This document shows, piece by piece, positions 1-64,000 of a stretch of DNA of 64,000 nucleotides. The stretch covers positions 1 through 64,000 of the forward strand of contig JAKLKA010000025.1 of NCBI GenBank assembly GCA_023150915.1, written 5' to 3'. Source of the stretch: Polyangiaceae bacterium (GTDB lineage: Bacteria; Myxococcota_A; Polyangia; Polyangiales; Polyangiaceae). Under the pieces are notes generated by a model. That model made no database searches, was not told where the DNA came from, and saw only the letters and a list, made by a program, of their open reading frames with translations. A program made the position numbers and the translations under genes. Position 1 is the stretch's first letter. Every line of letters starts with the position of its first letter.

Positions 1-71
1 GGGGCGCGGGCTCGGGCGGGGCCGTGAGCTCGGGCGGGGCCGCGGGCTCGGGCGGGGCCGCGGGCTCAGGG
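1..71 (+). repeat. 18-bp tandem repeat coding a Gly/Ala/Ser linker
   Basis: About four copies of an 18-bp unit (ggggccgcgggctcgggc and variants) stand head to tail. They code for a hexapeptide rich in G, S and A. The unit is a multiple of three, so changes in copy number keep the frame. The following 120 bp continue as less regular GGAGGA-type repeats. Confidence 0.75.
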
Positions 72-1315
72 GGCGCCGCCGGTGTGGGTGCTGCGGGTGG
101 CGCAGGAGGCGCAGGCGGCGTGGGCGGTGCGGGGGGTGCGGGGGGTGCGGGGGGCGCAGGCGGCGCAGGCGGCGGGGGAGGGGGCGGGGGTTGCAGCAAT
201 GGCTTCACCGACTGCGGGGGGACCTGTGTCGACCTCCAGACGGAAATGAGCCATTGCGGCACGTGCGGAACCGTCTGCCCCGCGGGCGGGGCGCTGAGCT
301 TCCACGGTTACGGCAAGTGCGAGGCCGGAGCGTGCAAGATCACGTGCTCGGGTGCGTGGGCCAACTGCAACGGTGATGTGAAAGACGGCTGCGAGGCGAG
401 CCTTTCGGACTCGAACCACTGCGGGACGTGCAACCGTGTCTGCGACAGCGGGTGCAACAACGGCACCTGCCAGTGGACGAAGGTTGCCAGCACGGTCTCG
501 TCGCCGGGAGCCATCGCGCTCGACGCGACTCACGTGTATTTCTCAGCGTCCACTGGCATCTACAAGGTGGCCAAGAGCGGCGGGACGCCCACGCAGCTCG
601 CGAGCCTCCCCTCCCAGGCGGGCCCCGGCGACATCGCGGTGGACGCCTCGCGCGTCTACTTCGCCGATTCCACTGTCAGCGCCAGCGCCATCCGCTCGGT
701 GCCGATCGCCGGCGGTGGGATGACGACGCACGGCACGGCCGCGGTTTTCAAGCTCAAGTCCATCGCGATCTCGCCGACCCACGTGTTCTGGTCCACCGGT
801 TTCGATGGCACGGTGGAGTCGGTGCCCATCACCGGCGGGGCCAAGCAGACGTTGGCGAGCGGGCAGCAGTACACGGCCGGCCTCGCGTTCGCGGCGGGTG
901 CGCTGTACTTCGCTGAGGCCGCGTCGCCGGGCGGTCTCTGGAAGCACGACCTCGGCAGCGCCTCGGCGCCCGTGAAGCTCTCGAACCTTCCGCAAGCGAC
1001 GGAGCTCACCGTGGCGGGCGCGACGGTCTTCTTCGCCGCCGGCGGAGGCATCCAAGCGTTGCCCGTGGGCGGGGCACTGCGACCCAGCTCGCCAGCGCCA
1101 GCGGGGTGCTCGACATCGCCAGCGACGGCAAGCACGTCTACTGGAACGTCGACAACAACGGCACGAGCATCCCCCTTTACCGCGTGCCGGTGGGCGGCGG
1201 ACCGGTGTTCAACGTGGCGAGCTACCTCAAGTACCCGAGCCGGATCGCGGTCGACGACACCCACATCTACTGGACCGACACTACGCAGAACGACGTCAAG
1301 CGGGTGAGCAAGTAG
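1..1315 (+). CDS. Cys-rich, beta-propeller-like surface protein; 5'-partial and frameshifted
   Basis: The reading frame is already open at base 1, so the N-terminus (probably a lipoprotein signal) lies outside the window. What is visible is a Gly/Ala/Ser-rich linker (to about 190), then two Cys-rich modules of the CGTCGxxC type (about 195-470), then repeated blocks of the form 'ALDATHVYF' / 'DGKHVYW' that resemble blades of a beta-propeller. The frame breaks near 1071-1075: the protein continues in another frame (ATQLASASGVLDIASDGKHVYW) and ends at the TAG at 1313-1315. One G missing from a G run would restore a continuous frame. The type is common among myxobacterial exported proteins; the function is unknown. 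The frameshift may be a sequencing error. Confidence 0.7.
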
Positions 1316-1429
1316 CGGGGGCGCGCGGCGCCAAGGGCCTCGTCAAGGCCATCACCCCAAGAGCCGCCGCACCTCTTTCCTGAGCAGTGCCGAGTCGCGA
1401 ACTGCCAGCTCCACGGCGCCGCCGGCCCG

Positions 1430-2521
1430 CTACCCGCCCCCCAAGAGCGCCGACCCCCCGAGCTCACCCGCGATGGTGATCAGGATCTCTCTTGGGTCGC
1501 TGCTCTTGAGCGCGGGCAACGCGGCGAGCGGAGTCTTCTTCGGCACCATGCCGCCGAGCGCACCGAGCGCGTGACGCGTCTGCCCTTCGCGGGCGGCGTA
1601 TTCGCGCTGGTAAGCGGTGAGCGCGTCGCCGAGCGCCGGCTCGCTGGCGATCTTGTCGCCCAGGGCGCCGACCCAGGGCGGGGGCGCGCCGACGGCGCGG
1701 TTCAGGAGCACGGCCGATGCGTGGAGCGATCGCTCGCGGAGCTGGCCGATCAGGTACGCGGCGTCGTCGAGGGAGCTGCCCGAGGGGCCGGTCACGACCA
1801 CGTAGCGCGTGCTGGGCAGCGCGATGCGGTGCTCCACGCGGCGCACCAGGTGCAGCCACTTCTCGCGCACCGGCATGAACTCCGAGAACAGCGCGGCGAT
1901 GTCGCGGATGGCGACCGCGCCGACCAGGTTCGAGACCAGGTGGGCGACGCGCTTCTTGCCCCAGGCGAGCAGGCCGCGCTCGTCGGGGCGGTCGTCCAGG
2001 GTCGAGCCGGCGAGCTTGGCCAGGCCCACCATCCATTCGAGGGTGCGCGCCTCGAGCATGCGGCCGAGGCGCGCGGGATAATCGAGGAACTCCAGCGCGT
2101 GGCGCGAGGGCGCCGTGTCCAGCACCACCTCGTCGTAGCGGCCGGACTCGAGCTCGTGATCGATGAAGGCCACGCTGATCAGCTCGTGGACGCCGGCCAG
2201 GGCGTTGGAGAGCTCGCGGTACATCCCGTTTTCGAACACGCGGGTGCGCGCGGCGGGGTCGTCGAACAGCCAGCTGACGAACAGGTCCACCGATTTGTGG
2301 GCGTCGGGCATGCGCGCCCAGAGATGCGCGCCGTCGATCTGCACCGGGCAGGCCTCGATGCCGATCTGCACCCCGAGCGCGTCGGCCAGGCGACGCGCCG
2401 GGTCCACCGTGACCACCAGCGTGCGCCGGCCGGCGCGGGCGAAGGCCAGCGCGAGCGCCGCCGACGTGGTCGTCTTGCCGACGCCGCCGCCCCCGACCAC
2501 CACCGTGAGCGCGGCGCTCAT
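1430..2521 (-). CDS. ArsA/Get3-family ATPase (subunit B of a pair)
   Basis: Predicted 363-residue soluble P-loop ATPase of the ArsA/Get3 branch. The deviant Walker A motif GGGGVGKT is at about residues 10-17 and is followed by TVDPARRL and, further on, VLDTAPSRHALEFLDYP, the usual ArsA switch region. The ATG at 2521 is chosen because GGGAG lies 7 bases upstream and the P-loop then sits at the expected distance. Actinobacteria carry a comparable adjacent pair (Rv3679/Rv3680 in M. tuberculosis); here the partner is at 3545-4405 and a toxin-antitoxin pair lies between them. No ArsB, ArsD or ArsR gene is nearby, so arsenite export is unlikely. A further 25 codons stay open in frame after the TAG, but the protein already ends like its relatives. 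Confidence 0.88.
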   Translation of the reverse strand: MSAALTVVVGGGGVGKTTTSAALALAFARAGRRTLVVTVDPARRLADALGVQIGIEACPVQIDGAHLWARMPDAHKSVDLFVSWLFDDPAARTRVFENGMYRELSNALAGVHELISVAFIDHELESGRYDEVVLDTAPSRHALEFLDYPARLGRMLEARTLEWMVGLAKLAGSTLDDRPDERGLLAWGKKRVAHLVSNLVGAVAIRDIAALFSEFMPVREKWLHLVRRVEHRIALPSTRYVVVTGPSGSSLDDAAYLIGQLRERSLHASAVLLNRAVGAPPPWVGALGDKIASEPALGDALTAYQREYAAREGQTRHALGALGGMVPKKTPLAALPALKSSDPREILITIAGELGGSALLGGG

Positions 2522-2699
2522 GCGGGCGCTCCCAGGAAGCGGGAAGCGGTCTTGGTAGAAATCGCGTTCGGGACCCGGCTCACCAGAAGCTCTCCTACGA
2601 CCGCTGGGCCGCCGGGGAAAGCAGGAACGTCGGTTGTCGGTCTGGCGGGCGGGGGAGGGCGCGCGCTCAGGCACGGGCGGCGTGGTAGGATCCACGGCG

Positions 2700-3098
2700 T
2701 TGAGCTCGCTGACTGCCGCGATCGAGTCGACCCTCAGCCGGTGGGACTGCGTCCGTGCGGCTTGGCTCTTCGGGTCCACTGCCGACGGGAGCAGCGGCCC
2801 CCTCTCGGATGTCGACGTCGCAGTGCTCGGCTGCGCAGAGCTCTCGCTCGACCGCTTGGCGCTGCTAGCGGCCGAGCTCGAGCGCGACTGTGGCCGGCCG
2901 GTGGACGTCGTCGTGGTCGAGCGCTCTTCTCCCGTGCTCGCGTTCGAGATCCTCTCGCGCGGCGTCCGCCTTTCGAGTCGCGATCCCGGTGCGGCTGACG
3001 AGTGGGAAGATCGGGCGCTGCGCCGCTATCTCGGGACGCAGGCGCTGCGCCGCATCGTCTACGAAGACGTCCGCGCGGACTTGTCGGAGAAGCAATGA
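2700..3098 (+). CDS. mntA: MntA-like nucleotidyltransferase antitoxin
   Basis: About 132 residues. Minimal nucleotidyltransferase fold with the motif GS-x10-DxD (GS at 25-26, DVD at 37-39) and a later acidic strand, VDVVVVE. In studied HepT-MntA pairs this enzyme adds AMP to a tyrosine of the HEPN toxin and so neutralises it; that role is inferred here from the motif and the partner. The TTG at 2700 is preferred because AGGA lies about 10 bases upstream and the strand pattern starts normally; a TTG at 2634 is the alternative. Its TGA overlaps the ATG of the next gene (ATGA), which suggests translational coupling. Confidence 0.85.
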   Translation: MSSLTAAIESTLSRWDCVRAAWLFGSTADGSSGPLSDVDVAVLGCAELSLDRLALLAAELERDCGRPVDVVVVERSSPVLAFEILSRGVRLSSRDPGAADEWEDRALRRYLGTQALRRIVYEDVRADLSEKQ

Positions 3099-3526
3099 AC
3101 CTGCGCGCCGATGTCGTCCGCGAACGGCTGGCGCTGGTGCGCCGCAACGTGGCCGAGCTCGAGCGCTTGGCCGCGCTCGGCCGCCCGGCGTTTGCCGCGA
3201 ACCTACGAGAGCAGTGGGCTGCAGCCTACGGGTTGCAGACTGCCGTGCAGGCCCTGCTCGACGCGGGGGCGCACGTCTTGTCGGGCCACTTCAAGGACGC
3301 TCCGCGCGACTACGGAGAGATCATCCCGCAGCTCGCGGCGCGTGGCGTGATTGCAGCGGAGCTCGCGGCGCGGTTGGCCGGCATCTCCGGCTTCCGCAAC
3401 ATTCTGGTGCACGAGTACGGAGCAGTGGACTTCGCGCTGGTCTTCGACAAGCTCGCGGATCTCGGGGACCTCGAAGCCTTGGGCGGTGCCATCGAGCGCT
3501 GGCTCGCCAGCGCGGCCGCGCGCTGA
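3095..3526 (+). CDS. hepT: HepT-like HEPN toxin (DUF86)
   Basis: 143 residues, mostly helical, of the HEPN/DUF86 family. The RNase/AMPylation motif R-x4-H-x-Y is present as RNILVHEY (R101, H106, Y108). In HepT proteins R and H form the RNase site at the dimer interface, and the tyrosine is the residue modified by MntA. The start is fixed by the ATGA overlap with mntA. The gene converges on the ArsA-like gene at 3545 with 18 bp between stops. All key residues are intact, so the module looks active. Confidence 0.88.
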   Translation: MNLRADVVRERLALVRRNVAELERLAALGRPAFAANLREQWAAAYGLQTAVQALLDAGAHVLSGHFKDAPRDYGEIIPQLAARGVIAAELAARLAGISGFRNILVHEYGAVDFALVFDKLADLGDLEALGGAIERWLASAAAR

Positions 3527-3544
3527 CCTGCTGGTGAGCGACGC

Positions 3545-4405
3545 TCAGCCGCTGGCTCCCAAGAACCGACCCAGCTCACGGGCCGAGGGGTCCCGGAACA
3601 GCTCCGGGATCTCGACGATCCGCGCGGTGCTGACGCCGTCCAGCGCGGTCAGCGCCAAGAGCGCGTCGGCGCCCAGCTCGGCGTCTTCCGACAGGGCGTG
3701 GGCCAGGGCAGCAAAGGCGGGGTCGCGGGAGGCGGCGGCCCGTGCGTGATCCAGCTCGTTCGGTGCGGGCTTGCGCGGCACGCGGTTCACCACCACCAGA
3801 TCCGGCGGCCGACCGAGCTCGTGGTTCAGGCGCAGCACCAGCTCGCGTGTCTCGGAGGCGACCACCGGCTCGGCCGTCGAGACCACGACCAGACCGCTGC
3901 AATCGGCCGGCAAAATCTCTTCTTGGATGGCGCGGCACATCTTCGCGGCTGGGCCGATCTTCAGAAAACGCTCGGCGGCTGCGGGGACGCGCAGCCAGTC
4001 CACGGCGTGACCGGTCGCCGGCAGATCGACGAACACGCGGGCGCGCGGGCTCTCGGTTCGCAGCGAGCGCAGGCGATCGAGCGACACCAGCTCGCGCACC
4101 GCCGGGACCGCCTGCACCACCTTCTTCAGCGTGCGCTGCTTGACCACCAGCTTGCCGAGCAGCCGGCTGCCGAGCATCGACGCGATGGCGTGGGCGAGGG
4201 CCTCGAGGTACTCGATGACCAGGGGAGTGACGCCGTCGGCCTCCGCGCCCAGCGCGCGCGTGGCGCCCGCGGCGTCTTCGAACTCGACCAAGATGGCCTG
4301 CCCGCCGCGATCGGCCTCGGCGCGCGCGAGCGCCGCCGCCACGCTGCTCTTGCCCACGCCACCTTTGCCCGTGACGAAGACGACGGGTTGCCGCAACTCT
4401 CGCAC
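3545..4405 (-). CDS. ArsA/Get3-family ATPase (subunit A of a pair)
   Basis: 286 residues. The N-terminal deviant Walker A motif GKGGVGKS is at residues 13-20. A VDLPATGHAVDWLRVP segment matches the ArsA/Get3 family, and later VVVSTAEP and VVVNRVP strands complete the P-loop fold. The GTG at 4405 places the P-loop where relatives have it. It is shorter than the partner at 1430-2521, as is usual for such unequal pairs, and may form a heterodimer with it. Cargo is unknown; membrane-protein targeting or metabolic regulation are the roles proposed for relatives. Confidence 0.87.
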   Translation of the reverse strand: MRELRQPVVFVTGKGGVGKSSVAAALARAEADRGGQAILVEFEDAAGATRALGAEADGVTPLVIEYLEALAHAIASMLGSRLLGKLVVKQRTLKKVVQAVPAVRELVSLDRLRSLRTESPRARVFVDLPATGHAVDWLRVPAAAERFLKIGPAAKMCRAIQEEILPADCSGLVVVSTAEPVVASETRELVLRLNHELGRPPDLVVVNRVPRKPAPNELDHARAAASRDPAFAALAHALSEDAELGADALLALTALDGVSTARIVEIPELFRDPSARELGRFLGASG

Positions 4406-4510
4406 CGCCCGCCTTTTTACGGGCTCTCTGCCAGCGAGCCAACAGGATAGCGCAGCCGGTACCCGGAATCCCGGGGGCTCGCAGCACTTTGACTACGCTG
4501 GCCCGAGCGG

Positions 4511-4757
4511 TCAGCGCTGGGAGAACGGGTTCACGAGGCGCACCCTGCCGTAGTGACGGCCCTCCTGGAAGTCCTCGGAGCGCAGCGTCTCGAGTCCGTA
4601 GTGTTCCGCGTACGCCCACATCTGCGCGTTGGGTGCTTCGCGGCCCGCGAGCGCGCGCGGATCCAGGTCCGCGCTTGCCTTTCCGTCGAGCCCGCTGCCG
4701 CTTGGTCGCGGCGTCGAACAGCGCCAGCTTTTCCGGGGTGCTCGGCGCGGGGGGCAC
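4511..4757 (-). pseudogene. Degraded PIN-domain (VapC-like) toxin fragment, frameshifted
   Basis: Read from the GTG at 4757, the frame gives VPPAPSTPEKLALFDAATKR. After a one-base shift near 4695-4700 it continues as GLDGKASADL and ends AEHYGLETLRSEDFQEGR...RVRLVNPFSQR, with TGA at 4513-4511. The 'LxSEDFQ...VRLVNPF' ending is typical of the C-terminus of PIN-domain toxins. The product would be about 82 residues, against 130-140 for a complete PIN toxin, and the first catalytic acids are missing. No antitoxin is visible beside it. The family assignment rests on the C-terminal motif alone. Confidence 0.5.
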
Positions 4758-4777
4758 CGTCCCCGGCCCGCTCCCCC

Positions 4778-5524
4778 TCAGCCCCGGATCGCCCAGCGGA
4801 CGCGCACCTCGACCGCGACGCTGCCGGTGCCGCGCTCGATGGGCATGCGCGCCACATCGGCGGACTCGAGGGTGACGGTGGTCGGCAGGGCCTCGCGCTG
4901 CGAGAGCTCTTCCACGGTGATGGGGCCAGCGAGCTTGATGCCGCTCAGCCGCGCCAGCTCCTCGGCGCGGCGACGGGCGTCGGCCACGGCGCGCTGCCGG
5001 GCGTCGTCGCGCAGCCGCGACGGGTCGTCGAAGCCGAAGCGGATGCCGTTCACGCGCGTGGCGTTGCCGCCGGCTCCGATGGCGTCGTCGATCAGGCTGC
5101 CAATCTGGTCCAGGTTACGCGCCTTCACCGTCACGCTGGTGGTCACGCTGTAGCCGGTGATCTTGTCGCGGCCCGCCACGTGGTCGTAGCGCGGCTGGAT
5201 GCTCAGGCTGGCGGTCTGGATGTCTTTCGCGGGCACTCCGTTCTTCTTCAGCGATGCGATGATGCGCTCGGCAGACCTGGCAGCGCCGGTGCGGGCAGCG
5301 CCCACGGTCGGGGCGTCGAATTCGACGCCGACGTCGAAGAACGCGACGTCGGGGGCGGCCTGAGCCTCGCCGCGCCCGGTCACGCTCACGCCCGAGGGGT
5401 CGGGCGAGTGAACCGAGACCTGCGGCGGCGCGGCAGGGGTTGTCGCGGGGGGCGCCGAGGTGGCGTTGCATCCGGCGAGAGCGGCGAACGAGACGGCGAG
5501 CGAACAAGCGATCAAGCGTTTCAT
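4778..5524 (-). CDS. SIMPL-domain (DUF541) lipoprotein
   Basis: 248 residues. The signal peptide MKRLIACSLAVSFAALAGC ends in a lipobox, predicting a lipid-anchored periplasmic protein. The remainder has the SIMPL/DUF541 pattern: VSVTGRGEAQAAPDVAFFDVGVE at the start, a central IQPRYDH region, and a final NATRVNGIRFGFDD...RRRAEELARLSGIKLAG segment. Relatives (BP26, YggE) are periplasmic or outer-membrane associated and linked to stress tolerance; no enzymatic role is known. GGAGG about 12 bases upstream supports the ATG at 5524. Confidence 0.88.
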   Translation of the reverse strand: MKRLIACSLAVSFAALAGCNATSAPPATTPAAPPQVSVHSPDPSGVSVTGRGEAQAAPDVAFFDVGVEFDAPTVGAARTGAARSAERIIASLKKNGVPAKDIQTASLSIQPRYDHVAGRDKITGYSVTTSVTVKARNLDQIGSLIDDAIGAGGNATRVNGIRFGFDDPSRLRDDARQRAVADARRRAEELARLSGIKLAGPITVEELSQREALPTTVTLESADVARMPIERGTGSVAVEVRVRWAIRG

Positions 5525-5700
5525 TTTTCTCAGATCCTCCAGTGAGAAGTCGTGGAGTGAGACGGCTCTCTTCCAGAAAGGATCTGTCTTCGCCGCGGCT
5601 TCGAAGCGCGCGTTTCGCCCGAGCAGATCTGGGCCCAGCCCAAACGCGCCGCAACACCGGGCGCTTACACCTGCCGGCGTTTCGCCGACGAACGGCCCCC

Positions 5701-5731
5701 TTGTGGTGCCCCCGGGGGCGTCGACTATGCT
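5701..5731 (+). promoter_or_regulatory. Candidate promoter with a 12-bp palindrome in its spacer
   Basis: TTGTGG (5701-5706) and TATGCT (5726-5731) resemble -35 and -10 boxes, 19 bases apart, upstream of the lipoprotein gene at 5755. The spacer holds a perfect 12-bp palindrome, GCCCCCGGGGGC (5708-5719), that could bind a repressor. This is a pattern match only. Confidence 0.3.
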
Positions 5732-5754
5732 GCGCGCTTCCGGAGGGTACATCG

Positions 5755-6111
5755 ATGAAGCAAACGTCTCGTTTTACGGTCGGGTTGGCGATGGGGGTGG
5801 TCGTGGTCGCTCTGCTCGCCTGCAAGAAGAAGGAAGAGTCGTCGAGCACGGGATCGACCAGCTCCGGCGCGAGCGGCGGGGACATCGGCGTGCCTGAGTG
5901 CGACGAGTACCTGACCAAATACGAGAAGTGCCTGAACGAGAAGGTGCCCGCCGTGGCGCGCCCCGCCATGCAAGACGCGTTCAAGAAGCAGCGCGAGACC
6001 TACAAGACCCTGGCCTCGAACCCCGCCACGAAGTCCGGTATGGCCACCGGCTGCAAGCAGGCACTCGAGACGGCGAAGACCGCGATGAGCAGCTACGGCT
6101 GCACCTGGTGA
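5755..6111 (+). CDS. Small lipoprotein of unknown function
   Basis: 118 residues with an N-terminal signal and lipobox (VVVVALLAC, lipidated Cys at 23), a Lys/Glu and Ser/Thr/Gly linker, then a compact domain with four cysteines (PECDEYLTKYEKC, GCKQALE, YGC). The spacing suggests two disulfides in a helical bundle, a pattern common in small myxobacterial lipoproteins. Start: ATG at 5755 with GGAGGG 8 bases upstream. It converges on the adenylate cyclase gene at 6119. No function can be assigned. Confidence 0.85.
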   Translation: MKQTSRFTVGLAMGVVVVALLACKKKEESSSTGSTSSGASGGDIGVPECDEYLTKYEKCLNEKVPAVARPAMQDAFKKQRETYKTLASNPATKSGMATGCKQALETAKTAMSSYGCTW

Positions 6112-6118
6112 GTCGCGC

Positions 6119-6733
6119 TCACTCCACCCGAAGGCGATAGTTCTGCTTCGAGCCGGTCACCTCGCCGATTGGCTCGAAGCGGAGCGTCGCGTCGGCGGCG
6201 AGCTCGGCGTGCAGCGCGGCGGTCACCAAGATCTCGCCGGCCTTGGCCGTGTCCTCGCCCAGCTTGCTTGCGGCGTTCACCTCTTGGCCCCAGACGTCTT
6301 CGTCGCCGATGCGCAGCACCCGGCCGTGCCCCAGGCCGATGCAGAGCAAGATCTGATCTTCGGGGCGGCGCCGCTGGTTCACCTGCGCGCACGCGCGCTG
6401 CATGGCGAGCGCGCAGTCCACCGCACGACGCGGCCGCCGGAAGAGCAGCAGCATGCTGTCGCCCTCGGTCTTGAGCAACAGCCCGTCGTAGTCGGCGATG
6501 ACCGGGGTGAGGAGGCGGGTATGGTCCCAGATCACTTGCAAGAAGTGCACGATGCCGAACTCTTCGACGTTGCGCGAGAACCCGGCCAGATCGGTGAACA
6601 TCACCGTCCACTCTTCGCCGAACAAGTCCCAGATCCGCTGATCGATGGCGGCGACGTCGGTGCCCGTCTCGGCCCGCTCCGCGATCATCTTCCAGAGGCG
6701 AATGGCGCTCCGCCCGAGATCCCGATCGTCCAT
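6119..6733 (-). CDS. Class III adenylate/guanylate cyclase domain protein
   Basis: 204 residues that are essentially one class III cyclase catalytic domain. TVMFTDLAGFS carries the first metal-binding aspartate (D48) and LLLKTEGDSMLLLF the second (D92). DEDVWGQEVNAASKLGE matches the transition-state region (N and following residues). No sensor or transmembrane segment is present, so it may be cytoplasmic or depend on a partner. Substrate (ATP or GTP) cannot be told reliably. The ATG at 6733 leaves 46 bp to the divergent gene at 6780; a longer start would overlap that gene's promoter. Confidence 0.85.
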   Translation of the reverse strand: MDDRDLGRSAIRLWKMIAERAETGTDVAAIDQRIWDLFGEEWTVMFTDLAGFSRNVEEFGIVHFLQVIWDHTRLLTPVIADYDGLLLKTEGDSMLLLFRRPRRAVDCALAMQRACAQVNQRRRPEDQILLCIGLGHGRVLRIGDEDVWGQEVNAASKLGEDTAKAGEILVTAALHAELAADATLRFEPIGEVTGSKQNYRLRVE

Positions 6734-6779
6734 CACGGCAGAATAGCTCAAGCCGCGCGACCGGCGTAGCCTGTGCCTC

Positions 6780-8966
6780 ATGTCGTCGCGCCTCCGTCTC
6801 GTGCTCGGCCTCACCCTCGCCGCCGTCGTGCTCTGCCTTGCGCCCCTAAGGCATGCTCGGGCCTGCGGCATGTTCGTCCCCAGCCTGAAGGTGAAGGCGC
6901 CGCCGCGCATGGAGCAAGAGCGCACGCTGATCGTGTGGGACGCCTCCACGCGCCGGCAGCAGTTCGTGCGCGAAGTGCGCTTCACCAACACCGGCGAGCT
7001 GCCTTTCGGGTTCATCGTCACCACGCCCTCGCGGCCCGAGGTGAACGACGTGAAGAGCGCCCCGTTCGACGCGCTCGAGACCAGCTTCCCCCATACCCTG
7101 CTCGACACGCCGGACGAGCACGTGCGTGCGCCGGGCGGCAAGGGGGGCGACGAGGGCTTCGGCCGTGGCGCCCCCGCCGGGGCGGGGCCGCCGGTGCAGG
7201 TGCTCGAGAAGAAGCGCGTCGGCGACTTCACCAGCTTCGTGCTCGCCGCCACTGACGGCAAGGCGCTGGGCGACTGGCTGAAGAAGAACCAGTTCCGCGC
7301 CAGCGAGGCGGGCCAGCGCTGGATCGACCGCTACGTGAAGCTCGGGTTCTTCTTCGTCGCCCTGCGCTACGAGGGCAAGAAGCAGAAGGCCGCCGATGGC
7401 GAAGGCCTGGTGAGTCGTACGGTGCGGCTCAGCTTCGACACGCCCTTGCCGTACTATCCGTACCACGAGCCCGACGACGCTCCCGAGCAGCGCGGGCGCG
7501 AGCTTCAGGTCTGGCTCGTGACGCAGGGTCTGCACCAACCGCTGGCGCCCTATGTGAGCGGCGGAGAGGTGAGCATTCACCGCGCGTGGAGCGAAGGCAC
7601 GCGCTACGACGCCTCGCCTTCCGAGATCGCGAGCGCGTTCGGAACCGAGCTCGCGTCGCTCGTGCCTAGCGGGGCGCGCGTGATGACCTTCGGTGACTGG
7701 AAGGAGCACCGGCACGGTTTCGGCGATCTGGTGCTGGCGCCGGCCACGCCCGAGGGCTGCGACGCCACCTGCGTGCACGCCCGCCGTCCGCTGATGGCCC
7801 TGCTCGATCCGACCGCTGCCGCGTCCGCCGCCGATGCCGAGCAGCTCGTGGTGCCGCCGCCCGTGCCGCGCGCACCCACCACGCGCGCAATCCCCCGGAA
7901 CCAACCGCCGGCGATCGCCACCGGTTCGCCGCTCGGCAACGCGCTCTCGTGTTCGCTGGGCAAGGCAACGGGGTCGCCGGCACTCGTGCTGGCCGCGGTG
8001 ATTGCGCTCGGACTCTTCCGGCGCCGCCGGGTGCTCTTGGTCGCTCTGCTCGCGGGCCTTGGCGCGTGCGGTACCCAGCCTCTGCCCCCGCCGCCGACTC
8101 CGCCGCCTTCGTCTGCCGTCGCCACCGCCTCGGCGACTGCCGCCGTGGCCGTGGCCGAGCCGGGTCCCGGGCTGGTCTCCCCCGGCAAGCTCGATGCTCA
8201 CGTGCTGCCCGCCGAGCGAACCGCGCGCGACAAGGCCGTGATGCGTCTGCTCGCCGGGCACCACGATGACAAGCTGATCCCCGTCTGGTCGACCCCCATG
8301 CAGCGCGGCATCGGCCACGCGCGCAACGCGGCGACCAACGCCGTGCGCGCACCGGAGGAGATCGAGCGGCACTGCGCCGAGGACTCGCGCGTCGAAGGCA
8401 CGGTCAGCTACGTCGTCGACAGCGACGAGTCCGGGGCCACGCGGGCAAAGGTCGAAGGCCCTCTGCCGGGGCCCGTGCTGGCTTGCATCGAGTCGCACTT
8501 GGCCGGTGCGGGCCCACGCATCGGTCGCGGCGCCGAAGCCGGCAGGCTCTCGCTCGGCGTCATCTCGCCCGAGACGATGAGCCTGCGACGACGGATCAAG
8601 GAGAGCAAGCTGGTCGCTGCAAGCTCCCTCCCGAGGCCTGGTCTGATCGGCGTGAAGCGGATCAGCTCCACCGCCTCGGCGGGGCTCCCCCGCGAGGTGG
8701 TCGACCGGGTGCTACGCGCCCAGTTTGCTCGCTTCGGCCACTGCTACGAGCGCGACCAGCACCCTGCGCCGCGCGGCCAAGTCACGCTGAAGTTCGACAT
8801 TGGCCCTGGCGGTCGGGTGACGGCCATGGCTGCGTCGGCCGGGGATGTCGCTGGCTCGACGGCGCTGTGCATCGGCAACGCCGTGCGCGGTCTGAGCTTC
8901 CCCTCGCCCGAGGGGGGGCGCACGGTCAAGGTCACGATCGCGCTGGGCTTCGAGCGCGGGAAGTGA
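6780..8966 (+). CDS. DUF2330 protein fused to a lipoprotein-like segment with AgmX/PglI C-terminal domain
   Basis: 728 residues in one open frame. The N-terminal half starts with a signal peptide and ACGMFVP, then the DUF2330 pattern (ERTLIVWD...FVREVRFTNTGELPFGFIV). It closes with SCSLGKATGS, a hydrophobic stretch and RRRR at about residues 390-417, which looks like a MYXO-CTERM sorting tail. Straight after the arginines (GTG at 8031) comes a second signal-like segment, LLVALLAGLGAC, with a lipobox Cys at about residue 430. The final 90 residues match the TonB-like AgmX/PglI C-terminal domain (FARFGHCYERD...VTLKFDIGPGGRV). Either this is a true fusion or two genes whose separating stop was lost. 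Confidence 0.82.
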   Translation: MSSRLRLVLGLTLAAVVLCLAPLRHARACGMFVPSLKVKAPPRMEQERTLIVWDASTRRQQFVREVRFTNTGELPFGFIVTTPSRPEVNDVKSAPFDALETSFPHTLLDTPDEHVRAPGGKGGDEGFGRGAPAGAGPPVQVLEKKRVGDFTSFVLAATDGKALGDWLKKNQFRASEAGQRWIDRYVKLGFFFVALRYEGKKQKAADGEGLVSRTVRLSFDTPLPYYPYHEPDDAPEQRGRELQVWLVTQGLHQPLAPYVSGGEVSIHRAWSEGTRYDASPSEIASAFGTELASLVPSGARVMTFGDWKEHRHGFGDLVLAPATPEGCDATCVHARRPLMALLDPTAAASAADAEQLVVPPPVPRAPTTRAIPRNQPPAIATGSPLGNALSCSLGKATGSPALVLAAVIALGLFRRRRVLLVALLAGLGACGTQPLPPPPTPPPSSAVATASATAAVAVAEPGPGLVSPGKLDAHVLPAERTARDKAVMRLLAGHHDDKLIPVWSTPMQRGIGHARNAATNAVRAPEEIERHCAEDSRVEGTVSYVVDSDESGATRAKVEGPLPGPVLACIESHLAGAGPRIGRGAEAGRLSLGVISPETMSLRRRIKESKLVAASSLPRPGLIGVKRISSTASAGLPREVVDRVLRAQFARFGHCYERDQHPAPRGQVTLKFDIGPGGRVTAMAASAGDVAGSTALCIGNAVRGLSFPSPEGGRTVKVTIALGFERGK

Positions 8967-9005
8967 CGGGTCGACGGTTGCCGGCGGCGGCCCCAAGATG
9001 GCGCC

Positions 9006-9392
9006 ATGCTGATCCCCGTCACCGCGCTCTATGGCGCGCTCAACGCCATCTTGAACATCGGCCTGGCCGCCAACGTGTCGCGAAACCGCGCCAAGCACAA
9101 CGTGTCACTGGGGAGCGGGCAGTCCAATGAAATGGAAATCGCCATGCGTGCTCACGGCAACAACGCAGAGTTCGTACCGCTCGGCCTGGTCATGCTCTTG
9201 ATCGCCGAGCTCTCGGGCGGGTCGAGCCTGTGGCTCCACGTGCTCGGGGGGTCGCTGTTCCTGGGTCGGGTGCTTCACCCCATCGGGATGCCGCTCAAAG
9301 CGCCGAACCCCCCGCGCTTCATCGGCACCACCCTGACCTGGGTGATGATCGTGGCCACTGCGGCCTATTGCCTCGTCCTGCGCTACCGGTGA
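9006..9392 (+). CDS. MAPEG-family membrane protein
   Basis: 128 residues with four predicted membrane helices and the MAPEG family pattern (NRAKHNVSLGSG, MRAHGNNAEFVPLGL, LGRVLHPIGM). Family members are glutathione transferases/peroxidases or related membrane proteins acting on lipophilic electrophiles; bacterial substrates are mostly unknown. It follows the DUF2330 gene by 39 bp and probably shares its transcript. Its TGA overlaps a GTG (GTGA at 9389) that could serve as an alternative start for the next gene. Confidence 0.9.
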   Translation: MLIPVTALYGALNAILNIGLAANVSRNRAKHNVSLGSGQSNEMEIAMRAHGNNAEFVPLGLVMLLIAELSGGSSLWLHVLGGSLFLGRVLHPIGMPLKAPNPPRFIGTTLTWVMIVATAAYCLVLRYR

Positions 9393-9448
9393 GTCGACGC
9401 AGCGCTTCCCAGGAGCGGCCTCGGCTCGTACTCTGGCTCGACTTGGAG

Positions 9449-9943
9449 ATGCAGGTCGCGTCCGTCACTGCCAGCGTTCGCTCGCCGCTTCGCGCTGCGT
9501 GGCTTCATGCGCTGATGCCTCTCGTGGCCGGCTCCTTGGTTTACCTTCTGGCGCGCCCGCCCAGCCTTCGCATCTTCGGCTGGGTAGAGGGCGTCGGGCT
9601 CTCTGACAGCCTCGGGCATGCGCGAGAGGTCGGCCACTCGGTGGCGCTCGGGCTGCCGGGGTGGGTCGTGTTCAGCCTGCCGCACGCGCTCTGGGTCTAC
9701 GCCTTCGCCTGGCTCATCTCGGCCCTCTGGGACCACCGTGCGACGCGGCAGAGCATTCCCTGGCTGCTCGTCGCGCCGGCGCTGGGCGTCGGCTGGGAGC
9801 TCGGGCAGCGCGTGGGCATCGTTCCCGGGACCTTCGACTGGCTCGATCTGGTGCTGGCTCTCGGGGCCAGCGCCCTCGCGCTGAAGAGACCCCTGATGCC
9901 GCTCGTTCTGGCGAAAGCGAGAAATGCCCCATGCGACCGATGA
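9449..9943 (+). CDS. Integral membrane protein, function unknown
   Basis: About 164 residues with four hydrophobic segments (LMPLVAGSLVYLLA, FSLPHALWVYAFAWLISAL, IPWLLVAPALGVGWELG, LDLVLALGASALAL). No catalytic motif is visible and the family is not recognised. The ATG at 9449 begins just before the first helix. A GTG at 9389 overlapping the MAPEG stop would add 20 residues and is possible, since such GTGA/ATGA overlaps recur in this window. It overlaps the next gene by 13 bp, so the three belong to one operon. Confidence 0.6.
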   Translation: MQVASVTASVRSPLRAAWLHALMPLVAGSLVYLLARPPSLRIFGWVEGVGLSDSLGHAREVGHSVALGLPGWVVFSLPHALWVYAFAWLISALWDHRATRQSIPWLLVAPALGVGWELGQRVGIVPGTFDWLDLVLALGASALALKRPLMPLVLAKARNAPCDR

Positions 9944-10704
9944 TCCGACACGTGCTCTCGGCCCTGACCACGGCCGCCTTCGCCGCCCTGGCCCTTGGCA
10001 CCTCCAAGCCGTCGCCCGAAGAAGAGAAGCGAAGGGCCGACGAGAAGGCAGAGCTTCGCGTGCTCCACGACGACTGGGTCAAGAAGGTCGGCAGCGCGTA
10101 CGGCAAGATCGCGAGCATGGCCAGCTCGGGGTTCACCGAGAAGGCCTGCGACGGCCCTGCAATGCTGGCTCTCGCCAAAGAGGATCACCAGCTCAGGCTG
10201 CCCACGGTCTACGGCCCGTTCCTGGCCCGCTTCGCCTCGGCGAACAAGGGCGACTGGCAAGAAGACAAGGGGCCCTGGGCCTTCCTCACCGACAGCACCT
10301 TTCGCGGTCACTTTGCGCAGCACGCCAGCGATCGCGACGCCTACGCGATCGACGGCACGGCGCGGTTCATCAAGAACGACTGGCAGAAGAACCGCTTCTT
10401 GATCGTGCTCTGGCCGAGTGACGAGAAGTCCAACCGCTTGCCCTTGCTCAGCGAGAAGAAGTCCTTCGAGTCGGGTAGCTTCAAGGGTTGGCTCGTGATG
10501 CTCGACTCCGTGGGCGAGAACATCGTCTGTCAGAAGCCGCTCTCGGTGGAGAGCAGCGAGAAGGTCACCTCGGGTCAGACCTTCAACAAGGATCCGCAGA
10601 AGGCCATCGTGAAGGACTTCCAAGATCGCTTCGAGGCGCAGATCGAGGCGGCGCTTCCGCCGAAGGTCAAGAGCACGAACAACATGGGCTCGCTGCTGAA
10701 GTAG
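9931..10704 (+). CDS. Exported hypothetical protein
   Basis: 257 residues with a signal peptide (MIRHVLSALTTAAFAALALG), a charged helical stretch (PSPEEEKRRADEKAELRVLHDDW) and a mixed domain containing GPWAFLTDSTFRGH and a FLIVLWPSDEKSNRLPLLSEKK segment. Cysteines are few (ACDGP, IVCQKP). No family was recognised. It is last in the run starting at 6780 and converges on the kinase gene at 10725 with 20 bp between stops. Confidence 0.75.
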   Translation: MRPMIRHVLSALTTAAFAALALGTSKPSPEEEKRRADEKAELRVLHDDWVKKVGSAYGKIASMASSGFTEKACDGPAMLALAKEDHQLRLPTVYGPFLARFASANKGDWQEDKGPWAFLTDSTFRGHFAQHASDRDAYAIDGTARFIKNDWQKNRFLIVLWPSDEKSNRLPLLSEKKSFESGSFKGWLVMLDSVGENIVCQKPLSVESSEKVTSGQTFNKDPQKAIVKDFQDRFEAQIEAALPPKVKSTNNMGSLLK

Positions 10705-10724
10705 GCCCACGGAGCCGGGTGCGC

Positions 10725-11969
10725 TCACCGCGACGCGGCCGGGCTCGGCACCGGCGCCGCCGAGGGTGCCGCGCGACCCCGCGCCCGGGCGCTCACCACC
10801 ACGGCCGCACACGTGCTCACGCCGAGCGCGATCAAGACCAGCGCGGTGGCTCCGGCGATCACCAGCAGGGCGGGGGGGGTCAGCCCGCCGAGGGGCGGCT
10901 TCTCGGTTCCCGCCGCCGGGTGGGGGCGCGTGGGCGGCTCTTCGGAGAAGGGCGCGGCCGCCCTCGGATCGCTCTCGCCGACCGGCTCGTCGGGCAGGCG
11001 CATCACCCGCGTGGGTCCCTCGGGCTCGGAAGCAACGATCGGGCTCGACAGCGCCCCGGACAGCTCGAGATCGAGGTTGGCCCCCCGGCCAGCTCCGCCG
11101 AGCACGCGGGCGGCCACCCGACGCAGCTCGGCCTGCATGCCCTTCGCGTCCAAGAAGCGATCGTGTTTGTTCCAGGCCAAGGCCTTGTCGACCAACGCCA
11201 CCACGCTCGAATCGAGATCGGGCAAGACGCTTGCTAGCGATCGCGCCGGCGTGGTCGCCGCGAGGAGCATCGACTCGTCGGCCGTGCGGGCTTGCTGCAC
11301 GTGCTCTCCGCAGAGCAGGGTGAAGAGCGTCGCCCCCACGGCCCACACGTCGGTCTGATGATCGATCTCCGAAGTCATGCCCCGCGCCTGCTCTGGAGAC
11401 AGGAATCCGGGCGTCCCCAGCATGGCGCCGACCATGGTGAGGTTGGTGCCCGGCTGCGACGACTGCAGCCGAGCGATGCCGAAGTCGAGCACCTTGACCA
11501 CGCCGTCTGAAGTGAGGAACAGATTCTCGGGCTTGATGTCGCGGTGGACGATCCCCTGCTCGTGCGCGGCAGCGAGCACGTCGAGCACCTGATCGGCAAT
11601 GGCGAGCACCTCGGGCAATGGCACGAACCCCCCAAGCCGCTCGCGGCGCGCTTCGACGTTCTCGCCATGCAGAAGCTCCATCACCAAGAACGCGGAGCCG
11701 CCCGGGGTGACGTCGTCATCGAACACGGTCACCGCGCCGCGATGCTTGACCCGGTTGGCGACGTAGCCCTCGCGCTGGAAGCGCTTCCTGATGCCTTCGT
11801 CCTTCGAGGCCTCGGCGTGCAACAGCTTGATCGCGACCTCGTTGCCGTTACGGTGGGTGGCCTTGTAGACCGCCGCCATGGCGCCGACTCCGATCAGCGC
11901 GTCGATGGTCCAGCGCTCCCGGAGCACGGTCCCCACGCGTCTTTCGGCCTGTCGCCTCAGGTGATCCAT
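10725..11969 (-). CDS. Membrane-anchored Ser/Thr protein kinase (Hanks type)
   Basis: 414 residues. The kinase domain fills the first 280: glycine-loop GVGAMAAVYKA, VAIKLL (Lys 48), HRDIKPEN (catalytic Asp 144), DFG (Asp 162) and GTPGFLSPEQARG in the activation segment, so it should be catalytically active. A Pro/Glu-rich linker and one membrane helix (about 355-380, LLVIAGATALVLIALGV) follow, and a short basic/Ala-rich tail lies on the outer side. It lacks PASTA or other named sensor repeats. It lies 53 bp behind a CBM9-like lipoprotein and a phosphoesterase lipoprotein on the same strand, which may be outer partners of its pathway. Confidence 0.93.
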   Translation of the reverse strand: MDHLRRQAERRVGTVLRERWTIDALIGVGAMAAVYKATHRNGNEVAIKLLHAEASKDEGIRKRFQREGYVANRVKHRGAVTVFDDDVTPGGSAFLVMELLHGENVEARRERLGGFVPLPEVLAIADQVLDVLAAAHEQGIVHRDIKPENLFLTSDGVVKVLDFGIARLQSSQPGTNLTMVGAMLGTPGFLSPEQARGMTSEIDHQTDVWAVGATLFTLLCGEHVQQARTADESMLLAATTPARSLASVLPDLDSSVVALVDKALAWNKHDRFLDAKGMQAELRRVAARVLGGAGRGANLDLELSGALSSPIVASEPEGPTRVMRLPDEPVGESDPRAAAPFSEEPPTRPHPAAGTEKPPLGGLTPPALLVIAGATALVLIALGVSTCAAVVVSARARGRAAPSAAPVPSPAASR

Positions 11970-12022
11970 CTCGGACGAGCCGAGCACTCTAACACCGCCG
12001 TGGCGGCGAGTGCGCGCCCCGC

Positions 12023-12688
12023 CTACTCGAGCCGGATCGCTCCGCAACCGCGGTTCCACGCCGTCTGCTTCGCCCGCCCGCCCGCGATGTCTTCCCGCCG
12101 GAGTGCCACCGGCAGCTCGCCGGGTCGCCCCGCCGGCGCCAGGGTTTTCCAGGGCACCCGGAGCGTGACCACCCACTCTTCGTCTTCTTGCTCGGCGTTG
12201 TCGACGTCGCCATCGACGCTGAAGGCAGCCTGGACCCCGAGCGCGGCGCAGCTGCCCTCGGTGCCGGCGCGACAGCGGAGTTGGCGATCCGGCGACGCCT
12301 CGATGCCGAGGTCCGGGCCGAATTCGACCCGCACCCGATCGGTCGAGCGCATGTCGTCGTCGGCCACGTACAGCGCGATGAACAGCGCGTCTGCGTCGAA
12401 GCTCGCGCGCGCTTCGGTGTGCGGCACCGGGGCCGCGTGCCGTGGGTCGACGAAGGCGTCGGTGGCGCGAGCCGCGTGCCACACCGGCTGGTCCAGCTGG
12501 CCGTCGAGCGTCGGCGTGCCGCGTTGGGCGACGAGCGTCGCCGGCACGCAGCGCGGCGTCGCCGTAGCGATCGGCGCCGGGAGCGCGACTTCGGCGCTGG
12601 CGGCGCCGTCCTCGGGGCCCCCTCGAGCCTGACACGCAAGAGCCAGGGCCGCGATCAACGGCAGCTCGAGCAGCTTCTTGGCGCTCAC
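12023..12688 (-). CDS. Lipoprotein with carbohydrate-binding module family 9-like domain
   Basis: 221 residues. The N-terminus carries a lipobox (LIAALALAC, Cys 19) and a linker. The domain begins TLDGQLDQPVWHAA and contains SFDADALFIALYVADDDMRSTDRV and a VTLRVPWKTL strand, the pattern of CBM9-like/DOMON-type sugar- or heme-binding modules attached to cell-surface proteins. The GTG at 12688 overlaps the preceding gene's TGA (GTGA), showing tight coupling to the phosphoesterase gene. Ligand unknown. Confidence 0.83.
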   Translation of the reverse strand: MSAKKLLELPLIAALALACQARGGPEDGAASAEVALPAPIATATPRCVPATLVAQRGTPTLDGQLDQPVWHAARATDAFVDPRHAAPVPHTEARASFDADALFIALYVADDDMRSTDRVRVEFGPDLGIEASPDRQLRCRAGTEGSCAALGVQAAFSVDGDVDNAEQEDEEWVVTLRVPWKTLAPAGRPGELPVALRREDIAGGRAKQTAWNRGCGAIRLE

Positions 12689-13968
12689 GGTACCGTGAAG
12701 CTCCCGACCACCTGCTTGGTCTTGTAGTCGTACTGCTTGATGCGGAACCCGCCGCCGGCCAGCTGCCGCACCGTGGCAAAACCATGGTTGTGGGTCCCCG
12801 TCAGCGGAGCGCCGCCCACGCCTTCGATCAGCTGCTTGCCCGAGTGCAGGTACTTGTGCACGTGTCCCACCATCAACAGGTTGTACTTGGCGCTCTCGAG
12901 CATCGGTGCCATGTCGGCGCCGCAGGGCGCGTCCGAGCCCTTGGGCTGGTGGCGCGCGATGAAGGTGTAGGTCGTCGGCTTGGCGAGCTCGCCCTCGAGC
13001 CAGCTCTTCTGGGCTTTGCTCCAGGCGTTGCACGCCACGATCAAGAGCTTCGCCGTCCACTTGCCACTCAGATCACTGATCGGAACCTTGTAGTAGGGCT
13101 TGGTCTTGCCCAGGGGTTTCACCAGTCCGTCGAGGAACGCGTTGTAGCTGTTGTTGGTGGTGACGCCGGCGCAATTGGCGTTGCCACCGCCACACTCGTG
13201 ATTGCCGAGCACGCCGAACACCGTGCCCTTGTAGTGAGCGCGCGCCTCGAGATAGAGCTTCATCTGCTTCGGGCCCTCCTTGCCGCTGGGCGACGCGAAC
13301 ATGTAGTCGCCGGTGGTGACCACGAACTGCGGCCGGGGGCTCATCGCCTGGATGTCGTCGTAGATCTTCGTGATGATCGCGCTGGGGTAGTGGGCGGTGT
13401 CGTTGCTCCCGGGCGGCCGGGTGTCGCCGACCACCGCGAAGTAGAGATCGTCGACCTTGCCGCCGTCGGGGCCGACGTGGGGCTCGGTGGTACCGCCGTC
13501 TGGCTTCGAACCTGCGTCGGGCTCGCCGGCATCGGGCTCGCCGGCGTCCGGCTCATCCGGCCCGCCGTCGTCTCCGCCGTCGGGCTCTGGCTCCACGCAG
13601 TTGCCAGAGACCAGATCGCAGCTTTCTCCGGGTGGGCAGGTGCCGCAGCCGTGCTGCCCGCACGAGCCATTGCTCGGCACGCAGACCTCGACCTCGGCCC
13701 CGTCTTCGGCGACCGTGGGGATGCAGGTCTCACCGTTGCCACAGTGCCCGAGACCACACACTCGCCCGCAGTAGTCACTGCCAGCGTATTGCGCGCACAC
13801 CGCCCCGGGGCCGCATTCCGACGACTCGCCGCAGGGCGTGCAGATCACGCTGCTGGCGGCGTCGACCGTGGCGTCGATGCCCGCGTCCCGAGCGTCGACA
13901 TCGTCGCTGTTCGCCTGCCCACAACCGGCAGCGGTGAGGGCAAGCAACGAGAGTACCCATCGAGTCAT
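12685..13968 (-). CDS. Calcineurin-like metallophosphoesterase lipoprotein
   Basis: 427 residues. A lipobox (LALTAAGC, Cys 16) is followed by a Cys-rich stalk (TPCGESSECGPGAVC, YCGRVCGLGHC) and an Asp/Pro/Gly-rich linker with repeated DAGEP. The phosphoesterase core has all expected metal-binding motifs: VVGDTRP, VTTGDYMF, LGNHE and MVGHVHKY. It should be an active surface or periplasmic phosphatase/phosphodiesterase; substrate unknown. ATG at 13968 with GGAAGG close upstream. First gene of an operon with the CBM9-like lipoprotein and the kinase. Confidence 0.9.
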   Translation of the reverse strand: MTRWVLSLLALTAAGCGQANSDDVDARDAGIDATVDAASSVICTPCGESSECGPGAVCAQYAGSDYCGRVCGLGHCGNGETCIPTVAEDGAEVEVCVPSNGSCGQHGCGTCPPGESCDLVSGNCVEPEPDGGDDGGPDEPDAGEPDAGEPDAGSKPDGGTTEPHVGPDGGKVDDLYFAVVGDTRPPGSNDTAHYPSAIITKIYDDIQAMSPRPQFVVTTGDYMFASPSGKEGPKQMKLYLEARAHYKGTVFGVLGNHECGGGNANCAGVTTNNSYNAFLDGLVKPLGKTKPYYKVPISDLSGKWTAKLLIVACNAWSKAQKSWLEGELAKPTTYTFIARHQPKGSDAPCGADMAPMLESAKYNLLMVGHVHKYLHSGKQLIEGVGGAPLTGTHNHGFATVRQLAGGGFRIKQYDYKTKQVVGSFTVP

Positions 13969-14103
13969 CACCCTTCCGACGACAGCAAACGCCATGCCGG
14001 CGAGCCGAGCCCGCGGTGTCCCGAGAAAGCCGCACCGCGCGGACCGACGCGCACGCGTGTCGTCAACCCGACTCGCCAACCGGGGGTTGGCACCACCGCG
14101 CCG

Positions 14104-14994
14104 TCACAGCGAACGCGCCAGGCGCGCCAGCTTCTCGGGGTTGCGTAGCCAGCGGATCGCGCGGATCCGCTCGCCGTCGACGGAGAGCGAAATCAAGTTC
14201 GTGAGCTTGCCTTCGCTCAGGACCAAGAGCGCGACCTCGCCGTTGATCACGGCGGGCTCGACCGTCGGGACGATGGGCAGCTTCTTGGTAAGCCCGACGA
14301 AGAACGACGCGACCCGCCGGGCGCCGTAGATGGGCCGAAGCGCGCTCTTGACGATGCCGCCGCCGTCGCTGGTCGCGATCGCGTCGTCGGCGAGCAACTT
14401 CGCCACCTCGTGGCGGTCGCCGCTGGCGACGGCGAGCATGAACGCGTGAGCCAGCCGCGTCGCGGCCTCCTCGCTGGTCTCGAACCGCGAGTGACGCGCC
14501 TCGACGTGGCCCTGCGCGCGCTGATGGAGCTTTCGGCACGCGACCTCGGAGCGGCCGAGGGCGGCGGCGATTTCAGCGAAGTCCCACTCGAAGACCTCGC
14601 GTAGCAGAAACGCTGCCCGCTCGAGCGGGGAGAGCGACTCCAGCACCACCAACAGCCCGAGCGTGACCGACTCGCGCAGGCTGTAGCGGCGTTCCGGCGT
14701 GTCGTCGCCGGCTCCGGGCGCCGTGCCCCAACCGGCGACGGGCTCGGGGAGCCACGGACCGACGTAGGTCTCGCGTCGTGCACGCGCCGATTTCAGCACG
14801 TCCAGGCACAGGCGAACGACCACCGTCGTGAGCATCGCGCGCTCGGAGCGCGGGATGGCCTCGGAGCCCTGCACCCTGAGCCAAGCCTCCTGGATGACGT
14901 CGTCGGCTTCGGTGGCGGAGCCGAGCATGCGGTAAGCCACCGCGAACAGGTGCTCGCGTTCGCGATCGAAGGCCTGCGCCCAGTCGTGAGCCAT
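14104..14994 (-). CDS. sigJ: ECF41-group RNA polymerase sigma factor (SigJ-like)
   Basis: 296 residues. Sigma region 2 (HLFAVAYRMLGSATEADDVIQEAWLR) and region 4 (LSPLERAAFLLREVFEWDFAEIAAALGRSEVACRKLHQRA) are followed by a SnoaL-like extension of about 110 residues that marks the ECF41 group. Three ECF41 signatures are visible: WLPEP in the linker, a DGGG motif (SDGGGIVK) and a C-terminal NPEKL close to NPDKL. In studied members the extension controls activity instead of an anti-sigma factor. It starts 2 bp after the flavoprotein gene, and a matching ECF41 promoter lies upstream of that gene, implying autoregulation. Confidence 0.93.
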   Translation of the reverse strand: MAHDWAQAFDREREHLFAVAYRMLGSATEADDVIQEAWLRVQGSEAIPRSERAMLTTVVVRLCLDVLKSARARRETYVGPWLPEPVAGWGTAPGAGDDTPERRYSLRESVTLGLLVVLESLSPLERAAFLLREVFEWDFAEIAAALGRSEVACRKLHQRAQGHVEARHSRFETSEEAATRLAHAFMLAVASGDRHEVAKLLADDAIATSDGGGIVKSALRPIYGARRVASFFVGLTKKLPIVPTVEPAVINGEVALLVLSEGKLTNLISLSVDGERIRAIRWLRNPEKLARLARSL

Positions 14995-14996
14995 GG

Positions 14997-16175
14997 CTAC
15001 GCGATGGTGGCCTCGGCTGCGGCAGCCGTCGAGCCCTTCCCTGGCCAGGAGTACGTCCCCGGGAACACGCGCTCGATGGCCAGAGCCGTCAGGGTGAACC
15101 GGCACACCGACTCTTTGAGCTTGGCGCCGAGACGCCCGCTGACCACCTTCTCGAGGGGTTCGTCCGTGCCGGACACGCGTTGGATCAGCCCGCGCTTTCG
15201 CCCCAGGCTGATACACCGCATCCAGTACGCGAACCTGAACGGTTCGAGCGGCTCGCCGGCGATCGCGCGCAGCACGTTGTCCGCGGCGTGCGCGCCGAGC
15301 GGCATGGCGGTCGCGCATGCCATTCGTAGGCCGGGCGCTGAGACCCCCGTGATGCCGACCCCGTCGCCAGCGCCGAAGATCTGGGGCACGCTCGGCACGC
15401 GCAGCAGGTCGTCGAGCGCGAGCTGACCGGAAGGCGCCACGGGCAACCCCATCTGACGGGCCAGCGGGCTCGCGCTGAGCCCTCCACACCACACGCTCAC
15501 GTCTGACGCGAGCGCTTCGCCGTGGGTGAGCTCGAGTGCCGAGCGTCCGACGGCGGCGACGCGGGCCTGGCTGCGTACCTCCACGCCGAGCTCTGCGAGG
15601 GCAGTCTGGACCGCCACCTTCCCCGCCGGCGAGAGGCCGTCCCCAAGCTCGCTGCTGGCCAGCAGCGTCACGCGCAGCCCCGGCCGCGCCTCGGCGATCT
15701 CTGCCGCGAGCTCGAGCCCGGTCAGTCCCGCGCCGATCACGCTCACGCGCGCGCCTTTCGGGAGCGCGATCAGGCGCTGGCGCAGCGCGTTGGCGGAGTC
15801 TTCAGCAGCGACGTCGTACGCGTGCTCGGCCAGCCCTTCGATCGACGCATCGCGCCGCCCGCTGCCGAGCGCGTAGACCAAGAAGTCGAAGCCAAGGGTG
15901 CCGGCGGCTTCGACCTGGATCTGCCGTGCCCTGGGCTCGATGGCGGCGACTCGCCCCACCCGCAGTCGGACCTGGGTCTTGCGGAGCAGTGACGACAGCG
16001 GCCGCCGTCGCGGGGTGTGGCCCGCCGCCAGCTGGTGCAGCCGGATCCGCTCGACGAAATACGGTGATTCGTTCACCAGCGTGACGCGCGCCCGCGCCCC
16101 GGCGCGCCGTGCGAGGCGGATCGCCGCCATCATCCCGGCGTAACCGGCCCCCAGGACCACCACTTCTGCTGTCAT
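14997..16175 (-). CDS. FAD-dependent pyridine nucleotide oxidoreductase (NDH-2-like)
   Basis: 392 residues. Two dinucleotide-binding motifs are seen: VVVLGAGYAGMMAA for FAD at the N-terminus and VIGAGLTGLELA for NAD(P)H near residue 150. IFGAGDGVGI near residue 280 contacts FAD. No redox CxxxxC pair is present, which fits the type II NADH dehydrogenase side of the family. GGAGG 5 bases upstream sets the ATG at 16175. This is the 'oxidoreductase' member of the carboxymuconolactone decarboxylase/oxidoreductase/epimerase genes that accompany ECF41 factors and are their usual target. Confidence 0.9.
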   Translation of the reverse strand: MTAEVVVLGAGYAGMMAAIRLARRAGARARVTLVNESPYFVERIRLHQLAAGHTPRRRPLSSLLRKTQVRLRVGRVAAIEPRARQIQVEAAGTLGFDFLVYALGSGRRDASIEGLAEHAYDVAAEDSANALRQRLIALPKGARVSVIGAGLTGLELAAEIAEARPGLRVTLLASSELGDGLSPAGKVAVQTALAELGVEVRSQARVAAVGRSALELTHGEALASDVSVWCGGLSASPLARQMGLPVAPSGQLALDDLLRVPSVPQIFGAGDGVGITGVSAPGLRMACATAMPLGAHAADNVLRAIAGEPLEPFRFAYWMRCISLGRKRGLIQRVSGTDEPLEKVVSGRLGAKLKESVCRFTLTALAIERVFPGTYSWPGKGSTAAAAEATIA

Positions 16176-16194
16176 CTCGGCCTCCACCGACCAA

Positions 16195-16221
16195 GACGAG
16201 ACAGCCGCCGGGTTCGTGACA
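16195..16221 (-). promoter_or_regulatory. ECF41-type promoter (TGTCACG-N16-CGTC)
   Basis: On the minus strand TGTCACG (16221-16215) is followed after exactly 16 bases by CGTC (16198-16195). The published ECF41 promoter is TGTCACA-N16-CGTC, so 10 of 11 fixed positions and the spacing match. It lies about 20 bp before the ATG of the flavoprotein gene at 16175, whose operon ends with the ECF41 factor itself. This makes positive autoregulation likely. Confidence 0.75.
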
Positions 16222-16244
16222 CGGAGGCGCTCCGGCCTCGAAGG

Positions 16245-18212
16245 TCAGAACGCGTTCTCGAGCTCTTCGATGTCCTTCTTCAGGTCGTAGGCTCGGCGCG
16301 GGGACGGAAGCGCCGGGGCGCTCGGATGGGCCTTCATCGGGCTCGCTTCGGCCGCGGCCTTGCGCCTTGCCTCGAGCACCAGGGTCGGTGGGTACTCGAT
16401 CTGATACTGGATCTCGAGCTTCCGCTTCTCCTTCGGCTGAAGGGTCAACGGCCAGCGCAGGATGCCCTTGGAGTCGGGCTTCACCTCCGGGCTGATCTTC
16501 ACCCCGCTGATCACGATGTCCTTGTCCTCCGACACCGGGACGCGATCGGCTAGCTTCAGGGACACGGGCTTGCCGGAGAGGTTCTCGATGGTGACGACGA
16601 ACGCGAGCTGCATCTGGGTGCGCTGCTTTCGGACCAGCGCGCTGCGCTTCTTGTCGAGGACCCGCGAGAGCTTGAGCTGATCGGCCACGCTCAAGAACAC
16701 CGCGAACTCTTCGCCGTCCGCGACGAAGTCGAGGTTGGTCATGCCGAGAAACGCCCCGGCCTGGTAGAGGGCCACGTTTCCAGGCAGGAGCGACTGCCCG
16801 CTGTCGTTCACCATCTCGAGGGTCTGCGCCGCGTTCAGGGACTGCTCGGGAGCCGCGACCACGGCCTTCTTCGCTTTCAGGTTCGCGCGGCCGAGCGGCA
16901 CTCTCACCGAGCGACCATCCGCGCGCACCTTGGTCGTGCTCATCGCCTTGAACTGAGCCGTTGTCCCGCGCTGCTGCAGGCTCTGGAAGATCTGGACCGT
17001 CTTCTCTTGAGTGACCTGCAACGACTCGAAGTTCGCCTGGTAGCTCTCTTCGAACTCGATGCTGCGGTCGGTGCTTTGCACGCGCTTGTTCCACAGGCGG
17101 TTCTGCCCTTTGAACGCCGCCTCGGCGCGCCGGAACGACGCCGAGTGCCGTTCGACGGTCCGGGTATGAGCCCTGCCGTCGCCCAGGGTCAGCGCCTCGA
17201 GCTCCGGAATGCGCACCGCCGCCGTGGACGACTGCGTCGAGAACGTGAGCTCGGCATTGTCCCAGTCCTCGCCGCTCGCCTGGGTGACGACCGCGAACGA
17301 CGTCACCTCGACCGGCGTCGAGTCACCGCCCGAGGCGCGCAGCTCGTGCGACGCCTCCCAGGTGGCGCCCGGGAGCATGTAGCTGACCTGGACTTGGCCA
17401 TCCGCCGCCGCGATGCCCTGCACGGTGACGAACACGTTGGTCTCCTCGAGCTGGGTCAGACCCCGCAGGTCCTCGAGCCGCCGCTTGCTGGCGTCGACCA
17501 CGGGGGCCAGCTTCTCGCGCTCGGCCTTCACGCTGCGCCGCCCCTTGGCGATCTCGCGCATCTTCTGGGCGATGAAGTCGACGACGGCGGCGTAGGTGCT
17601 GACGCCGACGCTGCCGGGCACGACCGCCTGGCCGGCGGCGGGCGCGCTGCCGGCGGCCACGTCCTTGTGGAGCTTGTCCAGCGAGAACGCCTTGATGTCC
17701 TCGATCTGCTTGGTCTGGGCGTCGAGCACCTTGAGCTCGTCGTCGAGGGCGAGCAGGCGCTCGGCCAAGGCACGGACGTCGGCTTCGGCCTTGCGGTAGC
17801 TCTGCTCGCTCGCCCGGGCGAGGTAGCTCCTGCCCACTCGCACGTCCAGGATCCGTCCCGCGGTGGTGGCGGCGCGCACGGAGCCCTCGTCCACCCAGCC
17901 GGGCAGATGCCTGACGGCGTACACGGTCGGTGCCGTGGTGAGCTTGACCGTTGCCTCCCGCGACACGAGCGCGCGGTCCGAATAGACCGTCACCTTCCGG
18001 ATCGAGGACGAGACCGGCACCGCGTTGGGATCGTCCGCCACCAGCCTTGCTTGGGGAACCGACGGGTCGAGGCCGCCCGCAGCAGCGCCAGGGCCGGCCG
18101 CCGTGGCGGCGGGTTTGGCCGTCGAGCCCGTCTGCGCGCAGCCCGCGGCCAGCGAAAGCCAGCCTACTGCGCAGAAAAAGGCCAGTTGCCGAATGCTTCG
18201 TGTCGCCGACAT
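16245..18212 (-). CDS. Mucoidy inhibitor MuiA-family (DUF4139) lipoprotein
   Basis: 655 residues. Lipobox at Cys 25 (LSLAAGC). An N-terminal DUF4140-like part (IRKVTVYSDRALVSREATVKL) is followed by a coiled-coil stretch (about residues 150-270) and the DUF4139 domain (QVSYMLPGATWEASHELR, SGEDWDNAELTFSTQS, KRKLEIQYQIEYP). Length fits the family. Pseudomonas MuiA suppresses mucoidy by an unknown route, so an envelope or polysaccharide-related role is possible only by analogy. AAGGAG 5 bases upstream supports the ATG at 18212. Single-gene unit. Confidence 0.88.
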   Translation of the reverse strand: MSATRSIRQLAFFCAVGWLSLAAGCAQTGSTAKPAATAAGPGAAAGGLDPSVPQARLVADDPNAVPVSSSIRKVTVYSDRALVSREATVKLTTAPTVYAVRHLPGWVDEGSVRAATTAGRILDVRVGRSYLARASEQSYRKAEADVRALAERLLALDDELKVLDAQTKQIEDIKAFSLDKLHKDVAAGSAPAAGQAVVPGSVGVSTYAAVVDFIAQKMREIAKGRRSVKAEREKLAPVVDASKRRLEDLRGLTQLEETNVFVTVQGIAAADGQVQVSYMLPGATWEASHELRASGGDSTPVEVTSFAVVTQASGEDWDNAELTFSTQSSTAAVRIPELEALTLGDGRAHTRTVERHSASFRRAEAAFKGQNRLWNKRVQSTDRSIEFEESYQANFESLQVTQEKTVQIFQSLQQRGTTAQFKAMSTTKVRADGRSVRVPLGRANLKAKKAVVAAPEQSLNAAQTLEMVNDSGQSLLPGNVALYQAGAFLGMTNLDFVADGEEFAVFLSVADQLKLSRVLDKKRSALVRKQRTQMQLAFVVTIENLSGKPVSLKLADRVPVSEDKDIVISGVKISPEVKPDSKGILRWPLTLQPKEKRKLEIQYQIEYPPTLVLEARRKAAAEASPMKAHPSAPALPSPRRAYDLKKDIEELENAF

Positions 18213-18303
18213 CGCGACTCCTTCCACGTTGAGCCGCGTGCGTATACGTCCGGGGAGGCGCTGCGATCTGTCGGCGGGCGAAGATTCCGCCGGACCCAGG
18301 GCT

Positions 18304-20394
<2,091 letters not shown>

Positions 20395-20430
20395 CTATCA
20401 ATCTGTCGTCAATTTCACTACATTGTCGCC

Positions 20431-21270
20431 ATGCTGTCATCTTGGGTGGGGCCCCTCGTTCTCGGCGTCTCGCTGGGCTGCGTCGCCTGCGGCTCCGGGC
20501 ACCCGGGGCCGGGGGACGACGAGATGATCGTCGAGCCCGGGTTCGACGGACCGCTCGGCAAGGCGGACTCGGCGGGCGGCGAAGTCGAGCTCAAGATCAC
20601 GCTGCGGCCCGATCAGATCGGCCTGGCGAAGCAGAAGTTCGGGCTGCGCGACAGTGTCGCGGCGGAGCGCGACGTCTGGTTCTACGACAGCGCCGGGCTC
20701 GAGCTCTTCGACAGTGGCGTCATCTTGCGCGGGCGCTCGAAGGCCGACGCTTCCGACGACTCGACGGTGAAGTTCCGACCGATGGACGCCGGCGAGGTCG
20801 ATTCGGAGTGGCTCGCGCTCGATGGCTTCAAGTGCGAGATCGATCGAACGCTGGCCAAGAGCGTTTCATCCTGCTCGCTGACGGCTGTTCAGGACGAAGG
20901 CGAGCTCGAGGACATTGCCGAGGGCGAGCGCGACATCGACAAGGCTTTCTCCTCCGAGCAAGAGGCTCTGCTCGCCGCCTACTCGCCCATCGAAGCGGAG
21001 TGGGATGCCCTCTTGCCGCTCGGGCCGGTAGACGCTCGAGTCTGGAAGGTGAAACCGAAGACCTTCGACTCCAAGCTGACCATGGAGTTGTGGACGCTGC
21101 CGGATTCGTCCCGTTTCCTCGAAGTGTCGCTGCGAGTGGCCCCGGCCGACGCCGACGACGATCTCGCCGCGCTCGCGACCTACCTCGAGTCGCGGGGCTT
21201 TGACGTGGGCGCTGGGCAGGAGACCAAGACACGCACTGCGCTCGAGTACTTCGCGGCCAGCGCGCATTGA
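20431..21270 (+). CDS. CYTH-like domain lipoprotein
   Basis: 279 residues. A hydrophobic N-terminus ends in two possible lipobox cysteines (LGC at 17, VAC at 20). After a Pro/Gly/Asp linker the domain opens with EVELK, matching the ExExK signature of CYTH triphosphate tunnel enzymes, then YDSAGLELFDSGVILRGR (alternating basic strand) and DSTVKFRPMD. CYTH proteins are normally cytoplasmic tripolyphosphatases or adenylate cyclases, so a lipid-anchored version is unusual. Later acidic strands (KLTMELWTL, FLEVSLRV) fit the tunnel. Activity is not proven from sequence. Confidence 0.78.
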   Translation: MLSSWVGPLVLGVSLGCVACGSGHPGPGDDEMIVEPGFDGPLGKADSAGGEVELKITLRPDQIGLAKQKFGLRDSVAAERDVWFYDSAGLELFDSGVILRGRSKADASDDSTVKFRPMDAGEVDSEWLALDGFKCEIDRTLAKSVSSCSLTAVQDEGELEDIAEGERDIDKAFSSEQEALLAAYSPIEAEWDALLPLGPVDARVWKVKPKTFDSKLTMELWTLPDSSRFLEVSLRVAPADADDDLAALATYLESRGFDVGAGQETKTRTALEYFAASAH

Positions 21271-21414
21271 GTTACCAACCCGAGGTGCCACCGGCCCCGG
21301 GAACCCCGGGGGTTGCCCCCCGTCCCCCGCGCTCCGTCGCGCGGGCCCTCGGCCTGCGGTGGGGCCTGCGCGCGCCCAGGGTGATTTTCCCGTGCGGGAA
21401 GGTGGGCTGCCGGT

Positions 21415-23920
21415 TCACTTGGCAGCGGCGGGCTCGGCCAGCACCGCGCGAAGCTTCCTGCCGAGCGCAAGCTCGGTGATCGGCTTGGCGATGAAGTGCG
21501 TGCCCGCCTCGACCACGCCGCGGCTGGCGATGATGTCCTGGGTGTAGCCGGACATGAACAAGACCTTCACGCCGGGGCGGATGGCGGCGACGCGCTCGAA
21601 CACCACCCGGCCGTTGACCTCGGGCATGACCACGTCGGACAGCAGCAGGTCGAGCTGGGGCTCGCGCTCGGCCAAGGCGAGGCAATCGTCGAGGTTCGCG
21701 GCCGCGAGGGGACGATACCCCAGCCGCTCCAGCATGATCACCAGGAGCCCGCGCAGGGCCGCGTCGTCTTCCATCACCAGGACGGTCTCGCCCTGCCCGC
21801 GTGCGACCGCCTCCGGGGCCTCGGCGGGCGCGACGCTGCCCCGGGGGAGCTCCGGCAAGTGGATGGTGAACACCGTGCCCTGGCCGCGCTCGCTCTTCAC
21901 CGACACCGCGCCGCCGTGCTGCTGGACGATGCCGTACACCGTGGAGAGCCCGAGCCCGGTGCCGTAGCCCACTGCCTTGGTGGTGAAGAAGGGCTCGAAG
22001 ATGTGCTCGAGCGTGTCCGGGGCGATGCCCGAGCCGGTGTCCGCGACCTGCAGCTCCACGTGCGGGCCGGGCCGGAGCCCTGCCTGGGCGGTGGCGGGGT
22101 CATCGGGCAGCCGGGCCGTGCGCGTCACGATGGAGATCGTCCCGCCCTCGGCCATGGCATCCCGCGCGTTCACGCACAGATTGACCAGCACCTGCGCGAC
22201 CTGCGCGTTGTCGGCCATGACTCGACCGACGCCGGGATCGAGGTCGAGCGCGATAATGATGTCTTCGCCGACCAGCCGTCCGAGCATCTTGACGATCACC
22301 CGGATCGCCTCGTTGAGGTCCAGCGCGGTCATCTCGATGGTCTGCTTGCGGCCAAACGCCAGAAGCTGCCGCGTGATGTCGGCGGCGCGCTCCCCGGCGG
22401 TGACGACCTGTTGCAAGTCGGCGAGCTCGGGCGAGCCGCGGGGCAGCGACTCCATCACCGCCTGGGAATAGCCCAGGATGATCGATAGCAGGTTGTTGAG
22501 GTCGTGGGCGACGCCCCCCGCGAGCCGGCCCACGGGTTCCATCTTCTGCGACTGCAGGAGCTGCGCCGCCAGCGAGTCTCGTTCGCGTTCGACGCGCCGG
22601 GCGTCCGTGACGTCCAGCATCACGCCCTGCTGCAAGACGGGCGCGCCCGCGGCGTTGCGGATCAGGGTGGCTTGGTCCATGAACCAGCGTTCTTCGCCGG
22701 CCCGGGTTCGCAGCCGGTACTCGGCTGCGAACCGCTCCCCGCTGGCAGAGGCGCGAGCGTACTCGCCGAGCACCCGCGCGGCGTCGTCGGGATGCAGTTG
22801 CTTGGACCAGAGAGCCGGGTCGGCCAGCCATTCCGCGGGGCTGAAACCCAGGGCCGCGACCTGCGGGCTGATGTAGAGCGTGCTGCCCTGCGGGTCGAGC
22901 GCGGCTTCGTAGATGATGCCCGGCAGGTTCTCGACCAGGGTGCGGAAGGACTCCTCCGCCAGGCGCAGGGAGGCGGTCTTCTCGGCGACCTGCTGCTCCA
23001 GGTTGGCGTTGAGGCTCGCGAGATCCGCCTGCGAGGCATTCAAGCGGGCGTTCAGGCTGGCGATCACCCGGAGCTGCTGCTCGAGCCGGCGCTCGTGGGC
23101 GACCTGCTTCAAGAGCGCGTTGGTCCGGGCGCGGAGCAACTCGGGCTCGATGGGCAGGAAGATGAACTCGGTGGCCCCGGCCTGGTAGGCCCGCTCGATG
23201 TCGGTGCTCGCCCTGACGGTGGCGGTCACGAAGACCAGAGGCACGCGGTCGAAACGCTCGTTCTGCCGGACGGTGTGCATCAGCTCGAGGCCGTCCATCA
23301 CCGGCATGTGGAAATCGATCAGCGCCAGCCAGACGTCGTGGTCCAGCAGTTGGCGCAGCGCGGCAGGTCCGGATTGCGCGCCGACGAGGCGACACTCGAC
23401 CGACTCGAGGGCGGCGAGCAGAGACGCGAGCTCGGCCGGGTTGTCGTTGACGACCAGCACCAGCGGACGCTCGGCGTCGCCGCTCTGAGCGCTGAGCTGA
23501 GCCTCCAGCGCCCGCGTGCGCCGGTGGACGTCGACGTAGTGCTCGACCTTCCGGCGCAGGAACTCCGGCGCCAGCGGCTTCAAGATGTAGTCCACCGCGC
23601 CCAGAGAGTAGCCGCGCAAGATGGAGGGCTCGTCCATGGCCGCCGCGGTCATGAACAGGATGGGCGTGTTGCGCGCGCGATCCAGGGCGCGCAGGCGGGC
23701 GGCCGTCTCGAAGCCGTCCATGATGGGCATGAGCACGTCCAGCAGGATCACGGCGAAGTCGTGCTTGGCCGCCAGCTCGACGGCCTCGGGGCCCGAGGAC
23801 GCTTCGATCAGGGTCTCGCCCAGCGACTCCAGTGCCGCCCGGAGCGCCAGGAGATTCGCCGGCACATCGTCCACCAGCAGGATTTCGACTTGGCTCGACG
23901 GCCCCCTCCGTATCCAGCAT
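21415..23920 (-). CDS. Hybrid sensor histidine kinase with two N-terminal receivers, PAS, kinase and C-terminal receiver; start interrupted by frameshift
   Basis: About 834 residues if begun at the ATG at 23920. Order: receiver 1 (VILLDVLMPIMDG), receiver 2 (LALIDFHMPVMDG), coiled coil, PAS domain, HisKA with GVAHDLNNLLS (phosphorylated His), HATPase (VNARDAMAEGG, DTGSGI, GTGLGLSTVYG), receiver 3 (LLLSDVVMPEVNG). The frame as written is continuous only from the GTG at 23874, which would lack the first receiver strand. From the ATG at 23920 the frame reads MLDTEG; removing one C from the five-C run at 23902-23906 joins it to PSSQVEILLVDDVPANLL, a normal receiver start. No membrane segment, so a cytoplasmic sensor. 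Confidence 0.88.
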
Positions 23921-24055
23921 AGAGCCGGGCTCGGGCGGCGTCGACGTCCACGGTCAGCGCAGCGTCGAGGCGTACCAGCGGTCGAACACGGACCGGCCCT
24001 AACACAAAGTGACCTTTAGATTCCTCGCCCGTTTCCAAATAGGCCTATTTGCCCC

Positions 24056-25336
24056 TCACACCGCCGCCAGCGCCTGCGTCAGATCCGCGATCAGATCTTC
24101 GGGGTGCTCCACGCCGATGCTGAGGCGCACCATGCATTCGCCGATGCCCATGCGCGCGCGCTCGGCGGGGGGGATGTCCGAGTGGGTCATGCTGGCGGGG
24201 TGCTCGGCCAAGGACTCGGTGCCGCCCAGGCTGACCGCCAGCTTGAACAGCTGCAGGGCGTTCAAGAAGCGAAACGCCTCGGCCTCGCCGCCGCGCACGT
24301 CGAAGCTGACCATGCCGCCGGGCGCGATGCACTGCCGCTTGTAGACGGCGTGGGCGGGGTCGTCTTCGGTGAGGTGCCCGAGGTAGTGCACGCGGTGGAC
24401 CTTGGGGTGGTCCGCCAGGAAGTCGGCGACGTAACGCGCGTTCTTCATCTGGCTGGTCATGCGCAGCTTGAGTGTCTCGAGGCTGCGCAAGAGCAGCCAG
24501 CCGGTCCACGGCCCGCACATGGTGCCCAGGAAGGTGCGCATGGCACGCACCTCGGTCAAAAGTGCGCGCGAGCCCAGGCACACGCCGGCGATCACGTCGC
24601 TGTGGCCGCCGATGTACTTGGTGGCCGAATACAGCACCAGGTCGGCGCCATGCTTCAGCGGGTGCTGCCAGAGCGGGCCCAGGAAGGTGTTGTCGACCGC
24701 CACGACGACGCGGCGCGCTTCACTCGAGTGCGCGCGGGCGATCTGCGCGCATGCGGCGATGTCCACCAGCGCGTTGGTGGGGTTCGCCGGGGTCTCGATG
24801 TAGATCATGCGCAGGCGGTCGGCGTGGCCGCTGGCCGCGAGCCGCGCTTCGATCTCGGCCGGCGTGGCGCCGGCGGGGAAGCCGACGGGCTGGATGCCGA
24901 AGCGCGTGAGCACGTGTTTCAAGAAGTAGTCGGTGCCGCCGTACAGCGGCTCGCTGTGCAGGATCACGTCGCCGGGCGAGAGCAGCGCGAACAGCGTGGT
25001 GCTGATGGCCGCCATCCCCGACTCGAAGACCGCCGCGCTCTCGGCGTCGTCCCAGAGCGTCAGGCGGTCCTCGAGGATCTCGAGGTCGGGGTTGTTGAGC
25101 CGCGAGTAGATCAGCCCCAGTTGCTCGTTGCCACGCGGCTCGCGCAGGCCATAGGCCAACTCGAAGAAGCTCTTGCCTTCTTCCGCGCTCTTGAACACGA
25201 AGGTGCTGGTCTGAAAGATCGGGATCTTCAGCGAGCCCTCGCTCAGCTTCGGGTCGTAGCCGTAGCTCGACATCAAGCTCTCGGGGCGGAGCGCCTTGCC
25301 GTGGATGAACGCTTCGGGCTTCCTGGCGGACGTCAT
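24056..25336 (-). CDS. Cys/Met metabolism PLP-dependent enzyme (cystathionine gamma-synthase/lyase family)
   Basis: 426 residues of the trans-sulfuration fold-type I family. The PLP-binding lysine is in LYSATKYIGGHSD. Other family marks are YSRLNNPDLEILEDRLTLWDDAE, FESGMAAISTTLFALL, EPLYGGTDYFL and VAVDNTFLGPLWQHPLKHGAD. Substrate choice (cystathionine synthase, lyase or methionine gamma-lyase) cannot be set from sequence alone; the long N-terminus and inserted GLREPRGNEQLG are features of one bacterial subgroup. It lies 51 bp behind the SnoaL-like lipoprotein gene on the same strand and may be cotranscribed. Confidence 0.9.
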   Translation of the reverse strand: MTSARKPEAFIHGKALRPESLMSSYGYDPKLSEGSLKIPIFQTSTFVFKSAEEGKSFFELAYGLREPRGNEQLGLIYSRLNNPDLEILEDRLTLWDDAESAAVFESGMAAISTTLFALLSPGDVILHSEPLYGGTDYFLKHVLTRFGIQPVGFPAGATPAEIEARLAASGHADRLRMIYIETPANPTNALVDIAACAQIARAHSSEARRVVVAVDNTFLGPLWQHPLKHGADLVLYSATKYIGGHSDVIAGVCLGSRALLTEVRAMRTFLGTMCGPWTGWLLLRSLETLKLRMTSQMKNARYVADFLADHPKVHRVHYLGHLTEDDPAHAVYKRQCIAPGGMVSFDVRGGEAEAFRFLNALQLFKLAVSLGGTESLAEHPASMTHSDIPPAERARMGIGECMVRLSIGVEHPEDLIADLTQALAAV

Positions 25337-25387
25337 GCGTCGCCTCGTGCCACGGCCCGCGCGCGGGCGCCATGACGGGCGGCAGCG

Positions 25388-25903
25388 CTACTTGTGCGTC
25401 AGCTGACGGGTGAGCGCGGCCACGTCGGTCAGCGACCACACCTCCGCAATCTTGCCGTTCTGCAGGCGGTAGACCGCGAAGTTTGCCGCCTTCACCTTCT
25501 TGCCGGTGGGCTTGATGCCGGCGAACTCGCCCTGGTGCGTGCCCTCGAGGGTGACCCGCGCCGCGAGCCGGTCCTTGTCTCGGATCACCTCGTCCACCGT
25601 GAGCTTCACGTCGGGAAAAGCGGCGATGAGGTTCTTGGCCAGGTCCTTCAAGTACGCGGTGCCTTCGCCGCCGTCGGCGTCGGGCGCCACGCTGTGGATC
25701 TTCACGCTCGGAGAGAAGAAGCGGTCGATCGCCTCGGGGTCGTGCTTGTTGTAGACCGCCTCGATGTACGCCGCGTAGTCGAATGCCTCCGTCGGCTGTG
25801 CGCCGGCGGACTGCCCGTCGGCGACCTGCGGCAGCGGCTTGCAGCCCGTCGTGAGCCCCGGCACCGCGAGCGACAGGGCCGCGAGGAGAAGGGCGCGAGC
25901 CAT
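25388..25903 (-). CDS. SnoaL-like/ester-cyclase-fold lipoprotein
   Basis: 171 residues. Lipobox at Cys 21 (VPGLTTGC). The domain is a small NTF2-like cone: [76 protein letters not shown] and [12 protein letters not shown], which is the SnoaL/ester cyclase pattern. Such proteins bind or modify small hydrophobic molecules, though many have no known activity. An anchored form suggests an envelope function. It is divergent from acnA, with 108 bp between starts. Confidence 0.85.
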
Positions 25904-25932
25904 CGTGGCCCTGACGGTCGCACGACTCGCCC

Positions 25933-25997
25933 GGCCGCGGCAACCGGCGCGCCGGCGGCGCCCAAACCGTCGCGCTTGCGGCGCCCGAACCGTCGCG
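25933..25997 (+). repeat. Three 19-bp direct repeats at 23-bp period upstream of acnA
   Basis: Two copies, at 25956-25974 and 25979-25997 (cggcgcccaaaccgtcgcg and the same with one change), match at 18 of 19 positions. A third, degenerate copy at 25933-25951 matches at 13 of 19. The period is exactly 23 bp. They fill the space between the SnoaL-like gene and acnA, 15 to 79 bp before the acnA ATG, and could be an operator array. The region is otherwise GC-rich, so low-complexity similarity is a rival reading. Confidence 0.4.
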
Positions 25998-26011
25998 GTA
26001 CGCGCCCCGCC

Positions 26012-28720
<2,709 letters not shown>

Positions 28721-28782
28721 CCCGCAGGGGTGAATGACGCTGGCGAACGCGCCGCGGTTCGTGCCACGCTGGTGAGGGCGGC

Positions 28783-30963
28783 GTGCAGAGAATTTCACCG
28801 CGGGTGTTCGTCTGGTTCGAAGAGGTGACTGCGCGCCGCGGTCTCACCCTAGACGAGCTGTGCCGAGGCACTGGCCTCACCCCCCGTGCGATCCGGAGCC
28901 GCTCGCTGGGCCCCACCTGGGACGAATTCGCCCACCTGAACCAGCGCTTCGGCGAGCTGGCGGGTCCCGATCAGCTGCGAATCGCGGGGCGCGAGACGTT
29001 CGACGGTGAGTTTCTGGCGCCACTGATCAAGGTCGGCGCGCTTCTGCTCGGTCCCGGGCGCCTGTACGAGCTCCCCATTCGCTGGCTCGGCCCGCGGGTC
29101 TTCCCCGGGCTCGAGCGCCGCGTCACGACCTTGGACGACCGTACCGTCGAGGTCGAGCTTGCGGTGCCGGGGTGCGAGCGCTCCCTCGAGAGCTGGTTTC
29201 AGGTGGTGCTCGGCGGCTTCGAGTCGATGCCGGTGATTCTGGGGCTGGACCGCGCAGCGGCCACCTGGGAGATCGGCCCGAGTCGGGCCACCTATCGCTT
29301 CGTGTTGCCACGTGCCCGGCTGATGACCCGCTTGCGAGGATTTCGCCGGCTGGCGCAGGTCATGACCTTGGTCGACGAGCTGATGGCTCGTGAAGACGAG
29401 GTGCGCGTCTTGGCCGAAGAGCGCGCTCGCAAGGCCGAAGAGGCCGAGCAAGCGGAGCGCTTGTTTCGCGTCGTGGTGCAGTCGATCACGGACGTCGTCG
29501 CCATCGTGAACCCGGACGGCACGATGCGCTTCGTCTCTGACGCGATCGAGCCGGTGCTGGGCGTCTCGGCGTCGAGCGTGTTCGGGGCCAACCTGTTCGA
29601 CGCGTTGGTCCCGGAAGACGCGCAGGCTTCGCGCGAGGTATTCCGAGACCTGGCGGGTAGCCCCGACTCGGTTCGCGACTTCACGGTGCGCCTGCGGTCG
29701 GCGGCTGGCGAGCTCAAGACCCTGGAGATCACCGCCAAGAACCTGGTTGGAGACCCCCGAGTCGGGGGCTTTCTTTGCGTGGCCCGCGACGTCACCGCGC
29801 GCCGCAAGCTCGAAGACCAGCTGGCACACGCTCAGAGGCTCGAAAGCGTGGGGCGCCTGGCGGGCGGTGTGGCTCACGATTTCAACAACATCCTGGCGGC
29901 CGTGCTCGCTCACGCCGAGCTGGCTCGTGAAGGGCTGCCGCCGGACGCTGCTGTGCGCGAAGACCTGGCTGCCATCGAGAGCGCCGCACGGCGCGCGGCC
30001 GAGCTCACGCAGCAGCTCTTGACCTTCGCGCGCAAGCAGGTCGTTCGCCCCACGGTCGTCGATTTGAACAGTCTGCTCGCCTCGATGCAGCGCTTGCTGA
30101 GGCGGGTGCTCGGCGACGACGTCGAGCTCGAGACGGTCATGGGTAGTCCGATCTGGGCGGTGGAGGCCGATCAGGGTCAGCTCGAGCAAGTGATCATGAA
30201 CCTGGCGATCAACGCCCGCGACGCCATGCCCTCGGGCGGGCGCCTGATGATCGAGACCGCGAACGTGACCTTCGACGAGCCCACACTCGAGCTTCGCGGC
30301 ATGACCGCCGGGCAGTACGTGCTGCTCTCGGTCAGCGACAGCGGCGAGGGCATGGACGAGGCGACGCGGGCGCGGATCTTCGAGCCCTTCTTCACCACCA
30401 AAGAGGTGGGGAAGGGTACCGGCCTGGGACTGGCCACCGTCTACGGCGTGGTCGCCCGATGCGGTGGACACGTGTTCGTGTACAGCGAACCGGGCGTCGG
30501 CACGACCTTCAAGATCTACCTGCCCCGGTCGACCAAGCGCCCCAAGGCCGGCCCGCCGGAGGCGCCGCGTGTCACCGCAGGTCACGGCGAAACCATTCTG
30601 GTGGTCGAGGATCACGACCCACTTCGCCAGGTCGTGGTGCGCTCACTTTCTCAGCACGGCTATCGAGTGCTCGCGGCGCCCCGCCCGGGCCAGGCGCTGG
30701 CGCTGGCGGAGGCGCACCCCGGCCGGATCGACCTCTTGTTGACCGACGTGGTGATGCCCGAAATGAGCGGCAAGGCCCTGGCCACAGCCTTGCTCGAGGG
30801 GCGGCCGGAGCTCGAGGTCGTCTACATGTCCGGCTATACGGAGAACACCATCGTGCATCACGGCATACCCGACGCCGGCGTTCACTTCTTGCCGAAGCCT
30901 TTCACGCCGAGCGTGCTTCTGGCGAAGATCCGCGAAGTGCTGGACGCTAGCTCTCGAACCTGA
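28783..30963 (+). CDS. Hybrid sensor histidine kinase with uncharacterised N-terminal sensor domain
   Basis: 726 residues. The first 200 contain an HTH-like start ([16 protein letters not shown]) and a mixed domain resembling the sensor part of some AraC-type or myxobacterial regulators, not firmly recognised. A short coiled coil (about 205-225), a PAS domain ([22 protein letters not shown]), HisKA ([20 protein letters not shown]), HATPase ([40 protein letters not shown]) and a C-terminal receiver ([16 protein letters not shown]) follow. No membrane helix, so cytoplasmic. GTG start at 28783. Its end overlaps the convergent gene at 30947 by 17 bp. Confidence 0.88.
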
Positions 30964-32428
30964 GCGCGAGCACCCAGGCTTCCCACCGCTTCTGGAAGCC
31001 CTTCATGTCGCGCTCGCCCAGCGCGCTCGAGAGCGTGGCGAAGCCGCTCGAGTCGCGTGCGTGCGCCGCGACGAAGTCCCGGTAGTAGCGGCGGAGCAAG
31101 TCGCGCTCTTGCAGGTAGTAGAGCAAGTAGCGTGCGGCGGCGTAGTGCACGCCGGTCTCGTCGGCGTAAAACTCGCTGTCGCTGGTGGCGGTCAGGGCCT
31201 CGAAGCTCGGCACGCGGCCCTTTCGGATGGCGTTCTGCAGCCCGCGCAGGCGCCAGTTGGTCAGCCCGACGATGTGCCCGTCGCGCTCGGCGCTCTGCTC
31301 GAAGAGCGAGCCGAGCCCCTCGTTGAACCAGGCGGGGCAGCCTGGGAAGTTCGCCTCGATGTAGGGGTGCACGATCTCGTGGACCAGCGTGCCGCCGCCG
31401 GTCCCGATGTTCATCACCAGCGCGCGGTGCTCTCGAGTGTAAAACCCGTAGGGCGTGCTCGGGTCCGAGCCGGTGAGTGAGCGGGTGACCTTGCCGTAGC
31501 TCTCGGCGTCGCCCAAGAGCCACACGTCGAGGATGCGCAACGGGGGCCGATCGAAGAAGTCCTGACTGAGGCGGTGCACCGCCCAGCGCACGGTGTTTTC
31601 GGCGCTCCGCTTCACCGCCAGGGGCCCGCCGTTGCCCACCACCACGAAGGGCGCTTCCACCACCACCGACAGGTCGCGGCTCAGGCGCTCGCGCAGCTTC
31701 ATCACGTGCTGGGCGAAGTCGGCGGGGCGGAACCCGGCGGTGCCTGGCCCGGCGGGCAGAGCCGGCACGTTCACGCCCTCCGGCTCGAGGGCCAGGCGGA
31801 TCACCGTCCAGCGCTGGGCCTCGTAGCGCAGCGGCCAGAGCGACAAGAAGCGCGCGCGCGCCATGCGCCGATAGCTGCCGTCGTCTTCCGCGGGCTCGTG
31901 GTAGACGACCTCGTCGTGTTCGGCGTCGTAGCCGAGCACCAGCCGGAAGTGCTCGGTCGTGTCGGGGCGCTCGTCGTAGCGCATGCACACGATGCACGGC
32001 ACCCCGCGTTTCAGGTCGGCGTGCAGCTCGGCGAAGCGCTGGGCCAGCTCGTCGGCGGCCGAGGCGGCGCGGATCTGGTGCCAGACCTTGCCGGTGCGGA
32101 AGCCCAGGCGGGTGAGCGCCACCTCGAGCTCGCGCGTGGTCACGCCCATGCCGCGCGCCGGGTCCATGCCCGAGGCGTCGAAGACCGCGTCCTGATCCGA
32201 GCGCTTGCCGAGGGCGCCGAGCCACGCGGCGGTGACCGCTTCGCCGCAGAAGTCCGGCTTCTGGCGCACGAAGGGCACGTCGCGGATCAGCACGCTCGGC
32301 AGCGGCGCCTTGGGGGGCACCGGAACGGGGGCCGAGTCGCGCCCGCCGGCCGGGGCACGCCGGCCGCAGGCCTGGCCGAGCAGCGCCGAGACGGCGCCGG
32401 CCATGAAGGTTCGACGGGGGAGCTTCAT
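30947..32428 (-). CDS. Tat-exported fusion of C39-like cysteine peptidase domain and HExxH zinc peptidase domain
   Basis: 493 residues. The N-terminus has a twin-arginine signal (PRRTFMAGAVSALLGQAC), with a possible lipobox. The first domain has a papain-like C39_2 pattern: RDVPFVRQKPDFCGEAV (Gln and Cys) and TEHFRLVLGYDAEHDEVVYHEP (His, then Asp). The second domain, about residues 240-490, carries TLVHEIVHPYIE and PAWFNEGLGSLFE, a gluzincin HExxH-plus-Glu arrangement like DUF1570-type peptidases. All presumed catalytic residues of both domains are present. The ATG at 32428 is chosen for the Tat signal. Confidence 0.8.
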   Translation of the reverse strand: MKLPRRTFMAGAVSALLGQACGRRAPAGGRDSAPVPVPPKAPLPSVLIRDVPFVRQKPDFCGEAVTAAWLGALGKRSDQDAVFDASGMDPARGMGVTTRELEVALTRLGFRTGKVWHQIRAASAADELAQRFAELHADLKRGVPCIVCMRYDERPDTTEHFRLVLGYDAEHDEVVYHEPAEDDGSYRRMARARFLSLWPLRYEAQRWTVIRLALEPEGVNVPALPAGPGTAGFRPADFAQHVMKLRERLSRDLSVVVEAPFVVVGNGGPLAVKRSAENTVRWAVHRLSQDFFDRPPLRILDVWLLGDAESYGKVTRSLTGSDPSTPYGFYTREHRALVMNIGTGGGTLVHEIVHPYIEANFPGCPAWFNEGLGSLFEQSAERDGHIVGLTNWRLRGLQNAIRKGRVPSFEALTATSDSEFYADETGVHYAAARYLLYYLQERDLLRRYYRDFVAAHARDSSGFATLSSALGERDMKGFQKRWEAWVLALRFES

Positions 32429-32505
32429 CTCGGGGTTGGACGACCGACGCGCCTCGGCCTTGGCTTGCTCACCTCGCGGCCGACCCCGAGAGTGTGACGC
32501 CGCGC

Positions 32506-32982
32506 TCACGAATCGAGCGACGCCCGGAGGAACCAGACGTGCTTCTCGAACTCGGTGACGATCCCGGTGAGCAGGTCCACGGTGTCGGTATCGCCCAGCT
32601 TTTCGCCCACCGCGCGGCTGGTGCGCACCCCTTCCAGGTACTTCTCGATGCGTTCGGCCAAGAGCTTGACGTGGTCCATGTCCCGGGTCGTCTCCTGGGG
32701 ATAGTCGGGCAGGGTCGAGCTCTTCGCGACGTGGCGCGCGGTGCCGAAGGCCTTGGCCCCAAGGGTGACGGCGCGCTCGGCGATGGCGTCGTTGTGGTTG
32801 GCCAGGCTGACGGCAAAGGTCTCGAACAGCGGGTGGAAGGCCGCGAAGCCTGGGCCGCGGATGTTCCAGTGGGCCACCTTGATCTGGCTGTGTAGGTCGA
32901 GGCCGTCTGAGAGGCGCGCGTTCAGCGTCTGGGCAAGCTCGACGCGAGCGGTCTCGGGAAGGGGGCTCGGGCTCTGGTACAT
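32506..32982 (-). CDS. dps: Dps-family DNA-binding ferritin-like protein
   Basis: 158 residues, the normal Dps length. Ferroxidase-site residues are in KVAHWNIRGPGFAAFHPLFETF and NHNDAIAER, with the usual Asp in the middle helix replaced by Glu. Dps dodecamers store iron, use peroxide as oxidant and shield DNA. AAAGGAA about 8 bases upstream supports the ATG at 32982. It is divergent from oxyR, and 118 bp separate the starts. Confidence 0.95.
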   Translation of the reverse strand: MYQSPSPLPETARVELAQTLNARLSDGLDLHSQIKVAHWNIRGPGFAAFHPLFETFAVSLANHNDAIAERAVTLGAKAFGTARHVAKSSTLPDYPQETTRDMDHVKLLAERIEKYLEGVRTSRAVGEKLGDTDTVDLLTGIVTEFEKHVWFLRASLDS

Positions 32983-33065
32983 GGTCGTGTTCCTTTCGTC
33001 CGGACTGCGCGCACTCGGCGCCGTCTGGATGAGCCCAGTATGGGCGCTCGCGGGTGATTCAGCCA

Positions 33066-33102
33066 ATACATCTTGATGTTTGATGTGATAAGTAATTCCT
33101 AT
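33066..33102 (+). promoter_or_regulatory. Candidate OxyR binding site between dps and oxyR
   Basis: The 15-mer ataagtaattcctat (33088-33102) matches 8 of 10 fixed positions of the OxyR half-site ATAGnTnnnAnCTAT. A weaker half-site (5 of 10) lies at 33066-33080, separated by the expected 7 bases. The stretch 33055-33100 is unusually AT-rich for this genome and overlaps the oxyR start codon, a position suited to autorepression and to dps activation. Confidence 0.42.
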
Positions 33103-34024
33103 GAGGCTCGCGCCGCCGCCGCTCAGCCTGCGCCAGCTGCAATACGCCCTGGCAGTGGCTGAAGAGCTGTCGTTTCGCCGCGCCGCCGAGCGGTGCCACG
33201 TCTCGCAGCCGGCGCTCAGCGCCCAGCTCGGGGAACTGGAGCACGCCCTGGGCGTGCGCCTCTTCGAGCGCGATCGACGCCGGGTGCTGGTGACCGCGGC
33301 CGGGCACGAGCTGGTGGCGCGGGCGCGGCGCGTGCTCCTCGAAACCGACGATCTGGTCGAGAGCGCCAAGCGTTGGGTCGATCCGCTCTCGGGCAGCTTG
33401 CGCCTCGGTGTGATCCCCACCGTCTCGCCGTACCTCTTGCCCAGCGCCGCACGCGCCCTGAAGCGTGAGCTGCCCAAGCTCGGGCTGCACTGGGTCGAGG
33501 ACAGGACGGAGACCCTGCTCCGCGCGCTGGACGCCGGGGAGCTCGACGCCGCGCTGCTGGCGCTCGAAACCGAGCTTGGCGACGTCGAGGTGGCGGTGAT
33601 CGGCAAGGACCCGTTCGTGCTGGCGGCGCCCCACGGGCACCCGCTCGCGAGCAAGACCACGCCGGTTGCCGCCGGCGAGCTTGCTGGCCACGCGGTGCTG
33701 CTGCTCACCGACGGCCATTGTCTCAGGCAGCAGGCCTCGAGCTTCTGTGAGCGCGCCCGCGCCGAGGAGCTCGAGTTCCGCGCAACCAGCCTCTCGACGC
33801 TGGTCCAGATGGTCGCGGCCGGTGCGGGGGTCACGCTCTTGCCGGAGCTCAGCCTGGCGACCGAGGCCTCACGCGCTCGGCTGGTCATTCGCCGCTTCAA
33901 GTCGCCGGCGCCCCATCGAACCCTCGCGCTGGTGTGGCGTCGGCGCTCGCCCCTGGGGACGGCCCTGGCGCGGGTCGCCGGCATCGTGCAATCGGCCCTC
34001 CGGCCCGCCGTTCGAGCCAGGTAG
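33101..34024 (+). CDS. oxyR: Hydrogen-peroxide-sensing LysR-type regulator OxyR
   Basis: 307 residues. N-terminal winged helix-turn-helix (LRQLQYALAVAEELSFRRAAERCHVSQPALSAQ) and a LysR effector domain. The redox cysteines are present with OxyR spacing in LLTDGHCLRQQASSFCERA, matching C199 and C208 of E. coli OxyR. On peroxide exposure these form a disulfide and the protein activates genes such as dps, which stands next to it in the opposite direction. Start ATG at 33101. Confidence 0.95.
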   Translation: MRLAPPPLSLRQLQYALAVAEELSFRRAAERCHVSQPALSAQLGELEHALGVRLFERDRRRVLVTAAGHELVARARRVLLETDDLVESAKRWVDPLSGSLRLGVIPTVSPYLLPSAARALKRELPKLGLHWVEDRTETLLRALDAGELDAALLALETELGDVEVAVIGKDPFVLAAPHGHPLASKTTPVAAGELAGHAVLLLTDGHCLRQQASSFCERARAEELEFRATSLSTLVQMVAAGAGVTLLPELSLATEASRARLVIRRFKSPAPHRTLALVWRRRSPLGTALARVAGIVQSALRPAVRAR

Positions 34025-34050
34025 GTCACTGGACCACACCGGGCGATTTG

Positions 34051-34066
34051 CCTGGCGAAAGCCAGG
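34051..34066 (+). terminator. GAAA-tetraloop hairpin downstream of oxyR
   Basis: Perfect 6-bp stem closed by a GAAA tetraloop (CCTGGC-GAAA-GCCAGG), 27 bp after the oxyR stop. No U-tract follows, so termination would be weak or factor-assisted. It also lies next to the TACTAT box (34073-34078) that could be the promoter of the next gene. Confidence 0.4.
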
Positions 34067-34095
34067 TGGGGCTACTATCGGGCTCGAGGCCTGCG

Positions 34096-34701
34096 ATGAA
34101 GACCCTGCTCCGGCTGCTGCTCCCCTTCCTGCTCGCGCTGCTCGCTCCTGCGCTGGCGTCCGCACAGATCAAGCGCCCCGGCGCTCACCCGAAGTACACG
34201 GTCGAGATCGAACCGCACCTGGTGCTCGACTGGGGCAACCACGACGGGCCCGGGAACGACGAGGGGCTTGGCGTCGGCCTGCGGGCCACCATCCCGTTCT
34301 TGGACAACGGCCCGATCCCCAAGATCAACAACAACATGGGCATCGGGTTCGGCCTCGACTGGGCCCACAACGGTGATGCCTGCGACGGCTGGCGGTGGAA
34401 CAAGCAATGGTACGACGACGAGTGCACCGTGGACGTCTTCATGGCTCCGGTGGTCGTGCAGTGGAACTTCTTCTTGACCCCGATCATCAGCGTCTTCGGT
34501 GAGGGCGGCCTTCAGATCGAGCGAACCCACTGGGAGTGGGAGAACTGCCCGTGGGGCAACGACTGCGATGGTAGCGACACCGACGTGGAGCCGGTGCTGT
34601 GGGCCGGCGGTCGGTTCTTGTTCGGCGCCGGGAGCAACGTCGGCGGGGTGGTTCGCCTGGGCTGGCCGTACGTCTCGCTCGGCGTCGGCATCTTGCTCTG
34701 A
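34096..34701 (+). CDS. Exported outer-membrane-like protein of unknown function
   Basis: 201 residues with a clear signal peptide (LLRLLLPFLLALLAPALASAQ). The mature part alternates aromatic and small residues (TVEIEPHLVLDWGN, LGVGLRATIPFLDN, MGIGFGLDW, VVVQWNFFLTPIISVFGEGGLQIE, FLFGAGSNVGGVVRLGWPYVSLGVGILL), typical of a small eight-stranded beta-barrel. A Trp/Cys/Asp-rich loop (CDGWRWNKQWYDDEC, WEWENCPWGNDCDGSDTD) may hold disulfides or bind metal. It probably sits in the outer membrane. Start ATG at 34096. Confidence 0.78.
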   Translation: MKTLLRLLLPFLLALLAPALASAQIKRPGAHPKYTVEIEPHLVLDWGNHDGPGNDEGLGVGLRATIPFLDNGPIPKINNNMGIGFGLDWAHNGDACDGWRWNKQWYDDECTVDVFMAPVVVQWNFFLTPIISVFGEGGLQIERTHWEWENCPWGNDCDGSDTDVEPVLWAGGRFLFGAGSNVGGVVRLGWPYVSLGVGILL

Positions 34702-34795
34702 CCACCACCCCTGAATACATCCGCGCCCCTCGGCATCTAGTCTGGCCGAGCTGAAGCCGACGCGGCGAAGGGCCGCGCGCCGCTCGGGGTATTCC

Positions 34796-36919
34796 ATGAA
34801 CAATGCGCTCTCGGGGCTGCTATTGGCCTCAATGGTTTCGTGTGCCTTGGGGTGTTCGTCGGGGGACGCAGGCGGCGGCGTGGGCACCGGCGGCCTCACC
34901 GGCACCGGAGCCAGCGCTGGCGTGGGAGCGAGCGCTGGCGTGGGCGGCTTCGGCGGCAGCGGAGCCGTGGGTGGCAGTGGGGCCGTGGCCGGCGGTGGAG
35001 CCGCCGGCGCACCGTTCGGCGGTTCGGCAGGCGCGGGCGGCGACACGGGCGGCGCGGGCGGCGCAACCGGTGGAGGCGGCGGCAGCGGAGGCACCACCGG
35101 CTGCGCTCACGGCGTATGCGCCATCGGCGCTGCCCTCACCGTGGGCTGTGATCCTTGCGTCGACAAGGTGTGCAAAGCGGACAGCTTCTGCTGTCAGAAC
35201 GGGTGGGACGACGTCTGCGTCAGCGAGGCATCGCAGTATTGCAATGGCATCTGCGGCGGCGGCGGGTTCGGCGGCGGCGGCGGGTTCGGCGGCGGCGGCG
35301 GGTTCGGCGGCGGCGGCGGGTTCGGCGGCGGCGGTGGCACCGGCGGCGGGACCGGGTGCGCGTACAACCAGTGCAAGAACGCCGCCGGGCAGTGCGTGAC
35401 CCCGAAGAGCACCGAGTGCGGCAACTATGGCGCGCCTTGCGTGGACTGCACCAAGTTCGGGAGCGTCTGTGCGAGCACGACGTGCGCCGAGTGCAAGCCC
35501 AACTGTGCCGGCAAGGTGTGCGGGGACTCGGACGGTTGCGGAGGCGTGTGCAAGACCGACTGCGGCGCCGGGAAGTTCTGCAGCACCATGGGGCCGCAGA
35601 AGCCGGGCTGCTACACCTGCGGGCCCAGCACCTGCCCGAACGGCTGTTGCACCGCGGACGGCAAGTGCGAGACCGGCAGCAAGCGCTCGCAGTGTGGCGG
35701 CGGCGGGCAGGCGTGCACCGACTGCGGTGCTCAGGCCTGCGTGCCGAAGATGAGCGGCTACAACTACACCTATTCGTGCGGCCCCTGCGGGTCCAAGTGC
35801 CAGCCGAGCTACCCGGGCATGCCGCCCATGTGCCAGGCCGACGGGTGCGGAAACCTCTGCCCGGGCGCTGCGTGCGACCCCACGTACGGCGGCGGGACCT
35901 GCCAGGCCACGGGCGACTCCACCGCCACCTGCGGTTCACCCGGGTTCTGTGATCCGTACTCGTGCGCAAGCGGGTGCTGCGATTACTCCGGCGGCTGGAT
36001 GCAGGCGAAGTGCGCGACTGGCAACCTGCCGAGCCAGTGCGGCTCGGGCGCCGTCACCTGCGTGGACTGCGTGTCGAAGGGCGGCAGCTGCGACACCAAG
36101 ACCAAGGCGTGCACCAACTGCACGCCCCAGTGCAGCGCCGCGTACTCGTGCGGGCAGGCCGACGGCTGCGGTGGCAAGTGCACCGGCAAGACCGGCGGCA
36201 AGTGCCAGGGCACCGGTGCGGTGTGCGGCGACGATGGCGTCTGCGGCTGCGCCGCCAGTGGGAAGGCGCTCTGCTACGACGCCACCACCAAGATCCAGGC
36301 GTGCATCGACGTGCTCTCCGACGCGAACAACTGCGGCGGTTGCGGCCAGATGTGTCCGAGCGGAATGGCCTGCAAGGGCGGCGCGTGCGACTGCGGGCCC
36401 GGATCGCTGTACTGCAAGTCGAGCGATCCCAAGCTGCCCGGCGTGTGCACCAACCTGGCGACCGATCCCAAGCACTGCGGGACCTGCGCCACCGCGTGCC
36501 CGGGAACGGCGTGCACGGACGGCAAATGCGGAGCGTGCGCTGCGGGCACGACCCAGTGCGGGTACCCGACTCCGGTGTGCGCCGATCTGCAGTCGGATGG
36601 CAAGCACTGCGGCCAGTGCTACAACGCCTGCCCCACCGGCGTTGCGTGCGTCAGCGGCAAGTGCCAATGCCCCGCGGGCCAGACTTCGTGCAGCGCCAAG
36701 TGCACCAATACGGCGACCGACGCCAGCAACTGCGGGTCGTGCGGAGCGAAGTGCCCGACCGGAGTGTCGTGCAGCGCCGGGGCCTGCCAGTGCCCAGCCG
36801 GCACGACCTACTGCAAGAACAGCGGGACCTGCACCAACCTCTCGGTCGATCCCAAGAACTGCGGTACCTGCGGGACCAGCTGCCCGAGCAACTTCTGCTC
36901 GAACGGCAAATGCCTCTGA
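34796..36919 (+). CDS. Large Cys-rich, Gly-rich surface lipoprotein
   Basis: 707 residues. Signal and lipobox (SMVSCALGC), a Gly/Ala/Ser-rich stalk to about residue 100, a Cys module ([10 protein letters not shown]...[19 protein letters not shown]), a run of GGGGGF repeats, then over 500 residues of repeated Cys modules such as [25 protein letters not shown] and [15 protein letters not shown]. The even spacing suggests many small disulfide-bonded units forming a stiff rod on the cell surface. No enzyme motif. The same module type occurs in the gene at 1-1315. Confidence 0.85.
35255..35335 (+). repeat. 18-bp tandem repeat coding (GGGGGF)n
   Basis: Four TTC (Phe) codons stand exactly 18 bp apart (35267, 35285, 35303, 35321), each preceded by four or five Gly codons. 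Copies are almost identical at DNA level, which points to recent expansion. Unit length keeps the frame. Confidence 0.9.
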
Positions 36920-36942
36920 CCGGCTCGCCCTTGGCCCGCTGA

Positions 36943-36961
36943 CGCCCGCGCTCGGCGGGCG
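36943..36961 (+). terminator. Candidate hairpin terminator after the Cys-rich gene
   Basis: CGCCCGC (36943-36949) and GCGGGCG (36955-36961) form a 7-bp stem with a 5-base loop, 24 bp after the stop codon. A second, 8-bp stem (36973-36980 with 36999-37006) and a third small stem (37041-37045 with 37051-37055) follow. None has a U-tract. The remaining 296-bp stretch before sdhC shows no gene. Confidence 0.4.
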
Positions 36962-37215
36962 AGTCGCCGCCTCACCCCCGCTCCCGGGCTCCCGGGTTCG
37001 GGGGTGCTGCGGTTCGGTGCTCACGAAAATCCGGGGCAGGGCTGGCGAAACCAGCACTTTGCGCCACGGATCTCGGGGCAGCGACCCATTTCAAGCTCGC
37101 GTCTGGGCCTGCCTTTGGAGTAACACTCGCCCGCGAAACGCCGAAGTCGCGTCCCATCCGGGCGCGGCCCCGGCGGCTGCCAGCGAGCGACGCTCGGAGA
37201 GTCGAGCCTCGAATC

Positions 37216-37890
37216 ATGCCCATGGCAAAAGCGATCACGCTCCACGACACGACGATCGGCAAGAAGGTCGTCATGGCGGTGACGGGTCTCGTCCTCTACG
37301 GGTTCGTCATCGCCCACATGCTGGGCAACCTCCAGGTCTTCATGGGCCCGGAGCAGCTCAACGGCTATGCCAAGAAGCTCCACGACCTGGGGCCCCTGCT
37401 GTACGCCGCGCGGGCGGTCATTCTGCTGGCGCTCGTGCTGCACGTGGCGATGGTGGTGCAGCTGGTCTCGCGCACGGCGGCGGCACGGCCCATCGGCTAC
37501 CGGCTGAAGAAGAACCAGGTCACGACTTATGCCGCGCTGACCATGAAGCTCGGCGGCGTGGTGCTGATGCTGTTCATCGTCTATCACCTGGCGCACTTCA
37601 CCTTTCCAGGGCTGTCGATGACCGCGGGCTACAAGCACAGCCCGACCGATGTCTACGCGAACGTGGTCAGCGGCTTCCGGGTGCCGTGGGTCACGGCCAT
37701 CTACGTGCTCGCGCAGCTTTGTTTGGGCTTGCACCTCTATCACGGCGCTTTCAGCCTGTTTCAGACGCTGGGGCTCAGCCACCCCCGCTACGTCGAGAAG
37801 GCGCGGTTCGTCGCCCAAACCCTGGGGATCGCGGTCGCCGCGGCCAACATCGCCATGCCCGTCGCGGTCGTGGCGGGCATCGTGAAGTGA
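37216..37890 (+). CDS. sdhC: Succinate dehydrogenase/fumarate reductase cytochrome b subunit (type B)
   Basis: 224 residues with five predicted membrane helices, as in the single, di-heme cytochrome b of type B succinate:quinone oxidoreductases. Candidate heme ligands are histidines in [25 protein letters not shown] and [10 protein letters not shown]. It anchors the SdhAB dimer and passes electrons to quinone. The ATG at 37216 or 37222 may be used. Followed by sdhA after 11 bp and sdhB, the usual type B order C-A-B. Confidence 0.95.
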
Positions 37891-37901
37891 CGGAGAGCGC
37901 C

Positions 37902-39836
37902 ATGGCCATTCAGCTCGAGAGCAAAGCCCCCTCCGGACCCATCGAGACGCGCTGGGATCGTCATCGCTTCGGCATGAAGCTGGTGAACCCCGCCAACCGG
38001 CGGAAGTACAAGATCATCGTGGTCGGCACCGGCTTGGCTGGTGGTGCCGGCGCCGCCTCGCTGGGCGAGATGGGCTACAACGTGCTGTCGTTCTGCTACC
38101 AAGACAGCCCGCGGCGTGCGCACAGCATTGCCGCGCAAGGCGGGATCAACGCCGCCAAGAACTACAAGAACGACGGCGACAGCATCCATCGCCTGTTCTA
38201 CGACACGGTGAAGGGCGGCGACTTTCGTGCCCGCGAGAGCAACGTGCACCGCCTGGCGGAGCTGTCGGTGAACATCATCGACCAGTGCGTGGCCCAGGGC
38301 GTGCCCTTTGCCCGCGAGTACGGTGGGTTGCTCGACAACCGTTCGTTCGGCGGCGCGCAGGTGTCGCGCACGTTCTACGCCCGTGGTCAGACCGGTCAGC
38401 AGCTCTTGCTGGGTGCGTATCAGGCACTGGCCCGGCAGATCGAGGCCGGCACGGTCAAGAGCTTCCCGCGTACCGAGATGATGGACCTGATCGTGGTCGA
38501 CGGTGTCGCCCGCGGCGTCGTCACCCGCGACATGGTCAGCGGAAAGATCGAGGCCCACCTGGCCGACGCGGTGGTCCTGGCCACCGGCGGCTACGGGAAC
38601 GTCTTCTTTCTCTCGACCAACGCCATCGGCTGCAATGCCACCGCAGTGTGGCGCGCTCACCGGAAGGGCGCGTACTTCGCCAACCCGTGCTTCACGCAGA
38701 TCCACCCCACCTGCATCCCCGCCGCCGGGGACTATCAGTCGAAGCTCACGCTGATGAGCGAGAGCCTTCGGAACGACGGTCGGGTCTGGGTTCCGAAGAG
38801 CGCGGGCGACTGCACGCGCGACCCGGCCGAGATCGCCGAGAAGGACCGCGACTACTATCTGGAGCGGCTCTACCCCAGCTTCGGTAACCTGGTGCCGCGC
38901 GACATCGCCAGCCGCCGCGCCAAGATGGTGTGCGACGAGGGGCGTGGTGTCGGTCCCGAGGTCGACGGTGTGCGCCGCGGCGTCTATCTGGACTTCCGCG
39001 ACTCGATCAAGCGCCTGGGCGAGGCGAAGATCCGCGAGCGCTACGGCAACTTGTTCGACATGTACGAGCGCATCACCGGCGAAAATCCGTACAAGGTGCC
39101 GATGCGCATCTACCCCGCGACCCACTACACGATGGGCGGCCTGTGGGTGGACTACAACCTGATGACCACCATTCCCGGGTGCTTCGCCGCGGGTGAAGCC
39201 AACTTCAGCGATCACGGCGCCAACCGGCTGGGCGCCAGCGCGCTGATGCAGGGTCTGGCCGACGGCTACTTCGTGCTGCCCTACGTCTTGGGTAACTACC
39301 TGGCGAGCGCCAAGCTGGACAAGGTGGACGAGGGCCACATCGAGGTGAAGAAGGCCGTGGCCGACGTCGAGGAGCGAATCGAGAAGCTCTTGGGCATCGG
39401 CGGCGATCGCTCGCCGGACTCGTTTCATCGCGAGCTCGGGAACATCATCTGGAACAACTGCGGCATGGCTCGGAACGCCAAAGGTCTCGAGGGTGCGCTC
39501 GAGCGCATCCCCGCGCTGCGCGAAGAGTTCTGGCAGAACCTCAAGGTCACGGGGACCGGCGAGAGCCTGAACCAGACCCTGGAGAAGGCCGGGCGCCTGG
39601 CGGACTTCATGGAGCTGGGCGAGCTGCTCTGCCGCGACGCCCTGGCTCGCGACGAGAGCTGCGGCTGCCACTATCGCGAAGAGCACGTGACCGAAGAGGG
39701 CGAGGCAGCACGAAACGACGCCGACTACCAGTACGTGGCCGCCTGGGAATACACCGGGGACGTCTCGAAGCCCGCGCTCCACAAGGAAGCGCTCGAGTTC
39801 GAGTACGTGAAGCCCGTGCAGCGCAGTTACAAGTGA
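37902..39836 (+). CDS. sdhA: Succinate dehydrogenase/fumarate reductase flavoprotein subunit
   Basis: 644 residues. FAD-binding [21 protein letters not shown]; the histidine that binds FAD covalently is in [17 protein letters not shown]. The substrate site is marked by [13 protein letters not shown] and [12 protein letters not shown]. It oxidises succinate to fumarate in the citric acid cycle (or the reverse). Length and the C-terminal CGCHYREEH segment match type B enzymes of Bacteroidetes and Deltaproteobacteria. ATG at 37902, 11 bp after sdhC. Confidence 0.97.
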
Positions 39837-39855
39837 GGAAGGCGAAGAAGCTCAC

Positions 39856-40644
39856 ATGTCGAAGACCATGAATCTCACGCTTCACGTCTGGCGCCAGAAG
39901 GGCGGAACCGACGTCGGGGGCTTCGAGACCTACAAGGCGCAGGACATCAGCGAGCACATGTCGTTTCTCGAGATGCTCGACGTGGTCAACGAGCGCCTGC
40001 TCGCCGACGGCAAAGAGCCCATCGCGTTCGACAGCGACTGCCGCGAGGGGATCTGCGGGATGTGCGGCATGGTGATCAACGGCGTGCCCCACGGCCCGAA
40101 CGCTGCCACCACCACCTGCCAGCTGCACATGCGGCACTTCAACGACGGTGACGAGGTCACCATCGAGCCCTGGCGCGCGTCGGCCTTCCCGGTGCTGCGG
40201 GATCTGGTGGTCGATCGGGGCGCGTTCGATCGCATCATTCAGGCGGGTGGGTACATCTCCGCGAGCTCGGGCTCGGCCCCCGAAGCCAACGGCTTGCCCG
40301 TTCCCAAGGCCGACGCCGACCGCGCGATGGACGCCGCGGCGTGCATCGGCTGTGGTGCCTGCGTTGCCGCGTGCCCGAACGCCAGCGCCATGTTGTTCGT
40401 CGCGGCGAAGGCCGCCCACTTGGGGGCCTTGCCTCAGGGGCAGCCCGAGCGCTGGGAGCGCGTGAAGAAGATGGTGGCCCAGATGGACGCCGAGGGTTTT
40501 GGCCACTGCAGCAACCACTACGAATGCATGGCCGCCTGCCCGAAAGAGATCAGCGTCGACTTCATCGCGCAGCTCAACCGCGATCTGGTGCGCGCCACGG
40601 TGGTCGAGCGCGAGCACGAAGAAAAGTCCGGCGGCGCCGGCTGA
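39856..40644 (+). CDS. sdhB: Succinate dehydrogenase/fumarate reductase iron-sulfur subunit
   Basis: 262 residues. Cluster ligands are all visible: the [2Fe-2S] set in [17 protein letters not shown] with a later TTTCQLH, the [4Fe-4S] set in [14 protein letters not shown], and the third cluster in [16 protein letters not shown]. It carries electrons from SdhA to the cytochrome subunit. It starts 19 bp after sdhA and completes the operon. Convergent with the outer-membrane-like gene at 40668. Confidence 0.97.
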
Positions 40645-40667
40645 AGCGGGCGGGCAGCGCCACAGAT

Positions 40668-41390
40668 TCAGAAGGAGTACGCCGCGCCCCACACGAAGGC
40701 GCGCTCGCCGAGCAGCGCGGCCTCGAAGCGCAGGTCGAGCCCGCGCCCGGCGTCGGTCCCGACCCCGAACCCGAGGGCGAAGTGGCGCCGGTCGCTGCCC
40801 ACGCGATCGCGACCGGCAATCTGGACCTGCACCGGGCCGCCGAAGGCGCGCGCCAGCGCGAAGGGGCGCAGGCGTTCGAAGAGCGTCACGCCCAGCTCGG
40901 CGCCGACTCGCAAGTCCGACGCCGAGAGGGTTTGGGTATCCCCCGTTCGGTCGTCTTCGACGCTGGCCCGCGAGAAGCCCATCGACAGCGTCGTGACCCC
41001 GAACAGCTGGCCGTCGGCGCCTCCGAACAACCGGTAGCCGCCGGTGAAGCTAGCCAGGAACCCGGGCTTCACCGCGAAGCGCTGGCCCTCGCCTTCGAGG
41101 CTGCCGCCAGCGAGCAGACCCAGCGAGGCGATCAGACTGGTGCGGTCGCCCAGGCGGCGTCCGAAGCTCACCACGTAAGAGCGCTGACGAAGGTCGTAGT
41201 TCGCGTCGTCGAAGCGAAGCTCGGAGCTGAAGGTCGCGGCGCCCGCGGCAACCAGCCACTGTCGCTGGTCGGGTGACGCGCAGCCCGTCGGACCGACGGG
41301 CGCTGCCAGGCCTCAGGCCAGCGCTGGGGCCGAGCGGGTGACGATCGCGACGGCGGCGCCAACCGTGGCAAGAAGCAGGGGAACGCGCAT
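40668..41390 (-). pseudogene. Outer-membrane-like protein with in-frame TGA at the signal-peptide cleavage site
   Basis: From the ATG at 41390 the frame gives a signal peptide, MRVPLLLATVGAAVAIVTRS then APALA, followed at once by TGA (41315-41313). Without that stop the same frame continues for 46 codons (GLAAPVGPTGCASPDQRQW onward) into a 168-residue open stretch ending SFVWGAAYSF-like in FVWGAAYSF, with alternating strands typical of a beta-barrel (SYVVSFGRRLGD, SFTGGYRLFG). The mature sequence appears intact. It is either a fresh nonsense mutation, a sequencing error, or made from an internal GTG (41174) without export. Confidence 0.65.
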
Positions 41391-41510
41391 TGCGGCAGCG
41401 TGGGAGGTTCGGGCGGCTCCGTCAACCGGGGCGAGGGGACCCGTCGGAGTCGCACTGAACGCACGTCGCCGTTGAAACCAGTGCGAGCGTCGTGTGATGC
41501 CGTAGGCACC

Positions 41511-42590
41511 ATGGCCAAGCCGCCACCCCCCAAGCTCGTCCAGATCGCCGACAAGGCCCGCAACGGGTTGCGCTTCCTGGAGCGCAAGCTCGCCCCGCCC
41601 GAGATCGGGCTCTTGGGATTCGTCAGCGACCTGTGGGGCTTTCAGATCGTGTACGCGCTGGCCGAGTTGCGAGTGGTCGACGCGCTGAAGGCCGGGCCGC
41701 GCGCCGCCGACGAGGTGGCGAAGGAAGTGGGCGCCGACGCCGACCACCTGTATCGCCTGCTGCGTGCAGCGACGCACTTCGACATCGTGCGCGAAGAGCC
41801 GAATCGGTGCTTCTCTTTGCTGCCCCTGGGCACTGCGCTGTGCGACGTCGAGAACGAGAGTCTTCGCGACTTCATCATTCTGCAGGGGCGCGTCGGTTGG
41901 CGCTTCTGGGGCAGGCTGACCGACGCGGTCCGTCAGGGTCGAACGGCCATCGAGATCGAGACGGGGAAGAAGCCCTTCGAGTACCTGCTGGGTGAAGAGA
42001 GCGTGCGCCACACGTTCAACCGGGCGATGACCGCCATCAGCTCGGTGGCCGCAGAGGCCTTCGTGGCCGCCTACGACCTTTCGGGTTTTGGCACGATCAT
42101 CGACGTGGGGGGCGGGCACGGACGGCTGCTCTCGGCGCTGCTGAAGCAAGCGCCGTCGGCCCAGGGCGTGCTGTTCGATCTGCCCGAGGTGGTGGCCGAT
42201 GCCCCCGCCGTGCTCGAATCGCTCGGCACCCAGTCGCGCGTCCGGGTGGTCGGCGGAAGCTTCTTCGATTCCGTCCCGGCGGGTGGCGACCTGTACGTGA
42301 TGAAGGCCATCATCCACGACTGGGACGACGCCGAAGCGCTGAAGATCTTGCAGCGAGTGCGCGAGGCAGCCAAGCCGAGCTCCAAGCTGGTGCTCTACGA
42401 AACCGTGGTCACCGCCCCGAACGACAAGCACTTTGCGAAGCTGCTCGACATCGAGATGATCGTGCACGCCGGGGGGCGCGAGCGCACCCAGGCCGAGTAC
42501 TCCGAGCTGTTCCGGAAGGCGGGCTTCCGACTGTCGCGGGTCTTGCCGACGGCCGGCCCCGCGAGCGTGATCGAAGCGCTGCCTGGCTAG
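41511..42590 (+). CDS. SAM-dependent O-methyltransferase (plant-type, family 2 fold)
   Basis: 359 residues. N-terminal winged-helix dimerisation part (YALAELRVVDALKAGPRAADEVAKEVGADADHLYRLLRAA), then a Rossmann methyltransferase core with TIIDVGGGHGRLLSALL (SAM loop) and LYVMKAIIHDWDDAEALKIL (catalytic His in the usual position). Relatives methylate hydroxyl groups of small aromatic or polyketide molecules. No biosynthetic cluster surrounds it. ATG at 41511. Its end overlaps the convergent DUF3634 gene by 4 bp. Confidence 0.9.
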   Translation: MAKPPPPKLVQIADKARNGLRFLERKLAPPEIGLLGFVSDLWGFQIVYALAELRVVDALKAGPRAADEVAKEVGADADHLYRLLRAATHFDIVREEPNRCFSLLPLGTALCDVENESLRDFIILQGRVGWRFWGRLTDAVRQGRTAIEIETGKKPFEYLLGEESVRHTFNRAMTAISSVAAEAFVAAYDLSGFGTIIDVGGGHGRLLSALLKQAPSAQGVLFDLPEVVADAPAVLESLGTQSRVRVVGGSFFDSVPAGGDLYVMKAIIHDWDDAEALKILQRVREAAKPSSKLVLYETVVTAPNDKHFAKLLDIEMIVHAGGRERTQAEYSELFRKAGFRLSRVLPTAGPASVIEALPG

Positions 42591-42922
42591 CGCACGCGCC
42601 CGCCGGCACGGATGGCGGCCAGGGGGAACGTTCCCACCACGTTTCGCAGCTGCTGCAGCTGGGTGGGGGGAATTTTCCCGCGGACCACGACCAGGCGTGC
42701 ACGACGATCTTCCGCGATGACTTTGAAGCGGGCCGAGGCGAGTCGCGGCCGGCGTACCACGTCGGCCAGGTCGTCGAGCAGACGCTGCGGAAGCCGGCCG
42801 CGCACGGCCCGCGGCACGCCAGCTTCGACGTCGATCACGAACAGCTCGTTCGAACGCGTGATGGCCACGATCAGCGGCGCGGCGAGCAGCGCCAGGATCA
42901 CCAGGCCGATCACGGTGTTCAC
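42587..42922 (-). CDS. DUF3634-family small membrane protein
   Basis: 111 residues. One N-terminal membrane helix (VIGLVILALLAAPLIVAI) is followed by a conserved cytoplasmic or periplasmic part: RSNELFVIDVEAGVPRAVRGRLPQRLLDDLADVV, the DUF3634 pattern, and a RLVVVRGKIPPTQLQQLRNVVGTFP end. Function unknown. Divergent from the Pro/Cys-repeat gene at 42978. Confidence 0.85.
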   Translation of the reverse strand: MNTVIGLVILALLAAPLIVAITRSNELFVIDVEAGVPRAVRGRLPQRLLDDLADVVRRPRLASARFKVIAEDRRARLVVVRGKIPPTQLQQLRNVVGTFPLAAIRAGGRVR

Positions 42923-42977
42923 GCGCCAGGCCTAACACGACTTTCGTCCCTCGGGCTTCCGGGGGATACTGGCGGCC

Positions 42978-43298
42978 ATGAGCGACGAGGCGCGGAAGGT
43001 CATCTTGCAGCGGCGTGCGCGCTTCGTGGCGGCCGCGCTTGCCTCGGTGGCTCTGGGCACTGCATGCACCAAGGACCGCACGGTGGAGCCCCACCAGTGC
43101 CTGTCCCCTCCGCCGCCCCAGGAAGAAGACGCCGGGCCGCCGCCCGTGCCGTGCCTCGAGCCGCCGTCGCCCGAGGTGTGCTTGTCACAGCCGCCGCCTG
43201 GGGTCTGCCTGTCTCCGCCGCCCCCGCCCCAGGTGTGCCTCGAGGCGCCGCTGCAGCCGAACGACGACTACGCCAAGCCGCCGCCCGGCAAGTCCTGA
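42978..43298 (+). CDS. Pro/Cys-repeat small lipoprotein
   Basis: 106 residues. A basic N-terminus and hydrophobic stretch end in ALGTAC, a lipobox-like site. The rest is built of repeats of the form CLSPPPP / CLEPPSPEV / CLEAPLQ, about five copies each starting with a single Cys followed by a proline run. This would be an extended polyproline peptide with evenly spaced thiols. No family known. Its last 31 bp overlap the convergent M20 peptidase gene. Confidence 0.7.
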   Translation: MSDEARKVILQRRARFVAAALASVALGTACTKDRTVEPHQCLSPPPPQEEDAGPPPVPCLEPPSPEVCLSQPPPGVCLSPPPPPQVCLEAPLQPNDDYAKPPPGKS

Positions 43299-44431
43299 GC
43301 CAAGAAGCGGATCAGCGCGCGCGTGCGAGCGAGCAGCGTTGGCAGCTCGATGTGCTCGTCGTGGGTGTGGAAGCCGCGACCCCGGGGCCCCAGCCCGTCG
43401 ATCACCGGCACGCCGAGGGCGGCCACGTCGTTGGCATCCGAGCCGCCGCCGAGCAGCGGGCTCTCGCCGCCCCCCAGGCCTTCCGCCGCCGCGCAGGCGG
43501 CATAGCGGCGATAGAGCGCGCCCGACCCTTCGCTCGGCTCGAGCGGCGGTCGCCGGATCCCGCCGTCGAGCTCGATGCGTGCGCCGGAGTCGCGAGCGAT
43601 GCGGGTGCTCGCCGCCTCGAGCTCGGTCATCACGCGCTCGCCGTCGGCACGCGCCACCATGCGGAAGTCGAGCACGCACTCGGCGCGGTCGGGGACGGTG
43701 TTCTTGCTGGTTCCGCCGCTGATCGTGCCGACATTCACCGTCACCCCACGCCCGTAGTCGGTGAGCGCCTGCGCCGCGTCGACGAAGCGCGCGAGGGCCC
43801 AGATGGCATTGATGCCGTCGGCGTGGGCGTTGCCCGCGTGGGCGGCCTTGCCGTGAGCGCGCGCGGTGACGCTGCCCGTGCCCTTGCGAGCCGTGATGAC
43901 CGCGTCGGTGGGGCGACCCGCTTCGAACACCAGCGCGGCGCGGGCGCCCCGTGCCCACTCTGCCGTAAACGGCCGCGAGTCGGGTGAACCCACCTCTTCG
44001 TCCGCCACCGAGACGAACGCCAGCGGAATCGCGGCCAGGTGACCTGCCGCTGACAGCGCCGAGAGTGCAGCGAGCACCGTGGCGATCCCGCCCTTCATGT
44101 CCAGCACACCCGGGCCGCGCACTTGGTCCCCCTGCTGGTGCCAGCCCCGGAATGTCCCGGGGGGGAACACCGTGTCGTGGTGCCCCACCAGCAAGATGCG
44201 ACGATCGGGCTGGTCGTCCCAAGCGCGGGTCCGGAAGCACAGGTGATCGCCGAAACCCTGCCCAGGTCGAACCACGACCGAGAGCTCGGGCAGCGCGAAG
44301 GCCTCTTGCAGCAGCGCCCCCATCGCATTCACGTCGCCCGCCGCTCCGGTGTACGAGTCTTGCTCGACCCAGCGGCGCAGCAGCGCCACGGTCGCCGGGG
44401 ACTGCTCATCGGCGTGGGCCAGGGCGCGCAC
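43268..44431 (-). CDS. M20-family metallopeptidase
   Basis: 387 residues. Zinc ligands and catalytic acids of the M20/carboxypeptidase G2 type are present: VGHHDTVF (His, Asp), GVLDMKGG (Asp), VADEEVGS (catalytic Glu and ligand Glu), and a late His in GRGFHTHDEHIELP. The dimerisation domain has NVGTISGGTSKNTVPDRAE. No signal peptide, so cytoplasmic. Likely a glutamate carboxypeptidase or related amidohydrolase; substrate unknown. GTG start at 44431, only 50 bp from the divergent lipoprotein start. Confidence 0.9.
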   Translation of the reverse strand: MRALAHADEQSPATVALLRRWVEQDSYTGAAGDVNAMGALLQEAFALPELSVVVRPGQGFGDHLCFRTRAWDDQPDRRILLVGHHDTVFPPGTFRGWHQQGDQVRGPGVLDMKGGIATVLAALSALSAAGHLAAIPLAFVSVADEEVGSPDSRPFTAEWARGARAALVFEAGRPTDAVITARKGTGSVTARAHGKAAHAGNAHADGINAIWALARFVDAAQALTDYGRGVTVNVGTISGGTSKNTVPDRAECVLDFRMVARADGERVMTELEAASTRIARDSGARIELDGGIRRPPLEPSEGSGALYRRYAACAAAEGLGGGESPLLGGGSDANDVAALGVPVIDGLGPRGRGFHTHDEHIELPTLLARTRALIRFLAQDLPGGGLA

Positions 44432-44481
44432 GGACCGAGCATAGCTTGAGCGCCCGGGGCGACGGTGCGAAAGTCGCCGCC

Positions 44482-45015
44482 ATGAAGACGATCACTCGCG
44501 AAGCCGCGCTGGCGCTCTCGGTGCTGGCGCTCGCACTCTTGGCCTGCAAGAAAGACAAGTCGTCGTCGCCGGGGGTGGAAGCGACCGGAACGCCGAAGGG
44601 CGGCTCGGTCACGGTCACCGGCGACCAGGGCTCGATCAAGCTTCAGGGCGGCGCCGAGGGGGGCACCGTCAGCGTGGAGATCGACGGGGGCAAGGTCGAG
44701 CTTGGCAACACCGGCGGCGACTGCAAGCCCGGTCAGCCCTGCGTGTGCAGCGCGATGGGCAACTGCAGCAAGAGCTGCGCGGGCCCCGGCTGCGAGTTTT
44801 CTGCCAGCGGCATGGGGAACACCACCTTCAAGTGCCCGGACGGTAAGTGCAGCGCGAAGAGCACGGCCATTGGCAACGTCACCCTCGAGTGCAAGGGCGG
44901 TGGCTGCACGCTCGAGTGCTCGGGCACCGGGAATTGCACGCTGAGTGCGTGCAGCTCGGGCTGCAAGGTGAAGTGCAAGGGCGTTGGCACCTGCAACTGC
45001 CCCAGCGGCTGCTGA
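44482..45015 (+). CDS. Cys-rich lipoprotein
   Basis: 177 residues. Lipobox LALLAC (Cys 22), a Lys/Ser/Gly linker, a short beta-rich part (GGSVTVTGDQGSIKLQGG) and then about 100 residues with some twenty cysteines in irregular CxxxC and CxC spacing (GDCKPGQPCVCSAMGNC, ECKGGGCTLECSGTGNC). This may be disulfide-linked or bind metal. Function unknown. Its TGA abuts the reverse stop of the convergent GST gene, forming TGATCA. Confidence 0.82.
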   Translation: MKTITREAALALSVLALALLACKKDKSSSPGVEATGTPKGGSVTVTGDQGSIKLQGGAEGGTVSVEIDGGKVELGNTGGDCKPGQPCVCSAMGNCSKSCAGPGCEFSASGMGNTTFKCPDGKCSAKSTAIGNVTLECKGGGCTLECSGTGNCTLSACSSGCKVKCKGVGTCNCPSGC

Positions 45016-45630
45016 TCACTCGGGGCGCTTCAGATCCGGCGGCAGGGTCGAGAGGAACGAAGGGCGCTGGCTCTGCCGGGCGTGCCAGCTCGCGAGCTGG
45101 GGCAGACCGGCGCGCCAGCCGTGCGGATGGCGGAAGTCCATGTAGTCGAGGGAGCACACCAACGCGATGTCCGCCAGGCCGAAGCCTTCGCCCACCAGGA
45201 AGCCTTCGCCGGCGCGCTCGTCGGCCCAGGACAGCGCGCGCGCGATCTTCCCCTCCTGATGCGCGACGGCGGTCTTCGACTGGAGCTCCGGCGCGCGCCG
45301 GAGCTCGATCATGCGGGTCACCACCGCGTCCATCAGGCCGTCGGCCAGGGCCTGCCAGAGCAACACCTGCCACCTGGCTTCGCCGTCGGTCGGGATCAAC
45401 GGGGGCGGGCTCGACCGATCGAGCCACTCGAGGATGACCGGGGAATCGAACAGCACCGACCCGTCGTCTCGCTCCAGAACCGGCACCTTGCCCAGGGGGT
45501 TCAGCCCCGACACCGGGCTCCCCGGCGCGTTCGGATCGGCCTGCACGAATTCGCAGGGTAGGGACTTTTCTGCCAGAAGCACGCGGATCTTGCGGGCGAA
45601 GGGCGAGGTCAGCGAGGCGTAGAGCTTCAT
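45016..45630 (-). CDS. Glutathione S-transferase family protein (YibF-like)
   Basis: 204 residues. N-terminal thioredoxin-like domain (MKLYASLTSPFARKIRVLLAEKSLPCEFV, NPLGKVPVLE, LFDSPVILEWLD) with the usual Pro and Glu/Asp-Ser glutathione contacts, and an all-helical C-terminal domain (FGLADIALVCSLDYMDFRHP). The start and length resemble E. coli YibF. The enzyme may detoxify electrophiles or act as a disulfide reductase; substrate unknown. ATG at 45630. Confidence 0.9.
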   Translation of the reverse strand: MKLYASLTSPFARKIRVLLAEKSLPCEFVQADPNAPGSPVSGLNPLGKVPVLERDDGSVLFDSPVILEWLDRSSPPPLIPTDGEARWQVLLWQALADGLMDAVVTRMIELRRAPELQSKTAVAHQEGKIARALSWADERAGEGFLVGEGFGLADIALVCSLDYMDFRHPHGWRAGLPQLASWHARQSQRPSFLSTLPPDLKRPE

Positions 45631-45701
45631 GCCAGAAAGCATAGTGCACGCGGTGGAAGACCCAAGGCCGAGTCTGCGCGTACAACGGGGACGAGGCCTC
45701 G

Positions 45702-47666
45702 ATGAGTTTGCGCAATGCCATTGTCCTCTCCGCTCTGTCCCTCGCGGTCGCTGCCGCCGGCTGCCGAAAGCCAACGCCGGCCGGCGGGCCCGGTGATGCG
45801 GGCACCACGGTGGCGGTGACCACCGATGCCGCGGTTCCCAAGGTGGTGGAAGGGGCGACGCGGCCCACCATCCAGGCGTTCGCCTCCGCAGCCGAGCTCG
45901 ATACCTTCCTCAAGGACCTGCTCGAGGCACAGAAGCGCGACCGCGGGCGAGTCGAGCGCAGCGCGAAGGGGGAAGCGCAGCCGTCTCCGCCGCCAGCCGC
46001 CGCGCCCGCCGAAGCGGCAGCGGACTCGAAGTCTGCCGAATCGGTCACCAACGTGCAGCACGCCGGCGTGGACGAAGGCGGCATCGTCAAGCTCCACGGC
46101 GACTATCTGGTCGTCCTGCGCCGCGGCCGCCTGTTCACCGTGAAGGTGGGCGACGGCTCGCTCTCGCCCGTGTCCGCGGTGGACGCGTTCGGCCCCGACG
46201 TGGACCCGCGGGGCGCCTGGTACGACGAGATGCTGCTCTCGGGCAACACCATCGTGGTGATTGGCTACAGCTATCAGCGCGGCGGCACGGAGATCGCTCG
46301 CTTCGAGCTCAGCGGCGATGGGCGGCTCAGCTACCGCTCGACGCACCACCTGCGCTCCAACGACTATTACTCGTCGCGCAACTACGCCAGCCGCCTGATC
46401 GGCCAGAAGCTGGTGTTCTACACCCCGCTCTACATGGCGCTGAACGACGCCGATCTGTACCGCTCGTTCCCCGCGATGCGGCGCTGGCGCAAGGACGCCA
46501 CGGCCGCCGACTTCAAGCGTATCGTCGAGCCGACGCGCGTGTATCGCCCGCTGGTGGCGTCGCAGGCCCTGGCGCTGCACACCGTCACCAGCTGCGATCT
46601 CGCGGCGCCGGAGCTCGAGTGCAGCTCCACGGCGGTGATGGGGCCCCACGGCCGCGTGTTCTACGTCTCGCCCAGCTCGGTGTACGTCTGGATGACCGAC
46701 TGGGTGCGGCAGGCCGAGAAGAGCGTTCCGCGCTCGATCGTCTACCGCATGCCGCTGGACGGCGGGCCGCCCACGGCGTTGCGTGCGGTGGGCGGCCCGG
46801 TGGATCAGTTCTCGTTCCTGGAGGGGACTGATGGCCACTTGAACGTGGTGGTCCGGGCCGACGCCGCCGGAGAAGGCATGTGGCGGGCGGAGGTGACCCA
46901 GGGTGACGTGGCGCTCTTCCGGGTGCCGACCAGCGCGTTCACCAGCGATGCCCGCGAAGCCGATCGCTCGCGCTACGCCGGGCTTCCCCGACCGAGCGGC
47001 TACATGTTCCAGAACCGGTTCGTCGGCGACTTCTTGCTCTACGGAAGCGGGTCGGGCTGGGGGCGACCGTCACCCGGAACCGGAACGCTGTACGCCTACC
47101 GGTTCGCAGGGGGAAGCGAGCCCGCCACCCTCGATCTGGGCCACGGCATCGATCGCATCGAGGCGCTCGGTCGCGACGCGCTGGTGGTCGGCACCGACGG
47201 TCGCGACCTGCACTTCTCACCTGTGGCCCTCGCAGACCGCCCGGTCGCCGCGCCCCGCTACACGCGCCCCGGGGCCTCTCAAGGTGAGCTTCGCAGCCAC
47301 GGCTTCTTCTACAAGCCCGACTCGCCCAGCGGCGGCACCATTGGCCTGCCGGTGCGCTCGGCCGGAAAGCCCGGCGCGGCGCACCTGCGCGAGGGCTCGG
47401 CGTCGATCCTGTTCTTGCGCAACGACGCGCTGAAGCTCTCGGAGCTCGGTGATCTGGATTCGCGCTCGGAGGGGACGGTGGCCGACAACTGCCGCGCTTC
47501 GTGCGTGGACTGGTACGGCAACGCGCGTCCGCTGTTCTTCCAGGGCCGCATGTTCGCGCTGCTCGGCTACGAGATCGTCGAGGGCGAAGTCGCCGCCGGA
47601 AGGATCCGCGAGAAGCGCCGGGTGAGCTTTGCGCCCAGCGGCGGCGCGCTGCAAATCGCCCAGTGA
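45702..47666 (+). CDS. Secreted beta-propeller domain lipoprotein
   Basis: 654 residues. Lipobox AVAAAGC (Cys 21), linker, then the Beta_propel family (PF09826-type) signature SVTNVQHAGVDEGGIVKLHGDYLVVL. The rest repeats strand blocks (LVFYTPLYMALND, SIVYRMPLDGGPPTALRAVGG, GYMFQNRFVGDFLLYG). A late CRASCVDWYGNARP pair may form a disulfide. Family members are secreted or anchored in archaea and bacteria and mostly uncharacterised. The scramblase-like gene follows after 54 bp on the same strand. Confidence 0.85.
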   Translation: MSLRNAIVLSALSLAVAAAGCRKPTPAGGPGDAGTTVAVTTDAAVPKVVEGATRPTIQAFASAAELDTFLKDLLEAQKRDRGRVERSAKGEAQPSPPPAAAPAEAAADSKSAESVTNVQHAGVDEGGIVKLHGDYLVVLRRGRLFTVKVGDGSLSPVSAVDAFGPDVDPRGAWYDEMLLSGNTIVVIGYSYQRGGTEIARFELSGDGRLSYRSTHHLRSNDYYSSRNYASRLIGQKLVFYTPLYMALNDADLYRSFPAMRRWRKDATAADFKRIVEPTRVYRPLVASQALALHTVTSCDLAAPELECSSTAVMGPHGRVFYVSPSSVYVWMTDWVRQAEKSVPRSIVYRMPLDGGPPTALRAVGGPVDQFSFLEGTDGHLNVVVRADAAGEGMWRAEVTQGDVALFRVPTSAFTSDAREADRSRYAGLPRPSGYMFQNRFVGDFLLYGSGSGWGRPSPGTGTLYAYRFAGGSEPATLDLGHGIDRIEALGRDALVVGTDGRDLHFSPVALADRPVAAPRYTRPGASQGELRSHGFFYKPDSPSGGTIGLPVRSAGKPGAAHLREGSASILFLRNDALKLSELGDLDSRSEGTVADNCRASCVDWYGNARPLFFQGRMFALLGYEIVEGEVAAGRIREKRRVSFAPSGGALQIAQ

Positions 47667-47720
47667 AGCAGCGCCGGTTGTCCCGGCGCGCCGGTCGTGC
47701 TTCGAATCGCTCATTGCACG

Positions 47721-48527
47721 ATGAGTGACCCGAAGCTGGAGCTCGACTGGCAAGGCGATTCGCCCCGAGGCGCTGCGAGTGACCGCCCGGCCTCGCTGGC
47801 GCCGGCGGTCGAGTCGCTGGTCGGCAAGGGCCCGCCCGGGGACCCGCGGTTCATGAGCACCGAGCTCCGCGCGGAGCTTCGCGCCGTCCTCGAAGGGAGC
47901 TGGCTCTCGGTGCGTCAGTCGTTCGAGTCCCTGCAGATGCTGGTCGGCTGGGATCAGCCCAGCCAGTACGAGGTGCGCGGCTCGGACACCCGCGTGGTGA
48001 TGTATGCCGCGGAAGAGCGCGGGTTTCTCCAGGGGCTGTTCCGCAACTTCAACCCCTTCCACCAGCGCCACATCGAGTGCCTGACGCTGGCGGGCACGCG
48101 CGCCATGACCATCGACTTCCCCTTCCGGCTGATGCTCCGGCGGGGCGAAGTAATGGCCTGGGACGGGCGGTGCATGGGCCGCATCCAGGAGCGCTTTCAC
48201 CTGCTCAGGACCATCGTCGAGGTGCAATCCCCGGGTGGCGTGCCCGAGCTGGTGATCCGTGGGCCCTGGCTGAAGCTCTTTTCGTTCACCGACTGGGTGT
48301 TCGAAGTGAGCCGGGGTGAAGTGGTGGTGGGGCGGATCAAGAAGCACTTCAGCGGGTGGCTCCGCGAGACCATGGGTACTTCGGACGACTTCTCCATCGA
48401 GTTCGACGCAGGGCTCGCCGACCCGCGCCACCGGCAGCTGCTGCTGGCAGCCGCGCTCACGCTCGATCTGGTCCGGTTCGAGCAGCGGGGCAACTCGGGC
48501 ACGCTCACCCGACTGCTGGGGGGGTGA
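47721..48527 (+). CDS. Phospholipid scramblase-family protein
   Basis: 268 residues. After about 70 variable residues the scramblase/LURP-one fold is seen: SLQMLVGWDQPSQYEVRG, FLQGLFRNFNPFHQRHIECLTLAGTRAMTIDFPFRLM, and VELVIRGPW/FEVSRGEVVVGRIKKHFSGW. The end (LLLAAALTLDLVRFEQ) corresponds to the buried C-terminal helix. The Cys-rich palmitoylation motif of animal proteins is absent. Lipid scrambling by bacterial members is unproven. The ATG at 47721 is preferred over 47697. Confidence 0.82.
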   Translation: MSDPKLELDWQGDSPRGAASDRPASLAPAVESLVGKGPPGDPRFMSTELRAELRAVLEGSWLSVRQSFESLQMLVGWDQPSQYEVRGSDTRVVMYAAEERGFLQGLFRNFNPFHQRHIECLTLAGTRAMTIDFPFRLMLRRGEVMAWDGRCMGRIQERFHLLRTIVEVQSPGGVPELVIRGPWLKLFSFTDWVFEVSRGEVVVGRIKKHFSGWLRETMGTSDDFSIEFDAGLADPRHRQLLLAAALTLDLVRFEQRGNSGTLTRLLGG

Positions 48528-48542
48528 GTCGCGCGGCGCGAC

Positions 48543-49028
48543 TCACTGACACTCGGCGGCGCACTTCGACTCGGCGCAGCCGATGGCGGCGTCGTACTCG
48601 GCCTTGCCCACTGGATACTGGGCGTCGCAGGCCGCGATGCAGGTCGCTACCCCGGCGTCCCCGCCGTCCCCCGGATCGAGCGCGCAGGCCAAGATGCAGT
48701 TGACGTAGCCGTCGTCGCACGCTGGGTCGTCGAGGCAGGCGTTGACCAACGCGCAGCACTTCTGCTCGGCGCACGCGTTGCACCCGGCATTCTTCGAGGA
48801 ATAGGGCTTGGTCAGCGTGCACGCCGGTGCGTCCGGCGACGCATCGGGCCCGCTGCCGCCCGTGGCGCCGGCCCCTCCGCTGCTGGTGCCGCCGGTGCTG
48901 GTGCCGCCGGTGGCCGAGCCGCCACTGCTCGCGCCCCCGGTGCCGGGCCCGCCGCTTCCGCCACCCTCCGACGAGCAGGCCGTGAGCGAGAGCACCGTGA
49001 GCCATCCGACAGCGACGCGCGAGATCAT
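48543..49028 (-). CDS. Small Cys-rich lipoprotein with Gly/Ser/Thr linker
   Basis: 161 residues. Lipobox LSLTAC (Cys 18), a repetitive TGG/SGG linker of about 50 residues, then a domain with about 14 cysteines (NAGCNACAEQKCCALVNACLDDPACDDGYVNCILAC, CIAACDAQYP, CAESKCAAEC). The CxxC-x-xCC pattern recurs in small myxobacterial lipoproteins. Function unknown. Confidence 0.85.
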   Translation of the reverse strand: MISRVAVGWLTVLSLTACSSEGGGSGGPGTGGASSGGSATGGTSTGGTSSGGAGATGGSGPDASPDAPACTLTKPYSSKNAGCNACAEQKCCALVNACLDDPACDDGYVNCILACALDPGDGGDAGVATCIAACDAQYPVGKAEYDAAIGCAESKCAAECQ

Positions 49029-49035
49029 CGGCGCA

Positions 49036-49632
49036 TCATCGCTCAGCCACTTCGGATTGACTACCCGCCCATTCTCGTCTCGCGGGCGCCAGGGTCTGTA
49101 CGCGCCGGCTGAGCGCGCGGAGCGCGACGCCCCCGCCCACCCCCAGGGCGGCCACTGCGACCGCGAGCGGCCAGCTGGGTTTGGTGATCATCGAGAACAG
49201 CACCGCGGCGTCAGCCCCGAGCATGACGTTCGAGGCCAGGTCGAGCCGGTCGGATCGACGAGCCTCGTCGAGCGCCGCTGGGACCGGCCCTGCCGGCAAC
49301 TCGGCGGCCAATCGTCCGATGCGTTCACCTTCGGCGCCCAGGACCCGTGCGCCCCACGCACCGTTCAAGACCCAAAGTGCCACAGCGACGAGGAACCAGC
49401 CGCTGCTCCACCAGCCAGCCGTGCCGAGATACAGCCCCGTGGCGAGGAGCACCATGGCGACCGCAGGGTTGGCCCGCGCCGAGCGCCGCATGAAATCGAC
49501 CCAGGCAGAGACCTCTTCCACCGTGCGGGCGCGGCGCATGGCCGAACGGACGAAGGGGGACGAGACGGTGCCGCCGACCAAGACGGTGGCGGACGCGACA
49601 TGGACGAACACGACCAGGGTGTACAGGTTCAT
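49036..49632 (-). CDS. DUF2269-like integral membrane protein
   Basis: 198 residues with four predicted helices: LYTLVVFVHVASATVLVGGTV, NPAVAMVLLATGLYLGTAG, WFLVAVALWVLNGAW and PLAVAVAALGVGGGVALRAL. The start VVFVHVASATVLVGG is the DUF2269/CopD-like pattern, in which the histidine may bind heme or copper. Function unknown. The ATG at 49632 begins at the first helix. Confidence 0.78.
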   Translation of the reverse strand: MNLYTLVVFVHVASATVLVGGTVSSPFVRSAMRRARTVEEVSAWVDFMRRSARANPAVAMVLLATGLYLGTAGWWSSGWFLVAVALWVLNGAWGARVLGAEGERIGRLAAELPAGPVPAALDEARRSDRLDLASNVMLGADAAVLFSMITKPSWPLAVAVAALGVGGGVALRALSRRVQTLAPARREWAGSQSEVAER

Positions 49633-49693
49633 GGCGCCGGCCGGATGCAGCTTGCGCGCCACGCGCAGCGACGCTGGTTTGCAGTCGCCGGCG

Positions 49694-49736
49694 TCCGAGA
49701 GCGGACATCGGGCGCGGACGTCTGTCCGCTCTTGGA
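49694..49736. promoter_or_regulatory. Strong inverted repeat between divergent genes
   Basis: AGAGCGGACA (49698-49707) and TGTCCGCTCT (49723-49732) are perfect inverted repeats. The flanking TCC and GGA extend the stem to 14 pairs with one G-T position. The loop is 15 bases. It lies between the divergent genes at 49632 and 49831. It may be an operator or an RNA hairpin; it has no U-tract. Confidence 0.5.
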
Positions 49737-49830
49737 CACGCGGCGGACCAGCCCTGGAAAGGCGCTGCAACAAGGCGATTTCCGTGCCAGGAACCCCGCC
49801 GACGGGGTGCCGTGATACGACCCACGCGCC

Positions 49831-50391
49831 GTGGCGCGACTGACCGGTGTGAACTTCTCGAACGCCCTGGCGTTCGTGCGCGAGCGGTTCCCCCACGAGG
49901 GCATGGTGCAGCTCCTCGCGAGGCTGTCACCCGCCGATCGCGCTTTCTTGGCGGGCGAGATCCGGGACGCAGAGTGGTACGACCTGGGCGCCTACCTCCG
50001 CCTCATCCGAACCATCGACGCCACGCTGGGTGCGGGTGACCTCTCGCTCTTGCCGGTGCTCGGGCGGTTCGAGGCCGAGCGTGATCGGAACACCGTCCAG
50101 GGGCTCTTCTTGCGCATCGCGAGCCCGACCTGGGCCGTGCGCTTGGTCACCGAGTTCTGGGGTCAGTTCCACGACTCGGGCCGCTGGACCGTGCGTCGAG
50201 AGGGCGAGACCACCCTGCACGGCGTGCTGGAGGATTTCGGCGCCGCCGACCCGGCGATGTGCGCGGAGCTGTGCGGGTACATCGCGCGGGTGATGGAATT
50301 CGCGGGAGCCCAGCAGGTCGTGATGAAACACCCCGAATGCCGTGGCCACGGCGCCTCGGCGTGCCACTTCCTTCTCACCTGGCAGCGGTGA
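49831..50391 (+). CDS. TIGR02265-family (DUF2378-like) myxobacterial protein
   Basis: 186 residues, cytoplasmic. The pattern VRERFPHEGMVQLLARLSPADRAFL, LGRFEAERDRNTVQGLFLRIASPTWAVRL and VMKHPECRGHGASACHFLLTW matches the paralogous family TIGR02265 found almost only in Myxococcota, distantly like V4R/heme-NO-binding folds. The late CRGHGASAC motif could bind a ligand or metal. GTG start at 49831. Role unknown; relatives are often near sensory genes. Confidence 0.8.
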   Translation: MARLTGVNFSNALAFVRERFPHEGMVQLLARLSPADRAFLAGEIRDAEWYDLGAYLRLIRTIDATLGAGDLSLLPVLGRFEAERDRNTVQGLFLRIASPTWAVRLVTEFWGQFHDSGRWTVRREGETTLHGVLEDFGAADPAMCAELCGYIARVMEFAGAQQVVMKHPECRGHGASACHFLLTWQR

Positions 50392-50409
50392 GCCCCGGCG
50401 CGACCGCGA

Positions 50410-50438
50410 TTGGTTGCCGCCGAAACCTGGGCTAGATT
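50410..50438 (+). promoter_or_regulatory. Candidate sigma-70-like promoter with near-leaderless start
   Basis: TTGGTT (50410-50415) and TAGATT (50433-50438) are spaced 17 bases apart. The ATG at 50448 starts 9 bases after the second box, so the transcript would have almost no 5' leader. Similar TA-rich hexamers stand close to several other starts in this window. Confidence 0.4.
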
Positions 50439-50447
50439 GCGCGCGCC

Positions 50448-50699
50448 ATGACGTTTGCTCGGGGACTGTGGGCCGCTGGGGTGGTGATCGTGCTCGGTTT
50501 GCTGACGGCACGCGCGCATGCCGATGCAGGTCTGGACGCAGCAGGTCCGGCAGCGGATGCCGCGGTCGACGCGGCCGCCCCGCCCGCCGCGGCCGCCGCG
50601 GTGCCTGCCGTGCCGAGCACTGCCAAGAAGAAGCTGGTGGTCGCGAGTTCGAGCATCTGCTCTCCGAGTGGTTGGGCGCCGACGGGAACTGAAGCATGA
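50448..50699 (+). CDS. Small exported Ala-rich protein, probable frameshift near the end
   Basis: 83 residues as read: signal peptide GLWAAGVVIVLGLLTARAHA, then an Ala/Pro/Asp-rich stretch. The last 18 codons (from about 50643) have poor third-base GC (10 of 18). The next frame there reads EFEHLLSEWLGADGN with 14 of 15 third positions G or C and stops at 50692, so the real C-terminus is probably in that frame, with one base lost near GTGGTCGCG. As read, its TGA overlaps the next gene's ATG. Function unknown. Confidence 0.55.
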   Translation: MTFARGLWAAGVVIVLGLLTARAHADAGLDAAGPAADAAVDAAAPPAAAAAVPAVPSTAKKKLVVASSSICSPSGWAPTGTEA

Positions 50700-51673
50700 A
50701 ACTCGAAACCGAACGCGACGCCGCCGAGTGGGTCTACGCCGCCAAAGCCCTGGCCGTGGTCAGCGCGTGGAACGCGCTCGGCGTGTTCGACCGCCTGCGC
50801 AAGGGCCCGCTCGGCACCGGCGACCTCGGGCTCGATCCGCGCGCTGTGGCCACGACCTTGCCCGTGCTGAAGTTCCTGGGTCTGATCGCCGGGGACGCTC
50901 GCTGCCTGGTGCTCACCGAAGCGGGGCGGCGCCTGATGGACGCGGGCGGCATGCCGAGCGAGCGCAACCTGGAGGCGCTGCGCGACCTGGGCAACATGAA
51001 AGCGGTGCTCCGCGAGGGCGGGCCGGTCAAGGGCGACGACGGGAAGCCCAAGGGCACGACTGGCGGAACCCGGGCCGACGACCCGGACTACACCCGGCGC
51101 TTTCTGGACATGCTCTACCAGGGCAGCGGCGCCGCCGCCCAGAGCAGCTTCGACTGGCTATCGCCGCTCTTGCCCCAGGGCGGGCGTGTGCTCGATTTGG
51201 GTGGGGGGCACGGGCGCTATGGGCGGGCCTTCGCCGACGCCGGCTACCCGACCACCCTGTTCGATCTGCCGCACGTGGTCGCTTACGCCAAGGGCCGGCA
51301 CGGCACGGCCCTGGCGTATTCCGCCGGCGATTTTCACACGACCGACGACTTCGGCGGTCCGTTCGACTTGATCTTCATGGCCAACATCGTCCACGGCGAG
51401 GCGGCCGAGGACAACGCGCGATTGATCGAGCGGGCTGCGCGCAGCCTCCGGCCGGGCGGGACCCTCGCCCTGAAGGACATGTTCCTCGACGAGCACGGCA
51501 AGGGTCCCGAGAACGCGGTCTTCTTCGGCCTGACCATGTTGTTCTACACGCAGCACGGCTCGAGCCCCACGCTGCGCGAGACCCACGAGTGGTTCCGGGC
51601 TGCCGGGCTGGAAGGACCAGAGGTCACGCTGCTCGACACGCAACAACTGCTGATCGGACGGAAGCGGGCTTGA
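50696..51673 (+). CDS. Class I SAM-dependent methyltransferase (O-methyltransferase-like)
   Basis: 325 residues. N-terminal winged-helix part (SAWNALGVFDRLRKGPL) and a Rossmann core with RVLDLGGGHGRYGRAFADAGYPTTLFDLP (SAM site), FDLIFMANIVHGEAAEDNARLI (His in the catalytic region) and GTLALKDMFLD. It shares the layout of the methyltransferase at 41511, though the two are not close copies. Target unknown. ATG at 50696. It precedes the M16 peptidase gene by 41 bp. Confidence 0.88.
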   Translation: MKLETERDAAEWVYAAKALAVVSAWNALGVFDRLRKGPLGTGDLGLDPRAVATTLPVLKFLGLIAGDARCLVLTEAGRRLMDAGGMPSERNLEALRDLGNMKAVLREGGPVKGDDGKPKGTTGGTRADDPDYTRRFLDMLYQGSGAAAQSSFDWLSPLLPQGGRVLDLGGGHGRYGRAFADAGYPTTLFDLPHVVAYAKGRHGTALAYSAGDFHTTDDFGGPFDLIFMANIVHGEAAEDNARLIERAARSLRPGGTLALKDMFLDEHGKGPENAVFFGLTMLFYTQHGSSPTLRETHEWFRAAGLEGPEVTLLDTQQLLIGRKRA

Positions 51674-51714
51674 CCGGAGTGGCCGCCGGGGCAATTCGGC
51701 GATAGTGGACGACC

Positions 51715-54582
51715 ATGCGTCGTCTTCTGACCCTCGGCATCGCGCTCTCGCTGGCCACCGCCTGCGGCGCTCCTCCGCCCGCCGTGGCGCCCGCTCTGCC
51801 CAGCGCCAGCGGCAGCTCGACCGCCGCCCCGCCGCCCGTGGGCGAGCTCGACCGGGCGCTGCCCCTCGACGCGCGGGTGGTCCGAGGCAAGCTCGACAGC
51901 GGGCTGACCTATTATGTGCTTCCCCACGGCAAGCCCGAGAAGCGCGCGCAGGTGTGGCTGGCGGTCGACGCCGGGTCGGTGCTCGAGGACGAAGACCAGC
52001 GCGGGCTGGCCCACTTCGTCGAGCACATGGGCTTCAACGGGACCAAGCGCTTCCCGAAGCAACAGCTGGTCGACTTCCTCGAGAAGAGCGGCGTTCGCTT
52101 CGGCGCCGATCTGAACGCGTACACCTCGTTCGACGAGACCGTCTACACGCTGCAGGTGCCCACGGACGACCCGGACATCTTGAAGCGATCGGTCGGTGTG
52201 CTCAGGGACTGGGCCGACGGCATCAGCTTCGACCCACCCGAGGTCGAGAAGGAGAGGGGCGTGGTGCTCGAAGAGTGGCGCCTCGGGCGCGGTGCGCGCA
52301 TGCGCGTGTTCGACAAGCAGGCGCCGGTGGTTTTTCACGGCTCGAAGTACGCCGAGCGCCTGACCATTGGCAAGCCCGAGGTCATCCGGCGCGCCTCGCG
52401 CGACACCCTGGTCCGGTTCTATCGCGACTGGTACCGCCCCGACCTGATGGCCGTGATCGCGGTGGGCGACTTCGACGCCAAGCAGATGGAGGCGACCATC
52501 AAGGCCGAGTTTGCCTCGCTGGCCGCGCCACGGAAGCCCCGACCGCGCACCCGCACCACGCTGCCCGCGCACGCCAAGACCTTGGTCAGCATCGAGACCG
52601 ACCCCGAGCTCACCAACACCACCGTGGCGGTCATGAGCAAGCTCGCCCACCGCCCCGAGGCGAGCGCCCGCGACTATCGCCGCACCATCACCGAGCAGCT
52701 GGTCGACGCCATGCTGAACGCGCGGCTGGACGAGCTGAAGCGCAAGCCGGACGCACCGTTCCTCGGCGCGTCGTCGGCCACCAGCGGGCTGGTGCGCACC
52801 GCGGACAGCTTCCGTCAGACCGCGATGGTCAAGGACGACGGAGCGCTCCGGGGGCTCTCGGCGCTGCTCGAAGAGACCGCACGCGCCGAGCGCTTTGGCT
52901 TCACGCAGACCGAGCTCGACCGAGCCAAGAGCCAGCTGCTTCGCAACTTCCAGCAGGCCGTGAAAGAGCGCGACAAGCGGGACGGGGGCGAGTTCGCCGC
53001 CGAGATCGTCCGGCACTTCTTCGAGGCCGAGGCCATGCCCGGGCGCGAAGCCGAGCTTCGTCTGGTAGAGCGCTTCTTGCCCGAGATTGCGCTCGCGGAG
53101 CTGAACGGACTGGTGAAGCAGCTCGGGGCGGGAAGTCGGCTCTTGGTCGTCACCGGCCCCCAGAAGATGCAGAAACCGAAGGCAGAAGAGCTGCTCTCGC
53201 TCGACGGGCGGGTCAAGGCGATGAAACTCGAGGCCTATGTGGATGCGGGCTCGAACCAGCCGCTGATGAAAGAACCTCCGAAGCCCGGCGCGGTGACGCA
53301 GAGCCGCAGCATTGCCGAGATCGGCGTGACCGAGTGGACGCTGTCGAACGGCGTGCGGGTGATCGTCAAGCCCACCGACTTCGCCAACGACCAGGTGCGC
53401 GTTTCGGCGTTCAGCCCCGGCGGGCACTCGCTGGTCAAGGATGCGGACTTCGAGTCGGCCCGTTTCGCCGACGTGGCGGTGGGGCAGGGCGGGCTCGGCC
53501 CGTTCGACGCCGTACAGCTGAAGAAGGCCCTGGCGGGCAAGCTGGTGAGCGTGAACGCGACCATCGCCGAGCTGGAAGAGGGCCTGAGCGGTCGCGCGGC
53601 GCCCGCGGACCTCGAGACGCTGCTGCAGATGATGCACCTGGCATTCGTGGCGCCCCGGCGGGACGCCGACGCCTTCGCGGCGTGGCGGGCCCGCGAGGCC
53701 GAGAGCGTGAAGAACCGACGGCTCTCGCCCGAGGGCGTGTTCTACGAGGACATGGCGATCTTCAGCACGCAAGGTCACCTGCGGCGCCGGCCCGTCACGC
53801 CCGAGCTTCTGCAGAAGGTCGACCTGGACCGGGCGCTTGGCATCTACAAGGACCGCTTCGCCGACGCGAGCGACTTCACCTTCGTGTTCGTGGGCAACGT
53901 CGAGCTCGATCGGCTGAAGTCACTGGTCGAGACCTATCTCGGCAGCCTGCCCGGCAAGAAGCGCAAAGAGAGCTGGCGTGACCCGAAGGTGCAGTTGCCG
54001 CTCGGGGTGAAGACCAAGACCATCAAGAAGGGGAGCGAACCGAAGAGCATGGTCAGCTTGACCTTTCACGGAAGCGAGAAGTGGTCGCGCGACACCGAGA
54101 ACGACATGCGCGCGCTCGCAGAGGTGCTCCGACTGCGCCTGCGTCAGGTCCTGCGTGAAGACATGGGCGGGGTCTATGGGGTGCAGGTCGGCGGCGGCAT
54201 CACGCGACGCCCGCGCCAAGAGTATCGCTTCAGCGTGAGCTTTGGCTGTGCGCCCGAGAACGTCGAGAAGCTGAAGCAAGCGGTGTTCGACGAGATCGCG
54301 GCCGTGCAGAAAGACGGAGCGGCGGAGGACTATATTGCCAAGGTGAAAGAGGCCCGGCGCCGCGCTCACCAGACCGAGCTCAAGGACAACGGCTACTGGC
54401 TCCGAGAGCTGGAGCGGGCCTACGTCTTCGGCGACGACCCACGGCAGATCGTGGACATCGAGCCCATGCTGGCCAAGGTGACCTCGGATCGAGTCAAGGC
54501 GGCCGCCAAGAAGTACATCTCGAGCAAGCAGTACCTTCTGGGTGTGCTCGAGCCCGAGGCTCCGGCAGTCAAGCAACCCTGA
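51715..54582 (+). CDS. M16-family zinc peptidase lipoprotein (insulinase/PqqL-like)
   Basis: 955 residues. Lipobox ATACG (Cys 17). The active site HxxEH is intact as HFVEH at residues 100-104, with the downstream Glu in EVEKERGVVLEEW. It contains two M16 halves, each with an N- and C-subdomain; the second half (from about residue 540, WTLSNGVRVIVKPTDF) lacks HxxEH and is structural, as is normal in the family. Expected to degrade peptides in the periplasm or at the cell surface. ATG at 51715. Confidence 0.93.
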   Translation: MRRLLTLGIALSLATACGAPPPAVAPALPSASGSSTAAPPPVGELDRALPLDARVVRGKLDSGLTYYVLPHGKPEKRAQVWLAVDAGSVLEDEDQRGLAHFVEHMGFNGTKRFPKQQLVDFLEKSGVRFGADLNAYTSFDETVYTLQVPTDDPDILKRSVGVLRDWADGISFDPPEVEKERGVVLEEWRLGRGARMRVFDKQAPVVFHGSKYAERLTIGKPEVIRRASRDTLVRFYRDWYRPDLMAVIAVGDFDAKQMEATIKAEFASLAAPRKPRPRTRTTLPAHAKTLVSIETDPELTNTTVAVMSKLAHRPEASARDYRRTITEQLVDAMLNARLDELKRKPDAPFLGASSATSGLVRTADSFRQTAMVKDDGALRGLSALLEETARAERFGFTQTELDRAKSQLLRNFQQAVKERDKRDGGEFAAEIVRHFFEAEAMPGREAELRLVERFLPEIALAELNGLVKQLGAGSRLLVVTGPQKMQKPKAEELLSLDGRVKAMKLEAYVDAGSNQPLMKEPPKPGAVTQSRSIAEIGVTEWTLSNGVRVIVKPTDFANDQVRVSAFSPGGHSLVKDADFESARFADVAVGQGGLGPFDAVQLKKALAGKLVSVNATIAELEEGLSGRAAPADLETLLQMMHLAFVAPRRDADAFAAWRAREAESVKNRRLSPEGVFYEDMAIFSTQGHLRRRPVTPELLQKVDLDRALGIYKDRFADASDFTFVFVGNVELDRLKSLVETYLGSLPGKKRKESWRDPKVQLPLGVKTKTIKKGSEPKSMVSLTFHGSEKWSRDTENDMRALAEVLRLRLRQVLREDMGGVYGVQVGGGITRRPRQEYRFSVSFGCAPENVEKLKQAVFDEIAAVQKDGAAEDYIAKVKEARRRAHQTELKDNGYWLRELERAYVFGDDPRQIVDIEPMLAKVTSDRVKAAAKKYISSKQYLLGVLEPEAPAVKQP

Positions 54583-54583
54583 C

Positions 54584-55144
54584 TCAGCGCGCGCCCGCCG
54601 AGGCGTAGGCCAAGAGCCCCAGCACGGCGATCACGTCCAGCTCGAGCAGCAGCGAGGTGGCGCTCATCCCCCGGTCGTCGAAGGTGCCGTCGAGCCGCAG
54701 GCCCACGCGGAAGTCGTACAAATACGCGGGTAACACCAGCTCGGTCAGCGCCCCAAGCGCCAGGCGTCGCGCTTCGTCGTCGCCCTCGCCGCTGCCTCGC
54801 ACGCCCGCGAAGCCGCCGACGCGCAGGTCGAAGACGTCGAAACGGACCACCGGTGCCGAGGCGATCGCGCCGTAGGACCACATGGTGTGCGTGCGGGCAT
54901 CGATCAGGTACTCCGCGTAGGCGCCGGCTCCGACGCCGCGCCCGGTGCTCGTCGGGTACGCCAAGAGGGCGGGGCGAAAACCCCAGGTGAACCCCTCGAG
55001 CTTCTCTCGCCCCCAGGTGCTGCCCAGCGGCATCGAGACGTTCGCCCGTACCGGCCAGGCCGGAGGCCCCGCTTCACCCCGACACGGGCTGGGCGTGAGC
55101 ACCCAAGCAACGACCCCCAAGAGGGCCGTCAGTCGCGCGCGCAT
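54584..55144 (-). CDS. Exported protein, possible outer-membrane barrel
   Basis: 186 residues. Signal peptide RLTALLGVVAWVLTPSPCRG. The mature part has alternating hydrophobic strands (TWGFRPALLAYP, GVGAGAYAEYLID, MWSYGAIASAPVVRFDVFDLRVGGFAGVRG, LYDFRVGLRLDGTFD) and ends in a hydrophobic LLLELDVIAVLGLLAYASA. No family recognised. AGGA 9 bases upstream supports the ATG at 55144. Its stop lies 1 bp from the convergent M16 peptidase stop. Confidence 0.75.
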   Translation of the reverse strand: MRARLTALLGVVAWVLTPSPCRGEAGPPAWPVRANVSMPLGSTWGREKLEGFTWGFRPALLAYPTSTGRGVGAGAYAEYLIDARTHTMWSYGAIASAPVVRFDVFDLRVGGFAGVRGSGEGDDEARRLALGALTELVLPAYLYDFRVGLRLDGTFDDRGMSATSLLLELDVIAVLGLLAYASAGAR

Positions 55145-55172
55145 TCGGTCGTCATCCTGGTGGCGCTCGTCA

Positions 55173-55343
55173 CTAGCACGCTAAATGTACGTTGGCCAGG
55201 ATCTGACTCGCCCCTTCCAACGCCCGCGTGTCACCCCTATCGAGCGCCCGCCGCGCCGCAGCGGGGCTGGGCCAGGGCAGCCGCGGGAGTGGTGTGCCGT
55301 ACTGTCGCAGAAGCGCGCCCAAGAGCTTGCGCCAGTGTCCCAT
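55173..55343 (-). CDS. Possible small ORF upstream of the exported protein gene
   Basis: 56 codons beginning MGHWRKLLGALLRQYGTPLP and ending 28 bp before the ATG of the next minus-strand gene. A basic N-terminus and a helical RRALDRGDTRALEGASQILA stretch are the only features. It contains a TTA codon, rare in this genome, and has no clear ribosome site. The 255-bp stretch from 55145 to 55399 holds nothing else that can be supported. Confidence 0.25.
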   Translation of the reverse strand: MGHWRKLLGALLRQYGTPLPRLPWPSPAAARRALDRGDTRALEGASQILANVHLAC

Positions 55344-55399
55344 TCTGGCGAAGCCGAGGCAAGCCGGATGCGCGGCTGGCGCACGGGCGTTTGCGTCAG

Positions 55400-55642
55400 G
55401 TGAGGCCCCGCTGGTGCCTGCTTCCGCCCTTCGCGCTCGCGATCGTCGTCGCCAGCATGCTGGACGTGGTTCACCGCGAGGGGGATCACGTGAGCTACTT
55501 GGTGCTCGCACCACATCCCACCCTCGGCTTCGTTCACGGGGGCGGAGAAGAGGGGGCGTTTCGGCGGGCCCACCCCGGCGTGCCCCCGCCCTGGTGGCTG
55601 CGCGGGGACTACTGGGTGCTGTGCGAGGTGACTGACGGCTGA
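55400..55642 (+). CDS. Small membrane-anchored hypothetical protein
   Basis: 80 residues from the GTG at 55400: a hydrophobic N-terminus (WCLLPPFALAIVVASMLDVV) and a short polar part (VSYLVLAPHPTLGFVHGGGEEG, GVPPPWWLRGDYWVLCEVTDG). Third positions are mostly G or C. No family recognised. It lies 60 bp before the first flavoprotein gene and could be the first gene of that operon. Confidence 0.45.
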   Translation: MRPRWCLLPPFALAIVVASMLDVVHREGDHVSYLVLAPHPTLGFVHGGGEEGAFRRAHPGVPPPWWLRGDYWVLCEVTDG

Positions 55643-55702
55643 CAGACCGCCGTGCCTTCCGGCTTGATCTCGAAAAGCGCGCGGCACACGCTGCCTTCCG
55701 TC

Positions 55703-57331
55703 ATGAGTCGAACCGAGCACGACGTCATCATCATCGGGGGCGGCCATCACGGCTTGACCTGCGCGGCCTATCTGGCGCGCGCCGGCGTGGACGTGTGCAT
55801 TCTCGAAGGGCGCCACGAGTGGGGCGGTGCGGTGTACACCGCAGAGGTCACCGCGCCGGGCTTCTGCCACAACATCCATGCGAACTTCATGGAGTTCCTG
55901 CACATCATGCCGTTCTTCGCGGACTTCGATCTGCCCAGTCTCGGCGCGCGCACCATCCATCCGGAAATTCAGGCCGGCATTGCCTTCAAAGACGGCCGCC
56001 CCCCGGTGCTGATCTACCGAAACGACATGATCGAAGAGACGGCCAAGAGCTTCGCCGTCTACTCGAAGCACGACGCCGACGCTTGGCGCGAGCTGAAGGC
56101 GAAGGCCAACATGTTCGAGCTGGTGATGGCCGCCGCGCTCTACACGCCGCCCGCCAAGTGGAACCCGAGCGAGAGCCTGCCGAACCCCATGCTGGCCACC
56201 CAGAGCTCGTTCAGCATGTTCGGGCTCGACGAAGAGATGGCGTTCAAGACGGTGCGCGACTGCATCGACGAGTACTTCGAGGCCGACGAGGTGCGTGCCC
56301 TGCTCTATCGCGTGGCCATCGAGTTCGCGGCTCCCAGCCTGGAATGGCCCGGGTCGGGCTACTTCTTCCTGTTCGCGTGCCTGTTCATGCCCGGGTGCTG
56401 GCGCATGATGGTGGGCGGCACGCACCGCCTGAACGGCGCCATGGTCACGGCGTGCATCCAGGCAGGGGTGACCATGCGCGAGTCGAGCCGAGTGAAGCGC
56501 ATCGTGCTCGAGGGCGGGCGGGCGGCGGGTGTCGAGCTGGTCGACGGCAAGCGCCTGATGGCGAGGCGCGCGGTGGTCAGCGCCATTGGCCTGAAAGACA
56601 CGCTGCTCGACATGGTGGGGGCCGAGCACCTGTCGGACTACACGCGGCGGCGCGCAACGCACTTCAAAGAGGGGCCCGACCAGGTGCTGGGGTCGGTGGC
56701 CATGGCGCTGCACGAGCCGCCCAAGTACAAGAGCGCGCGCTGGGACCCGGGCATCGACCGCGCCTGGTACCAGGTGGTCGGGTACGACAGCGCCAAGGAC
56801 GTGCTCGACTACTGCCGCGCGGGCCACTGTGATCGCGTTCCCGAGTTGCCCGCGGCGGCGGTGTGGGTCAACTCGCTGTGGGACGCGACCCAGGCCCCCC
56901 CGGGCAAGCACAACCTGACCGGGTGGTACTTCTTCCCCAAGGCGAGCGCGCTCAGCGAGGCCGAGTGGGAAGAGGTGCGGGGGACCTACAACGACAGGTT
57001 CTTGCGTTTGTACGGCGAGTTCGCCCCGAACATGACCCGCGAGAACGTGATCGCCGACTACCTGCACACGCCGCTGGATCAAGAGCGCGGCATGCGCATG
57101 CGCGAAGGCGACTTCGGTCACGGCGCCATGAGCCTGGATCAGGTGATGGGCCTTCGCCCCTTCGCCGGGGTGGCGCACCACGGCACCGAAGTCCCGGGGC
57201 TCTACCTGGCGGGCAGCTGCATGCACCCCGGTGGGGGCGTCACGGCTGCGTGCGGCTACAACGCCGTCAAGGTGCTGTGCCAAGACCTGGGGCTGCCACC
57301 GGTGTGGCAAAACCCCAGAAGGTTCTACTGA
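55703..57331 (+). CDS. Phytoene-desaturase/retinol-saturase-like flavoprotein 1
   Basis: 542 residues. N-terminal FAD-binding motif DVIIIGGGHHGLTCAAYLARAGVDVCILEGRHEWGG and a C-terminal GLYLAGSCMHPGGGVTAACGYNAVK, the hallmark of CrtI/RetSat-type FAD enzymes. Two hydrophobic stretches near the middle (YFFLFACLFMPGCWRMMVGG) fit membrane contact. These enzymes desaturate, saturate or isomerise isoprenoid or other apolar chains. No carotenoid synthesis gene (crtB, crtE) is nearby. ATG at 55703. Followed after 8 bp by a related gene. Confidence 0.88.
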   Translation: MSRTEHDVIIIGGGHHGLTCAAYLARAGVDVCILEGRHEWGGAVYTAEVTAPGFCHNIHANFMEFLHIMPFFADFDLPSLGARTIHPEIQAGIAFKDGRPPVLIYRNDMIEETAKSFAVYSKHDADAWRELKAKANMFELVMAAALYTPPAKWNPSESLPNPMLATQSSFSMFGLDEEMAFKTVRDCIDEYFEADEVRALLYRVAIEFAAPSLEWPGSGYFFLFACLFMPGCWRMMVGGTHRLNGAMVTACIQAGVTMRESSRVKRIVLEGGRAAGVELVDGKRLMARRAVVSAIGLKDTLLDMVGAEHLSDYTRRRATHFKEGPDQVLGSVAMALHEPPKYKSARWDPGIDRAWYQVVGYDSAKDVLDYCRAGHCDRVPELPAAAVWVNSLWDATQAPPGKHNLTGWYFFPKASALSEAEWEEVRGTYNDRFLRLYGEFAPNMTRENVIADYLHTPLDQERGMRMREGDFGHGAMSLDQVMGLRPFAGVAHHGTEVPGLYLAGSCMHPGGGVTAACGYNAVKVLCQDLGLPPVWQNPRRFY

Positions 57332-57339
57332 GGCGCGCC

Positions 57340-58944
57340 ATGGGCATGTTCGATCAAGGTTTCGACGCGATCATCATCGGCGCAGGCCACAACGGCATGG
57401 CGCTGGCAGCGTATTTGGCCAAGTCGGGTTGGTCGGTGGCCGTGCTCGAGCGCCGAACCGAAGAGGGCGGCGGGCTTTGCACCGAAGAGGTGACCGAGCC
57501 GAACTTCTTGCACAACCTGCACTCGAACTATCACTCGCTGGTCGGCATCTGCCCGGTCTACGACGACCTCGAGCTGACCGAGAACGGCGTCGAGTACGGC
57601 CACCCCGACGTGCAGATGGGCAGCATCTTCGACGACGGGACGGCGCTGACCATCCACACCGACATGCGGAAGACGGCCGCCAGCTTCGCGCGGTTCTCAC
57701 AGAAAGACGCCGACACCTGGATGCGCCTCTGGGACGAGGTCTGCGGATACATGGACCTGATGGTGCGCACGTTGATGTACGCGCCGCCGATTGCGCTGAA
57801 CGACATCACCCGGGCCCTGGCGTCGTGGGGCGTGGAAGACAAGAGCGAGTTCTTGGCAGCACGGCTGCGCTCGATGAGCGTGGCCGAGTTCTTGGACAAG
57901 CACTTCGAGAACGACCGCATCAAGGCCATGCTGGCGTTCCACGCGGCGATCTGCGCCTATCAGCCCCACGTCAAGGGGCTGGCCGTGACCTATCCGGTGC
58001 TGCTCGGAAAGATCGCCAACTGGCACGTGTGCAAGGGCGGGAGCCACCGCCTGGCCCACGCTCTGATGCGGGTCATCGTCAAGGCCGGCGGGCGGGTCTT
58101 CCCGCAGGTGCCGGTGACCCAGATCGTGGTCGAGGGTGGCCGCGCGGTCGGCGTGATGACCCCCGATGGCTTCGTGCGGGCGCACAAGCTGGTCGCCTCG
58201 AGCATCGACGTGAACCAGACTTTCGAAACGTTGCTCGAGCCCCAGTTCGTGCCCGAGCGCACGCGGCGCGAGGTTGCCGACGTGCAGTACCAGGACGCCA
58301 CGCTGTTCAACGTGCACGTCGCGATGAACGGCCTGCCACGCTACAAGGCGGCGGCGTTCGACCCGGACATCGATCGCGCCTGGATCCTGAACATCGGCTT
58401 CGAGAGCCTGGCCGACTTCGAGCACGAGTTCGCCCAGGCGCGGGCGGGGCGCCTGCCCAAGCGGCCGCGGCTGAACGCGGCCGTGAACTCGCTCTACGAT
58501 CCGACCGACGCGCCCGCGGGGAAGGCCACGGGCCTGTTGCGCGTGTTCGCACCGTTCGCGCTCGAAGATGGCGGCGCCGAAGCCTGGGGCCGCGTCTCGC
58601 GACAGTATGGCGAGGCCTGCCTCGCGCGCTGGCGCGAGGTCATGATCGACGACGACGCGCAGAGCATCGTGCGGCGCTTCTCCACCGAGTCGCCCCACGA
58701 GATCAGCCAGAAGATGATCAACTACCGCTTCGGCGACTGGATGGTCGGGCGCATTCACCCCAAGAACCTGCTCGAACACCGCCCTACCGACGAGCTGGCC
58801 GGGTACCGCACGCCCATCTCGGGGCTGTACCTGTGCGGCGCGTCGCAGCACCCGCACGGCTACATCACCTTCGCCCCGGGCTACAATGCGCTGGGGGTGA
58901 TCGCCGAGGACATGGGCATCGACAAATGGTGGGATCGGGTGTGA
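57340..58944 (+). CDS. Phytoene-desaturase/retinol-saturase-like flavoprotein 2
   Basis: 534 residues, a paralogue of the preceding protein. FAD motif DAIIIGAGHNGMALAAYLAKSGWSVAVLERRTEEGG; C-terminal GLYLCGASQHPHGYITFAPGYNALGV. Shared landmarks are HNLHSNYHSL against HNIHANFMEF and KGGSHRLAHALMRVI against VGGTHRLNGAMV. Two different subunits of one family suggest a heterodimer or two successive steps on the same substrate. Its TGA overlaps the GTG of the next gene (GTGA at 58941). Confidence 0.88.
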   Translation: MGMFDQGFDAIIIGAGHNGMALAAYLAKSGWSVAVLERRTEEGGGLCTEEVTEPNFLHNLHSNYHSLVGICPVYDDLELTENGVEYGHPDVQMGSIFDDGTALTIHTDMRKTAASFARFSQKDADTWMRLWDEVCGYMDLMVRTLMYAPPIALNDITRALASWGVEDKSEFLAARLRSMSVAEFLDKHFENDRIKAMLAFHAAICAYQPHVKGLAVTYPVLLGKIANWHVCKGGSHRLAHALMRVIVKAGGRVFPQVPVTQIVVEGGRAVGVMTPDGFVRAHKLVASSIDVNQTFETLLEPQFVPERTRREVADVQYQDATLFNVHVAMNGLPRYKAAAFDPDIDRAWILNIGFESLADFEHEFAQARAGRLPKRPRLNAAVNSLYDPTDAPAGKATGLLRVFAPFALEDGGAEAWGRVSRQYGEACLARWREVMIDDDAQSIVRRFSTESPHEISQKMINYRFGDWMVGRIHPKNLLEHRPTDELAGYRTPISGLYLCGASQHPHGYITFAPGYNALGVIAEDMGIDKWWDRV

Positions 58945-59435
58945 CCGAGCGCCCGCGCGTCGAGCTGATCGGCGCCGACTCGGCCAGCGGGTTGGCCGAT
59001 TTGCTTCACCAGTTCTTGGAGCAGACGGTCGACGCTTCCGATCAGAAGGCCGAAGCTGCCCGGGCTCTGAGGGGAGCGGTGGTGGTGCGTGCGGCGGAAG
59101 ACGAGGCGATCGCCGTGCGCATTGCCTTCCAGGGCGATCGGATCGAGCTGCGAGACATCGGCACCGAGGCCACGGGCTCCACCCCGAGCATCCAGGGCGA
59201 CTTCTTGTCGGTGGCCCACGTGACCAGCGGGCAGGCCAGCCCCATGGCGCTGGTGCTCAGCCGCCAGCTCCGCGTGTCGTTTGGCCTGGGTCAGCTGCCG
59301 TTCCTGTTCCGCGTGCTCGGTTTCATGCGGGTCGACGACGGGTCCGACCGGCCCCGCCGCGTCCCTCTGCTCGTACTCGTACTCGTGCCCGTGTTCGTAC
59401 TCGTGCTCGTACTCGTCTTCTTCCTCCGCAAGTGA
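58941..59435 (+). CDS. Tail-anchored SCP2-like lipid-binding protein
   Basis: 164 residues from the GTG at 58941, which overlaps the preceding stop. A helical start (GLADLLHQFLEQTVDASDQKAE) and an SCP2-like part (AVRIAFQGDRIELRDIG, SIQGDFLSVAHVTSGQASPMALVLSRQLRVSF) are followed by a basic stretch and a C-terminal hydrophobic segment, VPLLVLVLVPVFVLVLVLVF, then FLRK. The end has the form of a tail anchor. The protein would hold the lipid-binding domain against the inner membrane beside the two flavoproteins. The anchor is coded by a hexanucleotide repeat. Confidence 0.7.
   Translation: MTERPRVELIGADSASGLADLLHQFLEQTVDASDQKAEAARALRGAVVVRAAEDEAIAVRIAFQGDRIELRDIGTEATGSTPSIQGDFLSVAHVTSGQASPMALVLSRQLRVSFGLGQLPFLFRVLGFMRVDDGSDRPRRVPLLVLVLVPVFVLVLVLVFFLRK
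59370..59417 (+). repeat. Hexanucleotide tandem repeat coding a Leu-Val membrane anchor
   Basis: Eight 6-bp units of the form CTCGTA, with variants CTCGTG, CCCGTG, TTCGTA and CTCGTC, code for alternating Leu-Val. Copy-number change would lengthen or shorten the membrane helix in steps of two residues without altering the frame. Confidence 0.9.
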
Positions 59436-59447
59436 CTCAGAGGTCCC

Positions 59448-59894
59448 ATGCCCGCCATCTATTCCGACGCTTGGTACGACGACATGAAAGCGCTGATCAA
59501 CGGATCGGCCGAGTTCAAGAAGCTGGCGCCGAAACAGCGCGCAGTCATGACGCTGGAGGTGGTCGGCGACGGCAAGAGCCCGTACGTGCCGAGTGGTGCA
59601 GAGCTCTACTTCCTGGTGGTCCTCGACGGTGGCGAGGTGGCCGAGTACCGGGCCCTTCCCGAGCGCCATGACGGCAAGGGGCTGGGCTTCCGCTTCACCG
59701 CGCCGGCGACGGTGTGGGAGAACATCGCAGCCGGGCTCTTGGACCCCATCACCTGCGGTTTGCGCGGCCAGATCAAGATCCGCGGTGACATGCGCTTTTT
59801 GATGCAGAACGCCGACGCGGTGAAGATCTTGGTCGACCTGTATGGCCGGCAAGGCCGGACCGAGTGGCCCCAGGGCAAGCCGCCCTACGCCTGA
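59448..59894 (+). CDS. SCP2 sterol-binding domain protein
   Basis: 148 residues, a soluble SCP2-fold protein: MKALINGSAEFKKLAPKQRAVMTLEVVGD, ELYFLVVLDGGEVAEYRALP, TAPATVWENIAAGLLDPITCGLRGQIKIRGDMRFLMQNADAVKILVDLY. Proteins of this fold hold a lipid tail in a central tunnel and often work with lipid-modifying enzymes. It lies 12 bp after the tail-anchored SCP2-like gene and belongs to the same operon. ATG at 59448. Confidence 0.88.
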   Translation: MPAIYSDAWYDDMKALINGSAEFKKLAPKQRAVMTLEVVGDGKSPYVPSGAELYFLVVLDGGEVAEYRALPERHDGKGLGFRFTAPATVWENIAAGLLDPITCGLRGQIKIRGDMRFLMQNADAVKILVDLYGRQGRTEWPQGKPPYA

Positions 59895-59972
59895 GCAACC
59901 GTCATTTACGGCACCGCGCCGACCGGTTACGCCAGGCGACAGGTGAGGGGTGTACCCCCGAAGGAGGCAGCG

Positions 59973-61340
59973 GTGAACGACAACGTGAAGTACACGCTCG
60001 ACGAGTCCCAGATCCCGAAGGCTTGGTACAACATCGCGGCAGATCTGCCGAAGCCGCCCGAGCCGCCGCTGCACCCCGGCACGGGCCAGCCCATCGGGCC
60101 CGACGACCTGGCGCCGCTCTTCCCGATGTCGCTGATCCAGCAAGAGGTTTCGACCGAGCGCTACATCGAGATCCCGGAGCCGATCCGTGACGTGTATCGC
60201 CAGTGGCGTGTGACGCCGCTCTATCGCGCGCGCCGCCTGGAGAAGGCGCTGGGGACGCCCGCGAAGATCTACTACAAGTACGAGGGCACGAGCCCGAGCG
60301 GCAGCCACAAGCCGAACACCGCCGTGGCCCAGGCTTTCTACAACAAGGAAGCGGGGGTGAAGCGCATCAGCACCGAGACCGGCGCCGGTCAGTGGGGCTC
60401 GTCGTTGGCCTTCGCCGGCGCGCTGTTCGGGATCGAGGTCAAGGTCTACATGGTCAAGGTCAGCTTCAACCAGAAGCCGTACCGCAAGGCACTGATGCAG
60501 GCCTACGGCGCCGAGTGTGTGGCGAGCCCGAGCACCGAAACCGAGTCGGGTCGCGCCATCTTGGCGAAGTTCCCCGACAGCCCCGGCAGCCTGGGCATTG
60601 CCATCAGCGAAGCCGTGGAGGTCGCCGCGAAGAACGACGACACGAAATACGCGCTCGGCAGCGTGCTGAACCACGTGCTCTTGCACCAGAGCGTGATCGG
60701 GATCGAGGCCCTGAAACAGATGGAGGTCGCCGGCGACTATCCCGACGTGGTGATCGGCTGCGCCGGGGGCGGGTCGAACTTCGCTGGCCTTGCCTTCCCC
60801 TTCCTGGGCGAGCAACTGCGCGGTGGCAAGAAGGTGCGCGTCATTGCCTGCGAGCCGGCGGCGTGTCCCAGCCTCACCCGCGGCAAGTTCGCCTACGACT
60901 TTGGCGACACCGGGCACCTGACCCCGCTGGTGAAGATGCACACTCTGGGCTCCACCTTCATTCCGCCCGGCTTCCACGCCGGCGGTCTGCGCTATCACGG
61001 CATGGCGCCGCTGGTCAGCCACGTCCACGAGCTCGGGCTGATGGAGGCGAAGGCCTTCCACCAGAAGGGGTGCTTCGAAGCCGCTCTCGAATTCGCACGC
61101 GCCGAAGGCATCATCCCGGCGCCCGAGTCGAGCCACGCGGTGAAGTGCGCGATGGACGAAGCGCTGCGCTGCCGTGACGAGGGCGTGTCGCGCGTCATCT
61201 TGTTCAACCTGTCCGGGCACGGGCACTTCGACATGGGCGCCTACACCGACTTCTTGAGCGGCAAGCTCGAGGACAAGGACTACGACGAGAAGGCCCTCTC
61301 CGAGGCGCTGGCGCAGCTGCCCCCGGTGGCGGCGGGCTGA
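59973..61340 (+). CDS. trpB: TrpB2-like tryptophan synthase beta chain (PLP-dependent)
   Basis: 455 residues, the size of the TrpB2 subfamily, longer than classical TrpB (about 400). The PLP lysine is in [11 protein letters not shown]; the phosphate-binding loop is [34 protein letters not shown] carries the catalytic Glu. TrpB2 makes tryptophan from indole and serine, or acts on phosphoserine in some lineages. No trpA is nearby. GGAGG about 7 bases upstream sets the GTG at 59973. It follows the SCP2 gene by 78 bp and may have its own promoter. Confidence 0.9.
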
Positions 61341-61344
61341 GCCG

Positions 61345-61395
61345 CGAACGGCGGCCGAGGCCCGCGTCCCGGCGGGCTTCGGCGCCGGCCGTTCG
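61345..61395. terminator. Long hairpin between convergent genes, likely bidirectional terminator
   Basis: Outer arms CGAACGGC (61345-61352) and GCCGTTCG (61388-61395) pair perfectly. Inside them GCCGA pairs with TCGGC and GCCCGC with GCGGGC around a short loop. The structure fills the 58 bp between the trpB stop and the stop of the minus-strand lipoprotein gene. Confidence 0.7.
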
Positions 61396-61398
61396 GCG

Positions 61399-62277
61399 TC
61401 AGGGCGCCGGTCGAGTCGGCGCGCCCAGCAGCACCTTCTGCGGCCCCTCTTGGATCAAGTCGGCGAGCAGATCGCGCTGGGCGGGGGTGAAGATGCCCAG
61501 CACCGCGTCGGTGCGACGGCTGGCCTCGGTGAAGCGAGCGCGGAGCAGCCGCGTCTTCTTCTCGCGGAAGGTGTCGAGGGCCGTCGCGAAGTCGTCGGTT
61601 TCGAAGGCAGTGGCCAGCTCGAGCAGTTCGTCGCGGCTCGGGTGGAGCCGCTGCCGGCTCTCGCCCAGCTCTTGCTTGATCCGTTTCAGCTGTTCCACCT
61701 GCAGCGCCGACAACATCAGGTGGGCCGCCACGCGCTCGAACCCGCGACGGTCGTGGCGCTCGGCCTGGGACCGGTACTTCTCGTCGATGCGACGGCGCAG
61801 CTCGACCGCGATGGAGGCGCGCTGCGTCGGGTCGAGCACGGCGTGCACCTCGACCAGGGCGTCGGTGCTGCGCCGCATGCGCTGCTCGACCGCGCCGGTG
61901 GCCTCGCGCACGGCCCGATCGAGCTCGGCGGGATCGGCACGGCCTGCTCGCACCACGGCGATGGCCGAGGCCCGGAGCTTGTCGCCCGCTTCGCGGCGGC
62001 CGCCGAGATCGGCCTCTAGCTCTTGGGAGACGACCCGAAGGCTTTGCTCTTGATCGGCCGTCAGGCCGCCATGGCTCTTGGCCACCTCGAGCACCACCCC
62101 CACGGGCCCGAGGAACGGGCGGTGCCCCTGGGACGCCAGCTCTTTCGCCGTGACTTCCTCCCCTGGGGGCTCGTCCCGCACTGCCACGGCGCAGGCAGCG
62201 GCGCTGAGCAGCGCGCCGGCGGCCACCGTGGCCAGGACCAGACGCAGCTTCTTTCGTGCTTGGGCTTGGCGCTTCAT
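61399..62277 (-). CDS. LTxxQ-type (Spy/CpxP-like) lipoprotein
   Basis: 292 residues. Basic N-terminus and lipobox LLSAAAC (Cys 29). The rest is almost wholly helical and has four LTxxQ-type elements: GLTADQEQSL, LDPTQRASIA, LSALQVEQLK and FTPAQRDLLA. This repeat is typical of periplasmic Spy/CpxP chaperones, which are usually about half this length, so it may be an internal duplication. It may sense or buffer envelope stress. ATG at 62277. Divergent from the ABC exporter genes, 71 bp away. Confidence 0.75.
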   Translation of the reverse strand: MKRQAQARKKLRLVLATVAAGALLSAAACAVAVRDEPPGEEVTAKELASQGHRPFLGPVGVVLEVAKSHGGLTADQEQSLRVVSQELEADLGGRREAGDKLRASAIAVVRAGRADPAELDRAVREATGAVEQRMRRSTDALVEVHAVLDPTQRASIAVELRRRIDEKYRSQAERHDRRGFERVAAHLMLSALQVEQLKRIKQELGESRQRLHPSRDELLELATAFETDDFATALDTFREKKTRLLRARFTEASRRTDAVLGIFTPAQRDLLADLIQEGPQKVLLGAPTRPAP

Positions 62278-62348
62278 GAAAGCCAGTCTAGGGCGTCTTT
62301 GCCGAAGCGCACGGGCCCTGGCCCGATCGAAACACTTCTTCACGAATC

Positions 62349-63236
62349 ATGAACCACGCTCAGAGCATCCGCCTGGTTGCCGCCTTCGACCTTCTCGAGT
62401 CACTCAGGTCTCGCAAGGCCATCGTGCTGCTGCTGCTCTATTTGATGGGCTCCCTGGGGGCGTCGGGCATCTTCATCCGGATCCTGATCGCGCTGCGCGA
62501 GCGGCTGGAAGAGGAAATCGGCCAGGCCGTGGACATGAAGCAACTGATGGAGAGCCCAGGCATGGCCCGCGTGGTCGGCGGGCTCACCGGCGACCTCGAC
62601 GTGGCCAAGGCCATCGTGACCATCCCACCCATGGCCTTGTTCTATGGCTGGCTGGCGATGAACTTCGTGCCGCTCCTGGTGCTGTTCACTTCGTCGGACT
62701 CCATCTCGGGGGATCTGAGCAGCGGCGCCGTGCGCTATTCGCTGTTCCGCACCGATCGCATCAGCTGGGCGCTGGGCAAGCTGGTGGGGCAGACCGCGCT
62801 GATGGCGGTCGGCGTGTTGGTGGGCGCGGTGGCCTGCTGGTGCACCGGTCTGATCTGGCTCGACAAGATGCCGGTCGCAGACACCGCCTACTGGCTGCTC
62901 AGGATCTCTGGGCGGGCCATCGTGTACAGCTTTGCGTATCTCGGCATGGCGATGTGCGCTTCTCAGCTCACTCGGACTCGGGCTCGGGCCGGAGCGCTGG
63001 CGCTGGTGATCATGTTCATTGCCGCCGCAGGGGGCAGCATCGTGCACGTCGAGCCCCTGGTGGAGCAGGCCCCCGCGCTGTTTCAGGTTCTTCAGAAGCT
63101 GTTTCCGAGCGGGCACCACCTCTCGCTCTGGCACCCACACTTGTCGCGCAGCCTGCCGGCCATGCTGGGCCTCTTCGCCATCGGGCTCGCGTTCTTTGCT
63201 CTGGGCTTCTGGCGCTTTGCTCGGAGGGACGCATGA
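62349..63236 (+). CDS. ABC-2 type transporter permease
   Basis: 295 residues with six predicted membrane helices (AIVLLLLYLMGSLGASGIF, MALFYGWLAMNFVPLLVLF, LMAVGVLVGAVACWCTGL, AIVYSFAYLGMAMCASQL, ALALVIMFIAAAGG, LGLFAIGLAFFALGFW). The DSISGDLSSGAVRYSLFRTDRISW segment is the conserved ABC-2 loop. A polar segment of about 60 residues lies between the first two helices. Substrate unknown. Its TGA overlaps the ATG of the ATPase gene (ATGA), so the two form one exporter. Confidence 0.9.
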   Translation: MNHAQSIRLVAAFDLLESLRSRKAIVLLLLYLMGSLGASGIFIRILIALRERLEEEIGQAVDMKQLMESPGMARVVGGLTGDLDVAKAIVTIPPMALFYGWLAMNFVPLLVLFTSSDSISGDLSSGAVRYSLFRTDRISWALGKLVGQTALMAVGVLVGAVACWCTGLIWLDKMPVADTAYWLLRISGRAIVYSFAYLGMAMCASQLTRTRARAGALALVIMFIAAAGGSIVHVEPLVEQAPALFQVLQKLFPSGHHLSLWHPHLSRSLPAMLGLFAIGLAFFALGFWRFARRDA

Positions 63237-64000
63237 GCGCGGCGCTGAAGATCCGGGGGCTGCGCAAGAGCTACGGCCGCACCGTGGCGCTCGACGGTCT
63301 CGACGTGACCATCCCCAAGGGAGCAATCTGCGGCTTCATCGGCCCGAACGGCGCCGGAAAGACCACCACCTTTGGCATCGTGGGCGGCTTGATCCGCGCC
63401 GACTCGGGCGAGGTCGACATCTTGGGCAAGGGCTCGCTGGCACCCCAGGCGCACCCCGGTCTGTTCACCATGCTGCCGCAGGATTGTGAGCTCAGCCCCC
63501 ACGTGTCGTTGCGACAGCTGCTCACGCACTACGGTCGCTTGCAGGGGCTCACCGCCGGCGAGGCCCGGAAAGAGGTCGATGCCAGGCTGGACGAGGTGGC
63601 GCTGACCGATCGCGCCGAAGCCCGCATCAAGACCCTGTCGCATGGCATGCGCCGGCGCGTGGCGATCGCACAGGCATTGCTCGGGTCCCCCAAGCTGGTG
63701 TTGCTCGACGAGCCGACCAGCGGGCTGGATCCCGAGCTGGTGCTGCGCATGCGCGACGTCTTCGCCTCTCACCGTGGCAAGCGCACACTGGTCGTCAGCT
63801 CGCACAATCTGCTCGAGCTCGAGGCGCTCTGCGACCACGTGGTCTTCATCCACGGCGGTCGCTGCACGCGCGCCGGGACCATGGCAGAGGTCACCGAGCA
63901 GGGGCTGATCATGCGCTACACGGTGGAGAAGAACGTGGACGTCACCCCGCTCGAGCAAGCCCAGGCCGGGCTCGAGATGGCGTGGGAAGGCACGACCCTG
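63233..64000 (+). CDS. ABC transporter ATP-binding protein (3'-partial)
   Basis: 256 residues are visible before the window ends. Walker A GPNGAGKTT, Q-loop TMLPQD, signature LSHGMRRR (in place of LSGGQ), Walker B LVLLDEPTSGLDPE and the H-switch SSHN are all present. It powers the permease coded just upstream, to which it is translationally coupled. Probable export of a lipid, peptide or other envelope compound; cannot be narrowed further. The C-terminus lies beyond base 64000. Confidence 0.93.
   Translation, partial: MSAALKIRGLRKSYGRTVALDGLDVTIPKGAICGFIGPNGAGKTTTFGIVGGLIRADSGEVDILGKGSLAPQAHPGLFTMLPQDCELSPHVSLRQLLTHYGRLQGLTAGEARKEVDARLDEVALTDRAEARIKTLSHGMRRRVAIAQALLGSPKLVLLDEPTSGLDPELVLRMRDVFASHRGKRTLVVSSHNLLELEALCDHVVFIHGGRCTRAGTMAEVTEQGLIMRYTVEKNVDVTPLEQAQAGLEMAWEGTTL

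Follow-up and report, generated by a model that had tools for sequence, protein, structure and literature searches.

Four adjacent genes of a Polyangiaceae bacterium, encoding two CrtO-like flavoproteins (FlvA and FlvB) and two SCP2-type proteins (ScpM and ScpS), form one real, conserved unit in Myxococcota. They lie in a 64,000-nucleotide stretch of contig JAKLKA010000025.1 (the window), which belongs to a genome of 8.0 Mb that is 98.8% complete. We give about an even chance to the reading that the four genes are also one functional unit, in which the SCP2 proteins feed a FlvA/FlvB pair and this pair dehydrogenates a hydrophobic molecule derived from the membrane. The superfamilies of the parts are already known; none of the papers searched, which did not include subscription journals, describes their four-part arrangement.

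All four genes are on the + strand and span window positions 55703–59894. The flavoprotein twins come first: FlvA (55703–57331, 542 amino acids), assigned by profile matches and orthologues in 12 genomes, and FlvB (57340–58944, 534 amino acids), assigned by profile matches and a gap in orthologue scores. ScpM (58941–59435, 164 amino acids) and ScpS (59448–59894, 148 amino acids) follow. The intergenic gaps for FlvA/FlvB, FlvB/ScpM and ScpM/ScpS are 8, −4 and 12 bases, and the 4-base overlap between flvB and ScpM is a GTGA at 58941–58944. An earlier note on this DNA had outlined the cluster as 55400–59894. The spacing, the overlap, the FAD motifs and the C-terminal anchor that it described are all found at 55703–59894, and the upstream part, 55400–55702, holds none of the four genes. 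Comparison with two congeners gave dN/dS values of 0.04–0.25 across the four genes (0.04–0.08 for FlvA); these low values signify purifying selection on each of the four proteins. Promoter and terminator scans gave no signal above chance. Downstream lies a gene for a TrpB-like PLP enzyme (59943–61340, + strand; NF009057, 746.8 bits). It was considered as a fifth member and rejected, because outside genus g1 it neighbours the cassette in just one genome, of g33; tblastn found no such gene in L043, L047, L049–L051 and L071–L074.

Across a phylum sample of 377 Myxococcota genomes, FlvB orthologues (at least 1000 bits) were present in nine, with the next-best match at 431 bits. ScpS occurs in the same nine genomes (next match 36.6 bits), as does ScpM, which is found additionally in G371. 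This last genome carries a decayed cassette, in which FlvB matches only from residue 212 onwards and FlvA only as far as residue 288; ScpS was not found there. With named relatives included, 12 intact copies are known, and none besides G371 is incomplete. The four orthologues stand together in both other genomes of the host genus, in a genome from a second genus (G034) and in phylum members of distant families. They also do so in seven named loci from a pattern scan, in MAGs whose titles read Myxococcota, Myxococcales, Polyangiaceae or Deltaproteobacteria, several of which appear to be the same genomes as members of the sample. Coverage outside the Myxococcota came from one pattern scan of genome contigs and from plasmids, and the cassette may be more widespread. 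Within the host family, FlvB is present in seven genomes of three genera and absent from 101 other genomes.

The copies fall into two gene orders. Subtype I (n = 9: the window, L041, L042, L043 and L047–L051) has the order A-B-M-S, and subtype II (n = 3: L071–L073) has the order B-M-A-S, with 56–58% identity to the window in FlvB and 44–47% in FlvA. ScpM stands directly after FlvB in every copy of either order. In subtype I it usually overlaps the flvB stop by 1 to 16 bases (−1 to −16), with a 196-base gap in L049 as the exception; in subtype II its overlap is with the start of flvA (−11 to −20 bases). The genes flanking the cassette are not shared beyond close relatives; an approach to function through conserved flanks led nowhere. 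Because the flanks differ among copies, the adjacency of the four genes is not mere general synteny. Co-occurrence and adjacency thus reach past near relatives, and the expectation that Myxococcota would keep the four genes together is borne out. The scattered distribution, together with G140, which carries a subtype-I cassette amid class mates that carry subtype II, suggests that the cassette moved horizontally.

ScpM has no Pfam match up to E 1, hence none at the PF02036 gathering score of 21.3, and no NCBIfam match. Its structure was modelled with AlphaFold2 from 8 sequences (pLDDT 75). Foldseek matched the model to 22 chains with E better than 1e-3, nearly all of SCP2 type, and the top matches were UbiJ-SCP2 entries (E 3.6e-5). 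Comparison by VIA-align gave Z 10.8 and 3.2 Å over 113 residues for 6h6p and Z 10.2 for 1c44; Thermus SCP2-like, rabbit SCP2 and alkylsulfatase SCP2 domains matched as well (VIA Z 10–12, 2.2–3.2 Å). As modelled, ScpM has an SCP2 fold near that of UbiJ-SCP2. The soluble ScpS matches PF02036 over the cut-off (24.7 versus 21.3 bits, residues 61–125), and its profile matches the Thermus SCP2 structures 1wfr and 2cx7 over most of its length. Both small proteins are therefore of SCP2 type, as had been proposed, ScpS by score and ScpM by predicted fold; profile–profile comparison between the two gave only a weak alignment (P-value 0.02). They differ from the SCP2 sterol-carrier family at large in that both are tied to a flavoprotein pair, and ScpM also in its invisibility to Pfam and its subtype-I tail anchor. 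In one relative (L047), a third SCP2 protein lies directly downstream of the cassette.

The hydrophobic anchor of ScpM comprises residues 143–162 or thereabouts at the C-terminus, and most of it, a Leu-Val run, is encoded by a CTCGTA hexamer repeat (59370–59416, + strand; TRF score 59). An explanation of the anchor as a mere DNA microsatellite artefact was rejected, since relatives without the repeat keep the anchor. A 19-residue hydrophobic segment lies at most 5 residues from the C-terminus in nine of nine subtype-I copies (mean hydropathy 1.8–3.5), and the tail sequences are unlike one another across these relatives. The three subtype-II ScpM proteins are shorter and have no hydrophobic tail. 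Membrane presentation by ScpM is thus not obligatory.

FlvA and FlvB carry N-terminal FAD-type Rossmann motifs (GGGHHG and GAGHNG, respectively). Both match the Pfam families DAO, NAD_binding_8 and Amino_oxidase, the first two over the cut-off. NCBIfam CrtO is the best curated model for either protein (196.2 bits and E 1e-58 for FlvA, 221.2 bits and E 2e-65 for FlvB), with alignments that run near full length (residues 5–527 and 7–521). The full-length alignment and the GxGxxG Rossmann motif place both in the CrtO/CrtI-like flavoprotein superfamily. The twins are ~33% identical to each other and are therefore paralogues. They diverge near the C-terminus, where FlvA keeps the motif HPGGGV, seen in subtype-I FlvA, and FlvB has CGASQHPHGYITFAP in its place. 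The FlvB motif is kept in all orthologues, with the consensus HPHG(Y/F)(I/V)TFAP. Because HPGGGV is replaced in all of them, the twins are probably distinct in role. FlvB, having lost the canonical HPGGGV, might be a non-catalytic partner, which would count against our main reading; the FlvB structure prediction (pLDDT 42) was too poor for active-site inspection.

The kinship to carotenoid enzymes suggests a role in modifying a carotenoid or another C30/C40 isoprenoid. The pair would then be a ketolase, desaturase or isomerase of CrtO/CrtI type that works at a distance from the main crt genes. Besides the CrtO resemblance, this would fit the best solved-structure sequence matches, gamma-carotene desaturase (4rep) and CrtI (4dgk), and the presence of a phytoene synthase in the host genome. 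Nevertheless, we consider it very unlikely. The CrtO scores of FlvA and FlvB are far under the cut-off of 1000 bits (NF045689), and those for the CrtI family (TIGR02734, crtI_fam) are 73.7 and 96 bits against 238.1. A phytoene/squalene synthase (PF00494, SQS_PSY) is encoded in seven of the ten cassette genomes, but G140 (94% complete) and G331 (90%) have intact cassettes and no SQS_PSY match. In G259 and G306, two SQS_PSY genes stand side by side and are probably hpnCD-like genes for squalene, judging by position only. The host has a single phytoene synthase gene, which lies on another contig (C47) beside a MerR-like gene and overlaps its own CrtI-like gene. Because of these two genomes without SQS_PSY, the separate crtI-crtB locus of the host and the missed cut-offs, ordinary carotenoid desaturation was rejected as the main role, which upholds the doubt already voiced in the earlier note. 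In sum, FlvA and FlvB resemble CrtO beta-carotene ketolase, CrtI phytoene desaturase and, presumably, PYROXD2-like proteins in alignment, FAD motif and sequence matches to solved structures. They differ from them in score, in the altered C-terminal motif of FlvB and in their constant twinning with SCP2 partners; moreover, some of the genomes that carry them have no match to a C30/C40 synthase.

We placed the twins in a tree of 91 family members (quick search, unrooted, SH-aLRT without bootstrap, long branches flagged). FlvA and FlvB form separate single clades (SH-aLRT 99–100) inside a set with SH-aLRT 97 that consists otherwise of tandem flavoprotein clusters from Myxococcota; the nearest relatives of FlvA are one half of the G140:C72 and G331:C202 pairs. 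Such tandem twins are common in Myxococcota, so that pairing is a habit of the clade. The sister pairs (L123–L132) are likewise tandem paralogues, and some have small uncharacterised partners of their own, for example WSKGLGK-type proteins (no Pfam match). They differ from the cassette in having these partners and catabolic-looking neighbours, and no ScpM or ScpS. The neighbours comprise luciferase-like monooxygenase, SDR, KstD-like FAD and APH-kinase genes by Pfam, and acyl-CoA dehydrogenase- and enoyl-CoA hydratase-like genes by eye from N-termini only. The luciferase-like, SDR and KstD-like neighbours fit small-substrate catabolism as well as lipid editing. Family members on plasmids and in alphaproteobacteria also occur in catabolic-looking clusters, near aminomethyltransferase, ring-cleavage-type or aromatic-degradation genes. 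The earlier note's assumption that flavoproteins of this kind have apolar chains as substrates was therefore too strong.

Because of the sister-pair clusters and these plasmid homologues, a catabolic role is the main rival to dehydrogenation of a membrane-derived molecule. FlvA and FlvB would then be a desaturase pair that oxidises an alicyclic, steroid-like or aromatic-precursor compound from the environment, with the SCP2 proteins holding a hydrophobic acid or CoA ester. Paired flavin desaturases act in cyclohexanecarboxylate breakdown, and NCBIfam 4-oxocyclohexanecarboxylate dehydrogenase is among the weak flavoprotein matches; a literature search on paired cyclohexanecarboxylate desaturases found no paper. 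No catabolic neighbour is conserved with the cassette, however, and a membrane-anchored SCP2 protein would be unexpected for a soluble acid, which leaves the catabolic pair rather improbable.

We favour dehydrogenation of a membrane-derived substrate. In this mechanism, FlvA and FlvB would probably pair as a heteromer and carry out successive FAD-dependent dehydrogenation, either desaturation or oxidation, of the hydrophobic molecule. ScpM would sit at the membrane in most lineages and load FlvB, its constant gene neighbour, and ScpS, being soluble, may hold or shuttle either the substrate or the product. The fact that FlvB, ScpS and ScpM are present in the same genomes, their constant adjacency and the B-M neighbourhood kept in both orders argue for this mechanism. 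So do the unshared flanks, the purifying selection, the SCP2 type of both small proteins, the subtype-I anchor, the third SCP2 protein of L047, the pairing habit of the flavoprotein clade and the UbiJ precedent. Against it stand the lack of a conserved pathway neighbour beside the cassette, the missing anchor in subtype II, and the occurrence of SCP2 folds as domains within alkylsulfatases and Eis acetyltransferases.

The redox direction could also be reversed. Some members of the CrtO/CrtI-like family reduce or isomerise polyene chains, and the earlier note had the pair reduce or isomerise its substrate. Such a cofactor-redox isomerase or saturase (RetSat-, CrtISO- or polyunsaturated-fatty-acid-isomerase-like) would use reduced flavin, and not dehydrogenation, to act on unsaturated fatty-acyl, quinone or polyprenyl chains, and the SCP2 partners would fit such a lipid substrate. 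The sequences give no sign of an electron donor partner, though, and the cassette has no conserved reductase or ferredoxin neighbour; we regard this version as unlikely. Overall, the earlier interpretation is partly supported: the unit and the SCP2 type of both small proteins hold, and the membrane-lipid substrate, its reduction or isomerisation and the division into a presenting and a carrying SCP2 protein are conjectural.

The cassette provides an orphan flavoprotein clade with defined partners, namely two lipid-carrier-type proteins kept through a change of gene order. The substrate question thereby becomes directly testable through what the SCP2 proteins hold. The cassette also draws attention to several sister systems in which twin flavoproteins have different small partners. 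It is conceivable, although we lean somewhat against it, that the four proteins constitute a previously unrecognised membrane-docked flavoprotein–SCP2 complex that makes or remodels a lipid in Myxococcota, as the best-defined representative of the wider twin-flavoprotein clade.

Among known systems, the cassette invites comparison with UbiJ (and also UbiT), an SCP2 accessory protein that stands beside flavoenzymes acting on lipid as ScpM and ScpS stand beside FlvA and FlvB. Alongside ubiquinone synthesis, the cassette would be a further instance in which SCP2 domains apparently feed redox enzymes at the membrane. Several differences set the two apart. In place of a transmembrane tail, UbiJ has a C-terminal part that pairs with UbiK; its identity is only about 15%; and the flavoenzymes of the Ubi system belong to a different family, of hydroxylases. 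Subtype-I ScpM ends in a hydrophobic tail and not in a UbiK-pairing coiled coil, which argues against membership of a Ubi metabolon. Pfam found no ubiquinone hydroxylase among the cassette flanking genes checked; the L049 flank contains a methyltransferase of generic type that matches Ubie_methyltran weakly. The likeness lies in the SCP2 fold, which the ScpM model shares with UbiJ, and in the extra C-terminal element with which UbiJ, too, touches the membrane (PMC9499169). According to a published proposal, the SCP2 domain of UbiJ keeps ubiquinone intermediates available to the soluble enzymes of the E. coli Ubi metabolon, takes part in docking at the membrane and releases the product there (PMC9499169). 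UbiJ is thus a precedent for an SCP2 protein that holds lipid for soluble enzymes at the membrane (PMC9499169). By analogy, ScpM and ScpS most likely follow the same logic towards their flavoenzymes as UbiJ does in the Ubi metabolon.

In one relative with an intact FlvA-FlvB-ScpM-ScpS cassette (locus L047), a TetR regulator lies about 28 bases 5' of the cassette (L047:6346-6972), and a third SCP2 protein (L047:11353-11835; PF02036, 53.7 bits) is encoded directly 3' of it. About 7 kb upstream of the window cassette is a scramblase-family gene (window 47697-48527; PF03803, 92.9 bits), whose upstream position is retained in G002, a genome that carries the cassette.

A decayed cassette was found in genome G371 (L133; G371:C1:1658001-1664000), where FlvB is without its N-terminal part, FlvA is without its C-terminal part and ScpS is absent. 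Because the G371 genome is a single contig and 68% complete, this cassette may be misassembled.

In genome G053 a ScpM-like protein adjoins an SCP2 protein (L044:8036-8888), with no flavoproteins alongside. Weak ScpM-like proteins have other fixed contexts, downstream of genes of ~890 and 100 aa in genus g13 (L075, L078), whereas in genus g14 (L076, L077) they sit between a 312-aa and a 432-aa gene.

Tandem twin flavoprotein pairs recur in Myxococcota (L123-L132; for example, L128:5995-11840 and L127:4630-10338). Several have as neighbours two small WSKGLGK-type proteins that Pfam does not match, together with a kinase of the APH type and a protein of 150 aa, and luciferase-like and other catabolic-looking genes lie nearby. 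The alphaproteobacterial plasmid NZ_CP033222.1 carries a tandem pair of related flavoproteins, spaced by ~11 bases (L079:6001-9221); genes for an aminomethyltransferase and an aminotransferase come next. This twin pair is distinct from that of the cassette, and its target is possibly methylated amines.
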